Assembly: GCA_902623685.1 (NCBI GenBank)
Contig: CACNUQ010000003.1
Coordinates: 1 to 64,000 of the forward strand
Direction: 5' to 3'
DNA: 64,000 bases
Source: an uncultured SAR86 cluster bacterium
GTDB lineage: Bacteria > Pseudomonadota > Gammaproteobacteria > Magnimaribacterales > D2472
The first letter of the stretch is position 1. Each line of letters begins with the position of its first letter. The notes under the pieces were generated by a model that made no database searches, was not told the origin of the DNA, and saw only the letters and a list, made by a program, of their open reading frames with translations. Positions 1 to 64,000 of the stretch are shown in pieces. The translations under genes and the position numbers were made by a program.

Positions 1-24
1 TTTGTTATCTATAGCTTTGCTCTA

Positions 25-399
25 GTGGGCCAAGATCATAGCAAAGGCCATTCAATGGAAATTCAGACTCATTATTTTGAAGGACATATTCATGATGAAT
101 TTGTTGATGGAAATAAACTTGAGGTTGATCCAGATAGATTTGATAAGTTCATCGAGGGGCAAAAAAACTCTAAGGTTGCGGTTATTAGCGTAAATGGCAT
201 GGTCTGCGATTTTTGTGCAAGAGGCATTGAAAAAACTTTTAAAAAAGATAAATCAGTCCAGAAGATTGATGTTGATCTAAACAGGGGTAAAGTTTTAATT
301 TTGTACACACAATCTGCAAAAGTTGATTTTGAGGATATTAAGCAAAAAATTCTTTCTAACGGCCAAAATGCAACAGACCTTCAGATTATTGTAATTTGA
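25..399 (+). CDS. Heavy-metal-associated (HMA/MerP-like) domain protein; 5' end may extend beyond window
   Basis: GMVCDFCARGIEKTF matches the GMxCxxC HMA motif; His-rich N-terminus. Confidence 0.75.
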   Translation: MGQDHSKGHSMEIQTHYFEGHIHDEFVDGNKLEVDPDRFDKFIEGQKNSKVAVISVNGMVCDFCARGIEKTFKKDKSVQKIDVDLNRGKVLILYTQSAKVDFEDIKQKILSNGQNATDLQIIVI

Positions 400-408
400 G
401 AAACTCAT

Positions 409-774
409 TTGAAAGATAATACCGCAAATATTTTTTCGCTTTTTGCATCTTCATCAACATTAATTTGTTGTGCCTTGCCCTCACTTTTTGTTGCTATAGG
501 AGCTGGCGCTTCATTTGCAAGCTTGATTACACATATTCCTTTTTTGATAACACTCTCCTATTTCAAAGTGCAGATCACGCTTTTCGCATTAGCCATGATT
601 ACAATGGCCGGATACATTAATTATAAAACTTACCATATGCCGTGTCCTGCAGATCCAGAGCTAGGAAGGTTGTGCATGCAAACCAGGAAGCGATCTCGAA
701 TTCTTTATTACATATCTGTAGCAATTTTCTTGTTTGCTACAATATTCACATATCTAGCCCCATATTTTTTATAG
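409..774 (+). CDS. MerT-like small membrane metal transport protein (TTG start)
   Basis: Three hydrophobic segments, CC pair in first TM (LICCALP), second Cys pair (PCPADPELGRLC) as in MerT; adjacent to HMA protein. Confidence 0.55.
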   Translation: MKDNTANIFSLFASSSTLICCALPSLFVAIGAGASFASLITHIPFLITLSYFKVQITLFALAMITMAGYINYKTYHMPCPADPELGRLCMQTRKRSRILYYISVAIFLFATIFTYLAPYFL

Positions 775-776
775 TC

Positions 777-1037
777 ATGAAGCATCCGTGTCACAAAAAT
801 CAAATTTCAAGCCTTCGAAGAATCAAAGGGCAAATTGAGGGAGTTGAACGCATGATTGAGCAGGGTAAATATTGCGTAGATATTCTTAATCAAATCAAGG
901 CAACAAAGAATGCAATTTCCACTGTTGAGGGGAAAGTTCTTCAGACACATTTACAAGAATGTATCAAAGAGTCATTCAATGGAAACGGTGATAGCGACAA
1001 TAAAATTGATGAAATTGTTAAGCTTCTTAAAAGATGA
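777..1037 (+). CDS. CsoR/RcnR/FrmR-family metal-sensing repressor
   Basis: RRIKGQIEGVERMIEQGKYCVDILNQI family signature; ATG at 777 fits the family better than 642. Confidence 0.85.
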   Translation: MKHPCHKNQISSLRRIKGQIEGVERMIEQGKYCVDILNQIKATKNAISTVEGKVLQTHLQECIKESFNGNGDSDNKIDEIVKLLKR

Positions 1038-1699
1038 AGCTAATTGTTCGGAATACGCATAAATATCTAAGTTTTTTTATCTCCATTCAGTTATTGTTGT
1101 GGACAATTTCTGGAATTTACTTTGCATTCAACAAAATTGAGAACGTCAGAGGCGAGCAATACAGAACTCACACTTCATCAAATTATAATTTTCAGAAGAT
1201 AGAATTTGAGATTCCAGATGCTATATCAGTCAATGTAAAAAAGAGATTAGGCAAAACTATCATTGCTGCTTCAACCAAAAACGGAATGCGTTATTTTGAT
1301 GAGGAGGGAGGCGTTCTTAAGAAAATTTCTTTTGATGAAGCAAAACAGCTTGTTTCAAAACATACATTTCTTAAACCAACAACAGTAGAAGAAATATATA
1401 CATCAGAAAAAGGCTCAGAATACAGAGGCAGACAATTGCCTATTTACAAAGTGGTTACTCATAATGCCAATGACGATGAAATTAATGCCTATCTAAATAT
1501 TTTTACTGGAGAAGTGGTTGCAATAAGATCAGTGCAATGGCGGATATGGGATTTAATGTGGGGTTTTCATATTATGGATTGGCAGGAAAGGGACAATATA
1601 GATAATGCGCTCTTAAAAATATTTTCTATATTAGCTTTGATTAGTTCCATATCTGGCATCTTATTGTTTTTTAAAATTGATATTAAAAAAGAGGCCTAG
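1034..1699 (+). CDS. PepSY-domain membrane protein
   Basis: N- and C-terminal TM segments with PepSY-like central region; overlaps previous gene by 4 nt. Confidence 0.6.
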   Translation: MKLIVRNTHKYLSFFISIQLLLWTISGIYFAFNKIENVRGEQYRTHTSSNYNFQKIEFEIPDAISVNVKKRLGKTIIAASTKNGMRYFDEEGGVLKKISFDEAKQLVSKHTFLKPTTVEEIYTSEKGSEYRGRQLPIYKVVTHNANDDEINAYLNIFTGEVVAIRSVQWRIWDLMWGFHIMDWQERDNIDNALLKIFSILALISSISGILLFFKIDIKKEA

Positions 1700-1828
1700 C
1701 AACTCGCAATATGAAAGATGCAATAGAAGTTTTTAACAGGTAAAAAGAATTGATAAACTTAAATATACTTTTTGAATGACTTTATACAAATATAATAATT
1801 AATTTTAAGTATTTTTGAGGAGCCACTT

Positions 1829-2779
1829 ATGAAAATATTTCCATTAGCTTTTGTAATAACTTTTATGATCTTTATACCCAGCAATCTTAAGGCTGGAGAT
1901 CATGAAGATGCTATGAATTTAGATCAAGTGACGCATGCTTTTGGGTGGAACTTTGAAGAGGCTGAAATTCAAACACAAAAGGTTTCAGAGGGTCTGTATG
2001 TGCTCTTTGGGGTGGGTGGCAATATTGCCGTTTCTATTGGTGAGGACGGAGTTTTGATTGTTGATGATCAATTCCCTCAGGTTATGGATAAAATTCAGGC
2101 AGCAATCTCAAAAGTTGGAGGCGGAGCAGTTGATTATGCTGTTAATACTCACTGGCATTTTGATCATGCTGAGGGTAATAATGCATTAGGCCCGCAAGGG
2201 ACTAAGATTGTGGCTCATGCTAATGCGCGAGCAGACATGGCAAAAGGAGGGGTCATTAATATGGTAATTGCCAAATATAAGCAGCAGCCATATCCTGAGA
2301 AAGCTTTACCAGTATTGACATATGATCACGGAATGCAGATTTACTTTAATGGCGGTGAGATCGATTTAAAAAACTTTGCATCAGCTCATACCAACGGAGA
2401 TACAGCAGTCTTTTTCAAAAAACAAAACGCAGTTCATTTAGGAGATGTCTTTAATAATTCTGGTTATCCATTTATTGATGTTGGAAGTGGAGGGAGCATT
2501 GACGGAATGATTAAGTTTTGTGAAGACACCCTTAAGCACATAAATGAAAGCACTATAGTGATTCCTGGACATGGACCAGTTACAAATACAGAAACTCTAA
2601 AGGAATACATTTCTATGTTAAAAACTGTTCGCTCAAGAGTTGCCGCATTAATAGAGGAAGGAAAAACGTTACAAGAAATCAAAGACACCAAACCAACGGA
2701 GGACTTTGATAAGGTCTACGGTCCAGAAACTGGTTCGCTTGGTTTTATCAATCGAGTGTTTACTAGCCTAAGCGAGTAA
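1829..2779 (+). CDS. Exported MBL-fold metallo-hydrolase
   Basis: Signal peptide; HWHFDH motif; HLGD and PGHGPV metal-binding motifs. Confidence 0.85.
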   Translation: MKIFPLAFVITFMIFIPSNLKAGDHEDAMNLDQVTHAFGWNFEEAEIQTQKVSEGLYVLFGVGGNIAVSIGEDGVLIVDDQFPQVMDKIQAAISKVGGGAVDYAVNTHWHFDHAEGNNALGPQGTKIVAHANARADMAKGGVINMVIAKYKQQPYPEKALPVLTYDHGMQIYFNGGEIDLKNFASAHTNGDTAVFFKKQNAVHLGDVFNNSGYPFIDVGSGGSIDGMIKFCEDTLKHINESTIVIPGHGPVTNTETLKEYISMLKTVRSRVAALIEEGKTLQEIKDTKPTEDFDKVYGPETGSLGFINRVFTSLSE

Positions 2780-2798
2780 GACTTATTATTTTTTAAAA

Positions 2799-3641
2799 AT
2801 GTTTAAAAGCCTTGATCACTTAATCATCGCCGTTGAGGATTTAGAAAAGGCCACATATAACTATCAACTCATAATGGGCACGCCTCCAGTTTGGACTGGT
2901 ATGCACAAAAGCCTTGGAACCAGTAACGCCCTGTTTAATTTTCAAAATACCTATCTTGAGCTCTTATCTCCAACCGGCGAGGGCTTAGGCGCAGATTTAA
3001 TAAATCATTATTTAAAGGATGCTGGAGAGGGTTTAATTGGAATGGTATTTGCAACAAAGGATATTAACGGCGTTTATCAATCTCTTCAAAATCATGGCTT
3101 TCCTTTAGGTGAGCCTGCAGATGGCGAGGGAACAAACTCCACCGATCAAAAATTAAGAAAATGGAAAAATCTATTTTTACCCCCAGATTTAACAAGAGGC
3201 ATCTTTTCTTTTGTCATCGAACACACTGAAGGAAATCTTCCCCAGCTCAATAGCATAGAGCCATCATCTCCTCACAAGTTAGATCATGTGGTAATTAATA
3301 CCAATGACGCAGACGGCTTTATAGAAATTTATAAAGATATTTTTAACATTCGTCTGGCCCTCGACAAAACCATTGAGCATTGGCAAAAAAGGATGCTCTT
3401 TTTTAGACTGAACAAAACCACCATAGAAGTTATAGAGCAAGAAGATGATTTGCCTCCAGCTGATAGATTATGGGGTTTAGCATGGGAGGTTAAGGACATT
3501 AAAAAAACTTGTCTCAGACTTAAAGATGAAGGAGTTGAAGTCACATCTGTTAAAAAGGGTGTAAAAGATCGCACCTATGTTGCTACAATTAAATCTCACA
3601 CTCACAATGTACCTACATTATTAATAGAGCATTTAGATTGA
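2799..3641 (+). CDS. VOC/glyoxalase-like domain protein
   Basis: LDHLIIAVEDLEKA and a second LDHVVINTND repeat typical of VOC folds. Confidence 0.75.
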   Translation: MFKSLDHLIIAVEDLEKATYNYQLIMGTPPVWTGMHKSLGTSNALFNFQNTYLELLSPTGEGLGADLINHYLKDAGEGLIGMVFATKDINGVYQSLQNHGFPLGEPADGEGTNSTDQKLRKWKNLFLPPDLTRGIFSFVIEHTEGNLPQLNSIEPSSPHKLDHVVINTNDADGFIEIYKDIFNIRLALDKTIEHWQKRMLFFRLNKTTIEVIEQEDDLPPADRLWGLAWEVKDIKKTCLRLKDEGVEVTSVKKGVKDRTYVATIKSHTHNVPTLLIEHLD

Positions 3642-4909
3642 TGAAAAAAATAAATTTTTCTATTTACATATTTTTGGCATTTTCATTAAGCAGTATTGCG
3701 AAAACAAATCTCGATGAAGCTACTATCCACTTAGAGAAAATTGTTCTTGGTTCAGGTTGTTTTTGGGGTGCTGAAAAAGGTTACGAAGAATTATCTGGAG
3801 TCATAAATGCGGTTTCAGGATATGCAGATGGTGACGGCATTAGACCAACATATAGAGAGATAACAAAATTAAAAAATAAATTTAATACTAATAATCATGC
3901 AGAGGTCGTTGAAGTCACTTACAACAAAAATATTATTTCAACACAACAACTTTTAATGCATTTTTTTGAATCTCATGATCCAACTCAACTAAATAGGCAG
4001 GGCAATGACATTGGAACACAATATCGATCTACTATCTTGTATTCCAATGATGAGCAAAAGCAGGTTATAGATAGCCTTATCAAAAATTTTCAAAGACTTT
4101 TATCAGATGCAGGATTTGGATCCATTACAACAGCTGTCAAACCATTAGAAAAGTTTTATGAGGCTGAAAATTATCATCAAGATTATATTGCCAAGAATCC
4201 AAATGGTTATTGTCCTGACCATTCAACGGGAGTTAAGTTTGTCACTGAATCAACGACCTCAAAAGTAGATAACTCTGAATTATTGATTGGAAAAAAAATT
4301 ATAGTAATTGAGTCTGATGACTACTGTCCATATTGTGAGAAATTTCAAGCAGATGTTGCTAAAACATATTATGGAGACATTCCTTTAGTTTTTAGGCCTG
4401 CTTCTCAGATGCATGGACTAGAAGTTAACTCTCCTACTTGGGCTACTCCAACGATTCTTTTCGTAGAGAATGGTAAAGAGGTTTTTGCTCATCAAGGATA
4501 CTTAAATCCAAAGGAATTTTATCAAGCACTTGGTTTCTTTAAGTTGGGAGATTCTGAGGCTTACAGGGTTGCATTTGAAAAAGGAACAGATGCTAGATTT
4601 TGTAGAGAATATGAGATTTTTAAAAATACACCCGATGGTATATTTGTGGATAAGCTTAGTGGAGCGCCACTATTTGATACCAGAGACAGATTCAATTCTG
4701 GTACAGGATGGCTTTCTTTTACTAAACCTATTGAAGGGTCAGTTTATTCAAAGCCTGACAATAGTTATGGAATGCGCAGGACTGAAATTAGATCAGTGAC
4801 TTCAGATATACATCTTGGCCATGTTTTTTCTGACGGGCCAAATGGAATGCCTAGATATTGCATCAATGCTACTGTTCTTGAGTTCAAAAAAAGATCTGCA
4901 GATATTTGA
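3638..4909 (+). CDS. Exported MsrA-thioredoxin-like-MsrB fusion (peptide methionine sulfoxide reductase)
   Basis: MsrA GSGCFWGAEKGY; central CPYC plus ATPTILF cis-Pro thioredoxin-like segment; MsrB SGTGWLSF...HLGHVFSDGP...RYCIN; signal peptide. Confidence 0.9.
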   Translation: MMKKINFSIYIFLAFSLSSIAKTNLDEATIHLEKIVLGSGCFWGAEKGYEELSGVINAVSGYADGDGIRPTYREITKLKNKFNTNNHAEVVEVTYNKNIISTQQLLMHFFESHDPTQLNRQGNDIGTQYRSTILYSNDEQKQVIDSLIKNFQRLLSDAGFGSITTAVKPLEKFYEAENYHQDYIAKNPNGYCPDHSTGVKFVTESTTSKVDNSELLIGKKIIVIESDDYCPYCEKFQADVAKTYYGDIPLVFRPASQMHGLEVNSPTWATPTILFVENGKEVFAHQGYLNPKEFYQALGFFKLGDSEAYRVAFEKGTDARFCREYEIFKNTPDGIFVDKLSGAPLFDTRDRFNSGTGWLSFTKPIEGSVYSKPDNSYGMRRTEIRSVTSDIHLGHVFSDGPNGMPRYCINATVLEFKKRSADI

Positions 4910-4977
4910 TGAATTTTTCTTATTAAAATAATTTACTACTTTCATCAAAACAATTTATAGGTATAAACTAACAATAA

Positions 4978-5250
4978 ATGAATATAACTATTCTTTTGGT
5001 TTTTGTATCAGCGGTATTACTCTTTTTGGGGCAATTTACTTTGGCCTTAATTTTTTTTATATCAGCAGTTTTATTTTTCCTAATTGTTTTTGTTTTTGGA
5101 AGATTTTTTGATCATTTATATTGGGAAAACAAAAGTAACTCAATGAATAATGAAAGTGGTTTAGATCATACTGATAATAAACTTTCTCAGTTTCTATATG
5201 AGCAATATCTGAAAGGGGTTTACTGGAACGATAAACGAAAGAACAGATGA
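4978..5250 (+). CDS. Small membrane protein of unknown function
   Basis: Two hydrophobic N-terminal segments; overlaps the next CDS by 4 nt. Confidence 0.5.
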   Translation: MNITILLVFVSAVLLFLGQFTLALIFFISAVLFFLIVFVFGRFFDHLYWENKSNSMNNESGLDHTDNKLSQFLYEQYLKGVYWNDKRKNR

Positions 5251-6275
5251 TATTATCCATCACCCTTGATCGCAAAAAGGGCGGAATTGCGAACTCTTTA
5301 ATTTCTTATTCCAAAGCCCTAGATTTAATTGGTGAAAAACATTTTATTATTTTGCCCAGTGATGCTGGTGTGAAGAATGACTTATTAAACCTACCAAATG
5401 TTCAGATTTTTTCTTTAAAAAAATCCTCACTATATTTCCATCTTTTAACTAGATTTATTTTTAAGCAAAAATATAAGAGCTTAATTCAAGACTCAAAGTG
5501 GATATTTATTCATAACTCAAAGCTGATTAAATTTTTGAATCAATATAGTTTTAAACTTGGAATGATCAATCATTCTGGCAAGCTTAGAAATACCTTTCAT
5601 AGGGCTACTAATATCTTTATAACTCAATCGGGATACGAAAGATTTATATCGCGTCACCCAGACAATGAATCAACCAATATAGTTATTCCACATGGTTTTG
5701 AACAATTACCCGCAGTTTCAAGCTTAAAAAACAATAAAGTTCTAAAAGTAATTTCTGCAGGCAGATTTGTTACTAAAAAAGGTTTTTATGACTTAATAAA
5801 AGCTGCTGAAGAATTACAAAAAGATAATTTTCCAGCACAAATAGAACTTTTTGGCTCAGGACCACTTGAAGCCAAGTTAAGAAAAAAAATTAATGATTTA
5901 TCTTTAAACAATATCCGATTGATTGGATGGACTGAAAATTTGCATGATGAGTTTAGAAACGCAGATGTTTTTTGTATACCTTCTTTGGAGGAGCCATTTG
6001 GTTTAATAATTGGAGAGGCAATGATGAATGGATTGCCGGTTATAACAACTAAAACTGATGGAGCAATAGAAATTTTTGGGGCAGATCCAGGAAAAAAAGG
6101 TGGAATTTATATAGATTTTTCCTCTCCTGATCAAATAAAAAATGCAATTCAAGCTATAAGCAATGATGAAAAAAGATATTTATTAGCACAAAATGCGCAG
6201 GAAAATATTAAAACAAACTTTAGTTTGGAAATATTATCAAGGAAATTGAGGGATTTATTTGAAAAAGCAGCTTAA
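5247..6275 (+). CDS. Glycosyltransferase family 4 protein
   Basis: SAGRFVTKKGFYDLIKAAEEL and PSLEEPFGLIIGEAMMNGLPVITT motifs. Confidence 0.9.
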   Translation: MILSITLDRKKGGIANSLISYSKALDLIGEKHFIILPSDAGVKNDLLNLPNVQIFSLKKSSLYFHLLTRFIFKQKYKSLIQDSKWIFIHNSKLIKFLNQYSFKLGMINHSGKLRNTFHRATNIFITQSGYERFISRHPDNESTNIVIPHGFEQLPAVSSLKNNKVLKVISAGRFVTKKGFYDLIKAAEELQKDNFPAQIELFGSGPLEAKLRKKINDLSLNNIRLIGWTENLHDEFRNADVFCIPSLEEPFGLIIGEAMMNGLPVITTKTDGAIEIFGADPGKKGGIYIDFSSPDQIKNAIQAISNDEKRYLLAQNAQENIKTNFSLEILSRKLRDLFEKAA

Positions 6276-7290
6276 TGTTGGTCATCTTACCGAAGGTATT
6301 TCTGGACATGATGGTCAGGCCTTAGGGGTCATAAAAAATTTAGCAGATTCTGGTTTCAACATAAATGTTACAACCATCTCTGTTGGATGGAGGACAAGGT
6401 TTACAAGAGGGCTTTTAAAATTTGTTTCAAGAAAATTATCGAGATTCCCAAATTCAATAAATATAAATTTAATAACTATGTGCTATAGATTTTCATCTTT
6501 TGGCAATATAGATATTTTTATATCCTCTGGGGCAAATCTCGCCCCTTTAAATTTGGCCCTCACAAAGAAAAATAATGCAAAAAATATTCATCTAAGCTCA
6601 AAAAGAGATTGGCACGTAAAGGACTTTAATGCATACATCACAACAAAGAAGATTTCACCTCTAAAAAATAATCTAAGCCCTGATATTGTGCCAAATTTAT
6701 TCGACCCAGCTCAATGCATGCGTGCAGGAGAGGCCTTCATTAAAGAAAATAATTTACATGAAGAAAAGTTTTCGTTATTGATATTAGGTGGCAATGGAAT
6801 TGGGTATAAATATGATAAGCATGAATGGGATGAAATCTTGAGGAATTTTTCTGACTTTTGCCAACAGAGTAATACAAAACCACTATTCATAACTTCACCA
6901 AGGACACCTAATGAAGTTGAAAGCATCATTCAATCAAAGTACGAAACCTCTTTTTCAGTCTTATTTCATTCTGAGAATAAAAGAGGCAGTTTTCCTCATC
7001 TTTTGTACATGGCATCAAATATATTTGTTACTGAAGATAGCTCAACAATGTTGTCCGAAGCCATTTCTTCAGGAAAAAGAGTAGCATGTATATATCCTAA
7101 GAATATTAATGCGCCAGAAAAATATACAGAAATCATTCGCAAGTATGAAGCACTTAATTTTATTAAAAGAAAAAATATCAATGAAATTTCAGACGGGGCA
7201 TCAAATGAAATGATAGATATAACTTTAAAAGTAAACCAATCATTTGCTGAATTCAACAAACTATTAACTGAATTATTATTCGACCAGTAA
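6259..7290 (+). CDS. ELM1/GtrOC1-like (DUF1022) putative glycosyltransferase
   Basis: GHDGQALGVIKNL N-terminus, TSPRTPNEV, and VTEDSSTMLSEAISSGKRVACIYP motifs. Confidence 0.75.
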   Translation: MKKQLNVGHLTEGISGHDGQALGVIKNLADSGFNINVTTISVGWRTRFTRGLLKFVSRKLSRFPNSININLITMCYRFSSFGNIDIFISSGANLAPLNLALTKKNNAKNIHLSSKRDWHVKDFNAYITTKKISPLKNNLSPDIVPNLFDPAQCMRAGEAFIKENNLHEEKFSLLILGGNGIGYKYDKHEWDEILRNFSDFCQQSNTKPLFITSPRTPNEVESIIQSKYETSFSVLFHSENKRGSFPHLLYMASNIFVTEDSSTMLSEAISSGKRVACIYPKNINAPEKYTEIIRKYEALNFIKRKNINEISDGASNEMIDITLKVNQSFAEFNKLLTELLFDQ

Positions 7291-7343
7291 AGAATCTTTT
7301 TATAAAATTTAAATCCAAGCATTTTGATATACTGATTAGATAT

Positions 7344-7934
7344 ATGAAACTAAAAGCTATATTTTGCATGGGAATTTTTGTCTTCAGTAGCTCTTCTTTA
7401 TCAAATGAAAAAAGCATTGAAGAATGTGCAAAAATTAAGGATCCAGCTGTCAGACTAAAATGTTATGACAATATTTTCTTAAGTTCTGCTCCTCAAGATA
7501 AGAACGAAATCCCACCATCCATGGAAAAGGCAGAAAATTATTATAAGCCACCCCCAAATAAAATAATTATTGAACCGATTAAATCTACTGAACCATCAAT
7601 TGAGCTCAAAGAAGCTCAAATTAAAATTCAAGAGACTGAAGAGGAATTAGAAAAGGTAAAAAGTGAATTAAAGAAAGCACAAAAAATAGAAAAACAACTC
7701 AGAGAAGTGGATAAAGATGTCATAGGTACCATAGTTAATGTAAAGAAAGTTGGAAATTATAAAATTGACATCACACTTGACAATGGTCAGGTTTGGCGGT
7801 CTGTAGAGTCTATATATAAGAGATTGCCGGTCAAAAAATCACAAAAGGTGACAATATCCAAAGCTGTATTTAGTGGACATATTCTCAAAGTATCTGGTAA
7901 AAAAGTTGCTATGAGAGTAAGAAAAATACGTTAA
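7344..7934 (+). CDS. Exported coiled-coil protein of unknown function
   Basis: Signal peptide; ECAKIKDPAVRLKCYDN; predicted coiled coil. Confidence 0.6.
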   Translation: MKLKAIFCMGIFVFSSSSLSNEKSIEECAKIKDPAVRLKCYDNIFLSSAPQDKNEIPPSMEKAENYYKPPPNKIIIEPIKSTEPSIELKEAQIKIQETEEELEKVKSELKKAQKIEKQLREVDKDVIGTIVNVKKVGNYKIDITLDNGQVWRSVESIYKRLPVKKSQKVTISKAVFSGHILKVSGKKVAMRVRKIR

Positions 7935-7941
7935 TTAATAA

Positions 7942-8781
7942 ATGACTGCAATTTCTGTAAATGAGGTTTATGCCATTGGGGCACCGATAGTTTTGGCAAT
8001 GATTTTTTTTGAAATTTTGGTTTCAAACTTTCAAAATCAAAATTTTTACAAAAGGAGTGACACTCTCTGCACCATTGGCTTACTTTTAGGAAATATAATT
8101 GTTGCTTTCGCAATAAAAGGAACAGTTTTAGCTTTTCATATTTACTTGTATCAGTTTAGGGCCTTTGACTTTGTAAATCAGATTCCCATCTGGGCATTAT
8201 GGATCATCACTTTTATTAGCATCGATTTAGTTTTTTACATTTATCACAGAATGTCCCATCGCATAAGATTTCTTTGGGCTATTCACCTTAGTCATCATTC
8301 AAGCGAGGAAATGAATTTCGCAGTTTCATTCAGGCAGGCTTGGTTTGGACCAATTTCAAAGATACCTTTTTTTATGGTACTGCCCTTGCTAGGATTTGAT
8401 CCAACTATCGTTGCTGTAGCTGGAGTAATTAGCACTCTATGGGGAATAGTTGGACATACACAAGTTATTGGTAAATTGGGACCACTTGAATGGATTTTTA
8501 ATACCCCATCTCATCATAGAGTTCATCATGGTTCAAATAAGCAATATATTGATAAAAATTATGGAAATTTATTGATTATCTGGGACCGAATGTTTGGCAC
8601 CTTTGAACCGGAGGAAGAGGAAGTCAAATTTGGACTTGTAAATAATGTTAATACTTTTAATCCAGTAAAAGTTACCTTTATAGCTTGGATGTCTATGATC
8701 AAAGATTTAAAGCAGAAGAATAGTTTTTTTGAGGCAATAAAAGTAATCTTTGGCCCTCCGGTTACACATGTAAAAGAATAA
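7942..8781 (+). CDS. Sterol desaturase/fatty acid hydroxylase family protein
   Basis: His-box motifs HRMSH, HLSHHSSEEMN and HHRVHHG; multiple TMs. Confidence 0.85.
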   Translation: MTAISVNEVYAIGAPIVLAMIFFEILVSNFQNQNFYKRSDTLCTIGLLLGNIIVAFAIKGTVLAFHIYLYQFRAFDFVNQIPIWALWIITFISIDLVFYIYHRMSHRIRFLWAIHLSHHSSEEMNFAVSFRQAWFGPISKIPFFMVLPLLGFDPTIVAVAGVISTLWGIVGHTQVIGKLGPLEWIFNTPSHHRVHHGSNKQYIDKNYGNLLIIWDRMFGTFEPEEEEVKFGLVNNVNTFNPVKVTFIAWMSMIKDLKQKNSFFEAIKVIFGPPVTHVKE

Positions 8782-8825
8782 TTCCGAAAAGAAATTAATT
8801 TTTTCAAAAGTGATCAATACTAAAT

Positions 8826-9188
8826 ATGACAAATGATGTTTATAAAATTTTAACCGAAGAAGAATGGAGGCAAGGTAAAGCCTCATCAAAAATAATAACC
8901 AAGTTAGATCTTAAAGATGGTTTTGTTCATCTTTCAACAGCAACTCAACTAAATGCATCTCTTTCATTGTATTTTTCAAATGAAAGCAAGGTGATTCTTG
9001 CACAGATTAATCTCTCTAAAATTATAAATAATCTTAAATTTGAAGATGTGAGTATCGCCAATAATAGAGGTGGAAAATTTCCTCACTTTTATGGCATTCT
9101 TAATACAGATATGATTTTGAAAACATGGCAGCTTGAGAGATCAGCATTTTGCTTACCTAAAGAAGTGCTTTTGCAAGCAGAGCAATAA
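8826..9188 (+). CDS. DUF952-family protein
   Basis: YKILTEEEWRQ...DGFVHLSTATQL...FPHFYGIL pattern. Confidence 0.75.
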   Translation: MTNDVYKILTEEEWRQGKASSKIITKLDLKDGFVHLSTATQLNASLSLYFSNESKVILAQINLSKIINNLKFEDVSIANNRGGKFPHFYGILNTDMILKTWQLERSAFCLPKEVLLQAEQ

Positions 9189-9191
9189 AAC

Positions 9192-9554
9192 ATGAAAGAT
9201 TTAGAAGTAATACTTAAAAGATTTGATCAACCTGATGAGATTACAAACTTTCCAAAAGGTAAATTTGAGAAAATCACTATTAATAATATGGTGTTAGGAA
9301 GAGCGACATATCAACCTGGATGGAAATGGTCTGAAGATGTTGGGCCTGATATAGGAAAGCCCTATTGTGATGTAGAGCATGTTGGATTGGTTGTTTCAGG
9401 AAGTGCAACAGCATCATTTCCAGATGGAGGCACTACAGTCATGAAAGCAGGAGATATTTTCTATGTTCCTTCCAGACCACACGATAGCTGGGTGGTTGGA
9501 GATGAGCCTTATGTTTCGATTCATTTCCTTGGTGCAAATTCGTATGCTAAATAG
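9192..9554 (+). CDS. Cupin-domain protein
   Basis: Cupin-like GLVVSGSATASFPDGGTTVMKAGDIFYVPSRPHDSW. Confidence 0.75.
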   Translation: MKDLEVILKRFDQPDEITNFPKGKFEKITINNMVLGRATYQPGWKWSEDVGPDIGKPYCDVEHVGLVVSGSATASFPDGGTTVMKAGDIFYVPSRPHDSWVVGDEPYVSIHFLGANSYAK

Positions 9555-9599
9555 ATAATCAATGGGTTAGAATAAATTTTTTAATTAATAATTTATATA

Positions 9600-10079
9600 A
9601 TGAAATCTTTTCTTTCTTTAGCTATTCTTGTTTCTTCAATAAATCTTATTCATGCTGGACATCATGAGGATCAAAGTACGGATGGGCAAAATCCATTTAT
9701 TCTCATTGCTCGCATTCAAGTAAAAGCAGGAATGGTGGATGAGTATCTTGAAATAGCTGATGAAGTTGATAAAGCGGTCGAATTGAGTGAGCCTGGGATG
9801 CTTTTTCATAACTTTGATGCTGATCCTGACGATCCTCTAGCATTTACATGGACAGAGGTTTACTCAAACAGTAATGCTTTTATAAAACATGACGCTAACC
9901 CACCAGTGCAAGAATATGTTGCAAAGCATGCTGAGTTAGCTGATGGCTTTACAATCGAAATTTATGGCAATGTTTCAAAAGATGTAATAGAGACAATTAA
10001 TCGCCTTGGTATCCCTTTAAAGCATTTCAAAACAACCAGAGTTGGATATGTTAGAGAGAAAAATTTCCAAGAATATTAA
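9600..10079 (+). CDS. Exported antibiotic-biosynthesis-monooxygenase (ABM)-like protein
   Basis: Signal peptide; ILIARIQVKAGMVDEYLEIADEVDKA...EPGMLFHNF typical of ABM domains. Confidence 0.65.
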   Translation: MKSFLSLAILVSSINLIHAGHHEDQSTDGQNPFILIARIQVKAGMVDEYLEIADEVDKAVELSEPGMLFHNFDADPDDPLAFTWTEVYSNSNAFIKHDANPPVQEYVAKHAELADGFTIEIYGNVSKDVIETINRLGIPLKHFKTTRVGYVREKNFQEY

Positions 10080-10094
10080 AAGTCTTGAAAATTT

Positions 10095-10478
10095 ATGAAG
10101 ATTCTTAAAGAGGAAGTAGAACTTCATTGTTCAGCAAACAAATTGTGGGAAATTTTATCTGACGTAGGAAGATACGATTGGGTCCCCTCTATTGAAGATA
10201 TAACACTGAGTGACGATTGTCGGTCTTTTGAAATGAAAGGAATCGGTAAGATTACTGAAAAAATACTTAAGTGTGATGAGCAGGAAATGATTCTGCAATA
10301 TTCTGCTATTGAGACACCTGTGCCAATAGAGCATCATCTTGCAACAATGCAAGTATTTCCAATCAGTGAACAAGAGTGCTCTTTGTCATGGATCACTGAG
10401 ATCTCACCAGATGTATTCTCTACAGGCATTCATCAAGGTATGCTCACATCAATCGAAGGGATTAAAAAAGTTATTTAG
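10095..10478 (+). CDS. SRPBCC-family protein
   Basis: EEVELHCSANKLWEILSDVGRYDWVPSI N-terminal signature. Confidence 0.75.
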   Translation: MKILKEEVELHCSANKLWEILSDVGRYDWVPSIEDITLSDDCRSFEMKGIGKITEKILKCDEQEMILQYSAIETPVPIEHHLATMQVFPISEQECSLSWITEISPDVFSTGIHQGMLTSIEGIKKVI

Positions 10479-10480
10479 AA

Positions 10481-11119
10481 ATGCTTTGCAAAATTTGTGG
10501 TTCTGACGAAATTGAAAGCTTTAAGACCTCTGATAGAAAAACTTATTGGAAGTGTCTGTATTGTAACGGCAAATTTTTAGATGAAAGTTATTTGCCGTCA
10601 AGTATCGATGAGCAAGAGCGTTACTTAGAGCACAATAATGAAATAAATGATCCGGAGTACAGATCTTTTTTATCAAAGCTTGTAATACCCTTAAAAGAAA
10701 AAATTCTACCGAACTCCACTGGGCTTGATTTTGGATGTGGCCATGGTCCTGCGCTAGCAGACATTTTAAAAAAAGATGGTTTCGAAGTTTCTCTATATGA
10801 TCCATTCTTTTATCCAAACAAAGATGTTTTGACCAAGCAATATGATTTTATAACTTGCACAGAAACTGTGGAGCATTTCCATAATCCTTGGAATGAATTT
10901 AATACACTAAATACCCTTCTTAAGCCAAATGGGTGGTTGGGTATTATGACTTCATTTTTAACCTCAGACGTAATGTTTGAAAATTGGTATTATCGAAGAG
11001 ATCCAACACATGTAACCTTTTATTGTGAAAAAACTTTTCAAGTTATAGCTTCACAAAGGAATTGGATTTGCGAGATAAGATCTAAAGATATAGCGCTTAT
11101 GAGAAAAAATAATGAATAA
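10481..11119 (+). CDS. Class I SAM-dependent methyltransferase with N-terminal zinc-ribbon-like segment
   Basis: CxxC...CxxC N-terminus; LDFGCGHGPALADIL SAM motif. Confidence 0.8.
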   Translation: MLCKICGSDEIESFKTSDRKTYWKCLYCNGKFLDESYLPSSIDEQERYLEHNNEINDPEYRSFLSKLVIPLKEKILPNSTGLDFGCGHGPALADILKKDGFEVSLYDPFFYPNKDVLTKQYDFITCTETVEHFHNPWNEFNTLNTLLKPNGWLGIMTSFLTSDVMFENWYYRRDPTHVTFYCEKTFQVIASQRNWICEIRSKDIALMRKNNE

Positions 11120-12425
11120 AACACCATCTACTTTAATAGAGCGTTTAAAATTTATTGGGCCTAGCATTATTGTAACTGGCAGTGTTGTTGGGAGCGGCTC
11201 AATTGCTTTATCTCCATTGCTTGGTGCTGCAACTGGCTTCGCCTTACTTTGGTGGCTTTTATTAAGTCTTTGGAGTAAACCACTCATTCAAGCTGAAATA
11301 AGTCGATATGTAATTGCTACAAATAAGACTTTTTTAGAAGCTTTTTCAGATATGCCTGGGCCAAAAACAAATTTCAGAGGCAAACAAGCTTCATGGCTGG
11401 TATGGTTTATGTTTATAGGCGTAGTGCCCTCTGTTGCAGGCATGGGCGGTCTTGCAGGAGCTGTTGCAGAAGCTGGGCACATGATGGTACCGATATTAAG
11501 CATAGAAACATGGGTTATAGCAGCATGTTTTATTACTTGGTTTATTTTATATCTAGGAACTTATCAAACTCTGGAGAAACTTCTCCTTGGCATGGTTTTC
11601 TTTTTTTCAGTGGTGACACTGGTGATTGCTATTTCAATGCAATCTACTCCATATGCAATTACCGGCTCTCAAGTTTTAGGCGGCTTTTCGTTTACATTTC
11701 CATTTGAACATGCGGCACTGGCTTTAGCAGTTTTTGGTTTCACTGGAATAAGTTACGGAGAAATTATGGCGTACACCTATTGGTGTCTAGAGAAAGGCTA
11801 TGCCAAACATGGCGATGATTTAAACCAACTGAAAGCTTGGATTAAAGTCATGCAAACAGATGTTTGGGCAACAGTCTTTTTTGTAACCATTGGCACTCTT
11901 CCATTTTTTCTTTTAGGTGCAGCTGTCTTAAATACATTAGGTTTATATCCGCCACCAGATGGCGATATTATTCAAACTCTCTTAAATATGTTTACTTCTA
12001 TCTTGGGAACCTGGGCCAAATGGTTTTTTATTCCTCTCGCATTCTTTGTTCTTTTTTCTACCCTACTTTCAGGGACTGCGGCATTTACAAGAACTATTTC
12101 AGATTATTTAATCTCAATTGGATTTGTTGATGAGCAAAAAAATACTCGCATGCATTTAATTAAAATTATTGCATTAGTTGTACCCTTATTTTCTTGCATT
12201 GCTTATTTTTTGCTTCCTAATCCAATCACTTTATTATTGATCGCAGGAATTTGGGCAGCGCTTGGACTTCCAATAATAAATATAGGTGCTATACATCTTA
12301 CAAGTAAATTAAGCATGGAATTGCAGCCCAAACCAGTTACAAGGATGATTTTATGGATCACTTTGATCTTACAAGTTTCCATGGCATTCCTAATTTTATA
12401 TAGCCAACTCGTTGGTTTTAGTTAA
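11112..12425 (+). CDS. Nramp-family divalent metal transporter
   Basis: GPSIIVTGSVVGSGSI N-terminus and about 11 hydrophobic segments. Confidence 0.75.
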   Translation: MNKTPSTLIERLKFIGPSIIVTGSVVGSGSIALSPLLGAATGFALLWWLLLSLWSKPLIQAEISRYVIATNKTFLEAFSDMPGPKTNFRGKQASWLVWFMFIGVVPSVAGMGGLAGAVAEAGHMMVPILSIETWVIAACFITWFILYLGTYQTLEKLLLGMVFFFSVVTLVIAISMQSTPYAITGSQVLGGFSFTFPFEHAALALAVFGFTGISYGEIMAYTYWCLEKGYAKHGDDLNQLKAWIKVMQTDVWATVFFVTIGTLPFFLLGAAVLNTLGLYPPPDGDIIQTLLNMFTSILGTWAKWFFIPLAFFVLFSTLLSGTAAFTRTISDYLISIGFVDEQKNTRMHLIKIIALVVPLFSCIAYFLLPNPITLLLIAGIWAALGLPIINIGAIHLTSKLSMELQPKPVTRMILWITLILQVSMAFLILYSQLVGFS

Positions 12426-12486
12426 TTTAGATTTTTAAAAGATCTTTTTATACCTTAAAATGCTCGACTAATTTGAGATTTAATCA

Positions 12487-13152
12487 TTGAAAAAAATTAA
12501 TAAAAAAAGATATATTATTCATCCAGAAGGATGGAAGTTTGCAGGAATTTTATTTGTAAGTTCCATAATTCTTTTCTACTTGTCTGCATCCATTTTGATA
12601 GCAATAATTGGATTTTTTCTTACTTTTTTTGTTCTATGGTTTTTTAGAGATCCTAGAAGAAATACCCCACAGGATGAAAATTTAATTATTAGTTCAGCAG
12701 ATGGAAAGGTATGTTTAATTGATGAAGCTTACCCTCCAGAAGAGCTACCAATAGAATCACAAAAGATGAAGCGAATCTGTGTTTTTATGAACGTGTTCAA
12801 TGTTCATGTAAACAGAAGCCCTGTTCAGGGTAATGTTGATCATATTGTGTATAAAGAAGGCAAATTTCTAAATGCTAGCTTAGACAAAGCAAGTGATAAA
12901 AATGAAAGAAGTAGTTTAGTTTTAAATACTCAAAATGGAACAAAAATTATAGTAGTTCAAATTGCAGGATTAATAGCTAGGAGAATCTTAAGTTTTATTT
13001 CACCTAATATGCTACTTAATCAGGGAGAAAGATTTGGACTTATAAGATTTGGTTCTAGAGTTGATATTTACTTGCCATTGGATGCTGTTGAAAAATGTAA
13101 GGTTGGAGACAAGGTAGTCGCAGGAGAATCAATCCTAGCGTCCTTAAACTAG
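12487..13152 (+). CDS. psd: Phosphatidylserine decarboxylase (short/archaeal type, TTG start)
   Basis: IHPEGWKFAG; FFRDPRRNTP; FMNVFNVHVNRSP; IRFGSRVD proenzyme cleavage site. Confidence 0.9.
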   Translation: MKKINKKRYIIHPEGWKFAGILFVSSIILFYLSASILIAIIGFFLTFFVLWFFRDPRRNTPQDENLIISSADGKVCLIDEAYPPEELPIESQKMKRICVFMNVFNVHVNRSPVQGNVDHIVYKEGKFLNASLDKASDKNERSSLVLNTQNGTKIIVVQIAGLIARRILSFISPNMLLNQGERFGLIRFGSRVDIYLPLDAVEKCKVGDKVVAGESILASLN

Positions 13153-13154
13153 AA

Positions 13155-13889
13155 ATGAAGAAATTAGATTTAAAAATTTTATTGCCAAATATTATTACTT
13201 TGTCTGGCTTAAGCTTTGGTTTGAGCTCAATTAGATTTGCTTTAGAGTCGAATTTTAATTTAGCCGTTATTTGTATTCTTTTTGCGGGATTATGTGATGT
13301 GTTGGATGGTATGTTAGCTAGACACCTTCAAAGCGAATCAGACCTCGGCGCTCAGTTAGATTCTTTGTCAGATTTTTTAAGCTTTGGAATTGCTCCAGGA
13401 TTATTGATTTATATGTCAATATTTAATCAAGAAAGCATAGGTGCATTTGCTGCACTGGCTTTCATTATATTTTCTTGTTTGAGGTTGGGTTTATATAATG
13501 TCCAGCTAGAGAAATCAAAAACTGATGAAGGAGACCCAGAGCATTATTTTAGTGGCATTCCAACCCCTGTTGGAGCAATTTTGATTATGTTGCCATTAAC
13601 CCATTCATTCATGGGTTATAACTGGGCATATGAAAACCTTAATTTTGTAGCTGGCTATATTATTCTAATAAGCGCCTTATTAGTAAGTAGAATTCCAACA
13701 TTTTCAATAAAAAGAAAGCAACTTATTATTCAATCTAAGCTGGGGTTTTTAATTTTGTTTTCCATAATTGCTCTTAGCATAATTAACTTTCTTTGGATAA
13801 CGGTAAATATATTAGCCTTGATATACTTATTTACTATACCTATATCTATAATAGCTTGGCAAAATAGCTCAAATAGAGACTCCGCTTAA
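13155..13889 (+). CDS. pssA: CDP-diacylglycerol-serine O-phosphatidyltransferase
   Basis: CDP-alcohol phosphatidyltransferase motif DVLDGMLARHLQSESDLGAQLDSLSD. Confidence 0.9.
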   Translation: MKKLDLKILLPNIITLSGLSFGLSSIRFALESNFNLAVICILFAGLCDVLDGMLARHLQSESDLGAQLDSLSDFLSFGIAPGLLIYMSIFNQESIGAFAALAFIIFSCLRLGLYNVQLEKSKTDEGDPEHYFSGIPTPVGAILIMLPLTHSFMGYNWAYENLNFVAGYIILISALLVSRIPTFSIKRKQLIIQSKLGFLILFSIIALSIINFLWITVNILALIYLFTIPISIIAWQNSSNRDSA

Positions 13890-13899
13890 TCTAGCGGAG
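13880..13899 (+). terminator. Possible hairpin at pssA 3' end
   Basis: CTCCGCT-taatct-AGCGGAG perfect 7-bp stem; no following T tract. Confidence 0.4.
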
Positions 13900-13918
13900 A
13901 CTCATCGATCTAACTTAA

Positions 13919-14515
13919 TTATTCAGTATATTTGTAATATCCCTCTGTAGGAATCATGATGTGAGCATAGTCAGTGTCTCGCATCATTACATATGGCTCA
14001 CCATGCATGAAGTCATCAGTAAAGTCCGCAACTTCTGAGGCATTTTTTGGTATCAACATTAAATGAGGTCCAGATTCAATCCACTCACCTGGAGTAGAGT
14101 CCTCTTTGTTTAATACCAAAGGAGTTGTATTATCCTCGCCAACGTCTCCATGCAACATCCACATGAAAGTATAGCGAGAAAGTTGAGGCTTCTCATTCTT
14201 CATAAATGCTGCCATCCATTTTGCACCTTCTGAGTCAAAGCATGCTGGCATGGCATCATGCGCACTTTTCCACCCTTTGACAGGAACTGGTCTTGGATTT
14301 CCTGCTTGGCAGGTCCATCCGTTTGTGCCTTCACGTATTACTTTTCCATTGCTGCCGATAATAGTTGCTTTATCACCCAAAAAAGATGGAGCTGCAGTTG
14401 AGTAAGCCCATATTTGCCATTTATCTGAAGTATGAGATCCATAAGGCTCATAAGCTGAAAGAGACATTGAGATAGAAATAATAAATAAAGAAAATAAGCT
14501 AAATTTTTTATACAT
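13919..14515 (-). CDS. Exported protein of unknown function
   Basis: ATG at 14515 gives a clear signal peptide (MYKKFSLFSLFIISISMSLSAYE); no recognised domain. Confidence 0.65.
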   Translation of the reverse strand: MYKKFSLFSLFIISISMSLSAYEPYGSHTSDKWQIWAYSTAAPSFLGDKATIIGSNGKVIREGTNGWTCQAGNPRPVPVKGWKSAHDAMPACFDSEGAKWMAAFMKNEKPQLSRYTFMWMLHGDVGEDNTTPLVLNKEDSTPGEWIESGPHLMLIPKNASEVADFTDDFMHGEPYVMMRDTDYAHIMIPTEGYYKYTE

Positions 14516-14651
14516 TTTTGTTTCTCCTATAAAAAGTTTCTTAATTCGTATAAACATTAAACCATGAATAAACAGAAAAAAAATTATTGCTTATTGTTAA
14601 AATAGAGAAGACTTTTCTAGACAATATTTATAATTAAGACACAATTTACCA

Positions 14652-14972
14652 ATGTCAGCATACTTATCACTTCTTGGAGCAATTGTTTTTGAAGTTGCAG
14701 GAACTTTGATGCTTCCCCTAACAAAAGAGTTCTCAGAAAAGTTACCTACATTAATAATGAGCGTTTGTTATTTCGCTTCCTTTTATTTTTTAACCTTGGC
14801 TCTAAGAGCTATACCACTTGCCATAGTTTACGCATGTTGGAGTGGTCTGGGCGTATTATTCATAGCGGTGTTATCCTATTTTATATATGGCCAGGGATTA
14901 AGCTGGCAAGCAATTTTGGGTTTATTCTTAATAGTAAACGGAGTAATCCTTGTTAATGTATACTCAACCTAA
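14652..14972 (+). CDS. SMR-family efflux/QacE-EmrE-like transporter
   Basis: Four TMs; AIPLAIVYACWSGLGVLFIAVLSYFIYGQ. Confidence 0.9.
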   Translation: MSAYLSLLGAIVFEVAGTLMLPLTKEFSEKLPTLIMSVCYFASFYFLTLALRAIPLAIVYACWSGLGVLFIAVLSYFIYGQGLSWQAILGLFLIVNGVILVNVYST

Positions 14973-14993
14973 TAATTTATAAGCAAGAATAAT

Positions 14994-15698
14994 ATGACAG
15001 ATTCAATTGCAACTCTTTCTAAAGAGAGCGATATATCAATAATTAAACTTGATGATGGAAAAGCAAATGCTTTTTCATTTGATATGCTCTCTCAAGTAAA
15101 TGAATTACTTGCACAAGTACCGAGAGATACTGGTGCGCTTGTAATTACTGGTAGAAGTGGATTATTTTCTGGAGGGTTTGACTTAAAAACGATGGCTACT
15201 GGTGATATGGAAAAGATTACTAAGATGGTTCAGATGGGATACCGTTTGCTTCTAGAGCTTTATTCATTTGATCGACCAATAATTGCAGCTGTCTCGGGTC
15301 ATTCAATCGCATTAGGTTTATTTGTTACATGCTCAGCAGATTATCGGATTGCAGTAGATGGTGAGTATATATGTCAGGCAAACGAAGTTCGAAATAACAT
15401 GGACATTCCAACACCAATAATGGAAATCCTTAAAGCTAGAGTCAATAAGAACTTTTTTTATCCTGCTGTTTATCATTCTGATGCTTATTCTATGCAGGAT
15501 TCAATTGCGGTTGGCTTTATTGATGAAGTTGTTACACAGACTGATTTCATGAATAGAGTAATGGAAAAAGCAAAAGAACTGGCATCTTTACCTCATCCAT
15601 TTTATGCAAATACAAAAAAATCTGCTCAAGAAGATGTAAGAAAAAAAATATCAAATGCCATAGATAAATATGAAAATTTAACTGGCCTCAAAAATTAG
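14994..15698 (+). CDS. Crotonase/enoyl-CoA hydratase-like protein
   Basis: ALVITGRSGLFSGGFDLKTMATG and DRPIIAAVSGHSIALGLFV. Confidence 0.85.
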   Translation: MTDSIATLSKESDISIIKLDDGKANAFSFDMLSQVNELLAQVPRDTGALVITGRSGLFSGGFDLKTMATGDMEKITKMVQMGYRLLLELYSFDRPIIAAVSGHSIALGLFVTCSADYRIAVDGEYICQANEVRNNMDIPTPIMEILKARVNKNFFYPAVYHSDAYSMQDSIAVGFIDEVVTQTDFMNRVMEKAKELASLPHPFYANTKKSAQEDVRKKISNAIDKYENLTGLKN

Positions 15699-15731
15699 AA
15701 CTAGATACTAAAACCATATAGACTAGCCCAA

Positions 15732-16322
15732 ATGAGTAAATATAAAACTTTTATTCCTCAGCATTTACGTGCATACAGATCAAGACCACTAAGATGGCTT
15801 GGTAAAATACTAATGAAACTAACTGGCTGGAAAACAACTGGGCATCTTCCTAAAGATGAGCGAGTGGTGCTTATTGCTGGTCCACACACTTCAAATTGGG
15901 ACTTTGTTCTTGCAATGTCACTTATCTTAAGTCTAGATGTTCATATTCATTGGGTAGGCAAGCACTCTATATTTAAAAAAGGTTTTCGCAGACTGCTGAG
16001 AAAAATGGGAGGAATTCCTGTAAATAGAGCTAATCCTCAAGCTTTAAAGCAAGAAATTCATAACATAACTGAAAAATATAAAGGATTTGTTATTGCCATT
16101 TCCCCAGAGGGAACAAGAAAAAAAGTTGAAAGATTAAAAACTGGATTTTTGCGAATTGCAAACGAAACAAATAGCAGGATTATGATGGCAGGAATTGACT
16201 TTTCAAATAAAACTGTTGAACTCGGGGATTTTTTTAGTCCCACTGGCGATGTTGAGAAGGACCTCGAATTTATAAAAAAATACTTTGCTAACTTTGCTGG
16301 AAAGCGCCCAGAATTATCTTAA
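15732..16322 (+). CDS. 1-acylglycerol-3-phosphate acyltransferase-like protein
   Basis: GPHTSNWDFVLA (variant HX4D box) and SPEGTR motif. Confidence 0.85.
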   Translation: MSKYKTFIPQHLRAYRSRPLRWLGKILMKLTGWKTTGHLPKDERVVLIAGPHTSNWDFVLAMSLILSLDVHIHWVGKHSIFKKGFRRLLRKMGGIPVNRANPQALKQEIHNITEKYKGFVIAISPEGTRKKVERLKTGFLRIANETNSRIMMAGIDFSNKTVELGDFFSPTGDVEKDLEFIKKYFANFAGKRPELS

Positions 16323-16355
16323 CCGCTCAAATAGTTGTATTTTGAGTAAAAAAAT

Positions 16356-16856
16356 ATGAATACCAATTATAGATTGAGTTCTTTTAATATCTCTAATTGT
16401 TGTCAATTTGAAATTGACGCAATATTTAAACTTAACCAGCAAAATACTCCCGAGGTTGGGCCGCTTGAATCTATCGAGCATCTAAAAAGGTTAATCGAAC
16501 TTAGTGCATATAATTTATTGATGCTTCATGACAAAGAAATTGTTGGATTTATAATTTGTATGAGAGAAGGTTCTATATATGAATCAGAAAATTATAAATT
16601 TTTTAAACAGAGACTAAAAAAATTTCTTTACGTCGATAGAGTTGCGATTGATGAGAATCACAGAAGATCGGGTTTAGGTATAGCTATCTATAAAAATATC
16701 TTTGCTCATGCCAACAATGAAAATTTACCTATAGCATTGGAGGTCAATACTCAGCCTGTAAATCAACCCTCATTAAACTTTCATGAGAAGATGGGTTTTG
16801 AGAGAATCGGAAGACGAGATTTTGATGATCATAGCGTCGCGTATTTTTTAAAATAA
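16356..16856 (+). CDS. GNAT-family N-acetyltransferase
   Basis: VDRVAIDENHRRSGLGIAIYKNI acetyl-CoA motif. Confidence 0.85.
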   Translation: MNTNYRLSSFNISNCCQFEIDAIFKLNQQNTPEVGPLESIEHLKRLIELSAYNLLMLHDKEIVGFIICMREGSIYESENYKFFKQRLKKFLYVDRVAIDENHRRSGLGIAIYKNIFAHANNENLPIALEVNTQPVNQPSLNFHEKMGFERIGRRDFDDHSVAYFLK

Positions 16857-16860
16857 CATA

Positions 16861-17583
16861 ATGAAATCTATCTTTTCATTTTTCTTATTAATATTTTTGC
16901 TAGCAGGATGCAGTGACACCTCTTTGCCTCCAATTAAGATAAGTGATTTTGAAAATGATACTTCTGTTAAAAATTTAGGCATGAGGTTGATGGATCTTCC
17001 TTATGGTTTGAATTCGATGGAGCCAAGTTTAGCTGAAGTTCAGGAAATATTTATCTCAGTACATGGAGGAAATAGTGAAGGTTATGAATGGATATACCCT
17101 TTAAAAAAAATAAATACAAAATTGAGGCATATGTATTTTTATCGCTGGCCCGATAATAGCTGTTTTCAAAACTCTGTAAAAAAGTTAAAGGATGAAATTA
17201 CTAGTATTTTGAATCAAGATAAGTCCATAAAAAAAATTTCTTTAATAGGGCATAGTTACGGAGGTATATTAGTTACTCAGCTCCTAAAAGATTGGAATCT
17301 TTCGACTCCCATTGAAATTCACGTTATAGCATCACCTTTGTTAGGCACCCCAATGTTAAATTCAATGTGTGCCTATGAACCTATTTCAGCAATACCAAAA
17401 AAATCAGTTCTTTATGAGTGGAGAACTCAATTTCAGCTTGATAATGTATTTAAAAATCTAAATGAAGATCCTCAAAGAATTGAACTTAATGGAAGTTTGG
17501 TAACAACACTTCCAGACACTTATAAAGGTAATAGATTAGGACATAATTGGTCAATCAGCTGGGTTGCAGATGAGGCTTTCTAA
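16861..17583 (+). CDS. Putative lipoprotein alpha/beta hydrolase
   Basis: Lipobox LLAGC; GHSYGG nucleophile elbow; C-terminal LGHNWS. Confidence 0.75.
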   Translation: MKSIFSFFLLIFLLAGCSDTSLPPIKISDFENDTSVKNLGMRLMDLPYGLNSMEPSLAEVQEIFISVHGGNSEGYEWIYPLKKINTKLRHMYFYRWPDNSCFQNSVKKLKDEITSILNQDKSIKKISLIGHSYGGILVTQLLKDWNLSTPIEIHVIASPLLGTPMLNSMCAYEPISAIPKKSVLYEWRTQFQLDNVFKNLNEDPQRIELNGSLVTTLPDTYKGNRLGHNWSISWVADEAF

Positions 17584-17648
17584 TCACTCAAGTGCTATTT
17601 AATGTTACAGAAGCTTCAGTTAAACTTACTTTTTCAAAAGGACTCAAT

Positions 17649-18623
17649 ATGACACTGCCAAAAATTTTACAAGATAATTTATCAATACCAGTTATTGGCG
17701 CTCCACTTTTTTTAGTATCAGGTCCTGAATTAGTCATTGCACAATGCAAGGCCGGAATTGTTGGCTCCTTTCCTGCTTTGAATGCCCGGCCTCAAAATGT
17801 ACTTGAAGAATGGCTGATAAGAATTAAAGAGGAATTGGCTCAAGCAAAAATTGATGATCCTAGTTTACCAGTTGCCCCCTTTGCAGTGAATCAAATCTGT
17901 CATGGTTCAAATGATAGATTAATGGGAGACATGGAGCTGTGTGTTAAACACGAAGCCCCAATTATTATTACATCATTAAGACCGCCTGAAGAAATAGTTA
18001 CTGCCGCTCATTCATATGGTGGACTTGTTTATCATGATGTTATCAGTGTTAGACACGCTAAGAAAGCTGCAGAGCAGGGAGTTGATGGTTTAATTTTAGT
18101 TTGTGCAGGAGCTGGAGGCCATGCTGGCACATTATCACCCTTTGCATTAGTTCGAGAGGTAAGGGAATTTTTTGATGGAACCATAATTCTATCTGGCTCA
18201 ATTAGCTCAGGAAGTGCGATTGCTTCAAGTTTAGCTTTGGGAGCTGATCTTGCATATTTAGGTACCAGATTCATTGCTACTGAAGAAGCAAATGCCGATC
18301 AAGGCTACAAGCAAATGCTTATTGAAAGTGCAGCAGACGACATTGTTTACTCTTCATTATTTACTGGCGTTCATGGTAATTATCTGAAAGGATCAGTAGA
18401 AAATGCTGGCTTAGATCCTAACAATCTTCCTGAGGCAGATAAATCGTCAATGAATTTTGGTTCTGGTGGTAATACAGATGCAAAAGCTTGGAAAGATATT
18501 TGGGGTTCAGGTCAAGGCATTGGTTCAATAAAAGATTCTCCATCGGTTCAAACCTTAGTTGATCAATTGTCTATAGAATTTAAGGACGCTGTTGAAGATT
18601 TAAAACAAAAATCTGCTTATTAA
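17649..18623 (+). CDS. Nitronate monooxygenase family protein
   Basis: IPVIGAPLFLVSGPELV...VCAGAGGHAG...IILSGSISSGSAIASSLALGADLAYLGTRF; ORF also open from 17592. Confidence 0.85.
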   Translation: MTLPKILQDNLSIPVIGAPLFLVSGPELVIAQCKAGIVGSFPALNARPQNVLEEWLIRIKEELAQAKIDDPSLPVAPFAVNQICHGSNDRLMGDMELCVKHEAPIIITSLRPPEEIVTAAHSYGGLVYHDVISVRHAKKAAEQGVDGLILVCAGAGGHAGTLSPFALVREVREFFDGTIILSGSISSGSAIASSLALGADLAYLGTRFIATEEANADQGYKQMLIESAADDIVYSSLFTGVHGNYLKGSVENAGLDPNNLPEADKSSMNFGSGGNTDAKAWKDIWGSGQGIGSIKDSPSVQTLVDQLSIEFKDAVEDLKQKSAY

Positions 18624-18630
18624 TTTTTAT

Positions 18631-19047
18631 TTATAAATCTCCATCTTTTCTATGCTCACTGCGATCAACTTCGAACTTTTCTCCATACCTTGCTTCAAGC
18701 TTGTCTTGATTTTCTTTGATAACTTCATATGGATCAAGTTTTAATGCCATACAGGCAGTAGCCCAGTACCACATAATATCTCCCAACTCTCTTTTCATAT
18801 GAAAAATATTATCTTCTGATGCTGGTTTTCCTTGAAGGAACATCTTTTTTACTATTTCCACAAATTCGCCTGTCTCACTACCTAACCCAAGTGCGGCGGT
18901 AAATAGTCTTGCAGATTCTATAGGAGATGAGGAATCAATTTCCTTCATTCGAGCGTGTAAAATGTTTAAATCCAAACTTGGCTCGCTTGTTACTTTGGTT
19001 ACAAAATCTCCATAGCTATTAAGAAATTTTTTTACATCTTCGCTCAT
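18631..19047 (-). CDS. MazG-like nucleotide pyrophosphohydrolase
   Basis: GLGSETGEFVEIVKKMF...KRELGDIMWYWATAC, EXXE/EXXD MazG pattern. Confidence 0.8.
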   Translation of the reverse strand: MSEDVKKFLNSYGDFVTKVTSEPSLDLNILHARMKEIDSSSPIESARLFTAALGLGSETGEFVEIVKKMFLQGKPASEDNIFHMKRELGDIMWYWATACMALKLDPYEVIKENQDKLEARYGEKFEVDRSEHRKDGDL

Positions 19048-19070
19048 TTTTTCTCCTTAGATAATATGCA

Positions 19071-20078
19071 TCAATCATTTTCAAAATTAACTGAATTAAA
19101 GGGCTCGAACTTAGATTGAATTTCTTCAAAGCAAAAACTATTTGTTGCGAGCTCCTCGTCAATAATTTTTTTGTTTATTAAGTCTACTCCAGAAAGGATT
19201 CCAAAGTCTTTAATAGATCTTAATTTACCAAGGCCAAAAGGAGACTCTAAGTTATTGTTAATTAGATCTCCTAACCTAGATTTACTCAATCTATCTAACT
19301 CATTCCACTTAATTGCTCTATTTTTTTCATCCTCTGGATCCCAATGAAGTTTTCTAATTAAATTATCCACATCTGTGTATAGGTGAAATAGGGGTACTCT
19401 AGGTATGTGCACAACATCCCACATGTTGGTATATAACCTAAGCGCGATACTCAATTCTTCGCCATGAAAATAGAACTTAGGATCATAGGGGATTAAACTT
19501 GCAAATTCTTTTCTAGCAAAAATAAAACCTCCAGCAATCAGTAATCCTTTTGCAGGCAAATTAGTGTTTGCAGGAAAACTTTTTTGCATTGAATAATATC
19601 CATCTTCAAACATTCTTTTTTCTCTAAAAGTTATCCCAAGCGTCTCTTTATAGGCTGTATTTAACTTAAAGCTGTCAAGTTCTTTATTTGGCTTAAAGCC
19701 TCTTGGGTATCCCGAAATGACAAAATGATTTTCAAGACATTTTTCTATCCAGGCATGATAATTAATTAAAATCTTATCCCAGTTTTTTGCAAAAATAGTA
19801 TGAGAGTCGATTTGAAGGAAATAATCTTCATTTGAAATAAGACTTTGAATTCTTGCTCTTGCCCAACATGGCCCTTTTGCCATTACAGGATCTAATAATT
19901 CATATTTAATCTGGTCTTTAAAATTAATAGAATGAACATTAATACCGTTATCAGCTTGTTCGCATACACCAAATACAAGGTTATCTTTATTTTCTGCATT
20001 TTGATAAGCACTACATAGTGTTTCAAGCAAGAGTGGATCTTGATAGGATGCTACAGAAATAAAAATTTTCTTCGACAT
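19071..20078 (-). CDS. GlcNAc-transferase family protein (PF11397/GT60-like, Skp1 Gnt1-type)
   Basis: IFISVASYQDPLLLETL N-terminus; AKGPCWARARIQSLISNEDYFLQIDSHTIFAKNWD; YHGEELSIALRLYTNMWDVVHIP; recalled family signatures. Confidence 0.8.
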   Translation of the reverse strand: MSKKIFISVASYQDPLLLETLCSAYQNAENKDNLVFGVCEQADNGINVHSINFKDQIKYELLDPVMAKGPCWARARIQSLISNEDYFLQIDSHTIFAKNWDKILINYHAWIEKCLENHFVISGYPRGFKPNKELDSFKLNTAYKETLGITFREKRMFEDGYYSMQKSFPANTNLPAKGLLIAGGFIFARKEFASLIPYDPKFYFHGEELSIALRLYTNMWDVVHIPRVPLFHLYTDVDNLIRKLHWDPEDEKNRAIKWNELDRLSKSRLGDLINNNLESPFGLGKLRSIKDFGILSGVDLINKKIIDEELATNSFCFEEIQSKFEPFNSVNFEND

Positions 20079-20113
20079 GATAGAAATCTTTTTTTAAACT
20101 ACAATTATCTCAC

Positions 20114-20755
20114 ATGAAAGATCAAGAATATCCAAAAAGAATTGCTGAAAATGTGATCATGTACGCTGCAGATCCAATACTGTATGTAGTCGATAATTTT
20201 TTAAGCAAAGATGAATGCCAAGCTTTTATCAATACTGCTGAAGGTAAGCTTAAGCCTTCAACTGTTATAAGTCCTGATAAGCATGTTCAACATGAAAGCA
20301 GGACAAGTGAGAATTGCTGGATAGAGCATGATGCAAATGAAATTATTCATGAAGTAAGTAAAAGATTTTCAATTTTAGTCCAAATGCCAATAAGAAATGC
20401 AGAGCAGTACCAGCTTGTATATTATAAAAAAGGAGCTCAGTATAAACCTCATTTTGACTCATTCGACTATGAGACTGAAGATGGAAAGAATAATTGGGAG
20501 CCAGGTGGCCAAAGAATGGTTACAGTAATTGCATATCTTAATGATGTAGAGGAGGGAGGCGAAACAGGTTTTCCAGAGCTAAATATTAATGTTCCACCAA
20601 AAAAAGGTGATGTAGTGGTTTTTCATAATACCCTTCTTGATGATTCATCAACTTATCCAAAAATTAATCCAAAATCACTTCATGGAGGCATGCCTGTAAT
20701 CAAGGGTGAAAAGTGGATGGTAAATCTTTGGTTTAGGGAAAACCTTAGATACTAG
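20114..20755 (+). CDS. Prolyl-4-hydroxylase-like 2OG-Fe(II) dioxygenase
   Basis: QLVYYKKGAQYKPHFDSFD (HxD), AYLNDVEEGGETGFPEL, LHGGMPVIKGEKWMVNLWFRE (distal His and 2OG-binding Lys). Confidence 0.9.
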   Translation: MKDQEYPKRIAENVIMYAADPILYVVDNFLSKDECQAFINTAEGKLKPSTVISPDKHVQHESRTSENCWIEHDANEIIHEVSKRFSILVQMPIRNAEQYQLVYYKKGAQYKPHFDSFDYETEDGKNNWEPGGQRMVTVIAYLNDVEEGGETGFPELNINVPPKKGDVVVFHNTLLDDSSTYPKINPKSLHGGMPVIKGEKWMVNLWFRENLRY

Positions 20756-21598
20756 TTACTTTAACTTTAGAGAACTTTGACTAGTTACAATGTTAAACAA
20801 ATGATCTTGAGCCTCTGGCTTAAGCTGAGCAACACCAACTGCCAAAACATCAATAATTGCCATGTAAGCTAACCTTGAAGTTAGTGGCCTAGTTAATCTT
20901 GCATTCCCGCCAACATCAATATCTAGAGAAATGTCGCATATTCTTGAGAGAGGAGTATTTGAGGGCATAAGCCCAATAACAATAACACCAAAACTTTTAA
21001 CTGTTTTTATGCTTTCGACCAAGGCCGCAGTATTTCCAGACTGAGATATGGCCACAACCACATCCCTATTATTTAGAGAATTTGCTGACATAAATTGAAT
21101 GTGAGGATCAGAAATACACGAGGATGGTATTTTGAGTCGAAAAAATTTGTGTTGTGCATCCATGGCAATTGCTGCAGAGCCCCCAAAAGCATAAAATTCT
21201 ACTCTTTTGGCATTAGCCAATGTTTCGATTGCCTCCTCAAGTGAGGTTTGATTAAGTTGTGATCTAACATTCAAAATTTCACTGATGGTACTATCGAATA
21301 CTTTCTCAGTAAGCTCTTGAATAGAGTCTTCAGAATCAATTTCGTAGGAATTAAAATAGTCATCTGCGGCAAGCTGTTGAGCAAGGGTAAGTTTAAACTT
21401 TTGAAAACCATCAAAATTAACAGCTTTACAAAATCTTATTAGGGTAGGCTCGCTAATTCCTATCTCCTCTGAAGCTTGTGCAGTAGTTAGCTCAATAATT
21501 GCACTTGGCTTATTTAAAATATATTCAGCAACTTTTACTTCTGATTTTCTTAAGTTAGGAAGCGCAATTTTAATTTCTCTTAATAATTTAGTTTGCAT
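20756..21598 (-). CDS. MurR/RpiR-family transcriptional regulator (HTH plus SIS domain)
   Basis: N-terminal HTH (ASEEIGISEPTLIRFCKAVNFDGFQKFKL) and SIS domain (VVAISQSGNTAALVE). Confidence 0.9.
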   Translation of the reverse strand: MQTKLLREIKIALPNLRKSEVKVAEYILNKPSAIIELTTAQASEEIGISEPTLIRFCKAVNFDGFQKFKLTLAQQLAADDYFNSYEIDSEDSIQELTEKVFDSTISEILNVRSQLNQTSLEEAIETLANAKRVEFYAFGGSAAIAMDAQHKFFRLKIPSSCISDPHIQFMSANSLNNRDVVVAISQSGNTAALVESIKTVKSFGVIVIGLMPSNTPLSRICDISLDIDVGGNARLTRPLTSRLAYMAIIDVLAVGVAQLKPEAQDHLFNIVTSQSSLKLK

Positions 21599-21640
21599 AA
21601 AGGTTAGAATAGGCTTCTTAGACTAAAAAATGAACCCCTA

Positions 21641-23815
21641 ATGGATGTTTCTCACATACTAGAAAATTTAAATGATCCGCAAAGAGAAGCGGTTACCTCT
21701 GAAGACCAGAGCCTTTTAGTTTTGGCAGGGGCAGGCTCAGGCAAGACCAGGGTATTAGTTCATAGAATCGCATGGAGTGTGGAGGCGATGGGACTTAATC
21801 CTTCATCTATTATGGCCGTAACCTTTACCAACAAAGCAGCTCAAGAAATGCAATCAAGAATTCAAGAGTTACTTCAGTCACCTGCTGGTGATATGTGGTG
21901 TGGGACTTTTCACGGGCTGGCGCACAGGACTCTTAAAAGATTCTACAAAGAAGCAGGACTTATTTCAGGATTTACAATTCTTGATAGCGATGATCAGTTA
22001 CGAATTGTGAAGCGCTTGGTTAAAGAAGCAGGTCTTGATGATGGCGCTTGGCCTCCCAAACAAATGCAGTGGCAAATTAATGGCTGGAAAGATGAGGGGA
22101 TTCGTGCTGATAAAGTTAATGACAATGGTGATTTTTATACTCAAACGGTAAAAGGTATTTATAAACACTACGAAGATGCTTGTTTAAATGATAGTTTGGT
22201 AGATTTCGCCGAGTTATTGCTAAAGGCTTATGAGTTAGTCAAAAAAAATAAAACTGTAAAAGAATTTTTTCACAATAGATTCAAAGCTATATTGGTTGAT
22301 GAGTTTCAAGATACTAATACTATTCAATACAACTGGTTGAAAGAGATATCTTCAGATGCATCTTCCATTACCGCTGTAGGAGATGACGATCAGTCGATTT
22401 ATGGTTGGCGGGGAGCGAAAGTTGAGAACATTTCGTCTTTTGAATCTAGTTTTAAGAAATCTAAAATTATACGTTTAGAGCAAAATTATCGTTCTACAAG
22501 CGTAATTTTAAGCGCCGCTAATGCTTTGATAGAAAATAATCAAAATCGCCTGGGAAAAAATTTATGGACCGATTCGCTTGAGGGTGAGCCCATAACCCTT
22601 TATCAGGCATACAACGAGCAGGATGAGGCAAGGTTTATTGCAGGAACTGTAAAAAATTGGATGGACAGTGGTGAACTGTATCAAGATGTAGGAATTGTTT
22701 ACCGATCAAATGCACAATCGAGAGCTTTGGAAGAAGCATTGTTACGAATTAACATTCCTTATCGAATTTATGGTGGTCTCAGGTTCTATGAGCGTATGGA
22801 GATTAAAAACGCTATGAGCTATTTAAAGGTAGTCTTTAATCCGCATGATAATCCTGCATTTGAGCGTTCTATTGCCAATCCAACCAGAGGCATTGGGGTG
22901 AAGTCTCAGGCAAAAATTAGAGATGCCGCAAAAGCATACAACCTTTCTTATATTAAGGCAGCGGCTAAATTATTAGATGAAGGGAAAATGGGTGGTAAAG
23001 CTGGTCAAGGTTTAAGGGGATATCTAGAATTTGTTACCCATTGTATAGAACTGCTTGATTCAACTCCCTTGTCTGATTTGATGGAACTTATCATACAAAA
23101 ATCAGGCTTGTATCAGTATCACAAAAAAGAAGCTGGCGAGAAAGGTAAAACTAGAATAGAAAACCTGGAAGAGCTAGTCACCTCGGCAAAAAACTTTGAA
23201 CAATCATTTGAAAAAGAAAAGTCTCACAAAGAAATTGCAGAAATTTTCTTAGATACTGTTTCATTGGATGCTGGAGATACCCAAGCTGATGAGTTTCAAG
23301 ATGCCGTTCAGTTAATGACATTACATTCAGCCAAAGGTCTAGAATTCCCATTGGTTTTTATTACGGGTCTGGAGGAAACTCTTTTTCCACATGGACGATC
23401 CATAGAATCACCATCTCAACTTGAGGAGGAAAGAAGGCTCTGCTATGTAGGAATTACTCGTGCCATGAAAAAGCTTTATCTAACTCATGCAGAATCAAGA
23501 AGGCTCCATGGATCTGACGTATTTAATCCAGCCTCAAGATTTTTAAAAGAAATTCCCTCTGTTTTTATTGAAGAAATAAGACCCCGAGCTTCTGTGACAA
23601 CTTCATATGTACGAAAACCAAAAAAATCAACCATGGACTTTAAAGAAGAGGTTGGTATTGGATTAGGGCAGAAAGTAGTTCACCCTACCTTTGGGCTCGG
23701 TGTCGTTTTAAACTATGAGGGATCAGGTGAATCAGCAAGAGTTCAAATTAATTTTGAAAAAGCTGGCAGTAAATGGCTGGTACTAGCTTTTGCTAAATTG
23801 GAGATGTTGGGATGA
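21641..23815 (+). CDS. uvrD: UvrD/Rep-family DNA helicase II
   Basis: LNDPQREAV, LAGAGSGKTRVL, VDEFQDTN, GDDDQSIYGWRGA, LMTLHSAKGLEF. Confidence 0.95.
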   Translation: MDVSHILENLNDPQREAVTSEDQSLLVLAGAGSGKTRVLVHRIAWSVEAMGLNPSSIMAVTFTNKAAQEMQSRIQELLQSPAGDMWCGTFHGLAHRTLKRFYKEAGLISGFTILDSDDQLRIVKRLVKEAGLDDGAWPPKQMQWQINGWKDEGIRADKVNDNGDFYTQTVKGIYKHYEDACLNDSLVDFAELLLKAYELVKKNKTVKEFFHNRFKAILVDEFQDTNTIQYNWLKEISSDASSITAVGDDDQSIYGWRGAKVENISSFESSFKKSKIIRLEQNYRSTSVILSAANALIENNQNRLGKNLWTDSLEGEPITLYQAYNEQDEARFIAGTVKNWMDSGELYQDVGIVYRSNAQSRALEEALLRINIPYRIYGGLRFYERMEIKNAMSYLKVVFNPHDNPAFERSIANPTRGIGVKSQAKIRDAAKAYNLSYIKAAAKLLDEGKMGGKAGQGLRGYLEFVTHCIELLDSTPLSDLMELIIQKSGLYQYHKKEAGEKGKTRIENLEELVTSAKNFEQSFEKEKSHKEIAEIFLDTVSLDAGDTQADEFQDAVQLMTLHSAKGLEFPLVFITGLEETLFPHGRSIESPSQLEEERRLCYVGITRAMKKLYLTHAESRRLHGSDVFNPASRFLKEIPSVFIEEIRPRASVTTSYVRKPKKSTMDFKEEVGIGLGQKVVHPTFGLGVVLNYEGSGESARVQINFEKAGSKWLVLAFAKLEMLG

Positions 23816-24909
23816 AAAATTTTTTAATAACTGGGTTAGCTTTAAGTTTCCTATTTTCCTGTGGACAGGCGGATCAAAATACTGATAGCGAGGTAAAGTT
23901 TCAAAATTACTCATGGTCATTGGTTACTACTTGGCCAAAGAATTATCCTGGTTTAGGAATGGCACCAGAGCGTTTTAGTAAGTTGGTTGATGAAATGTCT
24001 CAAGGCCAGTTAAAAGTAACAGTTTATGGAGCTGGAGAATTTGTTCCTGCCATGGGTGTCTTTGATGCAGTTTCTTCAGGCGCTGTCGAAATGGGGCATG
24101 GCGGTGCCTATTACTGGAAAGGCAAAGTTCCAGCTGCACAGTTTTTTGCAGGAGTACCATTCGGTTTTACTGCTGATGAAATAAATGCTTGGGTAAATCG
24201 AGGCGGTGGCCTAGAGCTATGGGAAGAGCTGTATAAACCCTTCAATATGAAGCCACTTCCAGGTGGTAATACTGGCACACAAATGTTTGGTTGGTTTAAT
24301 AAAGAGATTAACTCACTTGAAGATATTAAGGGATTAAAAATGCGCTTTCCGGGTTTTGGAGGCGAAGTCTTTAAAAGAGCCGGTGGCATTCCAGTCAATA
24401 TTCCTGGGGGAGAACTTTATACTGCCATGCAAACAGGTACTATAGATGCAGTTGAATGGGTAGGTCCATACAATGATCTTGCCTTTGGATTTCAGCAAGT
24501 TGCAAAATATTATTACTATCCAGGTTGGCACGAGCCAGGCTCCATGTTGGAATTTACCATTAATTTAGAGGCATGGAATTCTTTGCCACCTCATCTTCAA
24601 TCTATAGTTGAGGTAGCTGCCAAAGCAGTTAATCAAGATTTGTTAGATGAGTATACGGCGTCAAATAATAGAGCTTTACAAGACTTAATTACTAAACATG
24701 ATGTAAAGTTAAGAAAACTACCAGATGATGTTATTAATGAATTCCGCGCTATTTCTGAGGAGATTTTAGAAACTTCTGCAGCTACTGATCCAGCTGTAAG
24801 AAAAGTTTACGATTCATTTAAAACGTTCATGGCAGAGGTTAAGAGTTTTCATGCCATAGCTGAGGATGCATTTGTTGAGGCTCGAACCAATAGTGATGAA
24901 GATTCCTGA
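23812..24909 (+). CDS. TRAP transporter substrate-binding protein (DctP-like), probable lipoprotein
   Basis: LFSCGQ lipobox; LVTTWPKNYPGLG; LKMRFPGFGGEVFKRAGGIPVNIPGGELYTAMQTGTIDAVEWVGP. Confidence 0.9.
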   Translation: MKNFLITGLALSFLFSCGQADQNTDSEVKFQNYSWSLVTTWPKNYPGLGMAPERFSKLVDEMSQGQLKVTVYGAGEFVPAMGVFDAVSSGAVEMGHGGAYYWKGKVPAAQFFAGVPFGFTADEINAWVNRGGGLELWEELYKPFNMKPLPGGNTGTQMFGWFNKEINSLEDIKGLKMRFPGFGGEVFKRAGGIPVNIPGGELYTAMQTGTIDAVEWVGPYNDLAFGFQQVAKYYYYPGWHEPGSMLEFTINLEAWNSLPPHLQSIVEVAAKAVNQDLLDEYTASNNRALQDLITKHDVKLRKLPDDVINEFRAISEEILETSAATDPAVRKVYDSFKTFMAEVKSFHAIAEDAFVEARTNSDEDS

Positions 24910-25498
24910 ATTTCTTCATTTAGGTACGCAAGCTTATGAAAATACTTATGAGCAAATGCGTTCTTTAGTAAAAGCAGAATCTTTCCAAGACCAGGTTTGG
25001 CTATTAGAACACCCTTCAGTTTTTACTCTCGGTACAGCAGCAGATCCATCAAATATTTTAAATCCGGGTGATATCCCAGTGATTCAAACTGATAGAGGTG
25101 GAGAGGTAACCTTTCATGGACCAGGCCAACTTGTTATTTATTTTTTACTGGATATAAAATCTAAAAAAATTGGTCCCAAAACCTTGGTTGCAAATTTACA
25201 ATTGATTATCCAAAAAGTTTTGCAGCATTATTCAATTGAAAGTTCTTTTATTGAGGGAGCCCCAGGAGTTTATGTAGAAAACAAAAAAATAGCATCTATC
25301 GGATTAAGATTCTCAAAAGGTAAAAGCTATCACGGTATCAGTATAAATGTTGACATGAACTTAACTCCTTTTACCTTGATTAATCCATGCGGATACGAAG
25401 GTTTAGAGGTAACACAAATTAGTGATTTTGATTCAAAAGTTACTCTTGAAGATGTAAAATCTGTCGCAATAAAAGAGATACAAACAGTATTAAGTTAA
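24896..25498 (+). CDS. lipB: Octanoyltransferase
   Basis: [52 protein letters not shown]. Confidence 0.95.
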
Positions 25499-26481
25499 TG
25501 GAAATAATACCAACACAAAAGATCATTAATAGGGATGGCATTAAAGCTATCAAAAATGGTCAAAAGGCTAATAAGTATTCATCTGTACCAAATCAGAAGA
25601 AGCCAGAGTGGATAAGAGTAAAAGCTACCTTCGAAAGTAATTTTAGCGCTGTCAAAAAACAGGTAGAAGATAAACGCCTAAATACTGTATGTGAAGAGGC
25701 CATGTGTCCAAATATCTCTGAATGTTGGTCTGCAGGCACTGCAACTTTTATGCTGATGGGTTCTGTTTGTACCAGAGCTTGCAAGTTTTGTTCAGTGGAT
25801 ACAGGTAATCCAAAAGGCTGGTTAGACCACGAAGAGCCATTGCATACTGCAAAAGCCGTCAAAACTATGGGACTCAAATATGTAGTTCTTACATCTGTTA
25901 ACAGAGATGACTTAGATGATGGTGGGGCAGAGCATTATGCTAAAACTGTGAAAGCCATTAAAGAATTAAACCCTTTTACTGCGGTAGAAGCATTAACGCC
26001 AGATTTCAAGGGCTTATCTTCGTCAATAGATACATTGGTCAATTGTGGGCTAGAGGTTTTTGCACAAAACTTAGAGACTGTTAAAAGACTTACACATCCT
26101 GTTAGAGATACAAGAGCTGGGTATGAACAGACTCTTGAGGTTCTTGCGGAATCAAAAAGAATAAATCCTAATGTTCTTACAAAGACAAGTTTAATTTTAG
26201 GTTTAGGCGAAACAGATCAAGAAATTGAAGAAACCATGGATGATTTAATTGCTCACAAAGTGGACATCTTAACTTTAGGTCAATATTTAAGACCAACTCT
26301 AAATCATCTTCCGGTCGAAAGATGGGTTACCCCCAAAGAATTTGATCGTTATCGTGAAATAGGATTGAAAAAAGGATTCTTGGAAGTTGTTTCCGGACCT
26401 ATGGTCAGATCAAGCTATCGAGCTGAAAGAGCGTTAGAGAAAAATAATGCAGGTCTTAATCTTGCTAGTGGGCAAGGTTAA
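25498..26481 (+). CDS. lipA: Lipoyl synthase
   Basis: [13 protein letters not shown] and radical-SAM [33 protein letters not shown]. Confidence 0.95.
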
Positions 26482-26701
26482 AGACTGTTACAAATAGAAT
26501 TCCTGTTCCTAAAACTCCAATAATACAGATTAAAAAATCTACAAAGAAAACTTTAAACAGTTTTGACCAGACTCCCTCATTAATTTCATTATTCTGAAGC
26601 TCTTTTTTAAATACTTCCATCGCAGCATATTTAAACCAAGAAAAGGTTACTAGAAAAGTAATGGCGCCAAAAGCAAATAGTAAAGAATTAGAGTTAAACA
26701 T
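26465..26701 (-). CDS. Small membrane protein of unknown function
   Basis: Two hydrophobic segments; convergent 17-nt overlap with lipA 3' end. Confidence 0.5.
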
Positions 26702-26861
26702 TAAGCTATTTTAAAGCTTAAAGGAAGAAGTTATAGATAAATATTAATTAAGGATAGTTAAGTAAATTTAAATTTCCTTAAGGATCTTTAAAGATATATT
26801 GATTTATTTATATTTTTAGTCTAATCTACTCATTGATTTAACTAAACATAGGGGACTAATC

Positions 26862-27494
26862 ATGGATTACTTAGTACACAAAGAATCATTAATTGTATTT
26901 ACTCATAGAAGCAAAAAGCTTTTATTAGATCTTAATGGTTCATTAGCTTGGAAAATAGATCCAGAAAGAGCTCTAAAATGTAAGTATATTGTTTGTGCTC
27001 GTAATACTAATCATGGTTTAGCAGATTTAGAAGTGCCTCATTCTTCAGCTTTCTTAATAGGAAAGATTTCTGGAATAAGCCCTGCTTTAAATTTACCAAG
27101 AGATAATGATAGATGGATGATTAAATTTGATGAGTATGCCGAATTGAGTATTCCAAATGCTTGGGATGGTCAAAGATGGCCTGTGAAATATTATGAGACA
27201 GAAACATTACTCAATAAATTTGATATTGACCCTGAATCTCTTGACTGGAAAATTGTTCCTGATCAAGACCTTAGTTATATAGATGAATATTTTGAAGCTG
27301 AAAATGAGTTTCTTAATAGCGCAAGAAAAGTAAAAAAACATTTGGCAGAACCTGTTTTTGATGATGAATCTTTGCGTGTAAGTTATCTTGATAATAATGA
27401 GGTGGATGCATTAACTATTTCACAGGCAAAAGCCGGACTTTCAATTCATTACGATATTCCTGAAGAAAATATTGAGATTATTCTGAAGGGTTAA
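26862..27494 (+). CDS. Uncharacterised protein (210 aa), possibly PUA/EVE-like N-terminus
   Basis: Long ORF; CKYIVCARN...SSAFLIGKISGI; C-terminal LTISQAKAGLSIHYDIPEENIEIILKG; no firm family. Confidence 0.65.
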   Translation: MDYLVHKESLIVFTHRSKKLLLDLNGSLAWKIDPERALKCKYIVCARNTNHGLADLEVPHSSAFLIGKISGISPALNLPRDNDRWMIKFDEYAELSIPNAWDGQRWPVKYYETETLLNKFDIDPESLDWKIVPDQDLSYIDEYFEAENEFLNSARKVKKHLAEPVFDDESLRVSYLDNNEVDALTISQAKAGLSIHYDIPEENIEIILKG

Positions 27495-27499
27495 TAAAT

Positions 27500-27823
27500 A
27501 TGCAAAAAGAAAAAAAATTAAGGGTTATAAATAATGATTTAAAAATATTTTATGTTCCGTATACCAGAATTGATGTAGATTTTTATGAGATTAGAGCTAA
27601 ATCAAAAGAGCATGCACTCCAAAAATTCAATTACATTCTAGCTGATAGAAAGGCTCTTTTAAATCGGTGTCGAAGGGTTTCTTTGATTGAGCAGCAATCC
27701 AATATAGCTTATGAAAGAGCAGAAGTACCAGATTCTTTGGGAATATTTAATCGACCAATTGATTTCTATGACATCCATGACAGAGAAATTATCCTTCCTC
27801 CAAATTTAAAACAAATTCACTAA
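27500..27823 (+). CDS. Uncharacterised protein (107 aa)
   Basis: Co-oriented, 5 nt after previous gene; no family recognised. Confidence 0.6.
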   Translation: MQKEKKLRVINNDLKIFYVPYTRIDVDFYEIRAKSKEHALQKFNYILADRKALLNRCRRVSLIEQQSNIAYERAEVPDSLGIFNRPIDFYDIHDREIILPPNLKQIH

Positions 27824-27841
27824 CCTGAAAAGAGATAAAAT

Positions 27842-28519
27842 ATGAATTATGACTCATTGCAGAAATTATCTTATTTAAAAAGAGATATTACATATAAAAA
27901 CAAACCAGGCATTAGAATAGATAAATTTTCTGATCGACTTGGGCTAATAGAACAAGATCCTTTTATAGGTTTTGTGGGCAAAGATTTTGAACAAACTCAA
28001 TGCAAGGTCTTATTTCTAGGCAAGTCTAATGCTGAAAGCAAAAGCGAACATCAAGCAATTGACAGGCAAATAAATCAAGCACTTCTATTATTTCAATCAT
28101 CAGAGAAACACAAAGAAATTTTCTATAGACAGTATGCAAATAGATACCTTGAAGCAATGCCTAGATGGAATATTTCTAGATTTGTAAACGAGTTTAGAAA
28201 TTTAACCAAACTCAGTCTGCATCAAATAGCTTATGCGAATATTGTGCCTTATAGATACATAGGCGCTCCAAATAATGCTGCATACAAAATAGCATTTGAG
28301 AATTTTACAAATAAATTTATCGAGATTATTAAGCCTGATTTGATTGTTCCCTTGGGAGCTAATCTAGAAGAAATTATTATTAGAAATCTTACAACAGATA
28401 GAAAAATTTATGTTGCAAAAGGAATCAACAGAGAAGGAAGAGACAAAAGAATTGCTGAGGTCGGATGGCAAACTATATTAAATGCAGTGGAGGATTATGA
28501 GAATAAAAAAAGAGGTTAA
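27842..28519 (+). CDS. Uncharacterised protein, possible uracil-DNA-glycosylase-like fold
   Basis: KVLFLGKSNAES, IAYANIVPYR and KPDLIVPLGANLEEII resemble the spacing of UDG superfamily motifs, but no canonical GxNPG. Confidence 0.45.
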   Translation: MNYDSLQKLSYLKRDITYKNKPGIRIDKFSDRLGLIEQDPFIGFVGKDFEQTQCKVLFLGKSNAESKSEHQAIDRQINQALLLFQSSEKHKEIFYRQYANRYLEAMPRWNISRFVNEFRNLTKLSLHQIAYANIVPYRYIGAPNNAAYKIAFENFTNKFIEIIKPDLIVPLGANLEEIIIRNLTTDRKIYVAKGINREGRDKRIAEVGWQTILNAVEDYENKKRG

Positions 28520-28724
28520 TCCTACTGAACCTGCCCTGGCATGGGAAAAGAAAAATGAATGGTTTGGTGTTGAAGACCATCAAAATATAGAAGCTTCAAG
28601 AATAGCTTTTGCGACCCATGAATACCTATGTGCATTGTGTTATGTAGAGATAGACTCAGAAGAGTATTACAAAGAGATAAATGCTGCTGTAAATAGACGC
28701 TTTCCTGGCCTGGCCAAGTTATAG
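28497..28724 (+). CDS. Small protein resembling a phage-associated motif family
   Basis: KKNEWFGVEDHQ...EYYKEINAAVNRRFPG resembles a pattern recalled from phage virion/assembly proteins. Confidence 0.45.
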   Translation: MRIKKEVNPTEPALAWEKKNEWFGVEDHQNIEASRIAFATHEYLCALCYVEIDSEEYYKEINAAVNRRFPGLAKL

Positions 28725-30047
28725 GATAAAAAACGGAAATAGAATTACCAATAACAAAACTAGCAGCTGAATAGCTATAAAGGGTACAACCCCTTTATAA
28801 ATATCAGTGGTTTTAATGCTTTCATCTGCTACTCCTCTCAGATAAAACAAGGAGAAGCCAAAGGGAGGCGTTAAAAAAGAGGTTTGCAAATTAATCGCCA
28901 TCAATATTCCAAGCCAGACGGGATCAAAGCCCATCATTAAAAGTGGGGGTGCTACCAAGGGAATAATGACATAACAAATTTCTATAAAATCTAGGATAAA
29001 ACCAAAGAGAAAGATTGCCAGTAGAATAAATAATAAAGCTGTGTACTTGCCCCCAGGCATCATCTCAAAAATTTGATCAACCAAAAGATCGCCACCCACT
29101 CCTCTAAAAATTAAAGAGAAAATTGAAGCGCCAATAAGAATACTAAAAATCATAGTGGTTACAGTCGCAGCTTTATAACTTGTTACTCTTATAAGCTCTA
29201 AATTTAAACTACCATTTAAAGCTGAAATGATGAGTGCTCCAAAAGCTCCAACCCCTGCTGCTTCAGTTGGAGTGGCTATTCCAGCAATAATGGATCCAAG
29301 AACCACAAAAATAAGGGTGGCAGGTGGGAGAAGAGTTTTGAATATATTCACCTCATCTTCAATTTCATCTGTATGAGCGAATTCTTTCTTTCGATTAATG
29401 AAAATTGTGTACGCCAAATATCCAATCACTATCATCATTCCTGGAATAATAGCTCCAACAAATAAGTCTCCAACTGAAACAGTTTCTTGTGAAAAGACTC
29501 CCATATTATTTTGTGCTCTTTGATAAGCATTTGACATAACATCACCGAGGAGGACGAGTGCAATTGAGGGTGGAATGATTTGACCGAGTGTTCCAGTGGA
29601 GGCTACTAAACCTGCAGAAAAATCTTTCTCATAACCTTGCCTCAACATTACTGGCAGAGACATAAGACCCATAGTTACAACAGTCGCTCCAACAATCCCA
29701 GTACTTGCTGCTAACAGGGCGCCAACTAAAATAATAGAGATGCTTAAACCTGAATTAGTATTTCTAAATACTATTGCCATATCTTTGAGCATTTTGCTGG
29801 CAATACCAGCTCTTTCTAAGACTACTCCCATAAGAACAAACAAGGGAACAGCAAGTAAAGTTTGATTATTCATGATGCCAAACATACGCATGGGCAAGGT
29901 TTTAAACAAATTTGGGTCAAAAAAATCAAATGCCATACCAATGAGAGCGAATAGGATTGAAGTTCCAGCAAGCGTAAACGCTACTGGATAACCTAGAAGC
30001 AAAGCTCCACAAATGAGAAGAATTAAAATAATTGGAATTATTTCCAT
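28719..30047 (-). CDS. dctM: TRAP transporter large permease
   Basis: Multi-TM; LLAVPLFVLMGVVLERAG and STGTLGQIIPPSIALVLLGD. Confidence 0.95.
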   Translation of the reverse strand: MEIIPIILILLICGALLLGYPVAFTLAGTSILFALIGMAFDFFDPNLFKTLPMRMFGIMNNQTLLAVPLFVLMGVVLERAGIASKMLKDMAIVFRNTNSGLSISIILVGALLAASTGIVGATVVTMGLMSLPVMLRQGYEKDFSAGLVASTGTLGQIIPPSIALVLLGDVMSNAYQRAQNNMGVFSQETVSVGDLFVGAIIPGMMIVIGYLAYTIFINRKKEFAHTDEIEDEVNIFKTLLPPATLIFVVLGSIIAGIATPTEAAGVGAFGALIISALNGSLNLELIRVTSYKAATVTTMIFSILIGASIFSLIFRGVGGDLLVDQIFEMMPGGKYTALLFILLAIFLFGFILDFIEICYVIIPLVAPPLLMMGFDPVWLGILMAINLQTSFLTPPFGFSLFYLRGVADESIKTTDIYKGVVPFIAIQLLVLLLVILFPFFIL

Positions 30048-30490
30048 GTTTTATACAGCTCCCTAATTCCAGCTAATGCTAAAACTATTGGAAATAAAAA
30101 AATAAATGATTTTTGGATATAAACTAAGTTTAATCCGCCAGGTTCTGTCGATATCTCTTTAACTGACCATGAGGCAGAAACAAAATCTATAGCGTAATAT
30201 GACAAGACGCCTATCGTTGGCAATAAGAAAAAAAATATTCCAAGAACGTTAACTAGTTTTTTATATTCAGGTGATGCATTTCGATAGAAGATATCAACTC
30301 TTACATGTTCATCTTCTGAATATGCCCAGCCTGCACAACCTAAAAAAATAAGAGCATGAACATACAGAGCCAGCTCTTGGATATCCACTCTGCCGATACC
30401 AAAAAAATAACGTCCAATGACAACGATCATGACCAAAATTAATAAAACAGGAATCAATCGTGCAAAAAATCGTCCTAAATAATCACTCAT
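30038..30490 (-). CDS. dctQ: TRAP transporter small permease
   Basis: Four TMs; GCAGWAYSEDEHVRVDIFYR; overlaps dctM start. Confidence 0.9.
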   Translation of the reverse strand: MSDYLGRFFARLIPVLLILVMIVVIGRYFFGIGRVDIQELALYVHALIFLGCAGWAYSEDEHVRVDIFYRNASPEYKKLVNVLGIFFFLLPTIGVLSYYAIDFVSASWSVKEISTEPGGLNLVYIQKSFIFLFPIVLALAGIRELYKTWK

Positions 30491-30528
30491 GCTATGTATA
30501 TTAAAGAGATTTGTTTAAAATAAGAACC

Positions 30529-31296
30529 ATGATCGTTTTATTATCACCAGCAAAAACCCTCGATTACACAAAGGAGTTCGATGTAGAGCCAACCGCGCCA
30601 GCTTTTTTAGCTGACTCAGCCAAATTAATTAGGGAGCTCAAAACAAAAGAGCCCAAAGATATTGCTTCTCTCATGGGTTTAAGCGATAAGCTTGCAGCTT
30701 TAAATTTTGATCGTTATCAAAGTTGGTCAGCTGCTAAAAAGATTAGTAATGATAGCAAGCCGGCTTTATATGTTTTCCAAGGAGATGTTTACCAAGGTTT
30801 GCAAGCAGAAACTTTTGATAAAAAAGATATTACCTTTGCTCAAAAGCATTTAAGAATCTTATCTGGCTTGTATGGAGAGCTAAGACCGCTTGATGTTATT
30901 AAACCATATCGATTAGAAATGGGAACTAAGTTGCAGAACTCAGAAGGAAAAAATTTATATGAGTTTTGGGGTAATAAAGTTAAAGATAATATTTTAAAAG
31001 AACTTAAAACTAACAAATCAAATCTCGTCGTTAATCTGGCATCAAAAGAATATTTTACTGTTGTAGGCTCATTGCCAGAGGATGTTGAAGTCGTTTCACC
31101 AGTTTTTAAAGATTTTAAAAATGGTGAATACAAACTGATTAGTTTTTACGCCAAAAAAGCTCGTGGATATATGAGCCACTGGATGATTAAAAATAAAGTT
31201 ACAAAGTCTGAGGAATTAAAGAATTTTGATGCTGAAGGTTATAAATATTCAAAAAAGCTTTCTACACCTTCAGAACCTGTTTTCTTAAGGAACTAA
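30529..31296 (+). CDS. yaaA: Peroxide stress protein YaaA
   Basis: MIVLLSPAKTLDY; LSGLYGELRPLDVIKPYRLEMGTKL; YAKKARGYMSHW. Confidence 0.95.
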   Translation: MIVLLSPAKTLDYTKEFDVEPTAPAFLADSAKLIRELKTKEPKDIASLMGLSDKLAALNFDRYQSWSAAKKISNDSKPALYVFQGDVYQGLQAETFDKKDITFAQKHLRILSGLYGELRPLDVIKPYRLEMGTKLQNSEGKNLYEFWGNKVKDNILKELKTNKSNLVVNLASKEYFTVVGSLPEDVEVVSPVFKDFKNGEYKLISFYAKKARGYMSHWMIKNKVTKSEELKNFDAEGYKYSKKLSTPSEPVFLRN

Positions 31297-32145
31297 TCCC
31301 TCTTTTTCCCAGAATGAATGCGTTGGCTCTAAGTCATCGTAATTTGCTTTAGATTTTTCCATAAAGGCTTTCATAGCCGCTTCCATGTCTTGACCACTAA
31401 TTAATGAAGAATTCCATGCAGCATGATAATCAAGCGATTCTTTAACGCTATGGTCACGAGCATAGTTAATTTGTTTTTTAATTACTCGAGTAACAAGCGG
31501 GGACTTTGAGGCAATTTCTTGAGCTAGCTCTAATGAACCTTTTTCAAGATCTTCTATGCTATCAAAAACTTTATTCATAAAGCCTAATTTAAGAGCCTCA
31601 GTTGGAAGAAATTTTCTACCAGTATAAGCAAGCTCTCTAACTGCGCCTATCGGCATCAATGAAGGGAGTCTTTGCAATGTACCAACATCTGCGGCTAGAC
31701 CTATATCGACTTCCGCAATTTTAAAAAAAGCATCAGCAGAACAGTGTCTAATGTCACAGGCAGATACCATATCTATGCCACCACCAACACAGGCTCCTTG
31801 AATGGATGCAATTGTCGGCATGCGACATTCCTCTAATGCAGTAAAGGTATTTTGCAGCTCTAGTACTTCGTGATAAAAAGTCTCTCGCATTCGAGCAGGG
31901 TCCTTTTTTGGCCCGTTTTTATCTGCGGGAGCAAAGTTAGCCAAATCCATACCGGCATTAAAATGCTTGCCTTCTGCTTTCAATAAAATAACTCTTGCCT
32001 CAGCATTTTTGTCTAGTTCTTTAACTATTTCGGGAAGTTCTTTCCAGAACAATCGTGTCATGGTATTAAATTCATCAGGACGATTCATGACCACATGGGC
32101 CACATGATCTTTTACGCTGACATCAAAACATGTGTATTTACTCAT
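31285..32145 (-). CDS. Crotonase/enoyl-CoA hydratase family protein
   Basis: KHFNAGMDLANFAP; CRMPTIASIQGACVGGGIDMVSACDIR. Confidence 0.9.
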   Translation of the reverse strand: MSKYTCFDVSVKDHVAHVVMNRPDEFNTMTRLFWKELPEIVKELDKNAEARVILLKAEGKHFNAGMDLANFAPADKNGPKKDPARMRETFYHEVLELQNTFTALEECRMPTIASIQGACVGGGIDMVSACDIRHCSADAFFKIAEVDIGLAADVGTLQRLPSLMPIGAVRELAYTGRKFLPTEALKLGFMNKVFDSIEDLEKGSLELAQEIASKSPLVTRVIKKQINYARDHSVKESLDYHAAWNSSLISGQDMEAAMKAFMEKSKANYDDLEPTHSFWEKEGLVP

Positions 32146-32302
32146 TTGAATCTACCTCATTTTTGATATTTTGAACTATCTCTCTTAACTCATCCACTAA
32201 TTCAAAAGTTTTATGATGAGGGAGGACTACTTTTCTCTCGGTACTAAGTTTCTTTAGCCCATTATCTAACTCATCTAATTTGGTGATTATTTCTTTGCTC
32301 AT
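32138..32302 (-). CDS. Small 54-aa ORF of unknown function (not in supplied ORF track)
   Basis: MSKEIITKLDELDNGLKKLSTERKVVLPHHKTFELVDELREIVQNIKNEVDSNE; overlaps the start of the downstream crotonase gene by 8 nt. Confidence 0.5.
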   Translation of the reverse strand: MSKEIITKLDELDNGLKKLSTERKVVLPHHKTFELVDELREIVQNIKNEVDSNE

Positions 32303-32347
32303 GGATACAATAGGTTTCTTAACAAAAAATTATAATAGCTTAAATCT

Positions 32348-33199
32348 ATGAAAGCACGTCTCTGGCAAAGTTTATTTCTTTTAAACTCACTGATTACAAC
32401 AGAAATTATTTTTGCAGATAACGCAAAAAAAGATATTAGTGATTTAAAAGAACAAAATATAATGTCTATACTTTATCAACAGACAGCGGCTGAAAGACTG
32501 GCTGGAAGTCTTCAAACCTTCAGATCAGCCAAGCAAGCGCTAGACAATGCTTTAGCAGATTCATCTTGGAGCGCTCTGCCAGGACAAGATGTTAAAGGTA
32601 AAAGACCAGCAATTATAGTCGATGTAGATGAGACAGTTTTAGATAATACTGCTTATGAAGCCCGAATGATTCTTGATGGCACCAAGTATCCAGAAGGGTG
32701 GATTAATTGGGGCAAAGAAGCAGTTGCCACTGAAGTTCCAGGCGCAAAAGATTTTCTGAATTATGCAGATTCGAAAGGCGTAACAATTTTTTATGTTACT
32801 AATCGGGTAATTGAGTTAAAAGAATCAACCAAAAAAAATCTCACCAAGCTTGATATTCCTTGGGATCAGGACATTGATACCGTTTTAATGCGTGGAGAAA
32901 ATAACTGGGATTCTAACAAGGGACCGAGAAGAGAGTTGATAGGAGGAAAATACAGAGTCTTGCTTATGGTTGGAGATAATTTAGGAGATTTTGTGGACGC
33001 TAAAGACAATAACTTGGGCCCTGAAGAAAGAAAAGAAATTGTTAGAGCATATTCTGATTATTGGGGAGTAAAGTGGTTTATGATTCAAAATATTGCTTAT
33101 GGTGATTGGGAGGGAGCCCTCTATAACTTTGACTATTCGCTTTCTCCTGATGAAGTGAATAACGCTCGTTTAGAGAACCTGAAGCCATTGAGAGAATAG
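32348..33199 (+). CDS. Exported class-B-like acid phosphatase/e(P4) family HAD phosphatase
   Basis: Signal peptide; IIVDVDETVLDNTAYEARM; MVGDNLGDF. Confidence 0.85.
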   Translation: MKARLWQSLFLLNSLITTEIIFADNAKKDISDLKEQNIMSILYQQTAAERLAGSLQTFRSAKQALDNALADSSWSALPGQDVKGKRPAIIVDVDETVLDNTAYEARMILDGTKYPEGWINWGKEAVATEVPGAKDFLNYADSKGVTIFYVTNRVIELKESTKKNLTKLDIPWDQDIDTVLMRGENNWDSNKGPRRELIGGKYRVLLMVGDNLGDFVDAKDNNLGPEERKEIVRAYSDYWGVKWFMIQNIAYGDWEGALYNFDYSLSPDEVNNARLENLKPLRE

Positions 33200-33210
33200 A
33201 ATGAAGACCT

Positions 33211-33255
33211 TTGACCTCATGTTGCAGGTTCTAAATTTTGAGAATTTAGGGTCAA
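33211..33255. terminator. Hairpin between convergent genes, possible bidirectional terminator
   Basis: Perfect CTAAATT-TTGAG-AATTTAG stem (33231-33249) flanked by TTGACC (33211-33216) and GGTCAA. Confidence 0.4.
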
Positions 33256-33902
33256 GTAATTTCGCTAACTAGATTAGCAAGACTGGGGAAGGTCTTAATT
33301 TCATTTTGTAAAATTCTATTTTTGCCTGGAGTAATCCAGGCTACTTGTTTTACCCCTGCTTTAGCGGCAGCTGTGACGACCTTGAAATCATCATCTATAA
33401 AGATTACATCTTCAAAATCTAGATTTAAGTTATGCCTTGCTAAAGTCCAAAATTCTTTTGACTCTTTAGGATAACCAACATGCATGCTGTAAAAAATTGA
33501 ATCAAAAAATTCTAGAAAGTTTTGAGTTTCGGCTTTGTATTCCTGAATCCTTGGATCTCCATTAGTCAAAATGTGCTTGGGATTTTGTAAAGCTGATAAT
33601 TTTTGTAATGCCTCATATGAACCTTTTATATAAAAACACTTCTCTTCTTTTTCTTTAATGATTTGCATGCAGTCAATGTTAAGCAAATCATCCCAATAAT
33701 TCAGATCATAAAAATTTAGCGTCCCCTTTTGCATTTCTATTTTTGTGAGGATCTCTGATTTTGCTTCTTCCTCACTTAGGCTTAATTGGCTTGCTATATG
33801 CTCAGGGAGCCAGGATTCCCAAAACTTTATATCGTAATTAATATCTAAGATAACCCCATCAAGATCTGAAAGAATTGCAGTGGTAGAATTAAGCTTTACC
33901 AT
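33252..33902 (-). CDS. HAD-family hydrolase
   Basis: LSDLDGVILDINYD; HILTNGD; VIFIDDDFKVVTAAAKAGVKQVAW. Confidence 0.8.
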   Translation of the reverse strand: MVKLNSTTAILSDLDGVILDINYDIKFWESWLPEHIASQLSLSEEEAKSEILTKIEMQKGTLNFYDLNYWDDLLNIDCMQIIKEKEEKCFYIKGSYEALQKLSALQNPKHILTNGDPRIQEYKAETQNFLEFFDSIFYSMHVGYPKESKEFWTLARHNLNLDFEDVIFIDDDFKVVTAAAKAGVKQVAWITPGKNRILQNEIKTFPSLANLVSEIT

Positions 33903-33909
33903 TAATAAA

Positions 33910-34725
33910 ATGCTAACTAAAAATTTAGAATATATTATCTCTCAATTAGAGGAATTAACGCGGAGTTTATTTCCAGAGATTCTAAAAATTTATCAGAATC
34001 CAAGGTCCAGCGCACAAGAGAAAAAAGATGGTTCACCTGTGACTGCTGCCGATATGTATACCCATAAAGTAATAGTACACTTTTTAAAGAGTCAATTTCC
34101 TGATATCCCTATCGTTTCAGAGGAAAGTTTTAGGCAAAAAAATTATACGCCAGCAAAAGAGTTTTGGATCATTGATCCCATAGATGGAACTAAAGAGTTT
34201 TTAAACAAATCAGATGAGTTTACGACTAACATAGCTCTTATTCAAAATAGTAAACCCATCATTGGTGTTGTAGGAGCACCCGCTTTTGACCAGATTTGGT
34301 CAGGGATAGCAAATCAACCTATCAACAAGATTAAGTCTGATAATAAAAAATTGTCAACACTACGAATAGTTACCAGTAAAAGTCATAGAACATTAATAGA
34401 TACAGCTTTTTTAAATTTTTTAGACAAAAAAGGTAAAAAACTAAAGATAATACCTAAGGGCAGCTCTCTTAAAATTTGTGCCTTGGCAGATAAAAAAGCT
34501 GACATTTACCCACGATTTGGTCCTACTTCTGAGTGGGACATAGCAGCTGCAGACGCCGTTCTAAGATCAAGGGGGGGAGGTATTTTTCAAATAGATAATC
34601 GAAAACCCCTTGAATATGGAAAAAAAAACAACATATTAAATCCTATGTTTATTGCAATTAGAGATATGAACCAAAAAAAGACAATTTTGTCTCTAATAGG
34701 TAGTTTTAGAAAAAATTTGCTATAA
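33910..34725 (+). CDS. cysQ: 3'(2'),5'-bisphosphate nucleotidase, inositol monophosphatase family
   Basis: KKDGSPVTAADMYTH; IIDPIDGTKEFLN; GPTSEWDIAAADAVLRSRGG. Confidence 0.85.
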   Translation: MLTKNLEYIISQLEELTRSLFPEILKIYQNPRSSAQEKKDGSPVTAADMYTHKVIVHFLKSQFPDIPIVSEESFRQKNYTPAKEFWIIDPIDGTKEFLNKSDEFTTNIALIQNSKPIIGVVGAPAFDQIWSGIANQPINKIKSDNKKLSTLRIVTSKSHRTLIDTAFLNFLDKKGKKLKIIPKGSSLKICALADKKADIYPRFGPTSEWDIAAADAVLRSRGGGIFQIDNRKPLEYGKKNNILNPMFIAIRDMNQKKTILSLIGSFRKNLL

Positions 34726-34778
34726 TTATCAATTCTTAATAACTATGAGTTATAATTAGTTATTAAAAAAACATATAT

Positions 34779-35639
34779 ATGGGTACAGATTTACAAACAA
34801 TTACGCTTTCAACGCCAGGAAAGGATATAGAGTCCTATCTTTCTTGTGTGCATGCTATTCCAATTCTAACTGCTGAACAAGAGCAAGAGCTTGCTCAAAA
34901 GCTTTATGAAAACAATGATTTGGAAGCTGCACGTCAGTTAGTTCTATCTCATCTAAGATTTGTTGTGCATATTGCAAGATCCTATCAAGGCTATGGCTTG
35001 CCTCTAGCTGATATTATCCAAGAAGGAAATGTTGGTTTGATGAAGGCTGTCGATCGATTCGATCCTAATAGAGGTGTTAAAGTAGTTTCCTTTGCCGTTC
35101 ATTGGATCAAAGCAGAAATCCACGAATATATTCTTAAGAATTGGAGAATGGTAAAAATTGCAACAACCAAAGCGCAAAGAAAATTATTTTTTAACCTAAG
35201 AAGTAAGAAAAAAACACTAGATTGGCTTTCACAGGAAGAAGCAGAGAAAATTGCTGAAGATCTTAATGTCGAAGTTAAAGATGTTCTGCATATGGAAAAT
35301 CGACTGACATCTCAGGATTCAGCATTTGATGCGCCGATTGGCAGTGACGATGAAGGTGATATTTTAGCTCCATCTCAATTCCTTGAAGATAAGTCATCTA
35401 GCCCAGAGATTCTTGTTGAACAACAAGAAGTTGCTGAACATAATTCAGAAGAGCTATCAATGGCTCTAGCAAGCCTGGACGATAGAAGCAAAGATATTAT
35501 CGCTAGAAGATATCTAGCAGATGAAAAAGAGACATTGCATGATCTTGCTGATGAGTACAATGTATCTGCTGAAAGAATCAGACAGATTGAGAATGGAGCA
35601 TTAAAAAAACTCAAAGCTGCCATGTCTAACGCAGCCTAA
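34779..35639 (+). CDS. rpoH: RNA polymerase sigma-32 factor
   Basis: IIQEGNVGLMKAVDRFDP; RpoH box QRKLFFNLR; C-terminal HTH. Confidence 0.95.
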   Translation: MGTDLQTITLSTPGKDIESYLSCVHAIPILTAEQEQELAQKLYENNDLEAARQLVLSHLRFVVHIARSYQGYGLPLADIIQEGNVGLMKAVDRFDPNRGVKVVSFAVHWIKAEIHEYILKNWRMVKIATTKAQRKLFFNLRSKKKTLDWLSQEEAEKIAEDLNVEVKDVLHMENRLTSQDSAFDAPIGSDDEGDILAPSQFLEDKSSSPEILVEQQEVAEHNSEELSMALASLDDRSKDIIARRYLADEKETLHDLADEYNVSAERIRQIENGALKKLKAAMSNAA

Positions 35640-35654
35640 GCAAGGCATCTTCTC

Positions 35655-36311
35655 ATCAATCAAGACAAACCCTATCTTGCAAGTTTTGTAAAAAGACTAG
35701 GACGCATAACTAAATCACAAAAAGACGCCCTAGTCTCATTAGATCAACATCATCTCGCAGGACCCAATGAATTATTGGAATTTGCTAGCGACTATGAAAA
35801 AATTATTTTAGAGATAGGCTTTGGCAATGGAGAAAATACCTCTTTTTTGGCATCGAAAAATCCCAATGCATTAATAGTAGCATCAGAAGTATATCTCTCA
35901 GGAATAGGTAGCCTCCTTAATAACATTGCTAATAATTCCTTGAAGAACATAAAAATTTTTGATCAAGATGTGCGTGAATTACTTTTCAAGCTCCCGAATA
36001 AAATTTTTGACGAAATCTATATTATTTGTCCTGATCCATGGCCTAAAGCGAGACATCATAAAAGAAGGCTCATTAAACATGACTTTTTAAAAATTCTAGC
36101 AAAAGTACTTAAAAAAAATGGGACTGCATATATTTCAACAGATTGGGAAAATTATGCTGAATCAATTGAAGAAGAATTAGAAAAAACTAAGGATCAGTTT
36201 TCCTTTACTCAAATTTCAAATGAGGGCATGCCCATTACTCGCTTTCAACAGCGTGCAATAAAAGAAGGCAGGCCTATATATACTTTTTTGCTAAAAGTTC
36301 TAGATAATTAA
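35655..36311 (+). CDS. trmB: tRNA (guanine-N7-)-methyltransferase; start uncertain (possible ATC; ORF track uses TTG at 35775)
   Basis: LEIGFGNGENT; CPDPWPKARHHKRRL; STDWENYAE; TRFQQRA; upstream in-frame YLASFVKRLGRIT matches conserved TrmB N-terminus. Confidence 0.85.
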   Translation: MNQDKPYLASFVKRLGRITKSQKDALVSLDQHHLAGPNELLEFASDYEKIILEIGFGNGENTSFLASKNPNALIVASEVYLSGIGSLLNNIANNSLKNIKIFDQDVRELLFKLPNKIFDEIYIICPDPWPKARHHKRRLIKHDFLKILAKVLKKNGTAYISTDWENYAESIEEELEKTKDQFSFTQISNEGMPITRFQQRAIKEGRPIYTFLLKVLDN

Positions 36312-36340
36312 TTTTATTCTCCCTCAGCAATATTTAAATT

Positions 36341-36964
36341 TTATAGGCTGTGAGTTTTGTCATTAGATGAAAATCTTTCAATCTTGGTTTTTAAAATTTG
36401 CATAGCTATACCTCTGTGGCTTAGTAATGCTTTTTCATTTTCATCCATCTCAGCTAAGGATACGTTACTGTTTTTAGGATAAAACATAGGATCATAACCA
36501 AATCCATTTTTCCCTCGCATAGTTGTTTTTACTACCCCTTCAAATAGACCAGTTGCGATGAGCGGAAATGGGTCTGCAGAATCTCGTAATAAAACAAGTA
36601 CACAAACAAAGTACGCTTTTGATTGATTTAACTCTAGTTTTTTAAGTTCATTTTTAAGATGCTGTCGATTTTCCTCATCCGTTGCATTCTCGTGCGCATA
36701 TCTAGCTGATCGAAGTCCTGGTAGATTATTTAGGGCAGGCACAATTAAACCTGAGTCATCACCAAGCGATGTCATTCCAGAGGCAGCATTTGCTACTCGA
36801 GCTTTGTGCAGGCTATTTTCAAAGAATGTCTCACCAAGCTCCTCTTTAGGGACTATTCCCAATGAACTTTGCGAGATTATTTTAAAGTTTGGTAGAAGCA
36901 ATTCAAACTCTTTGAGCTTGCCCGGATTACTAGTTGCAGCAACAATGGTTGTTTGATTAACCAA
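36341..36964 (-). CDS. rdgB: XTP/dITP diphosphatase
   Basis: ATSNPGKLKEFELLL; DDSGLIVPALNNLPGLRSARYA; GFGYDPMFYP; LSHRGIAM. Confidence 0.95.
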   Translation of the reverse strand: MVNQTTIVAATSNPGKLKEFELLLPNFKIISQSSLGIVPKEELGETFFENSLHKARVANAASGMTSLGDDSGLIVPALNNLPGLRSARYAHENATDEENRQHLKNELKKLELNQSKAYFVCVLVLLRDSADPFPLIATGLFEGVVKTTMRGKNGFGYDPMFYPKNSNVSLAEMDENEKALLSHRGIAMQILKTKIERFSSNDKTHSL

Positions 36965-37544
36965 TTAAATAGACCGCTTGAGCAGCAAATAAGTTAGGAA
37001 GTCTATTAGCCAGCCAAGAAGACTTGCCTTTACGATTTAAGTAGACTTGCTTTTTAATAACAAAAGATTCTTCACAACATAATTCTTCAAAATCTGTAAT
37101 TGTACAAAGATGAAGATTCTTTGTTTCATACCATTTAGCTGGAAGTTGAGCAGAGGAGGGCATCTTACCATTTAATATTCCTAATCTTAGTTCCCAATTT
37201 CCAAAATTAGGCAATGTAATTACGCACTCATTTGCAACTTTTAAGATATTCTTCATTGCATCTCTTGGTTTCCTTAAGCATTGAATTGAGCTAGCCATTA
37301 CTGCAACATCAAAACCCATGCCTTTATAGTTGTGTATGCCGGCATCAATATCTTGTTGTATCACCGAAACCCCATTGATAATACAAGCATTAATTTTATC
37401 TGGATCATTCTCTACTCCATAACCGGTTATAGACTTTTGCTCAGATAACATTTTAAGAAGAACGCCATCCCCACATCCAAAGTCTATAACTTTGGACTGA
37501 CTGGGTATCCAATTTAGAACGATTTGTTGAAGCGTATTATCCAT
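36957..37544 (-). CDS. metW: Methionine biosynthesis protein MetW
   Basis: VIDFGCGDGVLLKML; QDIDAGI; LPNFGNWELRLGILNGKMP; WYETKNLHLCTI. Confidence 0.9.
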   Translation of the reverse strand: MDNTLQQIVLNWIPSQSKVIDFGCGDGVLLKMLSEQKSITGYGVENDPDKINACIINGVSVIQQDIDAGIHNYKGMGFDVAVMASSIQCLRKPRDAMKNILKVANECVITLPNFGNWELRLGILNGKMPSSAQLPAKWYETKNLHLCTITDFEELCCEESFVIKKQVYLNRKGKSSWLANRLPNLFAAQAVYLIG

Positions 37545-38637
37545 TAGAGTTTAAGAAGTTTTTCAGCGCGGCAGAATACTGTTCGGAATAAAAAAGAAAA
37601 CTATCATGACCATAATCACCTTCTAGTTCTATGTATGAGCTATTAATGCCTGCTTTAATTGCAGACATTTGGATTTCTACCCCATACTCTTTTGGAAATA
37701 GCCAGTCTGAGTCAAAAGATATAATAAGTAATTTAGCTTGAATGGTTTTAAGACATTTAACTAAATCATTGTCGAAATCTTTAGCTGGATCAAAACTATC
37801 CATGGCTTTAGTCATCAGGATATAGCTATTCGCATCAAAGGTGTTGGCAAATTGCTCGCCTTTGTACTGAAGATAATTTTCTACCTCATAGTTTACATCT
37901 GCATCTATTTTATTCTCTGGATCTTGTAATCTCCTTCCAAATCTTTTTCGCATGTTAGATTCAGATAAATAAGTTATATGCCCAAGCATTCTTGCAGCTT
38001 TAAGACCTTTTTTAGGAGATACATCCTTAGATAAGTAATCGCCATTATGGAAATTTTCATCTTTTCTAATTATTTCCCTAGCCACTTCATTTAGTGCAAT
38101 ATTTTGAGTACTAATTTTTGATGAGGCTGCAATTATTGCTACTTTTTTAACTTTATCGGGATATGATATTCCCCATTGAAGTGCTTGCATTCCACCTAAA
38201 CTTCCACCAGCAACCATTTCCCAGCAATCTATTCCAAAATGATCAGCTAGTAATTTTTGAGTTTTAACCCAATCACTTACTGATACTTCTGGAAAATTTG
38301 CACCATTATGCTGTTTTAATTTATTTTCAGTATTTGCTGGACCAGTTGAACCATGACAGCCACCAATATTATTAAGTGCAACAACAAAAAATTTTTTTGT
38401 ATCAATTGTCTTGCCATCCCCAATTAATTCATCCCACCAACCTGGCTTTTTCTCTCCATCTTTTTTGCCAGCTGCATGATGATTTCCAGAAAAAGCATGA
38501 CAAACTAAAACAGCATTATCTTTTGCATCACTAAGTTCTCCATATGTTTCTGTCATTAGATCAAAGCCATGCAAAACCTCTCCAGACTGAAGAGTTAAAG
38601 GTTCGACAAATGAAACTTTTTTTGTGTTTACCTTCAT
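37537..38637 (-). CDS. metX: Homoserine O-acyltransferase (MetX family)
   Basis: LVCHAFSGNHHAAG; NNIGGCHGSTGP; VAGGSLGGMQALQW. Confidence 0.9.
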   Translation of the reverse strand: MKVNTKKVSFVEPLTLQSGEVLHGFDLMTETYGELSDAKDNAVLVCHAFSGNHHAAGKKDGEKKPGWWDELIGDGKTIDTKKFFVVALNNIGGCHGSTGPANTENKLKQHNGANFPEVSVSDWVKTQKLLADHFGIDCWEMVAGGSLGGMQALQWGISYPDKVKKVAIIAASSKISTQNIALNEVAREIIRKDENFHNGDYLSKDVSPKKGLKAARMLGHITYLSESNMRKRFGRRLQDPENKIDADVNYEVENYLQYKGEQFANTFDANSYILMTKAMDSFDPAKDFDNDLVKCLKTIQAKLLIISFDSDWLFPKEYGVEIQMSAIKAGINSSYIELEGDYGHDSFLFYSEQYSAALKNFLNSNG

Positions 38638-39149
38638 AACAAAGAACGGATTATCTGTATGAAAGATGAGTTGATTAAATTTAAAATCAGTAGTCCTATT
38701 ATTGGAGTAAAATCTAAACCTCCCATTGGAGGCAGGAATTTTCTGATAGGATCTAAAACACCGGCAGAAATTTCTTCTACGATTTGTAATAAGGGATGAT
38801 TATTTCCTGGAGCAACCCAACTTAAAACCACAGATCCAATAACGCAATAAAATAAAATTCTAAAGCCAGAGTTAATCACATCTATAAAAGCAATATAAAA
38901 CAATGACAATGATTCATATCCTGATGAGTAAGCTAAATAAAAGGAAATAAATTTCAGGATTAATGCAAAGGCAATTGCTGCTAAAAGAGGAGGCAAAAAG
39001 AAGAAAGTATACTTTGAGATTGGCTCCAAATATGTGGCAAAAATTTTAACTATAGGATTAAAGTAATTAATTCTAAATAATCTGAAGATAGATAAAAGCA
39101 CAAAAGCATAACTCGCAAAGCCAAATAATATTGCAGATGCACTAACCAT
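38634..39149 (-). CDS. YggT-family membrane protein
   Basis: VSWVAPGNNHPLLQIVEEISAGVLDPIRKFLPPMGGLDFTPIIGLLILN. Confidence 0.9.
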   Translation of the reverse strand: MVSASAILFGFASYAFVLLSIFRLFRINYFNPIVKIFATYLEPISKYTFFFLPPLLAAIAFALILKFISFYLAYSSGYESLSLFYIAFIDVINSGFRILFYCVIGSVVLSWVAPGNNHPLLQIVEEISAGVLDPIRKFLPPMGGLDFTPIIGLLILNLINSSFIQIIRSLL

Positions 39150-39163
39150 TTTTTCTTAAGTAT

Positions 39164-39946
39164 TTATTGCTCATTGCTTATCTCAATTGATCTATCTTTT
39201 GCTGCTACAAAAGCTTGTTTAAAAATTCTTTCCAAGTAATTTTTTTCAAGAGATTCTAATCCCGCTTGAGTTGTTCCTCCCGGAGATTTTATCTTATTTA
39301 TCAAAGTTTCAAAATCTGGTTCATTGGAAAAGGAATCTCCAAGGCTACTAACAAAGTCCTTAAAAATTTCTTTAATATCTACATTATCTGGCTTTATTTT
39401 CTTTAGTTCATCAAGGTATATTCTTAGAACTTCAAAAAGAAAGGCTTGACCGCTACCAATAATGCTCGTGAAGATGTGCATTTCTTCCTCATTTTTGAGG
39501 ATAAATACATGACCTATTTTTTTAAGTAAATCATTAGCAAGATTGAATTCTTTTGTGGAATGATCATTAGCGTAAAGAGCTGTTATACCTTTGCCAAAAG
39601 CAGAGGATGTATTTGGCATTGATCGGATAACAGAATTAGGATTTGAGTATTTTTTTAGCTCTATTCCTGCCACTACAGTTAAAATTTTAGAGTTTGGCGC
39701 AACCTTAAATATTTTTTTTTCAGCAGTTAAAGCATCCTTAGGTTTTACAGATAAAACTACTAAGTCAAAATTTTCTGTAGCAAGATTATCTAATTCAATT
39801 ACTTTCAAGTTTTTTTCTTTTAAAAGCTCAACTTTTGTTTTATTTCTTTCAATGCAATTAATTCTTGACGGTGAAACCCCGCTTCTTATTAATCCTTCAA
39901 TTATTGCTTGCGCAATGTTGCCACATCCAACAAAACATACATTCAT
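39164..39946 (-). CDS. proC: Pyrroline-5-carboxylate reductase
   Basis: CFVGCGNIAQAIIEGLI; VIRSMPNTSSAFGKGITALY; SPGGTTQAGLESLE. Confidence 0.9.
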   Translation of the reverse strand: MNVCFVGCGNIAQAIIEGLIRSGVSPSRINCIERNKTKVELLKEKNLKVIELDNLATENFDLVVLSVKPKDALTAEKKIFKVAPNSKILTVVAGIELKKYSNPNSVIRSMPNTSSAFGKGITALYANDHSTKEFNLANDLLKKIGHVFILKNEEEMHIFTSIIGSGQAFLFEVLRIYLDELKKIKPDNVDIKEIFKDFVSSLGDSFSNEPDFETLINKIKSPGGTTQAGLESLEKNYLERIFKQAFVAAKDRSIEISNEQ

Positions 39947-40629
39947 GACCGTCTACCCAACAGACTCTCGCCAATTCTTATCATTGTTGAGCCAGCAAGG
40001 ATTGATTCCTCAAAATCATTTGATGTCCCCAAAGATAGTACATTACATGCCGGGAACTCATTAATAAATGTACTTTGAAGAGCAGTTATTTTTTTCATGG
40101 AATCTATTTTATCTTTTTTAGATTGATTAATCTTTGGCATAAACATTAGCCCCTTAAGAATCAAGTTTGTATATTTCGCATCTATATTATTTGCAAAATC
40201 AATAACATGATTGGAGTTGATGCCTGACTTGGATTCCTCTTGATCAATATTTACCTGAATTAATACTTGAATTTTCCGTCCTTCTGTTTCCAATGCATCA
40301 TTAAGTTTTTTTGCAATCTTTTCTCTTTCCAAGGAATGGATCCAATCAGCATGCCTAGCAATGAGCTTAACTTTGTTTGATTGAATTGGACCAATAAAAT
40401 GCCAAATTATATCTTTTGGGGTTTCTAAAACTTTTTTATCAAGCTCTTGAGCATAATTTTCACCAAAATGATTTATTCCAAGTAAGTAGGCCTCTTTAAT
40501 AACTTCAATAGATTGCAATTTAGAAACTGCTATTAGTTGCACGTCTTTTTCTGATCTCTGAGCTTTATGGCAAGCAGCTTGGATTTTTTGAGAGATATCT
40601 AGGAATCTATCTTTTAGGTTTTCGTGCAT
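39943..40629 (-). CDS. yggS: YggS-family PLP homeostasis protein
   Basis: LIAVSKLQSIEVI; HFGENYAQEL; WHFIGPIQSNKVK; LSLGTSNDFEESILAGSTMIRIGESLLG. Confidence 0.95.
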   Translation of the reverse strand: MHENLKDRFLDISQKIQAACHKAQRSEKDVQLIAVSKLQSIEVIKEAYLLGINHFGENYAQELDKKVLETPKDIIWHFIGPIQSNKVKLIARHADWIHSLEREKIAKKLNDALETEGRKIQVLIQVNIDQEESKSGINSNHVIDFANNIDAKYTNLILKGLMFMPKINQSKKDKIDSMKKITALQSTFINEFPACNVLSLGTSNDFEESILAGSTMIRIGESLLGRRS

Positions 40630-41150
40630 TTTTTATAGATTAGTGGCTGTCTTTTATTTTTAATTAGCAGCTCTCGGGCATTATTTACTTCAGACTTATT
40701 AAGATAGGGGCCAGACATTACTCTAAATAATGGCTTGTCAGGTTGTATCGAGCTAAATGTCTTTTCAACATAGGATTCCAAGCCTAAAGATATCAGAGAA
40801 GTTAGTTGTTCCTGCGCATACACTCTTTGACCATAAGATTCTATTTGAATCAGATACTCACAATCTTCCTCAACAACTATACCTTCAAGCTCAATAAGCA
40901 CAGTATCTTTTGCTAACTCTATAGGATACAAAAATTCAACTTTTGGATTGCTGACATTGCTTCTTATATTCACAACATCAGTTTGCAATATTAAATTTGA
41001 GACAACTAATAGCAGGGCACATATGCCAGCAATAACTAATAAGTGCTTCATTTTAAGAGGCTGGTTTAGGTCTCTTTTTGCCCGCAAAGAGGTTTTAACT
41101 CTTCTTGTCTTAGAGTTATTTATTGGATGTTTTTTAGCAAAATCTTTCAC
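40614..41150 (-). CDS. SPOR-domain-like membrane protein
   Basis: Single TM; YLIQIESYGQRVYAQEQLTSLISLGLESYVE; downstream of argS. Confidence 0.65.
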   Translation of the reverse strand: MKDFAKKHPINNSKTRRVKTSLRAKRDLNQPLKMKHLLVIAGICALLLVVSNLILQTDVVNIRSNVSNPKVEFLYPIELAKDTVLIELEGIVVEEDCEYLIQIESYGQRVYAQEQLTSLISLGLESYVEKTFSSIQPDKPLFRVMSGPYLNKSEVNNARELLIKNKRQPLIYKKCTKT

Positions 41151-41155
41151 ATTAA

Positions 41156-42886
41156 TTACATACTTTCTAAAGGCTCAATACCCAACAAGTCTAAAGAGGA
41201 GGCTATAACAGATTTAACAATGATAAGAGTACGCATAATATTATTCTTGTGCTCTTCATCTGCATTGAGGATATTTACATTGTTATAAAATTGATGAAAA
41301 TTTTGTGCAATATCCTTTAAGTAATAAACAATTAGATGCGGCTGCAGGCTCTCTCCTGAACTTTTAACAATAAATTGAGCATTTAAAGCTATTTGAAGAA
41401 GCTCATCGCAATTTTCAAATTTAGCATCATTAAATTTCTCAGGTAAAGTCTTGCCTAATTCAAGAAATTTTTTTTCTACAGAGCTGATTCTCGCATGCGC
41501 ATATTGGATGTAATAATAAAGATTATCTTTTGAATTAGATCTAGCTATTCCAATATCAAAATCTAAATGTTGATCTGCCTGTTTAGATAAGTAGTAAAAT
41601 CTAGAGGCATCAGGGCCAATATCATCAATTAGTTTTTTAAGCGTATAAAAATTTCCACTTCGAGTTGACATTTTTACCTTTGATCCATCCTCAAAAAGGT
41701 TAGCAAATTGAACGAGCTGAACTTGCATTTGTTTCTTGCTATAACCCATAGCTTCAATAGTTGCCTCTATCCTTTTAATATAACCATGATGATCTGCACC
41801 CCAAACATTAATTATGGTGTCAAAGCCTCTGTCTAATTTATTTCTGTGATATGCCAAATCAGCGGATAGGTAAGTTCCTCTTCCGTCTTCACGGATAATT
41901 ACACGATCTTTATCATCTCCAAATTTTGAGGACTCTAACCAAATAGCTCCATTTTTTTCGTATGCATGATCTTTTTGTACTTTAGCAAGCGCTTTAGAAA
42001 TTTCTGATTTTTTATCTGAGAGTTCTCCAAGTGATGATTCAAAAAACCAATTATCAAATACGACCTTAAATTTTGTTAAATCCTCTCTTATAGATCTGAT
42101 AACAAAATCAAGGCCAAAGTCTCTAATTGTTGACCAAGTATCTGAATAATTTATTTTTATGCGTTTAATTAGAGCATCTATTATTTCTTCATTTTCGTCA
42201 GGGAGATCTTTTATTAGAGATTCTTTTTCAGCTTGAGTAATGCCAATATTAATTTCTATGGCATCAGCAATGTCTAAAATGTAGGATCCTTTATATGCAG
42301 AGTCTGGAAATTGATCTCCATCAAAGCATTCAAATTTTCTTAGAAAAATACTACATGCGAGAATATCAATTTGCCTGCCTGCATCATTAACATAGTACTC
42401 TCTAGATACCTCATGACCAAGTCGTTCTAAGATTCTTCCAATAGCATCTCCGTATGCAGCACCTCTACCGTGACCTACATGTAATGGACCAGTTGGATTC
42501 GCTGAAACAAATTCTATCTGTATTTTTTCTTTGGATGTGTCTGAAGAATTAAGAAAATAAGAAGGATCATCATGAGCATTATCTAGTTGAGCTAAAAATG
42601 CTTCCCGAGTTAAAAAAATATTTATAAAACCTGGTCCAGCTAACTCTACTTTTGCTATTTCGGACTGAGATTCTAGTATCGGTATAAGTGCTGAGGCTAC
42701 ATCTTGAGGATTTATTTTTGCAAGATTGGATGCAATCAAGCATAGGTTGGAAGTCCAATGACCTTTCTTTAGAGAATCTGATAGAGTTAATTTTTGTTTT
42801 TTTCTTAGCGTCTTTTTTTGGCCTGCATCAAGAGAAAGTTTATTATCAATAAACTCATTTAGCGAAGCTGAAATTTGATTATACAA
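41156..42886 (-). CDS. argS: Arginyl-tRNA synthetase
   Basis: EFVSANPTGPLHVGHGRGAAYGD; VWGADHHGYIKR; class I aaRS. Confidence 0.95.
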   Translation of the reverse strand: MYNQISASLNEFIDNKLSLDAGQKKTLRKKQKLTLSDSLKKGHWTSNLCLIASNLAKINPQDVASALIPILESQSEIAKVELAGPGFINIFLTREAFLAQLDNAHDDPSYFLNSSDTSKEKIQIEFVSANPTGPLHVGHGRGAAYGDAIGRILERLGHEVSREYYVNDAGRQIDILACSIFLRKFECFDGDQFPDSAYKGSYILDIADAIEINIGITQAEKESLIKDLPDENEEIIDALIKRIKINYSDTWSTIRDFGLDFVIRSIREDLTKFKVVFDNWFFESSLGELSDKKSEISKALAKVQKDHAYEKNGAIWLESSKFGDDKDRVIIREDGRGTYLSADLAYHRNKLDRGFDTIINVWGADHHGYIKRIEATIEAMGYSKKQMQVQLVQFANLFEDGSKVKMSTRSGNFYTLKKLIDDIGPDASRFYYLSKQADQHLDFDIGIARSNSKDNLYYYIQYAHARISSVEKKFLELGKTLPEKFNDAKFENCDELLQIALNAQFIVKSSGESLQPHLIVYYLKDIAQNFHQFYNNVNILNADEEHKNNIMRTLIIVKSVIASSLDLLGIEPLESM

Positions 42887-42889
42887 AGT

Positions 42890-43450
42890 CTATACGCGCC
42901 CCGAATACTCTCCAGATCTTGTGTCTACCTTAATTTTTTCTCCCTCTTCAACAAACAAGGGAACTTGTATTGTTACACCGGTTTCAAGTTCTGCAGGTTT
43001 TGTTGCTCCTGAGACAGTATCGCCTTTAACGCCAGGATCTGATTTTGTAATTTTTAATTCCACAAATGGCGGCGCCTCAACTGAAATGGGTTCATCGTTC
43101 CAAATCACTACTTCGCAATTCTCCTGACCAATAATCCATTTCTTTGCATCACTTACAACGCTTTCATTGATTGCAATTTGTTCAAAAGTAGAAGAATTCA
43201 TAAAATGCCATTGTTCTCCATCTGAATAAAGATAGCTCATCTCAATCGTCATTACATCTGCCTCTTCTACGGATTCTCCTGATTTATATGTTTTATCTAC
43301 TATTTTGCCAGTGATTAAGTTTCTAAATTTTACTCTCATTACTGCCTGTCCCTTGCCAGGCTTGTGAAATTCATGCTCAAGAATTGAACATGGCTGATCA
43401 TTAATGATTATTTTTAAACCGTTTCTAAATTGGCTTGTTGATATTTTCAT
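42890..43450 (-). CDS. efp: Elongation factor P
   Basis: HEFHKPGKGQAVMRVKFRNLITGKIVDKTYKSGE. Confidence 0.95.
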   Translation of the reverse strand: MKISTSQFRNGLKIIINDQPCSILEHEFHKPGKGQAVMRVKFRNLITGKIVDKTYKSGESVEEADVMTIEMSYLYSDGEQWHFMNSSTFEQIAINESVVSDAKKWIIGQENCEVVIWNDEPISVEAPPFVELKITKSDPGVKGDTVSGATKPAELETGVTIQVPLFVEEGEKIKVDTRSGEYSGRV

Positions 43451-43489
43451 AGTGTGATTTACTTTCTTCTGTTATTTAAAAGGCTTTTT

Positions 43490-45322
43490 ATGTATAAATT
43501 TTTATTATCTACTATTTTTATCCTTATCTTAGTAATTTCCTCGTGTTCAAGCGAGAAATCAAATGCTCTTACCGAATCCGATGCAGAAGCATTTCTACAA
43601 AGTGTTGAGCTTGAAGATAAAACTCTTGGCCCTATTGTAAGCTCAGCCTATTGGATTGGCGCCAATTTTATCACTTATGATTCTCAGAAAGTAGTTGCAG
43701 ACTATGGTAAAAGATATCAATTGCTTGCATTAGAGAGAGCTCGGCAGGCTTCTTCTTTTGACGAAGTTGAAGTTTCAGAAGAAAATCGAAGAAAACTTAA
43801 TCTTATAAAAAGCTCATTTGTGATGCCATCTCCCTTAGATGAAGCACTAGCTGGAGAAATATCATCAATTAGCGCTGAATTAGATGCTATGTACGGCGCT
43901 GGAGAGCATTGTTTTTCAGCTGATGATTGTTATGACTTGGAGGCATTCGAGAACATTATTGATAATTCAAGAGATCATGAGGAGCTTTTGAAGGCATGGG
44001 AAGGGTGGAGAAATATTGGCAAGCCAATGAAAGATATGTACTTAAGAATGGTTGAAATAGGCAATCAAGGCGCTAATGACCTGGGTTATAACGGCCTTAC
44101 TGATCTGTGGTTTAGTAAGTATGACATGCCAGCAGAAGATTTTTTAGATGAAACTGACAGAGTATGGGATGAGCTTAAGCCTCTGTATGATGCTTTGCAT
44201 TGTCATGTTCGCGATGAGCTATCAAATTTTTATGGTGAAAACATTGTATCTAAAACAGGTAATTTGCCCGCGCATGTATTGGGCAATATGTGGGGACAGT
44301 CATGGGCAAATATTTATGACTTGGTTTATACGGCAGAAAGTAATCAATCTAGCTCTGAGATAAATTTAACCAATATCCTTATCGAAAAGGACATTGATGA
44401 AGTTGAAATGGTAAAAATTGCTGAAAAATTTTTTATTTCTTTAGGATTTGAACCTTTATCAGACACTTTTTGGGAAAGGTCATTATTTGTAAAGCCTCAA
44501 GATAGAGATGTTGTATGTCATGCATCTGCTTGGGACATAGATTCAGATATTGATGATTTGAGAATCAAAATGTGTATTGAAAGAAATGCAGAAGACTTTT
44601 CAGTAATACATCATGAGCTTGGGCATATTTTCTACTACCAAGCTTACAGCGATCTTCCTGACATTTTTCAACGAGGAGCTAACGACGGTTTTCATGAAGC
44701 AGTAGGAGATTTGCTATCATTATCAATAACTCCTAACTACCTTCAAAAGATTGGAATGGTCACTGCAGAGGAAGCTGCTAGGGCAAATTCAGATCCAATT
44801 TCTTTATTAATGAAGCAAGCTCTTGATGGCGTAGTCTCTGTTCCGTGGACTTTGATGTTAGACAAATGGAGGGCAAAAGTCTTCACTGGAGAAACTAGCC
44901 CAGATGACTTAAATAATTCTTGGTGGGAGCTAAGAAAATTTTATCAAGGTATTGAAGCTCCCCGTGATCGTGATGTTGATGCATTTGATCCTGGAGCAAA
45001 ATACCACATACCAGGCAATACACCCTACACAAGATATTACTTAGCAAAGATTCTTCAATATCAATTTCACGAATCTCTTTGTAATCAAATGGGATTTGAT
45101 GGACCGCTTCATGAATGCTCAATATATGATAATGAGATTGCAGGAAAGAAATTAAGAGCCATGCTGGCTTTAGGACAAAGCAAAGAATGGCAAAGCGCAT
45201 TGGAAGCAATGACTGGAACGAGGGAATTAAGCGGCAAAGCAATGTTAAACTACTATCGACCGCTTATGGATTGGCTTGATACACAAAATACTGAACGAAC
45301 ATGTGGATGGGAGGAATCATGA
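43490..45322 (+). CDS. Peptidyl-dipeptidase, M2 (ACE) family lipoprotein
   Basis: Lipobox VISSC; HHELGH zinc motif; ANDGFHEAVGDLLSLS; ATG at 43490. Confidence 0.9.
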   Translation: MYKFLLSTIFILILVISSCSSEKSNALTESDAEAFLQSVELEDKTLGPIVSSAYWIGANFITYDSQKVVADYGKRYQLLALERARQASSFDEVEVSEENRRKLNLIKSSFVMPSPLDEALAGEISSISAELDAMYGAGEHCFSADDCYDLEAFENIIDNSRDHEELLKAWEGWRNIGKPMKDMYLRMVEIGNQGANDLGYNGLTDLWFSKYDMPAEDFLDETDRVWDELKPLYDALHCHVRDELSNFYGENIVSKTGNLPAHVLGNMWGQSWANIYDLVYTAESNQSSSEINLTNILIEKDIDEVEMVKIAEKFFISLGFEPLSDTFWERSLFVKPQDRDVVCHASAWDIDSDIDDLRIKMCIERNAEDFSVIHHELGHIFYYQAYSDLPDIFQRGANDGFHEAVGDLLSLSITPNYLQKIGMVTAEEAARANSDPISLLMKQALDGVVSVPWTLMLDKWRAKVFTGETSPDDLNNSWWELRKFYQGIEAPRDRDVDAFDPGAKYHIPGNTPYTRYYLAKILQYQFHESLCNQMGFDGPLHECSIYDNEIAGKKLRAMLALGQSKEWQSALEAMTGTRELSGKAMLNYYRPLMDWLDTQNTERTCGWEES

Positions 45323-46191
45323 AACACTTAATTAATTTAGCCATCGCTGCAGGAGTTTTTATTTTTACAAAGTTATATGCTGAGATAATTTCTTATAACA
45401 GCATTGATTTTGATGGCTCAAACTTAGTTGGACAAATTTTAGTTTTGACTTTTGTTATTCAGTGGATAGCATATATTCCAGCTTTTCTCTTTAAAACTGA
45501 AAAGTTTTATGACCTTACAGGCAGCTTAACTTATATTGGAACCATTTTATTTGCTTTATATGCTACTGGCAGTTTAGCAAATCTTACTCTTGGCAACATT
45601 TTGGTTGGATTAGCTATAATTGTTTGGGCAATCAGATTGGGCTCATTTCTCTTTATGAGGATTCGTAAAGATAAAAAAGATGGAAGATTTGATTCGATAA
45701 AAACATCTTTTTCACAATTTTTTATGACATGGACTTTGCAGGGTATGTGGGTTTTTATATGTTCATCTGCAGCTTTAATTGCTATTGCCAATCCTTCAGG
45801 CATTCCCATAAATAGCTTATTCATTTTAGGACTTCTGATGTTTATATTTGGTTTTGCAATTGAAGTTATAGCTGATAATCAAAAATCTGCATTTCGATCA
45901 ATTCCAGAAAATAAAGACTCTTTCATAAATGAAGGACTTTGGGCCAGATCTAGACATCCCAACTACTTTGGTGAAATCACTCTTTGGGCTGGCATAACAG
46001 TAATGGGCATATCAACATTTGAGGGCATGAATTATTTAGCGATTTTTTCACCTATTTTTTCCTATTTACTTTTAGTTTACGTTAGTGGGGTAAGAATGCT
46101 GGAGGGCAGAGGGCATAAAAAGTGGGGCCATCTTGAGGATTATCAAAATTATAAAAAAAATACTCCTAAACTTATCCCTAAAATTTTTTAG
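45319..46191 (+). CDS. DUF1295/steroid 5-alpha-reductase-like membrane protein
   Basis: NEGLWARSRHPNYFGEITLW; multi-TM. Confidence 0.9.
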   Translation: MKHLINLAIAAGVFIFTKLYAEIISYNSIDFDGSNLVGQILVLTFVIQWIAYIPAFLFKTEKFYDLTGSLTYIGTILFALYATGSLANLTLGNILVGLAIIVWAIRLGSFLFMRIRKDKKDGRFDSIKTSFSQFFMTWTLQGMWVFICSSAALIAIANPSGIPINSLFILGLLMFIFGFAIEVIADNQKSAFRSIPENKDSFINEGLWARSRHPNYFGEITLWAGITVMGISTFEGMNYLAIFSPIFSYLLLVYVSGVRMLEGRGHKKWGHLEDYQNYKKNTPKLIPKIF

Positions 46192-46363
46192 GCTCTAAGT
46201 TTTACTTATAAAGTGTATTAATCAATAAATATAACCAGGACAAATAAGTTATAAATAAGTAACACCATTTAAAGCAAAATTGGGTACAATTTTACTTTTA
46301 TAAAAGTTTGAATAATTTCACTACGCTGTTAGACTAGTGAACCATTTTTCAAAGGGGAAAAAT

Positions 46364-47116
46364 ATGTTAAAGAAAAGCCTAGTAGCTCTTACTATGATGT
46401 CAACGTTCGTCATGGCATCGGAGATGGAGCTAGTATTAGAAGTTGGAAGAGATAACACTGAACTTTCAGCTAAATCTCAAGCTAAAATTGATGCCACAGA
46501 ATCAGATACTGATAAATTAATTAACGAATTTAAAGTTGTCTCAAAACAAGTTGAAGGATTAAAGTTATATAACGCACAAAAAAGAATTCAAATTCAAGCT
46601 CAACTAGATTTAATGGACAAATATGATGAGCAGCTTGTTCAAGTTGTTGTAATGCAAAGACAGATTCCGCCTCTTGCACAAAGAATGCTAGAAGGCCTTG
46701 AGAAGTACGTTAATCTCGATACACCATTTCACATAGAAGAAAGGAAGCAAAGACTTGATCTTGTAAGAGCTTCACTTTCAAACCCTAAGGTGACTGCTTC
46801 AGAACAAGTAAGGCAAATATTAGAGGCTTATAACATCGAAGCTGAATATGGAAGAAAACTTGATGCGTATGATGAAACCATTGTTTTAGATGGACAAGAG
46901 GTTGTTGTAAATATTCTTAGAGTTGGAAGGCTTGGGATGTTCTTCCAGTCTAAAGATGAAAGAACGACTGGATATTATGATAATGAAACAGGCACTTGGG
47001 AAGAGCTTTCTGGAAGTTACAGAATAACTGTAAGAGATGGAATCAGAATGGCGCAAAAATTAGCGCCTATGGATATCATGATGCTACCTATAGTTTACAG
47101 AGGAGATGCATCATGA
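46364..47116 (+). CDS. DUF3450-family periplasmic coiled-coil protein
   Basis: Signal peptide; LDLMDKYDEQLVQVVVMQRQIPPLAQRMLEGLEKYV; first gene of TonB2-type operon. Confidence 0.9.
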   Translation: MLKKSLVALTMMSTFVMASEMELVLEVGRDNTELSAKSQAKIDATESDTDKLINEFKVVSKQVEGLKLYNAQKRIQIQAQLDLMDKYDEQLVQVVVMQRQIPPLAQRMLEGLEKYVNLDTPFHIEERKQRLDLVRASLSNPKVTASEQVRQILEAYNIEAEYGRKLDAYDETIVLDGQEVVVNILRVGRLGMFFQSKDERTTGYYDNETGTWEELSGSYRITVRDGIRMAQKLAPMDIMMLPIVYRGDAS

Positions 47117-48495
47117 AAAATTTAAATAGATATTTTCTCACTTTTGTACTTTTATTTTCCTTTGAAATTGTTTCTCAAGAGAGCACTGATGGAGAGCCAA
47201 CAACAATTCAAGGTTTGCTTCAACTAGTTGAGCAAGGAAGAACATCTGAACAAAATGTGAACACTCAAAGAGAAGCTGAATTTTTAGCAAATAAAAATCA
47301 ACAAGCTGCAAAGCTTGCTGCTGAAAAAAGAGAGTTAGCAAGGCAAGAAAGAATTGCTGATCAACTCGAGGCTGAATATAAGAAGAATGATGCCATTTTG
47401 GTTGTTAAGGAAGCAGCTTATAAGAAAGAATTGGGTTCCTTGGTTGAGTTATTTGGTCATTTACAAAGCTCTGCTGGAGAGGCAAGCTCACTTTTTGCTG
47501 ATTCTTTGACGTCTGCTCAGTACGGAAAAGAGAGAGAAACCTTCTTAAATGACCTTTCTGCAAAAATGTCAGATGCCACAGAACTACCTACAATCAGAGA
47601 GCTTGAAGGACTATGGTACGAATTACAGAGAGAAATGGTCGCAGGTTCTGAAGTTGTAAGTTTTAACACAAATGTTATCAATCTTGATGGAGAATCCGAG
47701 AATTGTGTGGTGACTAGGGTAGGACTTTACAATGCTATTTGTGATGGAAAGTATCTTGAATACATTGGAAGCAAGGGACAATATGCATTTCTAGGTAAAC
47801 AACCTGAAGGTCGTTATGTAAGCTCAGCAAAAAAATTATCCAAAGCTGATCCTGGTGATGTAGTTAAGTTTGGAGTTGATCCAACAGGTCCTGTTGGTGG
47901 AAGCTTGCTCGCAAATTTAATTCAAAATCCTAGTTTATTGGAAAGAGTTAACCAAGGACGGGAAGTAGGTTACATAATTATTATTGTTGGTTTGTTTGGT
48001 ATTGGAATAGCTTTTTGGAAACTATTTACTTTATATAACATGGGCGTGGCTGTTAAAAAGCAAGCAAAATCTAAAACTCATGACAAATCTAATCCACTAG
48101 GAAGAGTTCTAGCTGTTGGTGAAGAACATATGGGCAAAGATATTGAAACCCTTGAATTGAAACTTGCTGAGGCAATTATGGCAGAAAGACCTGCTATAGA
48201 AAGAGGAATTCCAGTGGTCAAAATTATTTCGGTTGTGGCTCCATTAGCTGGATTACTCGGAACAGTCACAGGTATGATTGTTACTTTCCAGCAAATCACA
48301 TTATTTGGTACGGGAGATCCTAAAATAATGGCAGGAGGTATCTCACAAGCTCTTGTTACTACTGTCTTGGGGCTTGTGGTTGCTATCCCTACAACTCTTC
48401 TACATTCTTTTGCTAACTCATCAGCAAGAGGAATTATTAATGTTCTAGAAGAGCAAAGTACAGGAATAGTAGCTGAACATTCTGAATCAAAGTAA
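47113..48495 (+). CDS. MotA/TolQ/ExbB proton channel family protein with periplasmic extension (TtpC-like)
   Basis: VVAPLAGLLGTVTGMIVTFQQITLFGTGDPKIMAGGISQAL; long N-terminal coiled-coil region. Confidence 0.9.
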   Translation: MKNLNRYFLTFVLLFSFEIVSQESTDGEPTTIQGLLQLVEQGRTSEQNVNTQREAEFLANKNQQAAKLAAEKRELARQERIADQLEAEYKKNDAILVVKEAAYKKELGSLVELFGHLQSSAGEASSLFADSLTSAQYGKERETFLNDLSAKMSDATELPTIRELEGLWYELQREMVAGSEVVSFNTNVINLDGESENCVVTRVGLYNAICDGKYLEYIGSKGQYAFLGKQPEGRYVSSAKKLSKADPGDVVKFGVDPTGPVGGSLLANLIQNPSLLERVNQGREVGYIIIIVGLFGIGIAFWKLFTLYNMGVAVKKQAKSKTHDKSNPLGRVLAVGEEHMGKDIETLELKLAEAIMAERPAIERGIPVVKIISVVAPLAGLLGTVTGMIVTFQQITLFGTGDPKIMAGGISQALVTTVLGLVVAIPTTLLHSFANSSARGIINVLEEQSTGIVAEHSESK

Positions 48496-48502
48496 ATAGA
48501 TA

Positions 48503-49027
48503 ATGTTTTACGCTATTACTGAAGCATTTAATACTCTCAGAGACTTTATGTCTGCTGGGGGAAGTGTGCTTTGGTTGATAGCGATTCTTGCTGCTTTCAT
48601 GTGGGCGATAATTTTGGAAAGAGTTTGGTATTTTAATTCTGGTCATAAAGAGTATATGGGAGAATTAAAATCTGAATGGGAATCAATAAGCGATCACTCA
48701 TCTTGGAAAGCTCAACAAATTAAAGATAAACTAATATCTCAAGCAAAAGAAGCAGTTAATAAACATCTACCACTTATAAACACTTGTGTAGCTCTTGCTC
48801 CACTTTTTGGATTATTGGGTACTGTTACTGGAATGATAGAAGTATTTCAGGTGATGGCATTTACCGGTGGTGGTGATGCAAGATCGATGGCCGGAGGAGT
48901 CTCAAAGGCAACTCTTCCAACTATGGCGGGTATGACTACCGCATTATCAGGTGTATTTGCTACTATTTACCTTAATGCAGCTAGAAATAGAGAAGAAGGT
49001 TTAATAAAAGAAGTAATTAAAAGTTAA
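48503..49027 (+). CDS. exbB: ExbB-type biopolymer transport protein
   Basis: CVALAPLFGLLGTVTGMIEVFQVMAFTGGGDARSMAGGVSKATLPTMAGM. Confidence 0.9.
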   Translation: MFYAITEAFNTLRDFMSAGGSVLWLIAILAAFMWAIILERVWYFNSGHKEYMGELKSEWESISDHSSWKAQQIKDKLISQAKEAVNKHLPLINTCVALAPLFGLLGTVTGMIEVFQVMAFTGGGDARSMAGGVSKATLPTMAGMTTALSGVFATIYLNAARNREEGLIKEVIKS

Positions 49028-49039
49028 CAGGAGAGTATT

Positions 49040-49450
49040 TTGAGAAGAAACGCTATATCAAGTGCAGTTCAAGAAGAAGAAGCAGAAATTAATATGACAC
49101 CAATGCTTGATGTTGTGTTTATTATGCTTATTTTCTTTATTGTGACCGCAAACTTTATCAAAGAGCCAGGTCTTGAGATAAACAGACCGGAATCTGATAC
49201 ATCAGAAACGCAAGAAAACGCAGCTATTTTAATTGCGGTTGGTGCTTCTGGCGAAATTTGGATGGATGGCAGAAGAATTGATGCTAGACAAGTTAAAGCT
49301 AACGTCGTTAAACTTTTAGCAGATAACCCTCAGGGATCAGTAGTGATTCAGGCTGATGAAAAAGCTATGGCTGATACGATCATAAAAGTTATGGATGGAT
49401 CTAGAGAAGCTGGTGTATACAATATATCTCTTGCCTCCGAACCAAAATAG
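49040..49450 (+). CDS. exbD: ExbD-type biopolymer transport protein (TTG start)
   Basis: EINMTPMLDVVFIMLIFFIVTANF. Confidence 0.9.
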   Translation: MRRNAISSAVQEEEAEINMTPMLDVVFIMLIFFIVTANFIKEPGLEINRPESDTSETQENAAILIAVGASGEIWMDGRRIDARQVKANVVKLLADNPQGSVVIQADEKAMADTIIKVMDGSREAGVYNISLASEPK

Positions 49451-49459
49451 AGAATTAAT

Positions 49460-50176
49460 TTGAATACCGCTAATAATAGTTTAAGTACTTTATCTCAGAC
49501 AATTACAAAAGTGCTTGCGCCATTAATAGATCTTTTCAATAAAGCATTTAACTACAATAAGTATCTAGCAGGTTCTGGATTTGCAGCTTTAATTACACTT
49601 GGATTATTCTTTCTGATGGTTGCGTTGATTTCATTAGGAGACAATAGTATTCCAACAGATAATTCAAGAAAGTTAGGCGATGTAATTATGCCTGAGAGAG
49701 ACATTGATACTTTATTTGATAGTGTTGATAAACCTGAAGAGCCCGATCAACAGCCTGAAGACATTGCTCAACCTGAATTAGATTTAGCGCCCTTGGCTGG
49801 GGTTGATGTAAGTCTTCCAAAGCCAAAAACTAATTTCGCTGGAAGCGGATCATTTTTTAGAGATGGGGAATATATCCCATTATTTAAAGTCACGCCTATA
49901 TATCCTAGAAGGGCTCAAGAAAGAGGAATAATGGGATATGCAGTTGTTGCATTCACAATTACTGAGACCGGTACAGTTGAAAATGCAGTCCCTCTAGAAG
50001 GTATGTGTGGCGATCCAACAAATCCTGAAACAGTTTACAGACAATGTTCTATATTTAATTCAGCAGCATCACGGGCAGCATTAAAATTGAAATATAAGCC
50101 TAAAATAGTTGATGGGAAGGCAGTAAGGGTGGATGATGTCCCTCATAAGTTTACTTTTATACTTGAGGAAAGCTAA
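49460..50176 (+). CDS. tonB: TonB-family energy transducer (TTG start)
   Basis: Single TM, Pro-rich linker, PLFKVTPIYPRRAQERGIMGYAVVAFTITETGTVENA. Confidence 0.9.
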   Translation: MNTANNSLSTLSQTITKVLAPLIDLFNKAFNYNKYLAGSGFAALITLGLFFLMVALISLGDNSIPTDNSRKLGDVIMPERDIDTLFDSVDKPEEPDQQPEDIAQPELDLAPLAGVDVSLPKPKTNFAGSGSFFRDGEYIPLFKVTPIYPRRAQERGIMGYAVVAFTITETGTVENAVPLEGMCGDPTNPETVYRQCSIFNSAASRAALKLKYKPKIVDGKAVRVDDVPHKFTFILEES

Positions 50177-51657
50177 TGAGCAAATTTTTTAGCAGTATAT
50201 TTTCTGTATTATTGATTTCTTCTTTTATGTTTGGACCTTCGACTCTATTTGCCCAAAGTTATTCTGATGAAGGAAAAAAACAAGAAAAAAGAACATATAA
50301 AAAAGCTAGAGTGCTCACATCTAAAACCGCTAAAAAAGTAGTTAAAGTAGTTGAGGCGCTTGAAAGACAAAAAGTAGTTAAAGTTCCAGATCCTGAAAAT
50401 AAAGGTAAGTTTATTGAAAAAGAGGAAGATGATCCTGATTGGAATGAAGCAAAAAGAATCTTAACAGAGCTTTTAAATGAAAGAGGCGATTTAAAAAGTT
50501 ATGATCGCTCTGTCATGTGGAATTACTGGGGTTATATATATTTTAGTGAAGAGGATTATGATCAGGCCATGTATGCATATGAGCAGCTCTTAAAAGAGCC
50601 AGAGGCAACTATACCTCTTCGAACCGCATCTTTACTAACACTTGCACAATTAAACCTTGTAAAAGCGAACTGGGATAAAGGCATACGTCTAATTCTTCAG
50701 TGGATGGATGAAGTAGAAAAGGTAACCGCTCAATCACATTATCTTCTTGCTTCTGCATATTTCCAAAAAGAAGATTATGTAAGGGCTCGTTCATCTATGG
50801 AAGAGGCTATAAGACTTGCTGAAGAAGAAGGTTATCGCCCAAAAGAAAATTGGTATGTTCTCCTAGCAGCTTGCTTTAATGAGTTGAAAGATAAAAAAGT
50901 TATTAGTGCTACATTTGCACTAGAGCAACAATTAGTCATTTATGAAATCCTAGTAAATTACTATCCTAAAAAGCTTTATTTCTTACAGTTAGGTGGAACT
51001 TATCAACAAATGGATAGAGAAGAGGATTATATGATCACCCTCAAAGCTGCTTTTAACAAAGACCTTCTTGATAAAGAAGGTGAATATTTAGCTTTAGCTC
51101 AATTGCTCCTTCTTAGCAAAAATCCTTATTGGGCAGCACAGGTGCTTGTGGCTGGTCAAAACAAAAAAGTAACTATTAAAGATGAAAAAACTGGTGAAGA
51201 ATCAACAGTAGCTGTAGTTAAAGACACTGAAAAAAATCTAAAACTTTTGGCTGATTCTTGGAGAATGGCCCAAGAGATCGACAAAGCAATACCTGTGCTT
51301 GAGCAGGCTGCAAAAATGTCAAAAGAGGGTGAAACATATATATTATTAGGCAACTTATATTTATTTGAAGATAGGATAGAGGATTCAATTAGAGCCATAC
51401 AGGCTGGTCTTAAAAAAGGTAAAGTCAAAAGTGTTTCTCAATCTCAACTAGTTTTGGGGCAAGCTTACTTTGAAATGGAAAATTTTGAAGAAGCTAAAAA
51501 ACAGTTTAGGGCTGCTGCTAGAGATAAAGATAAACGAATTAAAAAGACAGCTAATTCATGGATAAAATATGCTGAAAATGAAGAAGTAAGAGTCAAAAAT
51601 CTTGCATTAAGAAGAGATTTTATCCAGCAATCAAAAGCAAAAGAAGCTAAATCTTAA
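50176..51657 (+). CDS. Exported tetratricopeptide-repeat protein
   Basis: Signal peptide; multiple TPR-like repeats; end of TonB2 operon. Confidence 0.85.
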   Translation: MSKFFSSIFSVLLISSFMFGPSTLFAQSYSDEGKKQEKRTYKKARVLTSKTAKKVVKVVEALERQKVVKVPDPENKGKFIEKEEDDPDWNEAKRILTELLNERGDLKSYDRSVMWNYWGYIYFSEEDYDQAMYAYEQLLKEPEATIPLRTASLLTLAQLNLVKANWDKGIRLILQWMDEVEKVTAQSHYLLASAYFQKEDYVRARSSMEEAIRLAEEEGYRPKENWYVLLAACFNELKDKKVISATFALEQQLVIYEILVNYYPKKLYFLQLGGTYQQMDREEDYMITLKAAFNKDLLDKEGEYLALAQLLLLSKNPYWAAQVLVAGQNKKVTIKDEKTGEESTVAVVKDTEKNLKLLADSWRMAQEIDKAIPVLEQAAKMSKEGETYILLGNLYLFEDRIEDSIRAIQAGLKKGKVKSVSQSQLVLGQAYFEMENFEEAKKQFRAAARDKDKRIKKTANSWIKYAENEEVRVKNLALRRDFIQQSKAKEAKS

Positions 51658-52157
51658 TTTTTTAAATAGGTTTCAACTGAGAAATCATACTCATTGTCTT
51701 CATCCTGTATAAAGGACTCATTTGAAATCATTCTCCATTTATCAAGATCAATGCTTGGATAAAACACATCTCCATTGATATCACAATCAACCCTTGTGAG
51801 AACTAATTTATTTACTAGATTAATGCTATCTTTAAAAATGTACCCACCGCCAATTAATACAATCTCTTCAACTAAGCTATTTTCCCTGTTCCAGTTTCTT
51901 GCCTCAGAAATTGCTTGTTCTAATGAATTTACTACTTGAACTTCACTTGTTGATGAGATTGTTGAGGATATAACAATATTTTTTCTATTTGGTAGCGGTC
52001 TGCCAATTGATTCAAATGTTTTCCTTCCCATTACAATGACTTTGTTTTGAGTATAAGCACTAAAGTGTTGAAGGTCTTTCTTTAATCTCCATGGCAAATC
52101 ATTGTCCACGCCTATTACATTGTTATTAGATAATGCTACTAAATGTGAAATTATCAT
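51654..52157 (-). CDS. folA: Dihydrofolate reductase
   Basis: [49 protein letters not shown]. Confidence 0.95.
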   Translation of the reverse strand: [167 protein letters not shown]

Positions 52158-52162
52158 TTTAT

Positions 52163-53029
52163 CTATATTGCCATTTTTGCTTTTAAAGCTGGGTGAGATT
52201 CATAGCCTTCTAAAATAAAGTCACTTACAGAACAATTTTTTAACGCGTCGATTGACTCTAGCTGAGGCATTACAAGTTTTGGAAGTTTTTTAGGTGTTCT
52301 TGTTAGCTGTTCTTTAACTTGCTCCAAACTATTCTTATAAATATGCGCATCTCCAAATGTATGAATAAATTCTCCTGGAACAAGATTCAAGATATTTGCC
52401 AAAATGGATTGAAGCAAAGCATAGCTAGCTATATTAAATGGAACTCCTAAAAACATATCAGCGCTTCTTTGATACATGTGACATGACAAACGCCCACTTT
52501 CAGAAACGTAGAATTGAGACATAACATGACATGGGGGTAGCGCCATATAATCAAGTTGCTCGACGTTCCATGCACTCAATATATGTCTTCTTCCATAGGG
52601 ATTAGATTTAATGTCATAAAGCAATTTTTTAATTTGATCAACTCCGCTCCAATTTCTCCATTGAACTCCATATACTGGGCCAAGTTTTTTTGTAATATCA
52701 TTATTTTCATAACCAAGATCAACTCCTTGGTTGTCTGCATTATCTGTCCAAATGGTAGAAAATTTACTTAAATCAGTTAGTTCAGATCGATCTTTTTCAA
52801 ATCTAATTTCAGCTAATCTACGCTCATCATCTGAACCTTCAAGAAACCATAATAATTCTGAAACTACTCCTTTCCATGCAAGTGATTTAGTTGTAACCGC
52901 AGGGAATCCATCTTTAAGATCAAAACGGATTTGATGTCCAAAAGAGGAAATTACGCCTGTTCCAGTTCTATCTCCTCGATCTTCACCATTTTTCAGTATG
53001 TAGTCTAATAGGTCAAGATATTGCTTCAT
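52163..53029 (-). CDS. thyA: Thymidylate synthase
   Basis: GEDRGDRTGTG; LPPCHVMSQFYV; RSADMFLGVPFNIASYALL. Confidence 0.95.
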   Translation of the reverse strand: MKQYLDLLDYILKNGEDRGDRTGTGVISSFGHQIRFDLKDGFPAVTTKSLAWKGVVSELLWFLEGSDDERRLAEIRFEKDRSELTDLSKFSTIWTDNADNQGVDLGYENNDITKKLGPVYGVQWRNWSGVDQIKKLLYDIKSNPYGRRHILSAWNVEQLDYMALPPCHVMSQFYVSESGRLSCHMYQRSADMFLGVPFNIASYALLQSILANILNLVPGEFIHTFGDAHIYKNSLEQVKEQLTRTPKKLPKLVMPQLESIDALKNCSVSDFILEGYESHPALKAKMAI

Positions 53030-53819
53030 TTTTCTTTAAAGATTTCATCAAAAGTAAAAGCCCAATAATTGCCATGGGAATGCTAAGAAGCTGACCCATG
53101 CTTAATTGTAATGCAACAAAACCCATGTGAGAATCAGGTTGCCTAAAGTATTCTACAAAAAATCTTATTACTCCATAACTCAGTAAAAATGTTCCACTGA
53201 TAACCCCATGCTTATTATTTTTAGCATTTACAAGCATAAGCAAAATAAAGAGAAATACACCCTCAAAAAATGCTTCATAGAGTTGCGATGGATGTCTTGT
53301 AAAACCATATGGATCTGTTGGAAAAATAAATCCCCAAGTTCCGTTAGTAGGTCTTCCAAAAAGCTCTCCATTCATAAAGTTGCCAATTCTGACCAGGCCA
53401 AGACCAATTGGCATGGCAACACATATAGAATCTGCAAGCCTAAGAAAAGATATCTTGTATTGATAGGAATAGACATACAAACTCAAAATAACTCCAATCA
53501 AACCACCATGAAAACTTAAGCCACCTTCCCATATAAAAAATAAACTCAATGGATTTGATGCTAATTGATCTAAACCATAGAAAAACATATAGCCAAATCT
53601 TCCGCCAAGCATGGCACCAAATATTAACCCATACAAAAATACAATATCATTGACTTGATCGGAAGTTAGTTTTAGTTCTTTGATTATTTGATGATTTTTT
53701 AAATACTGAAAAATAAAAATTGCAGATAGGATCCATGTAACAGCATAATATTGAATTCTAAACCAGCCAATCTCAATTAAACTTGGGTTATTAAAGAAAT
53801 CTGAAAGTTCAATGATCAA
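53013..53819 (-). CDS. lgt: Prolipoprotein diacylglyceryl transferase
   Basis: GGLSFHGGLIG; RIGNFMNGELFGRPT; RHPSQLYEAFFEG. Confidence 0.95.
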   Translation of the reverse strand: MIIELSDFFNNPSLIEIGWFRIQYYAVTWILSAIFIFQYLKNHQIIKELKLTSDQVNDIVFLYGLIFGAMLGGRFGYMFFYGLDQLASNPLSLFFIWEGGLSFHGGLIGVILSLYVYSYQYKISFLRLADSICVAMPIGLGLVRIGNFMNGELFGRPTNGTWGFIFPTDPYGFTRHPSQLYEAFFEGVFLFILLMLVNAKNNKHGVISGTFLLSYGVIRFFVEYFRQPDSHMGFVALQLSMGQLLSIPMAIIGLLLLMKSLKKNEAIS

Positions 53820-54625
53820 TTTACTATTACCAAAATACCAATCAAAATTAAAAATATCCCAAATGATATTTTAAGATTTTTCTCAGAAATAGAGTGACTT
53901 AAATTAGCGCCGACTCTAGCAGTTAATATGCTAGCTAAAGAGATTGAAATAACTGCTGGCCAAAAAACATAACCAAAAGCTCCTGGTGGAAGCATTGCTT
54001 CTGTAGATTTTCCAAAATACATATAGCCAAAAGCTCCTGCAGCAGCTATTGGAACTCCACATGCCGCTGCAGTGCCAATTCCACTGCGAATATTGAAGCC
54101 TCCGGCGATCATTAACGGCGTGGTAAATGATCCTCCCCCAATTCCAATTATAGAAGATAAGAATCCTATCCAAGACCCATGAATTGGTGTAAAAGATTTA
54201 GACAAAGTAACAAGCTTTTGATCTTTATTGGCAAGAGATTTTGTGAAGTTAGAAATCATTTCTATACCTATCACAATTAAAAAAATTGCAATAATCCACT
54301 TTAAATTTTCATTTGTAAGGGTCGCTGCATACCCTGAGCCGAGAACAGCACCCAAGACCATTCCGATGGATAAAGGAATTACCAAAGGCCATTCAACACT
54401 TCTTTTTTTATGATGAGAAAGCGCTGATGAAATTGCTGAGAAAAAAATACTTGCAAGCGATGTGCCAATGGCCATAAGAAATATAATTGAGCTCTCAAAT
54501 CCCATACCATAAAAAATAAAAATTAATGATGGAACCAATATGCTGCCACCGCCAATACCAAACATGCCGGCTAGGAGGCCAGTAAATGCTCCTAAAGATA
54601 GATAAATGAGAATTTCAATTATCAT
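53816..54625 (-). CDS. TSUP/TauE-SafE family membrane transporter
   Basis: GMFGIGGGSILVPSLIFIF and IIGIGGGSFTTPLMIAGG repeats. Confidence 0.9.
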   Translation of the reverse strand: MIIEILIYLSLGAFTGLLAGMFGIGGGSILVPSLIFIFYGMGFESSIIFLMAIGTSLASIFFSAISSALSHHKKRSVEWPLVIPLSIGMVLGAVLGSGYAATLTNENLKWIIAIFLIVIGIEMISNFTKSLANKDQKLVTLSKSFTPIHGSWIGFLSSIIGIGGGSFTTPLMIAGGFNIRSGIGTAAACGVPIAAAGAFGYMYFGKSTEAMLPPGAFGYVFWPAVISISLASILTARVGANLSHSISEKNLKISFGIFLILIGILVIVN

Positions 54626-55097
54626 AAATATTTATATATTTTGGAAGAAATTCAATTAATACATTTCTATAAACTTCTCGTTTAAATGGCACAACATTTG
54701 TTAAAGCAAACCAGTAAGAAGACCATCTATAGTCAATAAATTCTTGAGGGATTTGATTTGAGAGATTTATTTTGAGCTCATCTTTAGCTTTGAGTAAATA
54801 CCATTTTTGCTTTTGACCACTGAAATTCTTTAAACTTTTAGGTCTTGGTTTATATCCTTTAGGTATGTCGTAATGATACCAATGCTTAGTTCTTGCGATC
54901 ACTCTTACTTGTTGCTTTTTAATTCCAACCTCCTCGTACAATTCTCGATAAGCAGCATCTAAGTTTTTCTCGCCAACATCAATACCACCTTGAGGAAATT
55001 GCCAAGCGCTTTTATCCTTTCTTTTGCAAATCAACAACTGATTATTTTCATTTAATACAATCAAGCCAACATTTTTTCTGTAACGTTTATCATTCAT
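54615..55097 (-). CDS. rppH: RNA pyrophosphohydrolase (Nudix)
   Basis: YRKNVGLIVLNENNQLLICKR; WQFPQGGIDVGEKNLDAAYRELYEEVG. Confidence 0.95.
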   Translation of the reverse strand: MNDKRYRKNVGLIVLNENNQLLICKRKDKSAWQFPQGGIDVGEKNLDAAYRELYEEVGIKKQQVRVIARTKHWYHYDIPKGYKPRPKSLKNFSGQKQKWYLLKAKDELKINLSNQIPQEFIDYRWSSYWFALTNVVPFKREVYRNVLIEFLPKYINIYDN

Positions 55098-55113
55098 GTT
55101 AGATTAACCCCTT

Positions 55114-55782
55114 ATGAGCAAGCCTGATTTAGCTATCTTTGATTTAGATAATACCATTCTAAATGGAGATTCAGATTATTCGATGATTAATTACTTGATA
55201 GATATTAATCTCCTTGGTAAAAATGCTAAGTTAAAAAATGAGCAATTTATTCAAGATTATCAGCGGGGACAATTAGATTTTAATCAATATACTAATTTTG
55301 CTCTAAAGCCATATATAGGCATGACACAAAAAGAGATCAACGAAATTATCATGCCATTTGTAGAAAATATAATTGAACCAATGATAAATATTTTTGCTTT
55401 AAAACTATTGCATGAACATTATGAAAAGGAGCATAAATTATTGCTGGCAAGTGCAACAAACGAACTCATTGTAAAGCCAATAGCTAAAAGGTTAGAAATT
55501 AAAAATGTTATAGCTACAAAAGTAGAGTTCAAAAATAATAAATGTACAGGCGAGTTTATCCCTCCGTCTGCTTTGGGAGAAGGCAAGTTGCAATTAGTTA
55601 AATCTTGGATGAAGTATAAGCAACGCAATAGTTTTTCTAGAGTAACTTTTTACTCGGATTCAATTAATGATTTGCCTCTGTTAGAAGCAGTTGAATTTCC
55701 TATAGCAGTTAATCCAGACCAAACACTTGAAGAGATAGCGAGAGATAGAGGATGGAAAATTATTACCTTGCCAAGAATCTAA
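55114..55782 (+). CDS. HAD-IB family phosphatase (SerB-like)
   Basis: LAIFDLDNTILNGDSD; LASATNELIVKPIAKRL; YSDSINDLPLLEAV. Confidence 0.9.
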   Translation: MSKPDLAIFDLDNTILNGDSDYSMINYLIDINLLGKNAKLKNEQFIQDYQRGQLDFNQYTNFALKPYIGMTQKEINEIIMPFVENIIEPMINIFALKLLHEHYEKEHKLLLASATNELIVKPIAKRLEIKNVIATKVEFKNNKCTGEFIPPSALGEGKLQLVKSWMKYKQRNSFSRVTFYSDSINDLPLLEAVEFPIAVNPDQTLEEIARDRGWKIITLPRI

Positions 55783-55798
55783 AATTCAATTACTCTAC

Positions 55799-55815
55799 AT
55801 GAGAATCATTCTCAT
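55799..55815 (+). promoter_or_regulatory. Fur-box-like palindrome upstream of FTR1
   Basis: ATGAGAATCATTCTCAT, 8-1-8 perfect inverted repeat resembling the Fur consensus, 12 bp before the FTR1 ATG. Confidence 0.75.
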
Positions 55816-55827
55816 TAAGGAAAAAAA

Positions 55828-56670
55828 ATGGCTGAATTTATAATTGTATTCAGAGAAGTCTTAGAGGCATCACTTGTTGTTGGAATTATTTATTTGATTA
55901 TTGAAAAAACTAATCAAACTTCTCATTTTGTCAAGCTTTGGTACGCTGTTTTTGTCTCAATATTGGCGAGTATTCTTGTAGGGTTTATTGTAATTCAAGC
56001 TAAAAATTCACTAGGAAATGACTCTACTCAAGCTTTATTTGAGGCTATTTTTTTATATCTAACTGCTTTTTTAATCTGGTATGTTATTTTTTGGTTGTCT
56101 AAGAATGTCAGTGATAAAAAAGTTATAGAGGGACAAGCCCTAAATGCAATGGAGTTATCTTCATGGGGGATATTTTTTGTTGTATTTTTTGCAATTTTAC
56201 GAGAAGGTTTTGAGACTGCCGTATTTCTAATTTCTAGCTTTTCTATCACAGGCACTTTTTCTTATTTAGGATTTTTTACCGGTGCCTTATTAGCAATATT
56301 GATCGGATATTTAATTGTTGCTCAGGGCAGAAAAATCAATTTACGAAGTGTATTTAAATATACAACACTATTATTAGTTTTTCTGTCTGCAGGAATGATT
56401 GCATATGGCACTCATGAAGCTGAAGAATATCTCGTTAAGTCTGATCAAATTGAAAAATCTTCTATAACTCGTGTTTGGAATATCCTTGAACCTACACAAT
56501 CAATAGATACTGGACAAACAATTTATCATCCTTTGCATGACAAGGGCTCAATTGGAATATTCTTAAAAGGTTTTTTTGGATACAACAGTAATCCTAATAT
56601 TCCTGAGGTAATTCTATGGATTGTAGCTTTATTTTTTGGCCTGAATATGTGGAGGCGCTTTTACTTCTAA
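55828..56670 (+). CDS. FTR1-family iron permease
   Basis: FREVLEASLVVGI and LREGFETAVFL (two REXXE motifs), 7 TM-like segments. Confidence 0.9.
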   Translation: MAEFIIVFREVLEASLVVGIIYLIIEKTNQTSHFVKLWYAVFVSILASILVGFIVIQAKNSLGNDSTQALFEAIFLYLTAFLIWYVIFWLSKNVSDKKVIEGQALNAMELSSWGIFFVVFFAILREGFETAVFLISSFSITGTFSYLGFFTGALLAILIGYLIVAQGRKINLRSVFKYTTLLLVFLSAGMIAYGTHEAEEYLVKSDQIEKSSITRVWNILEPTQSIDTGQTIYHPLHDKGSIGIFLKGFFGYNSNPNIPEVILWIVALFFGLNMWRRFYF

Positions 56671-56671
56671 A

Positions 56672-57562
56672 TTAAGAGTCAACACGATCCATATTTTTAA
56701 TCGCCTTATTCATTTGTCTCTCGCGCGAAGAATGTTCGTTAATAACTTTTAGCATCGCATCAGCCTTCTTTTGAAGCTCAGCAGTGGAACCGCTAAAATT
56801 TTCAAATTCTTTTTTCAGTTTACCAAATTCTGTCATGATCTCACTTGCCTTTTCATTTATTGCAAGAGTTCTAAAACCCATATGAACACTAATTAGATAT
56901 GCCGCAAGAGAATTCGGACCCATTATTAATACTCTATTATCTCTAAATATTTGCTCTCTGATATCACTTATTGAGTCTATTAATTGCATCAAGGATTCGC
57001 TAGGAATAAACATGATTCCCAATTCAATGGTTATTCCTGATTGAATATATTTACTATTGATATCATTCGCATCATTAATTATATGTCTTCGAATTGCATC
57101 TATTGCTGTTTTTATTGATTGAGAATCGCTGCTGTCCACAGCAGATAAATAATTATCATAAAGACCAGAAGGGAATTTTGCATCGATTGGTAAAAGAAGA
57201 CCCTCAGGTAGTTTAATTGCAAATTCAACTCTTTTACCGGATCCACTTATAACTTCAGCATTTTCAATAAATTGATTTGGATGAAAAATATCTTTAATTA
57301 TTGCATCTAAGGCCCATTCCCCAAATGTCCCAGCTAGCGCTCCTCCGGATAAATACCTATTCAGTTTGCTTAGTGGATCTTGAAAAGATTTAATTTCATC
57401 AGATAGATTAGATAGTTTCGTTTCTTGCCTCTCAACTGCTTTATCTAAATCTCTCAAGGACTCATTTGAATCTGAACTTTGCGAACTATCTTTAATATTG
57501 AGATATATTAATAGTCCTAAAAGCAGGATTATTATGATTAAAAGAATCCATATATATGCCAC
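56672..57562 (-). CDS. rmuC: RmuC-family DNA recombination protein
   Basis: GTFGEWALDAIIKDI; LLPIDAKFPSGLYDNYL; ELGIMFIPSESLMQL; ILMGPNSLAAYLI. Confidence 0.9.
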   Translation of the reverse strand: MAYIWILLIIIILLLGLLIYLNIKDSSQSSDSNESLRDLDKAVERQETKLSNLSDEIKSFQDPLSKLNRYLSGGALAGTFGEWALDAIIKDIFHPNQFIENAEVISGSGKRVEFAIKLPEGLLLPIDAKFPSGLYDNYLSAVDSSDSQSIKTAIDAIRRHIINDANDINSKYIQSGITIELGIMFIPSESLMQLIDSISDIREQIFRDNRVLIMGPNSLAAYLISVHMGFRTLAINEKASEIMTEFGKLKKEFENFSGSTAELQKKADAMLKVINEHSSRERQMNKAIKNMDRVDS

Positions 57563-57611
57563 TTATAAGTTTATCCTATAAAATATATTTTTTAATACAC
57601 TCAATGATACT

Positions 57612-58814
57612 ATGGATGAATCTCTAGAATCGAAATTTACCTCCTTAAAAGCTAAAAATCTCAAAATTGATTTAACACGTGGAAAGCCAGGAACTGATCA
57701 GTTAGACCTCTCAAATCAACTTTTAACTAGCAATGTTTCATCTGAAAGCCATAGTGGAGTTGATGTCCGTAACTATGGCCATCCCCTAGGTATACCTGAG
57801 GCCAGAGAGCTTGGTGCAGAATTAATGTCAGCCACCATAGAAAACACCTTAGTTGGAGAGCAATCAAGTTTATTGCTTATTTACCAACTTATTCTTGCTA
57901 ATTATCTTTTTGGCATTGAAAGGCCATGGAAGGATCAAGAAGATGTAGCATTTGTCTGTCCCGTTCCCGGTTTTGATAGGCATTTCAGATTGTTAGATGA
58001 TTTTGATATCAAAATGTTGCCCGTTCCTTTAACAGGATCAGGAGTTGATATTGAAAAATTCAAAGAGCTGCTTGAAGAAAATACAAATATTAAAGGAATA
58101 ATGTGTGTGCCAAGGCATTCAAACCCATCAGGTGATATCTATTCAGATGAAAATATTTCTGAGCTTTTACAACTTGGAAAGGAATACTCTAGTGAATTTT
58201 TATTTATTTTTGATAATGCTTATCTGCTTCATGATTTTTTGCCTTCAGCAAATCAAACACCAGTGTGGGATCTTGCTAAACAAAATAATGTTTTAGATCA
58301 GACAGCAATATTTTGCTCATTCTCTAAGGTAACATTTGGCAGTGGAGGCTTATCATTTGCAGCTGCTGGAACTAAGCTTTTTAGTCTCTTGGTAAAGCAG
58401 AGATCTTCTATGATTGTCTCATCTGATAAGGTAAATCAACTTCGTCATACAGAATTTTTAAAAAATAAAGATGATGTTGTAAGCCATATGCAAAAGCATG
58501 CAGAATTAGTTAAACCAAAATTTGAAGTCGCTTTTAATGCTTTGGATTCTTTAAATCCAGAAATAGGCAATTACAAAAAACCTACTGGCGGATATTTCAT
58601 TTCCTACAACACAAATAAACCTATTGCCAAAAGAGTTATAGCTTTGTGCGAAGAGGCTGGAGTTCTCATCACTCCTGCAGGCTCTACATATCCTCACTTC
58701 AATGATCCAGCAGATTCAAATATTAGACTGGCACCGACCTTCTTGAGTCTTGAGGATTTAAAGCAAGCAATGGAGGTTTTCACCACTGCCTTGCAGATAG
58801 CTTTTCAGGAATAA
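57612..58814 (+). CDS. Aminotransferase class I/II (Aminotran_MocR/PF12897-like)
   Basis: LTRGKPGTDQLDLS; CVPRHSNPSGDIYSDE; FCSFSKVTFGSGGLSF. Confidence 0.85.
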   Translation: MDESLESKFTSLKAKNLKIDLTRGKPGTDQLDLSNQLLTSNVSSESHSGVDVRNYGHPLGIPEARELGAELMSATIENTLVGEQSSLLLIYQLILANYLFGIERPWKDQEDVAFVCPVPGFDRHFRLLDDFDIKMLPVPLTGSGVDIEKFKELLEENTNIKGIMCVPRHSNPSGDIYSDENISELLQLGKEYSSEFLFIFDNAYLLHDFLPSANQTPVWDLAKQNNVLDQTAIFCSFSKVTFGSGGLSFAAAGTKLFSLLVKQRSSMIVSSDKVNQLRHTEFLKNKDDVVSHMQKHAELVKPKFEVAFNALDSLNPEIGNYKKPTGGYFISYNTNKPIAKRVIALCEEAGVLITPAGSTYPHFNDPADSNIRLAPTFLSLEDLKQAMEVFTTALQIAFQE

Positions 58815-58815
58815 C

Positions 58816-59160
58816 TTAGTTAACTGCTCTAGTCAACGGCACAAATTTACCATCTTCAAAGTGAGAAAATAAATTTTTAATTTCAGGATGTTTTGGTAAT
58901 TCTTCTGTTGCATCATCGAGTAAGTTTTGCTCAGAAACGTAAGCAATATAAAAGATTTGGCCGTTCTCAGCGAAGAGATGATAAAAAGGCTGATTTTTTT
59001 TAGGGCGGATTGCGGCAGGAATAGATTGATACCATTCCTCAGTATTATTAAATTCAGGATCTACATCGAATATAACGCCGCGAAAATCCAAAAAACGATG
59101 CTTAACAACTGCACCGATGGCAAATTTTGTTTCAACCAACTCTTGCTTTATATTATCCAT
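58816..59160 (-). CDS. hspQ: Heat shock protein HspQ
   Basis: FAIGAVVKHRFLDFRGVIFDVDPEF...QPFYHLFAENGQ...YVSEQNLLDD. Confidence 0.9.
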   Translation of the reverse strand: MDNIKQELVETKFAIGAVVKHRFLDFRGVIFDVDPEFNNTEEWYQSIPAAIRPKKNQPFYHLFAENGQIFYIAYVSEQNLLDDATEELPKHPEIKNLFSHFEDGKFVPLTRAVN

Positions 59161-59197
59161 ATGCTTTTGTTAATCATATCAAACTTTGGAGCGAATC

Positions 59198-59515
59198 ATG
59201 TTAGTAACCAGTACACCATCAATTGAGGGCAAACAAATTCAAACTTACCTTGGGATTGTTATGGGCAGTACTGTAAGAGCTAGACATTTAGGTACAGACA
59301 TATTGGCATCCCTAAAAAATATTGTTGGCGGAGAGCTCAAAAGCTATTCAATTCTATTATCACAGGCTAGAAAAGAGGCGATGGACAGGATGATTAAAAG
59401 TGCAGAGGATATGGGTGCTGATGCAGTCGTTAATTTTAGGTATGAAACATCAACGATTGCATCCGCCGCATCAGAAGTCATAGCCTATGGCACAGCGATT
59501 AAATTTGACGATTAA
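59198..59515 (+). CDS. YbjQ/UPF0145-family protein
   Basis: GIVMGSTVRARHLGTDILASLKNIVGGELKSYS; DAVVNFRYETSTI. Confidence 0.9.
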   Translation: MLVTSTPSIEGKQIQTYLGIVMGSTVRARHLGTDILASLKNIVGGELKSYSILLSQARKEAMDRMIKSAEDMGADAVVNFRYETSTIASAASEVIAYGTAIKFDD

Positions 59516-60134
59516 TTCAATCAAAGTTTTTGGAGAGCGCCATTGTGGGACTAATGCCATAGGCTATTTCGCAGGTAAAAATTTTAATCTTAAACTTCAT
59601 CACCATGATTTCTTAGGTTGGAAGCACAGACTTGCCCCACAAAAAGACGAGTGGTCAAAGTTTAATGTTCAAAATTGCTTATTTATTTTTTGTATGCGTA
59701 ATCCCTATTCATGGATTAAAGCCATGCATAGAGAACCATATTATGACCATTATCCAAAAATAAAAGATTTGTCCTTAGAGAATTTTATTCAATTTTCTAT
59801 TGAAGACTATGAAAACTGTATCGCGATGTGGAATCAAAAGAATGATTCATACTTTAGAATGTCAGATGAGATACCTAACTCAATTATTATCAATGTTGAG
59901 GACTTTAATGCTGATCAGAGAAAATTTCATACTAACCTCACAGACATACTTAATAGAAGCGATATGCCTTTAATTAAAATGAATGATTATGTAAATGGAA
60001 GAGGGCGGCATGAACAGGAGGACATTACATCCTCACTGATGATACCGAAGCTAGATAAGAATTTAGTTAGAATTATTAACTCTTCTTTATCAGAAGAAAC
60101 CATGAAAAAATGTAATTACGAACTACTTATTTAA
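59487..60134 (+). CDS. Sulfotransferase-like P-loop protein
   Basis: VFGERHCGTNAIGYFAG (5'-PSB-like loop) and CMRNPYSWIKAMHREPYY; overlaps the previous CDS by 29 nt. Confidence 0.6.
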   Translation: MAQRLNLTINSIKVFGERHCGTNAIGYFAGKNFNLKLHHHDFLGWKHRLAPQKDEWSKFNVQNCLFIFCMRNPYSWIKAMHREPYYDHYPKIKDLSLENFIQFSIEDYENCIAMWNQKNDSYFRMSDEIPNSIIINVEDFNADQRKFHTNLTDILNRSDMPLIKMNDYVNGRGRHEQEDITSSLMIPKLDKNLVRIINSSLSEETMKKCNYELLI

Positions 60135-60146
60135 ACTGAGATAAAA

Positions 60147-60371
60147 ATGAATAAAACTGAAAAAACGGCGTTTAGAGAAAGCATTATTGTTGTAATGATG
60201 GGACTAGTCATTAATTTTCCACTGCAAACTTTCTTACTTTGGTTAACCATAGACAATTGGAGCTGGACAAACACGATATTAATTTCAATTTTTACTCAGG
60301 CAATATTAACCATGGTTGCTCTGGTTAGGGTTTATTCCATTCGAATGAGGTTTAAAAGAGGAAAATTTTAA
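60147..60371 (+). CDS. Small two-TM membrane protein (DUF7220-like)
   Basis: KTAFRESIIVVMMGLVINFPLQTFLLWL; pattern recalled from phage-associated small proteins. Confidence 0.5.
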   Translation: MNKTEKTAFRESIIVVMMGLVINFPLQTFLLWLTIDNWSWTNTILISIFTQAILTMVALVRVYSIRMRFKRGKF

Positions 60372-60414
60372 AAATTTCCTTCATAGTCATGCGATCTTTC
60401 ATGAGTGAACTATT

Positions 60415-61206
60415 TTGATGAAATTAAAAATGTATCAGGTCGATGCTTTTACAGATAAATTATTTACTGGCAACCCAGCTGCAGTTGTAATTTTAGAATC
60501 TTCTTTAAAAGATAATGAGATGCAATCAATAGCATTTGAAAACAATCTTTCTGAAACAGCTTTTGTAAGTATCCATGAAAGTCCAATTTATATTAGATGG
60601 TTTACCCCTTCAATTGAGGTTGATCTTTGTGGCCATGCTACATTAGCTAGCGCGAGGATACTGTTTGAACATTATCCTGAGCTTGCTGGTAAAGAAATTA
60701 ATTTTAATTCGAAAAGTGGTATTTTAAAGATTACAAAAAATGAGGATGATTTATGCCTAAATTTTCCAGAAGACAAACCAGTTTCATTAGAATTAGATCC
60801 ATTATTTAAAGAAATATTAGGTATTGAGCCTTTGCAATTGTTAAGAGGCAAAGACGATTATCTAGCGATCTTTGAGAATCAAAAACAGATTGAGCAAATA
60901 AAACCAAATTTTTTGCTACTTTCAAGGTTAGATTCTAGAGGTCTAGTTGTATCTGCTCCTGGAGATGAAGTAGATTTTGTTTCCAGATGTTTTTATCCAG
61001 AAGCAGGGATTGAAGAAGATCCTGTGACAGGATCAGCTCATACTATGTTAACTCCATATTGGGCAAAGAAATTTAACAAGGATAAGCTTGAGGCAAATCA
61101 GCTCTCTAAGAGGGGAGGGAAACTTAATTGCACTTTGGCTAACAAAAGAGTTTTTATATCAGGTAAAAGCGTCATTTATTTTGATGGAATCATTTCTATT
61201 GTTTAA
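60415..61206 (+). CDS. PhzF-family isomerase
   Basis: YQVDAFTDKLFTGNPAAVVIL; RWFTPSIEVDLCGHATLAS; EEDPVTGSAHTMLTPYWA. Confidence 0.95.
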   Translation: MMKLKMYQVDAFTDKLFTGNPAAVVILESSLKDNEMQSIAFENNLSETAFVSIHESPIYIRWFTPSIEVDLCGHATLASARILFEHYPELAGKEINFNSKSGILKITKNEDDLCLNFPEDKPVSLELDPLFKEILGIEPLQLLRGKDDYLAIFENQKQIEQIKPNFLLLSRLDSRGLVVSAPGDEVDFVSRCFYPEAGIEEDPVTGSAHTMLTPYWAKKFNKDKLEANQLSKRGGKLNCTLANKRVFISGKSVIYFDGIISIV

Positions 61207-61237
61207 AATCTAGTTTTATTAATTTTGGAGAAAATTT

Positions 61238-61606
61238 ATGGCTACATATATTGTCTACGCATTATTGCTTGCAATTATCCAAATCTGGGTAGTTCCAGCT
61301 GCGTTTAATTTGAAAAATTTTTCATGGTATACAACCAATAGAGATGAACCAATGCCTGAGACATCTGTCATGGCAGGCAGAGCTATTAGGGCTGCTACGA
61401 ATCTACAAGAAAGTCTTCCTGCTTTTTTAGCGCTAGCTTTACTATCTATGCATTTATCAGTTGATTTGACCGGCTTGGCTTTTTGGTGGTTATTATTGAG
61501 GATTGCTCATCTAATTACATATATTGCCGGCATAGCTTTACTAAGAACACTTTCATGGCTTGGGTCTTTGGTTACTTTGATTATGATGGCACTAGCATTG
61601 ATTTAG
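61238..61606 (+). CDS. MAPEG-family membrane protein
   Basis: Four TMs; RAIRAATNLQESLPAFLALAL. Confidence 0.85.
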   Translation: MATYIVYALLLAIIQIWVVPAAFNLKNFSWYTTNRDEPMPETSVMAGRAIRAATNLQESLPAFLALALLSMHLSVDLTGLAFWWLLLRIAHLITYIAGIALLRTLSWLGSLVTLIMMALALI

Positions 61607-61633
61607 TAAAAGTCGACTAGATTTTGAAGAAAG

Positions 61634-61657
61634 AAGGGAGTAAAGCTCCCTTTTTTT
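61634..61657 (+). terminator. Rho-independent terminator
   Basis: AAGGGAG-taaag-CTCCCTT followed by a T tract. Confidence 0.8.
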
Positions 61658-62768
61658 ATCCGTTAGGATTTATTAAAAATTTTTCCCCAGTCGCTTGTTT
61701 TGCATAGACCATCAATGACTCTATGGTTAGTGCTTCCTCAAGGGTAACTTCTTGAGTATATGTACTAGCAAAAGTAGTTTGTATCTCATTAGCTACACGA
61801 GCCTGCATTTTACCCATTTTCTCAAAACCTACTTTTCCTAGAAATGGTGTTAATAGAAATCCACCTATACCCCAATACATTCCAAAGCTTCTATTATTAG
61901 GCAGTGTAATAGCTGATTGATTAAGTGCTCCATAGATATAAACTTGCTTATGATCTGTAGATCCATAGGGACTATACTCAGTTGCATTTTTTCTTGCAGC
62001 ACTTTCCATGCAAGTAAGAATTTTGCCAGCAAGTTCTCCTCCACCTGTTGCATCAAATGCAAGAGTTGCTTTGGTTTCTGTGATATCTGATGTTAATTGA
62101 TCCATAAAATTATCATCCGATGAATTGCAAACAAACTTTGCACCTATCGATTTCAATAAATCAACATGCTCTTGCTTGCGAACAATATTTATAAGTTGCA
62201 CGCCATCATCAATACAGATTTTTACAAGCATTTGACCCAAATTAGAAGCTGCTGCTGTATGAATAAGCGCCGTGTGTCCCTCCATTTTCATTGTCTCAAC
62301 CATCGCAAGTGCAGTGAGTGGATTTACAAAACTTGACGCACAATCTCTAGGCTCGGTTCCTTCATTCATCACTAAGCAACTTGCTGCAGGCATGCATCGG
62401 TATTGAGAATACATGCCACCACCAACAACACTTACGACTTTCCCAAGAAGATTCTGAGCATTAGCTCCAGCTTCAATCACAACTCCTGAGCCTTCATTAC
62501 CAACTGGCATGGGGATATTAAGTCTTGGCCTCATTGCACCCATAATTGCCTCTGGGACATCCATTGTAATTTTTGAATCTTCAGCCTGAAGGGTGTTAAT
62601 ATCGCCTGGCCCCAGCAAAAGACCTAGATCAGAGGGATTGATTGGAGTTGCTTCTACTTGGATTAGCACCTCATCATCGCTTGGAACAGGACGCTCCGAT
62701 TCAGTAATAGCTATTTCTAACTTTCCTTGATCAGTGACAGTAGATGTAATTTGTTTATTTGAACTCAT
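61656..62768 (-). CDS. Zinc-type alcohol dehydrogenase/quinone oxidoreductase-like protein
   Basis: VQVEATPINPSDLGLLLG; VGNEGSGVVIEAG; MDR-type Rossmann region. Confidence 0.85.
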   Translation of the reverse strand: MSSNKQITSTVTDQGKLEIAITESERPVPSDDEVLIQVEATPINPSDLGLLLGPGDINTLQAEDSKITMDVPEAIMGAMRPRLNIPMPVGNEGSGVVIEAGANAQNLLGKVVSVVGGGMYSQYRCMPAASCLVMNEGTEPRDCASSFVNPLTALAMVETMKMEGHTALIHTAAASNLGQMLVKICIDDGVQLINIVRKQEHVDLLKSIGAKFVCNSSDDNFMDQLTSDITETKATLAFDATGGGELAGKILTCMESAARKNATEYSPYGSTDHKQVYIYGALNQSAITLPNNRSFGMYWGIGGFLLTPFLGKVGFEKMGKMQARVANEIQTTFASTYTQEVTLEEALTIESLMVYAKQATGEKFLINPNG

Positions 62769-62863
62769 TTTATCTCCTTATAAAGCATTAAATAGTAATA
62801 TATACAAAGAACCATACAGTTTAGAGTAAGGCTCAAGTTTCACAATAGAAATAAAAAATTTTC

Positions 62864-64000
62864 ATGGATAATTATTCAAAACATATTGCAATTCTTGGAG
62901 GAGGAATAGCAGGTCTCTCACTTGGCTGTGCATTATTAAAAGAGGGTATTCCAGCAGTCATTTTTGAAAAAATGTCAGAAGATACTTCTCATGGAGCCGC
63001 AATAAGTCTTTCTTCAAATGCACTTCGTCTTTTAGATAGGTTGGATATTTATAATGATCTTAAAAATAAATCATTTGTTCATTCTAAAGCAACTATTCAA
63101 GGAACTAAGAAGAGCATATGCAGCTTTAATACACCTGAAGTTTTGACGACACGTCGTCAAACATTGATGACACTTCTGCATTCAAGATTTAAAAGTCTTG
63201 GTGGGGATATTAATTTTGATCATACTTTAATAAATTTTGATGCTAAAAAATGTGAAGTAACATTTTCAAATAATAAAAAATATTACTTCAAGCACTTAGC
63301 AGCATGTGATGGAGTAAGATCATCAATACGTGACAGTTTTTTTCAAGCAAATCAAAATCCAAAATATAGTGGCTACAGTGCATGGAGAGGTATTGGTAAA
63401 TCGGTACTTAAAAATATTCATTTTGCTCTTGGTCCTGGGAGTCATGTGGTTAGTTATCCAATTAATAGTGATGGAGATGTTAGTTTTGTTGCTGTGAGAA
63501 AGGAAGATTTTCAATTTAAAGAATCATGGAAAGAGCTGGGATCTCTTTCTAATTTATTGCAAGACTTTTCAACTTACGATTCAAGTATTTTTCCTGAGCT
63601 AAAAGCTGAAGAGCCTCTTTATAAATGGGGCATTTATGTTCGACCACCCCTGCAATCAATGACTGCAAAAAATATAACTCTAGTTGGTGATGCAGCTCAC
63701 CCAATGGTTCCATTTTTAGGACAAGGAGCATGTATGGCCATAGAGGACGCATATTCATTTGCAATGTTGTGTAAATACAAAAATGGAAATTTTATTGATG
63801 CACAGAAAATATATGATTTGATTAGAAGTAAGCGCACTAAAAAGATTCAACAGGCATCATTGTTGCAAGGAAAAATTTATCATATGAAAAATCCTATGAT
63901 GGTACTTGCAAGAAATTCAATCATGAAATACACCAATATTCCTGGTAATGATCTGAAGAAAATACATGATTATGATGCACACCAAGAAGTATTAAATTTC
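62864..64000 (+). CDS. FAD-dependent monooxygenase (PHBH-fold), 3' end beyond window
   Basis: MDNYSKHIAILGGGIAGLSLGCALLKEGIPAVIFEK; GDAAHPMVPFLGQGACMAIEDAY; open to window end, absent from ORF track. Confidence 0.85.
   Translation, partial: MDNYSKHIAILGGGIAGLSLGCALLKEGIPAVIFEKMSEDTSHGAAISLSSNALRLLDRLDIYNDLKNKSFVHSKATIQGTKKSICSFNTPEVLTTRRQTLMTLLHSRFKSLGGDINFDHTLINFDAKKCEVTFSNNKKYYFKHLAACDGVRSSIRDSFFQANQNPKYSGYSAWRGIGKSVLKNIHFALGPGSHVVSYPINSDGDVSFVAVRKEDFQFKESWKELGSLSNLLQDFSTYDSSIFPELKAEEPLYKWGIYVRPPLQSMTAKNITLVGDAAHPMVPFLGQGACMAIEDAYSFAMLCKYKNGNFIDAQKIYDLIRSKRTKKIQQASLLQGKIYHMKNPMMVLARNSIMKYTNIPGNDLKKIHDYDAHQEVLNF

What the first reader, a model, noticed from the sequence alone, without database searches (positions are those of the whole stretch)
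19071..20755. Head-to-head GT60/PF11397-like GlcNAc-transferase and prolyl-4-hydroxylase: candidate bacterial hydroxyproline-glycosylation module
Seen: a minus-strand protein carrying PF11397-like signatures (SVASYQDPLL, GPCWARARIQSL, YFLQIDSHTIFAKNWD, HGEELSIALRLYT) starts 35 bp from a plus-strand P4H-like 2OG-Fe(II) dioxygenase with HxD, distal His and 2OG Lys. Known: in Dictyostelium Skp1, a P4H makes hydroxyproline and Gnt1 (GT60) adds GlcNAc to it. Inference: a divergently transcribed pair of the same two activities could modify a bacterial protein by proline hydroxylation then GlcNAc capping. The substrate is unknown, and bacteria are not expected to have Skp1.
Basis: partly seen in the sequence, partly recalled or inferred. 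Interest (0 to 1): 0.85.

Follow-up and report, generated by a model that had tools for sequence, protein, structure and literature searches.

The report
Bacterial proline-hydroxylation and glycosylation gene pair
A marine SAR86 bacterium carries, back to back, an enzyme of the kind that hydroxylates prolines in proteins and an enzyme related to those that attach a sugar to proteins; the pair stays together across SAR86 and recurs in fused or phage-borne form elsewhere, hinting at a bacterial and phage version of hydroxyproline glycosylation previously known from protists and plants.

Summary
In a SAR86 MAG, 19071-20078(-) is a PF11397 glycosyltransferase (E 1e-43) whose model best matches polypeptide GalNAc-transferases; 20114-20755(+) is a prolyl 4-hydroxylase of algal/collagen/Bacillus type with all cofactor residues. 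In 108 SAR86-family genomes the two occur together, head to head, at one site; all 38 resolved pair-negative loci lack both, and in 23 the flanking genes simply abut. Outside SAR86, PF11397 is fused to a true P4H (G765), fused to another 2OG oxygenase (G498), and set beside a P4H in a phage head-gene module (L289), on separate branches of the GT tree. Sequential prolyl hydroxylation and O-glycosylation of one protein is the best explanation, with moderate confidence. Substrate, sugar and acceptor are unknown; PF11397/GT60 includes Ser/Thr-specific enzymes; most PF11397 genes examined have no P4H nearby. The partners also decouple: the P4H lost its iron ligand in two or three lineages, all with a swapped GT allele, and one genome replaced the GT. 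SAR86 GTs nest among phage GTs, so phage origin is likely. The P4H is not of the Skp1 (PHD) subtype: an analogue, not an orthologue, of the Skp1 pathway.

The parts
19071..20078 (-). PF11397 (GT60-like) glycosyltransferase, 335 aa, DSH metal motif (residues 91-93), GEE (206-208), H232; GT allele class A
   Evidence: Pfam E 9.6e-44; AlphaFold model pLDDT 92.8; Foldseek top hits ppGalNAc-T2/T4/T7/T1; residues invariant among 24 homologues and in every SAR86 row that covers them
20114..20755 (+). Prolyl 4-hydroxylase (2OG-FeII_Oxy_3), 213 aa, H113/D115/H190, K200, R134, W206
   Evidence: Pfam 3.2e-17; phmmer to BaP4H 5e-33 and Cr-P4H-1 4e-31; Foldseek top hit 3gze, algal P4H with (Ser-Pro)5 peptide
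20079..20113 (.). 35-bp intergenic region with -10-like TACAAT (20100-20105, + strand) and an overlapping GATAAT on the - strand: possible shared divergent promoter
   Evidence: TACAATTAT just before the P4H start in 29 of 48 loci against 40 occurrences in 214,526 nt overall; most others carry TATAATTT in the same place
18631..19047 (-). MazG-like pyrophosphohydrolase: flank of the cassette site, same strand as the GT, probably not part of the module
   Evidence: PF03819 E 1.3e-7; present with or without the cassette
20756..21598 (-). RpiR/HexR-like regulator: other flank of the cassette site
   Evidence: PF01418/PF01380; abuts MazG in 23 of 38 resolved cassette-negative loci

Best explanation
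A two-gene cytoplasmic protein-modification cassette, probably of phage ancestry for the GT. The P4H uses O2, Fe(II) and 2-oxoglutarate to turn a prolyl residue of a target protein into 4-hydroxyproline. The PF11397 GT then moves a HexNAc (probably GlcNAc) from its UDP-sugar onto that protein, most simply onto the new hydroxyl. Both may be co-expressed from overlapping divergent promoters. Shown: the families, folds, cofactor residues, conserved cassette and independent fusions. Inferred: sequential action on one substrate, hydroxyproline as acceptor, GlcNAc as the sugar. Unknown: the substrate. In some lineages a swapped-in GT allele (class A) seems to have made P4H activity dispensable. The window carries class A with an apparently active P4H.
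For: GT is PF11397 with ppGalNAc-T fold matches. The P4H matches peptide-binding P4Hs in sequence and fold. Of 108 SAR86-family genomes 47 have the GT, 48 the P4H and 46 both, divergent and adjacent in all 32 loci checked. All 38 resolved pair-negative loci lack both genes. Independent pairings: one polypeptide P4H-GT-TTL/ATP-grasp, 875 aa, in G765; GT fused to a 2OG oxygenase in G498; phage contig L289 with P4H, second 2OG oxygenase and GT as overlapping consecutive genes after the portal-like gene. These lie on separate GT branches. A -10-like element is conserved in position.
Against: The P4H has lost its iron-binding His or more in G019, G015/SAR86E and G047/G048 although the GT is intact. 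P4H dN/dS is 0.30 against 0.07 for the GT between G047 and G048. G053 keeps the P4H but has an unrelated phage-family protein in the GT slot; G040's GT frame is broken, possibly by assembly error. Only 3 of 80 viral GT loci have any P4H-like hit within the fetched flank, and most other proteobacterial PF11397 proteins scanned carry methyltransferase domains instead. GT60 includes Ser/Thr-specific enzymes (PMC8724618). No target protein was found.
Confidence: 0.5

Rival explanations
1. The GT is a cytoplasmic Ser/Thr (mucin-type-like) protein GlcNAc-transferase, and the P4H hydroxylates prolines of the same or a neighbouring protein. The two act in the same programme but not on the same atom.
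For: GT60 includes the T. cruzi Ser/Thr enzyme and is related to GT27 (PMC8724618; PMC6939170). Fold matches are Ser/Thr GalNAc-transferases. P4H activity is lost in some lineages while the GT stays.
Against: The fusions and the cassette's all-or-none behaviour are most simply read as one reaction sequence.
Confidence: 0.25
2. The GT decorates a glycan, lipid or other surface polymer, and the P4H acts on something else. Linkage reflects a cargo hot spot between rpiR and mazG whose GT alleles are swapped under phage or grazer pressure.
For: GT alleles exchange between genera while the P4H mostly follows the species. The site carries other cargo in relatives (SDR in g4, an NMO-like gene in g3/g5). 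B4GALNT1 (glycolipid) and GlfT2 also appear among fold hits.
Against: Top fold hits are nearly all polypeptide transferases. Fusions and the phage module lie outside this site. No surface-polysaccharide gene cluster lies next to the pair.
Confidence: 0.2
3. The P4H targets a translation factor such as EF-Tu, as in Pseudomonas and Bacillus, and the GT is an accidental neighbour.
For: A BaP4H entry titled 'Prolyl 4-Hydroxylase Interacts with and Modifies Elongation Factor Tu' (5v7y) is among the best matches. The switch-I proline (DNAPEE) is present in SAR86 EF-Tu.
Against: EF-Tu has that proline in pair-positive and pair-negative genomes alike and no column separates them. Accidental adjacency does not explain the independent fusions.
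Confidence: 0.05

Closest known systems
Skp1 prolyl hydroxylation/GlcNAc pathway (PhyA + Gnt1, GT60) of Dictyostelium and Toxoplasma
   Same: A peptidyl-proline hydroxylase paired with a PF11397/GT60-type transferase; oxygen-dependent first step; cytosolic enzymes (PMC6939170, PMC7864055, PMC8724618).
   Different: Bacterial; genes clustered; the P4H is of C-P4H type, not PHD type (DdPhyA 6t8m only at 1e-9 in the fold search, and absent from the sequence hits); no Skp1 expected; acceptor and sugar untested.
Bacillus anthracis P4H (3itq, 5v7y) and Pseudomonas putida PPHD (4iw3)
   Same: Bacterial prolyl hydroxylases; BaP4H is the best sequence match (5e-33).
   Different: Not reported, as far as found here, as partners of a glycosyltransferase.
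Polypeptide GalNAc-transferases (GT27)
   Same: Best fold matches; DXH, Glu and His motifs in the same order, with the E207-H232 spacing equal to E334-H359 of GalNAc-T2 (GalNAc-T2 numbering from memory).
   Different: No lectin (ricin) domain; about 15% identity; TM-score 0.5-0.58.
Phage PHROG 24687 glycosyltransferases
   Same: The SAR86 GT matches at 2e-36 and nests among viral GTs.
   Different: The viral genes mostly have no P4H neighbour; function unknown.

Membership tests
PF11397 glycosyltransferase (GlcNAc) | Profile score above the curated cut-off | tested here: met
   150.7 bits against 21
GT60 polypeptide alpha-GlcNAc-transferase | Fold related to ppGalNAc-T without a lectin domain | tested here: met
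   Foldseek top hits GalNAc-T2 and others, 335-aa single domain
GT60 polypeptide alpha-GlcNAc-transferase | UDP-GlcNAc donor and polypeptide (Hyp or Ser/Thr) acceptor | not testable with these tools
   Needs an enzyme assay
Prolyl 4-hydroxylase, C-P4H/algal type | HxD...H iron triad and 2OG-binding Lys | tested here: met
   H113, D115, H190, K200 aligned with solved P4Hs
Prolyl 4-hydroxylase, C-P4H/algal type | Closest to peptide-prolyl hydroxylases rather than other 2OG oxygenases | tested here: met
   All significant sequence hits in the PDB are prolyl hydroxylases; fold ranks 1-46 are P4H or PHD entries
Prolyl 4-hydroxylase, C-P4H/algal type | Hydroxylates peptidyl proline | not testable with these tools
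   Needs an enzyme assay
Skp1 hydroxylation/glycosylation pathway | PHD-type PhyA hydroxylase | tested here: not met
   C-P4H type; no PHD hit by sequence, DdPhyA at rank 39 by fold
Skp1 hydroxylation/glycosylation pathway | Skp1 substrate | not tested
   Not searched; bacteria are not expected to have Skp1
Obligate two-step module | Both activities conserved together in every lineage | tested here: not met
   Iron-ligand losses in G019, G015/SAR86E, G047/G048; GT replaced in G053

The most novel reading that the evidence does not exclude
Bacteria and phages possess a genuine hydroxyproline O-HexNAc protein glycosylation system: a P4H plus a PF11397 transferase, assembled several times, moved between phage head-gene modules and SAR86 chromosomes, modifying virion or cell proteins.
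Probability: 0.4. Interest if true: 0.85.

Novelty: new variant of a known kind. Interest (0 to 1): 0.62.

Why it matters
Hyp-linked glycans are known from plants, algae and the protist Skp1 pathway. A bacterial or phage version would show that this chemistry exists outside eukaryotes, offer a possible prokaryotic or viral source for PF11397 enzymes, and reveal an O2-dependent protein modification in one of the ocean's most abundant bacterial groups. The fused P4H-GT protein from G765 makes the question directly testable with a single polypeptide.

Tried and rejected
EF-Tu as a co-varying substrate: the switch-I proline is present in pair-positive and pair-negative genomes, no diagnostic column. 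Proline-run proteins in the window's genome: five pattern matches, equal to the reversed-pattern control, none in an open frame with PPPP. The idea that every PF11397 gene travels with a P4H: rejected, 3 of 80 viral loci and none of three other gammaproteobacterial loci. Direct PDB sequence relatives of the GT: none convincing. Annotated phage P4H neighbourhoods (Erwinia Y3, Microcystis Mel-JY01) and phage GT neighbourhoods (XacN1, RAS14) showed no annotated pairing. Viral P4H loci found with the SAR86 profile had no PF11397 GT nearby. My reading of G053's replacement gene as an oxygenase was by eye; Pfam found nothing and PHROGs gave a phage family named 'ferrochelatase'. Literature searches found no bacterial report.

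Full report
What is there. The window lies in a SAR86 MAG of 1.3 Mb in 41 contigs; near relatives found by the GT are SAR86E and AG-447-P08. The minus-strand ORF is PF11397 at E 9.6e-44. The plus-strand ORF is a 2OG-Fe(II) oxygenase whose significant solved relatives are all prolyl 4-hydroxylases: B. anthracis 5e-33, Chlamydomonas 4e-31, human C-P4H-II 2e-25, chlorella virus 4e-19 (the last identified). The start codons are 35 bp apart.

Folds and residues. The GT model (pLDDT 92.8) is matched best by polypeptide GalNAc-transferases, E down to 4e-11 with moderate TM-scores of 0.5-0.58. D91, S92, H93, G206, E207, E208 and H232 are invariant among 24 homologues. The P4H model (pLDDT 89.2) is matched best by algal P4H with a (Ser-Pro)5 peptide, then BaP4H; Dictyostelium PhyA is far lower. 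H113, D115, H190 and K200 align with the cofactor residues of solved enzymes. These support the two activities but do not prove the acceptor: GT60 covers both Hyp- and Ser/Thr-directed enzymes (PMC8724618; PMC6939170).

Conservation of the pair. In 108 genomes of the family, 47 have the GT and 48 the P4H; 46 have both. The GT-only genome (G072) and one P4H-only genome (G092) are cut by contig ends; G053, a single-contig genome, is a true exception. Order and orientation were the same in every one of 32 loci checked. With MazG as anchor, 38 pair-negative loci were resolved; none has either gene. In 23 of them RpiR and MazG sit next to each other; the rest carry an NMO-like gene or a short-chain dehydrogenase, or lack RpiR. 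The pair is therefore gained or lost as a unit. Because synteny is shared by descent, this alone is not many independent events.

Independent pairings. In G765 (another group of the same phylum) one 875-residue protein contains P4H, PF11397 and a TTL/ATP-grasp-like domain. In G498 a PF11397 protein carries a C-terminal 2OG oxygenase domain. In viral contig L289 the order is terminase-like, portal-like, P4H, second 2OG oxygenase, PF11397 GT, co-chaperonin-like, scaffold-like, capsid-like, with the portal-to-GT genes overlapping end to start; sister contigs keep one 2OG gene (several of these gene names rest on reading the translations). A tree of 55 GT domains puts SAR86, L289 and the two fusions on separate branches and nests SAR86 (support 95 for the clade) among viral sequences, nearest L281/L238. 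This is the strongest evidence for functional coupling. It must be set against the many PF11397 genes without a P4H: only 3 of 80 viral loci have a P4H-like hit, two of them weak, and most proteobacterial members scanned have methyltransferase domains.

Possible shared promoter. TACAATTAT lies just upstream of the P4H start in 29 of 48 loci, and TATAATTT in the same place in most of the others. The reverse strand of the window's copy reads GATAAT, a -10-like hexamer for the GT. The general promoter scan found no excess over shuffles, so this rests on positional conservation, and the divergent-promoter reading is inference.

Decoupling. The GTs fall in two classes (A, 10 sequences; B, 38; support 96/100), with class A shared between genera g1 and g6 while the P4H tree does not split this way, implying GT allele exchange. 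Five of 10 class A genomes (G019; G015 and SAR86E, whose sequences here are identical; G047 and G048) have P4Hs without the first iron-ligand His; G047/G048 have lost the distal His and Lys too. None of the 39 other P4H sequences has such a loss. This is two or three events, so the association with class A is suggestive only. P4H dN/dS between G047 and G048 is 0.30 against 0.07 for the GT. One reading is that class A transferases no longer need hydroxyproline; another is that the enzymes were never strictly sequential.

Substrate. No candidate was found. EF-Tu, hydroxylated by a Pseudomonas prolyl hydroxylase (PMC7864055), shows nothing that tracks the pair. The proline-run search of the own genome gave nothing useful.

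Verdict. Real, conserved and more interesting than a chance neighbourhood. The hydroxyproline-glycosylation model is the leading hypothesis at about 0.5, with a Ser/Thr-directed GT acting alongside the P4H as the main rival. It works like the Skp1 module but is not a member of that pathway.

Noticed in passing
window 19047-20756 and L156-L194: The rpiR-mazG gap is a variable cargo site in SAR86: GT/P4H cassette, NMO-like gene, short-chain dehydrogenase, P4H plus another phage-family gene, or nothing.
   Followed up: partly
L069:6771-7589: In single-contig genome G053 the GT slot beside the P4H is taken by a 272-aa protein of a phage family named 'ferrochelatase' in PHROGs (E 9e-38), with no Pfam hit; by eye it has HxD/H-like motifs of an oxygenase.
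   Followed up: partly
L153:8045-10672: The P4H-GT fusion also carries a C-terminal tubulin-tyrosine-ligase/ATP-grasp-like domain, suggesting a third modification step.
   Followed up: no
L071:26-15211: A gammaproteobacterial PF11397 gene lies between two giant repeat-rich, adhesin-like genes (3106 and 1513 aa), a possible glycosylation target.
   Followed up: no
L278, L289, L393: A family of phages carries a PF11397 GT at or near the end of the portal-like gene and before co-chaperonin-like, scaffold-like and capsid-like genes; virion glycosylation is worth testing.
   Followed up: partly
L138, L144, L146, L147, L154: Many proteobacterial PF11397 proteins have a C-terminal methyltransferase domain (FkbM type in L154), possibly capping the sugar.
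   Followed up: no
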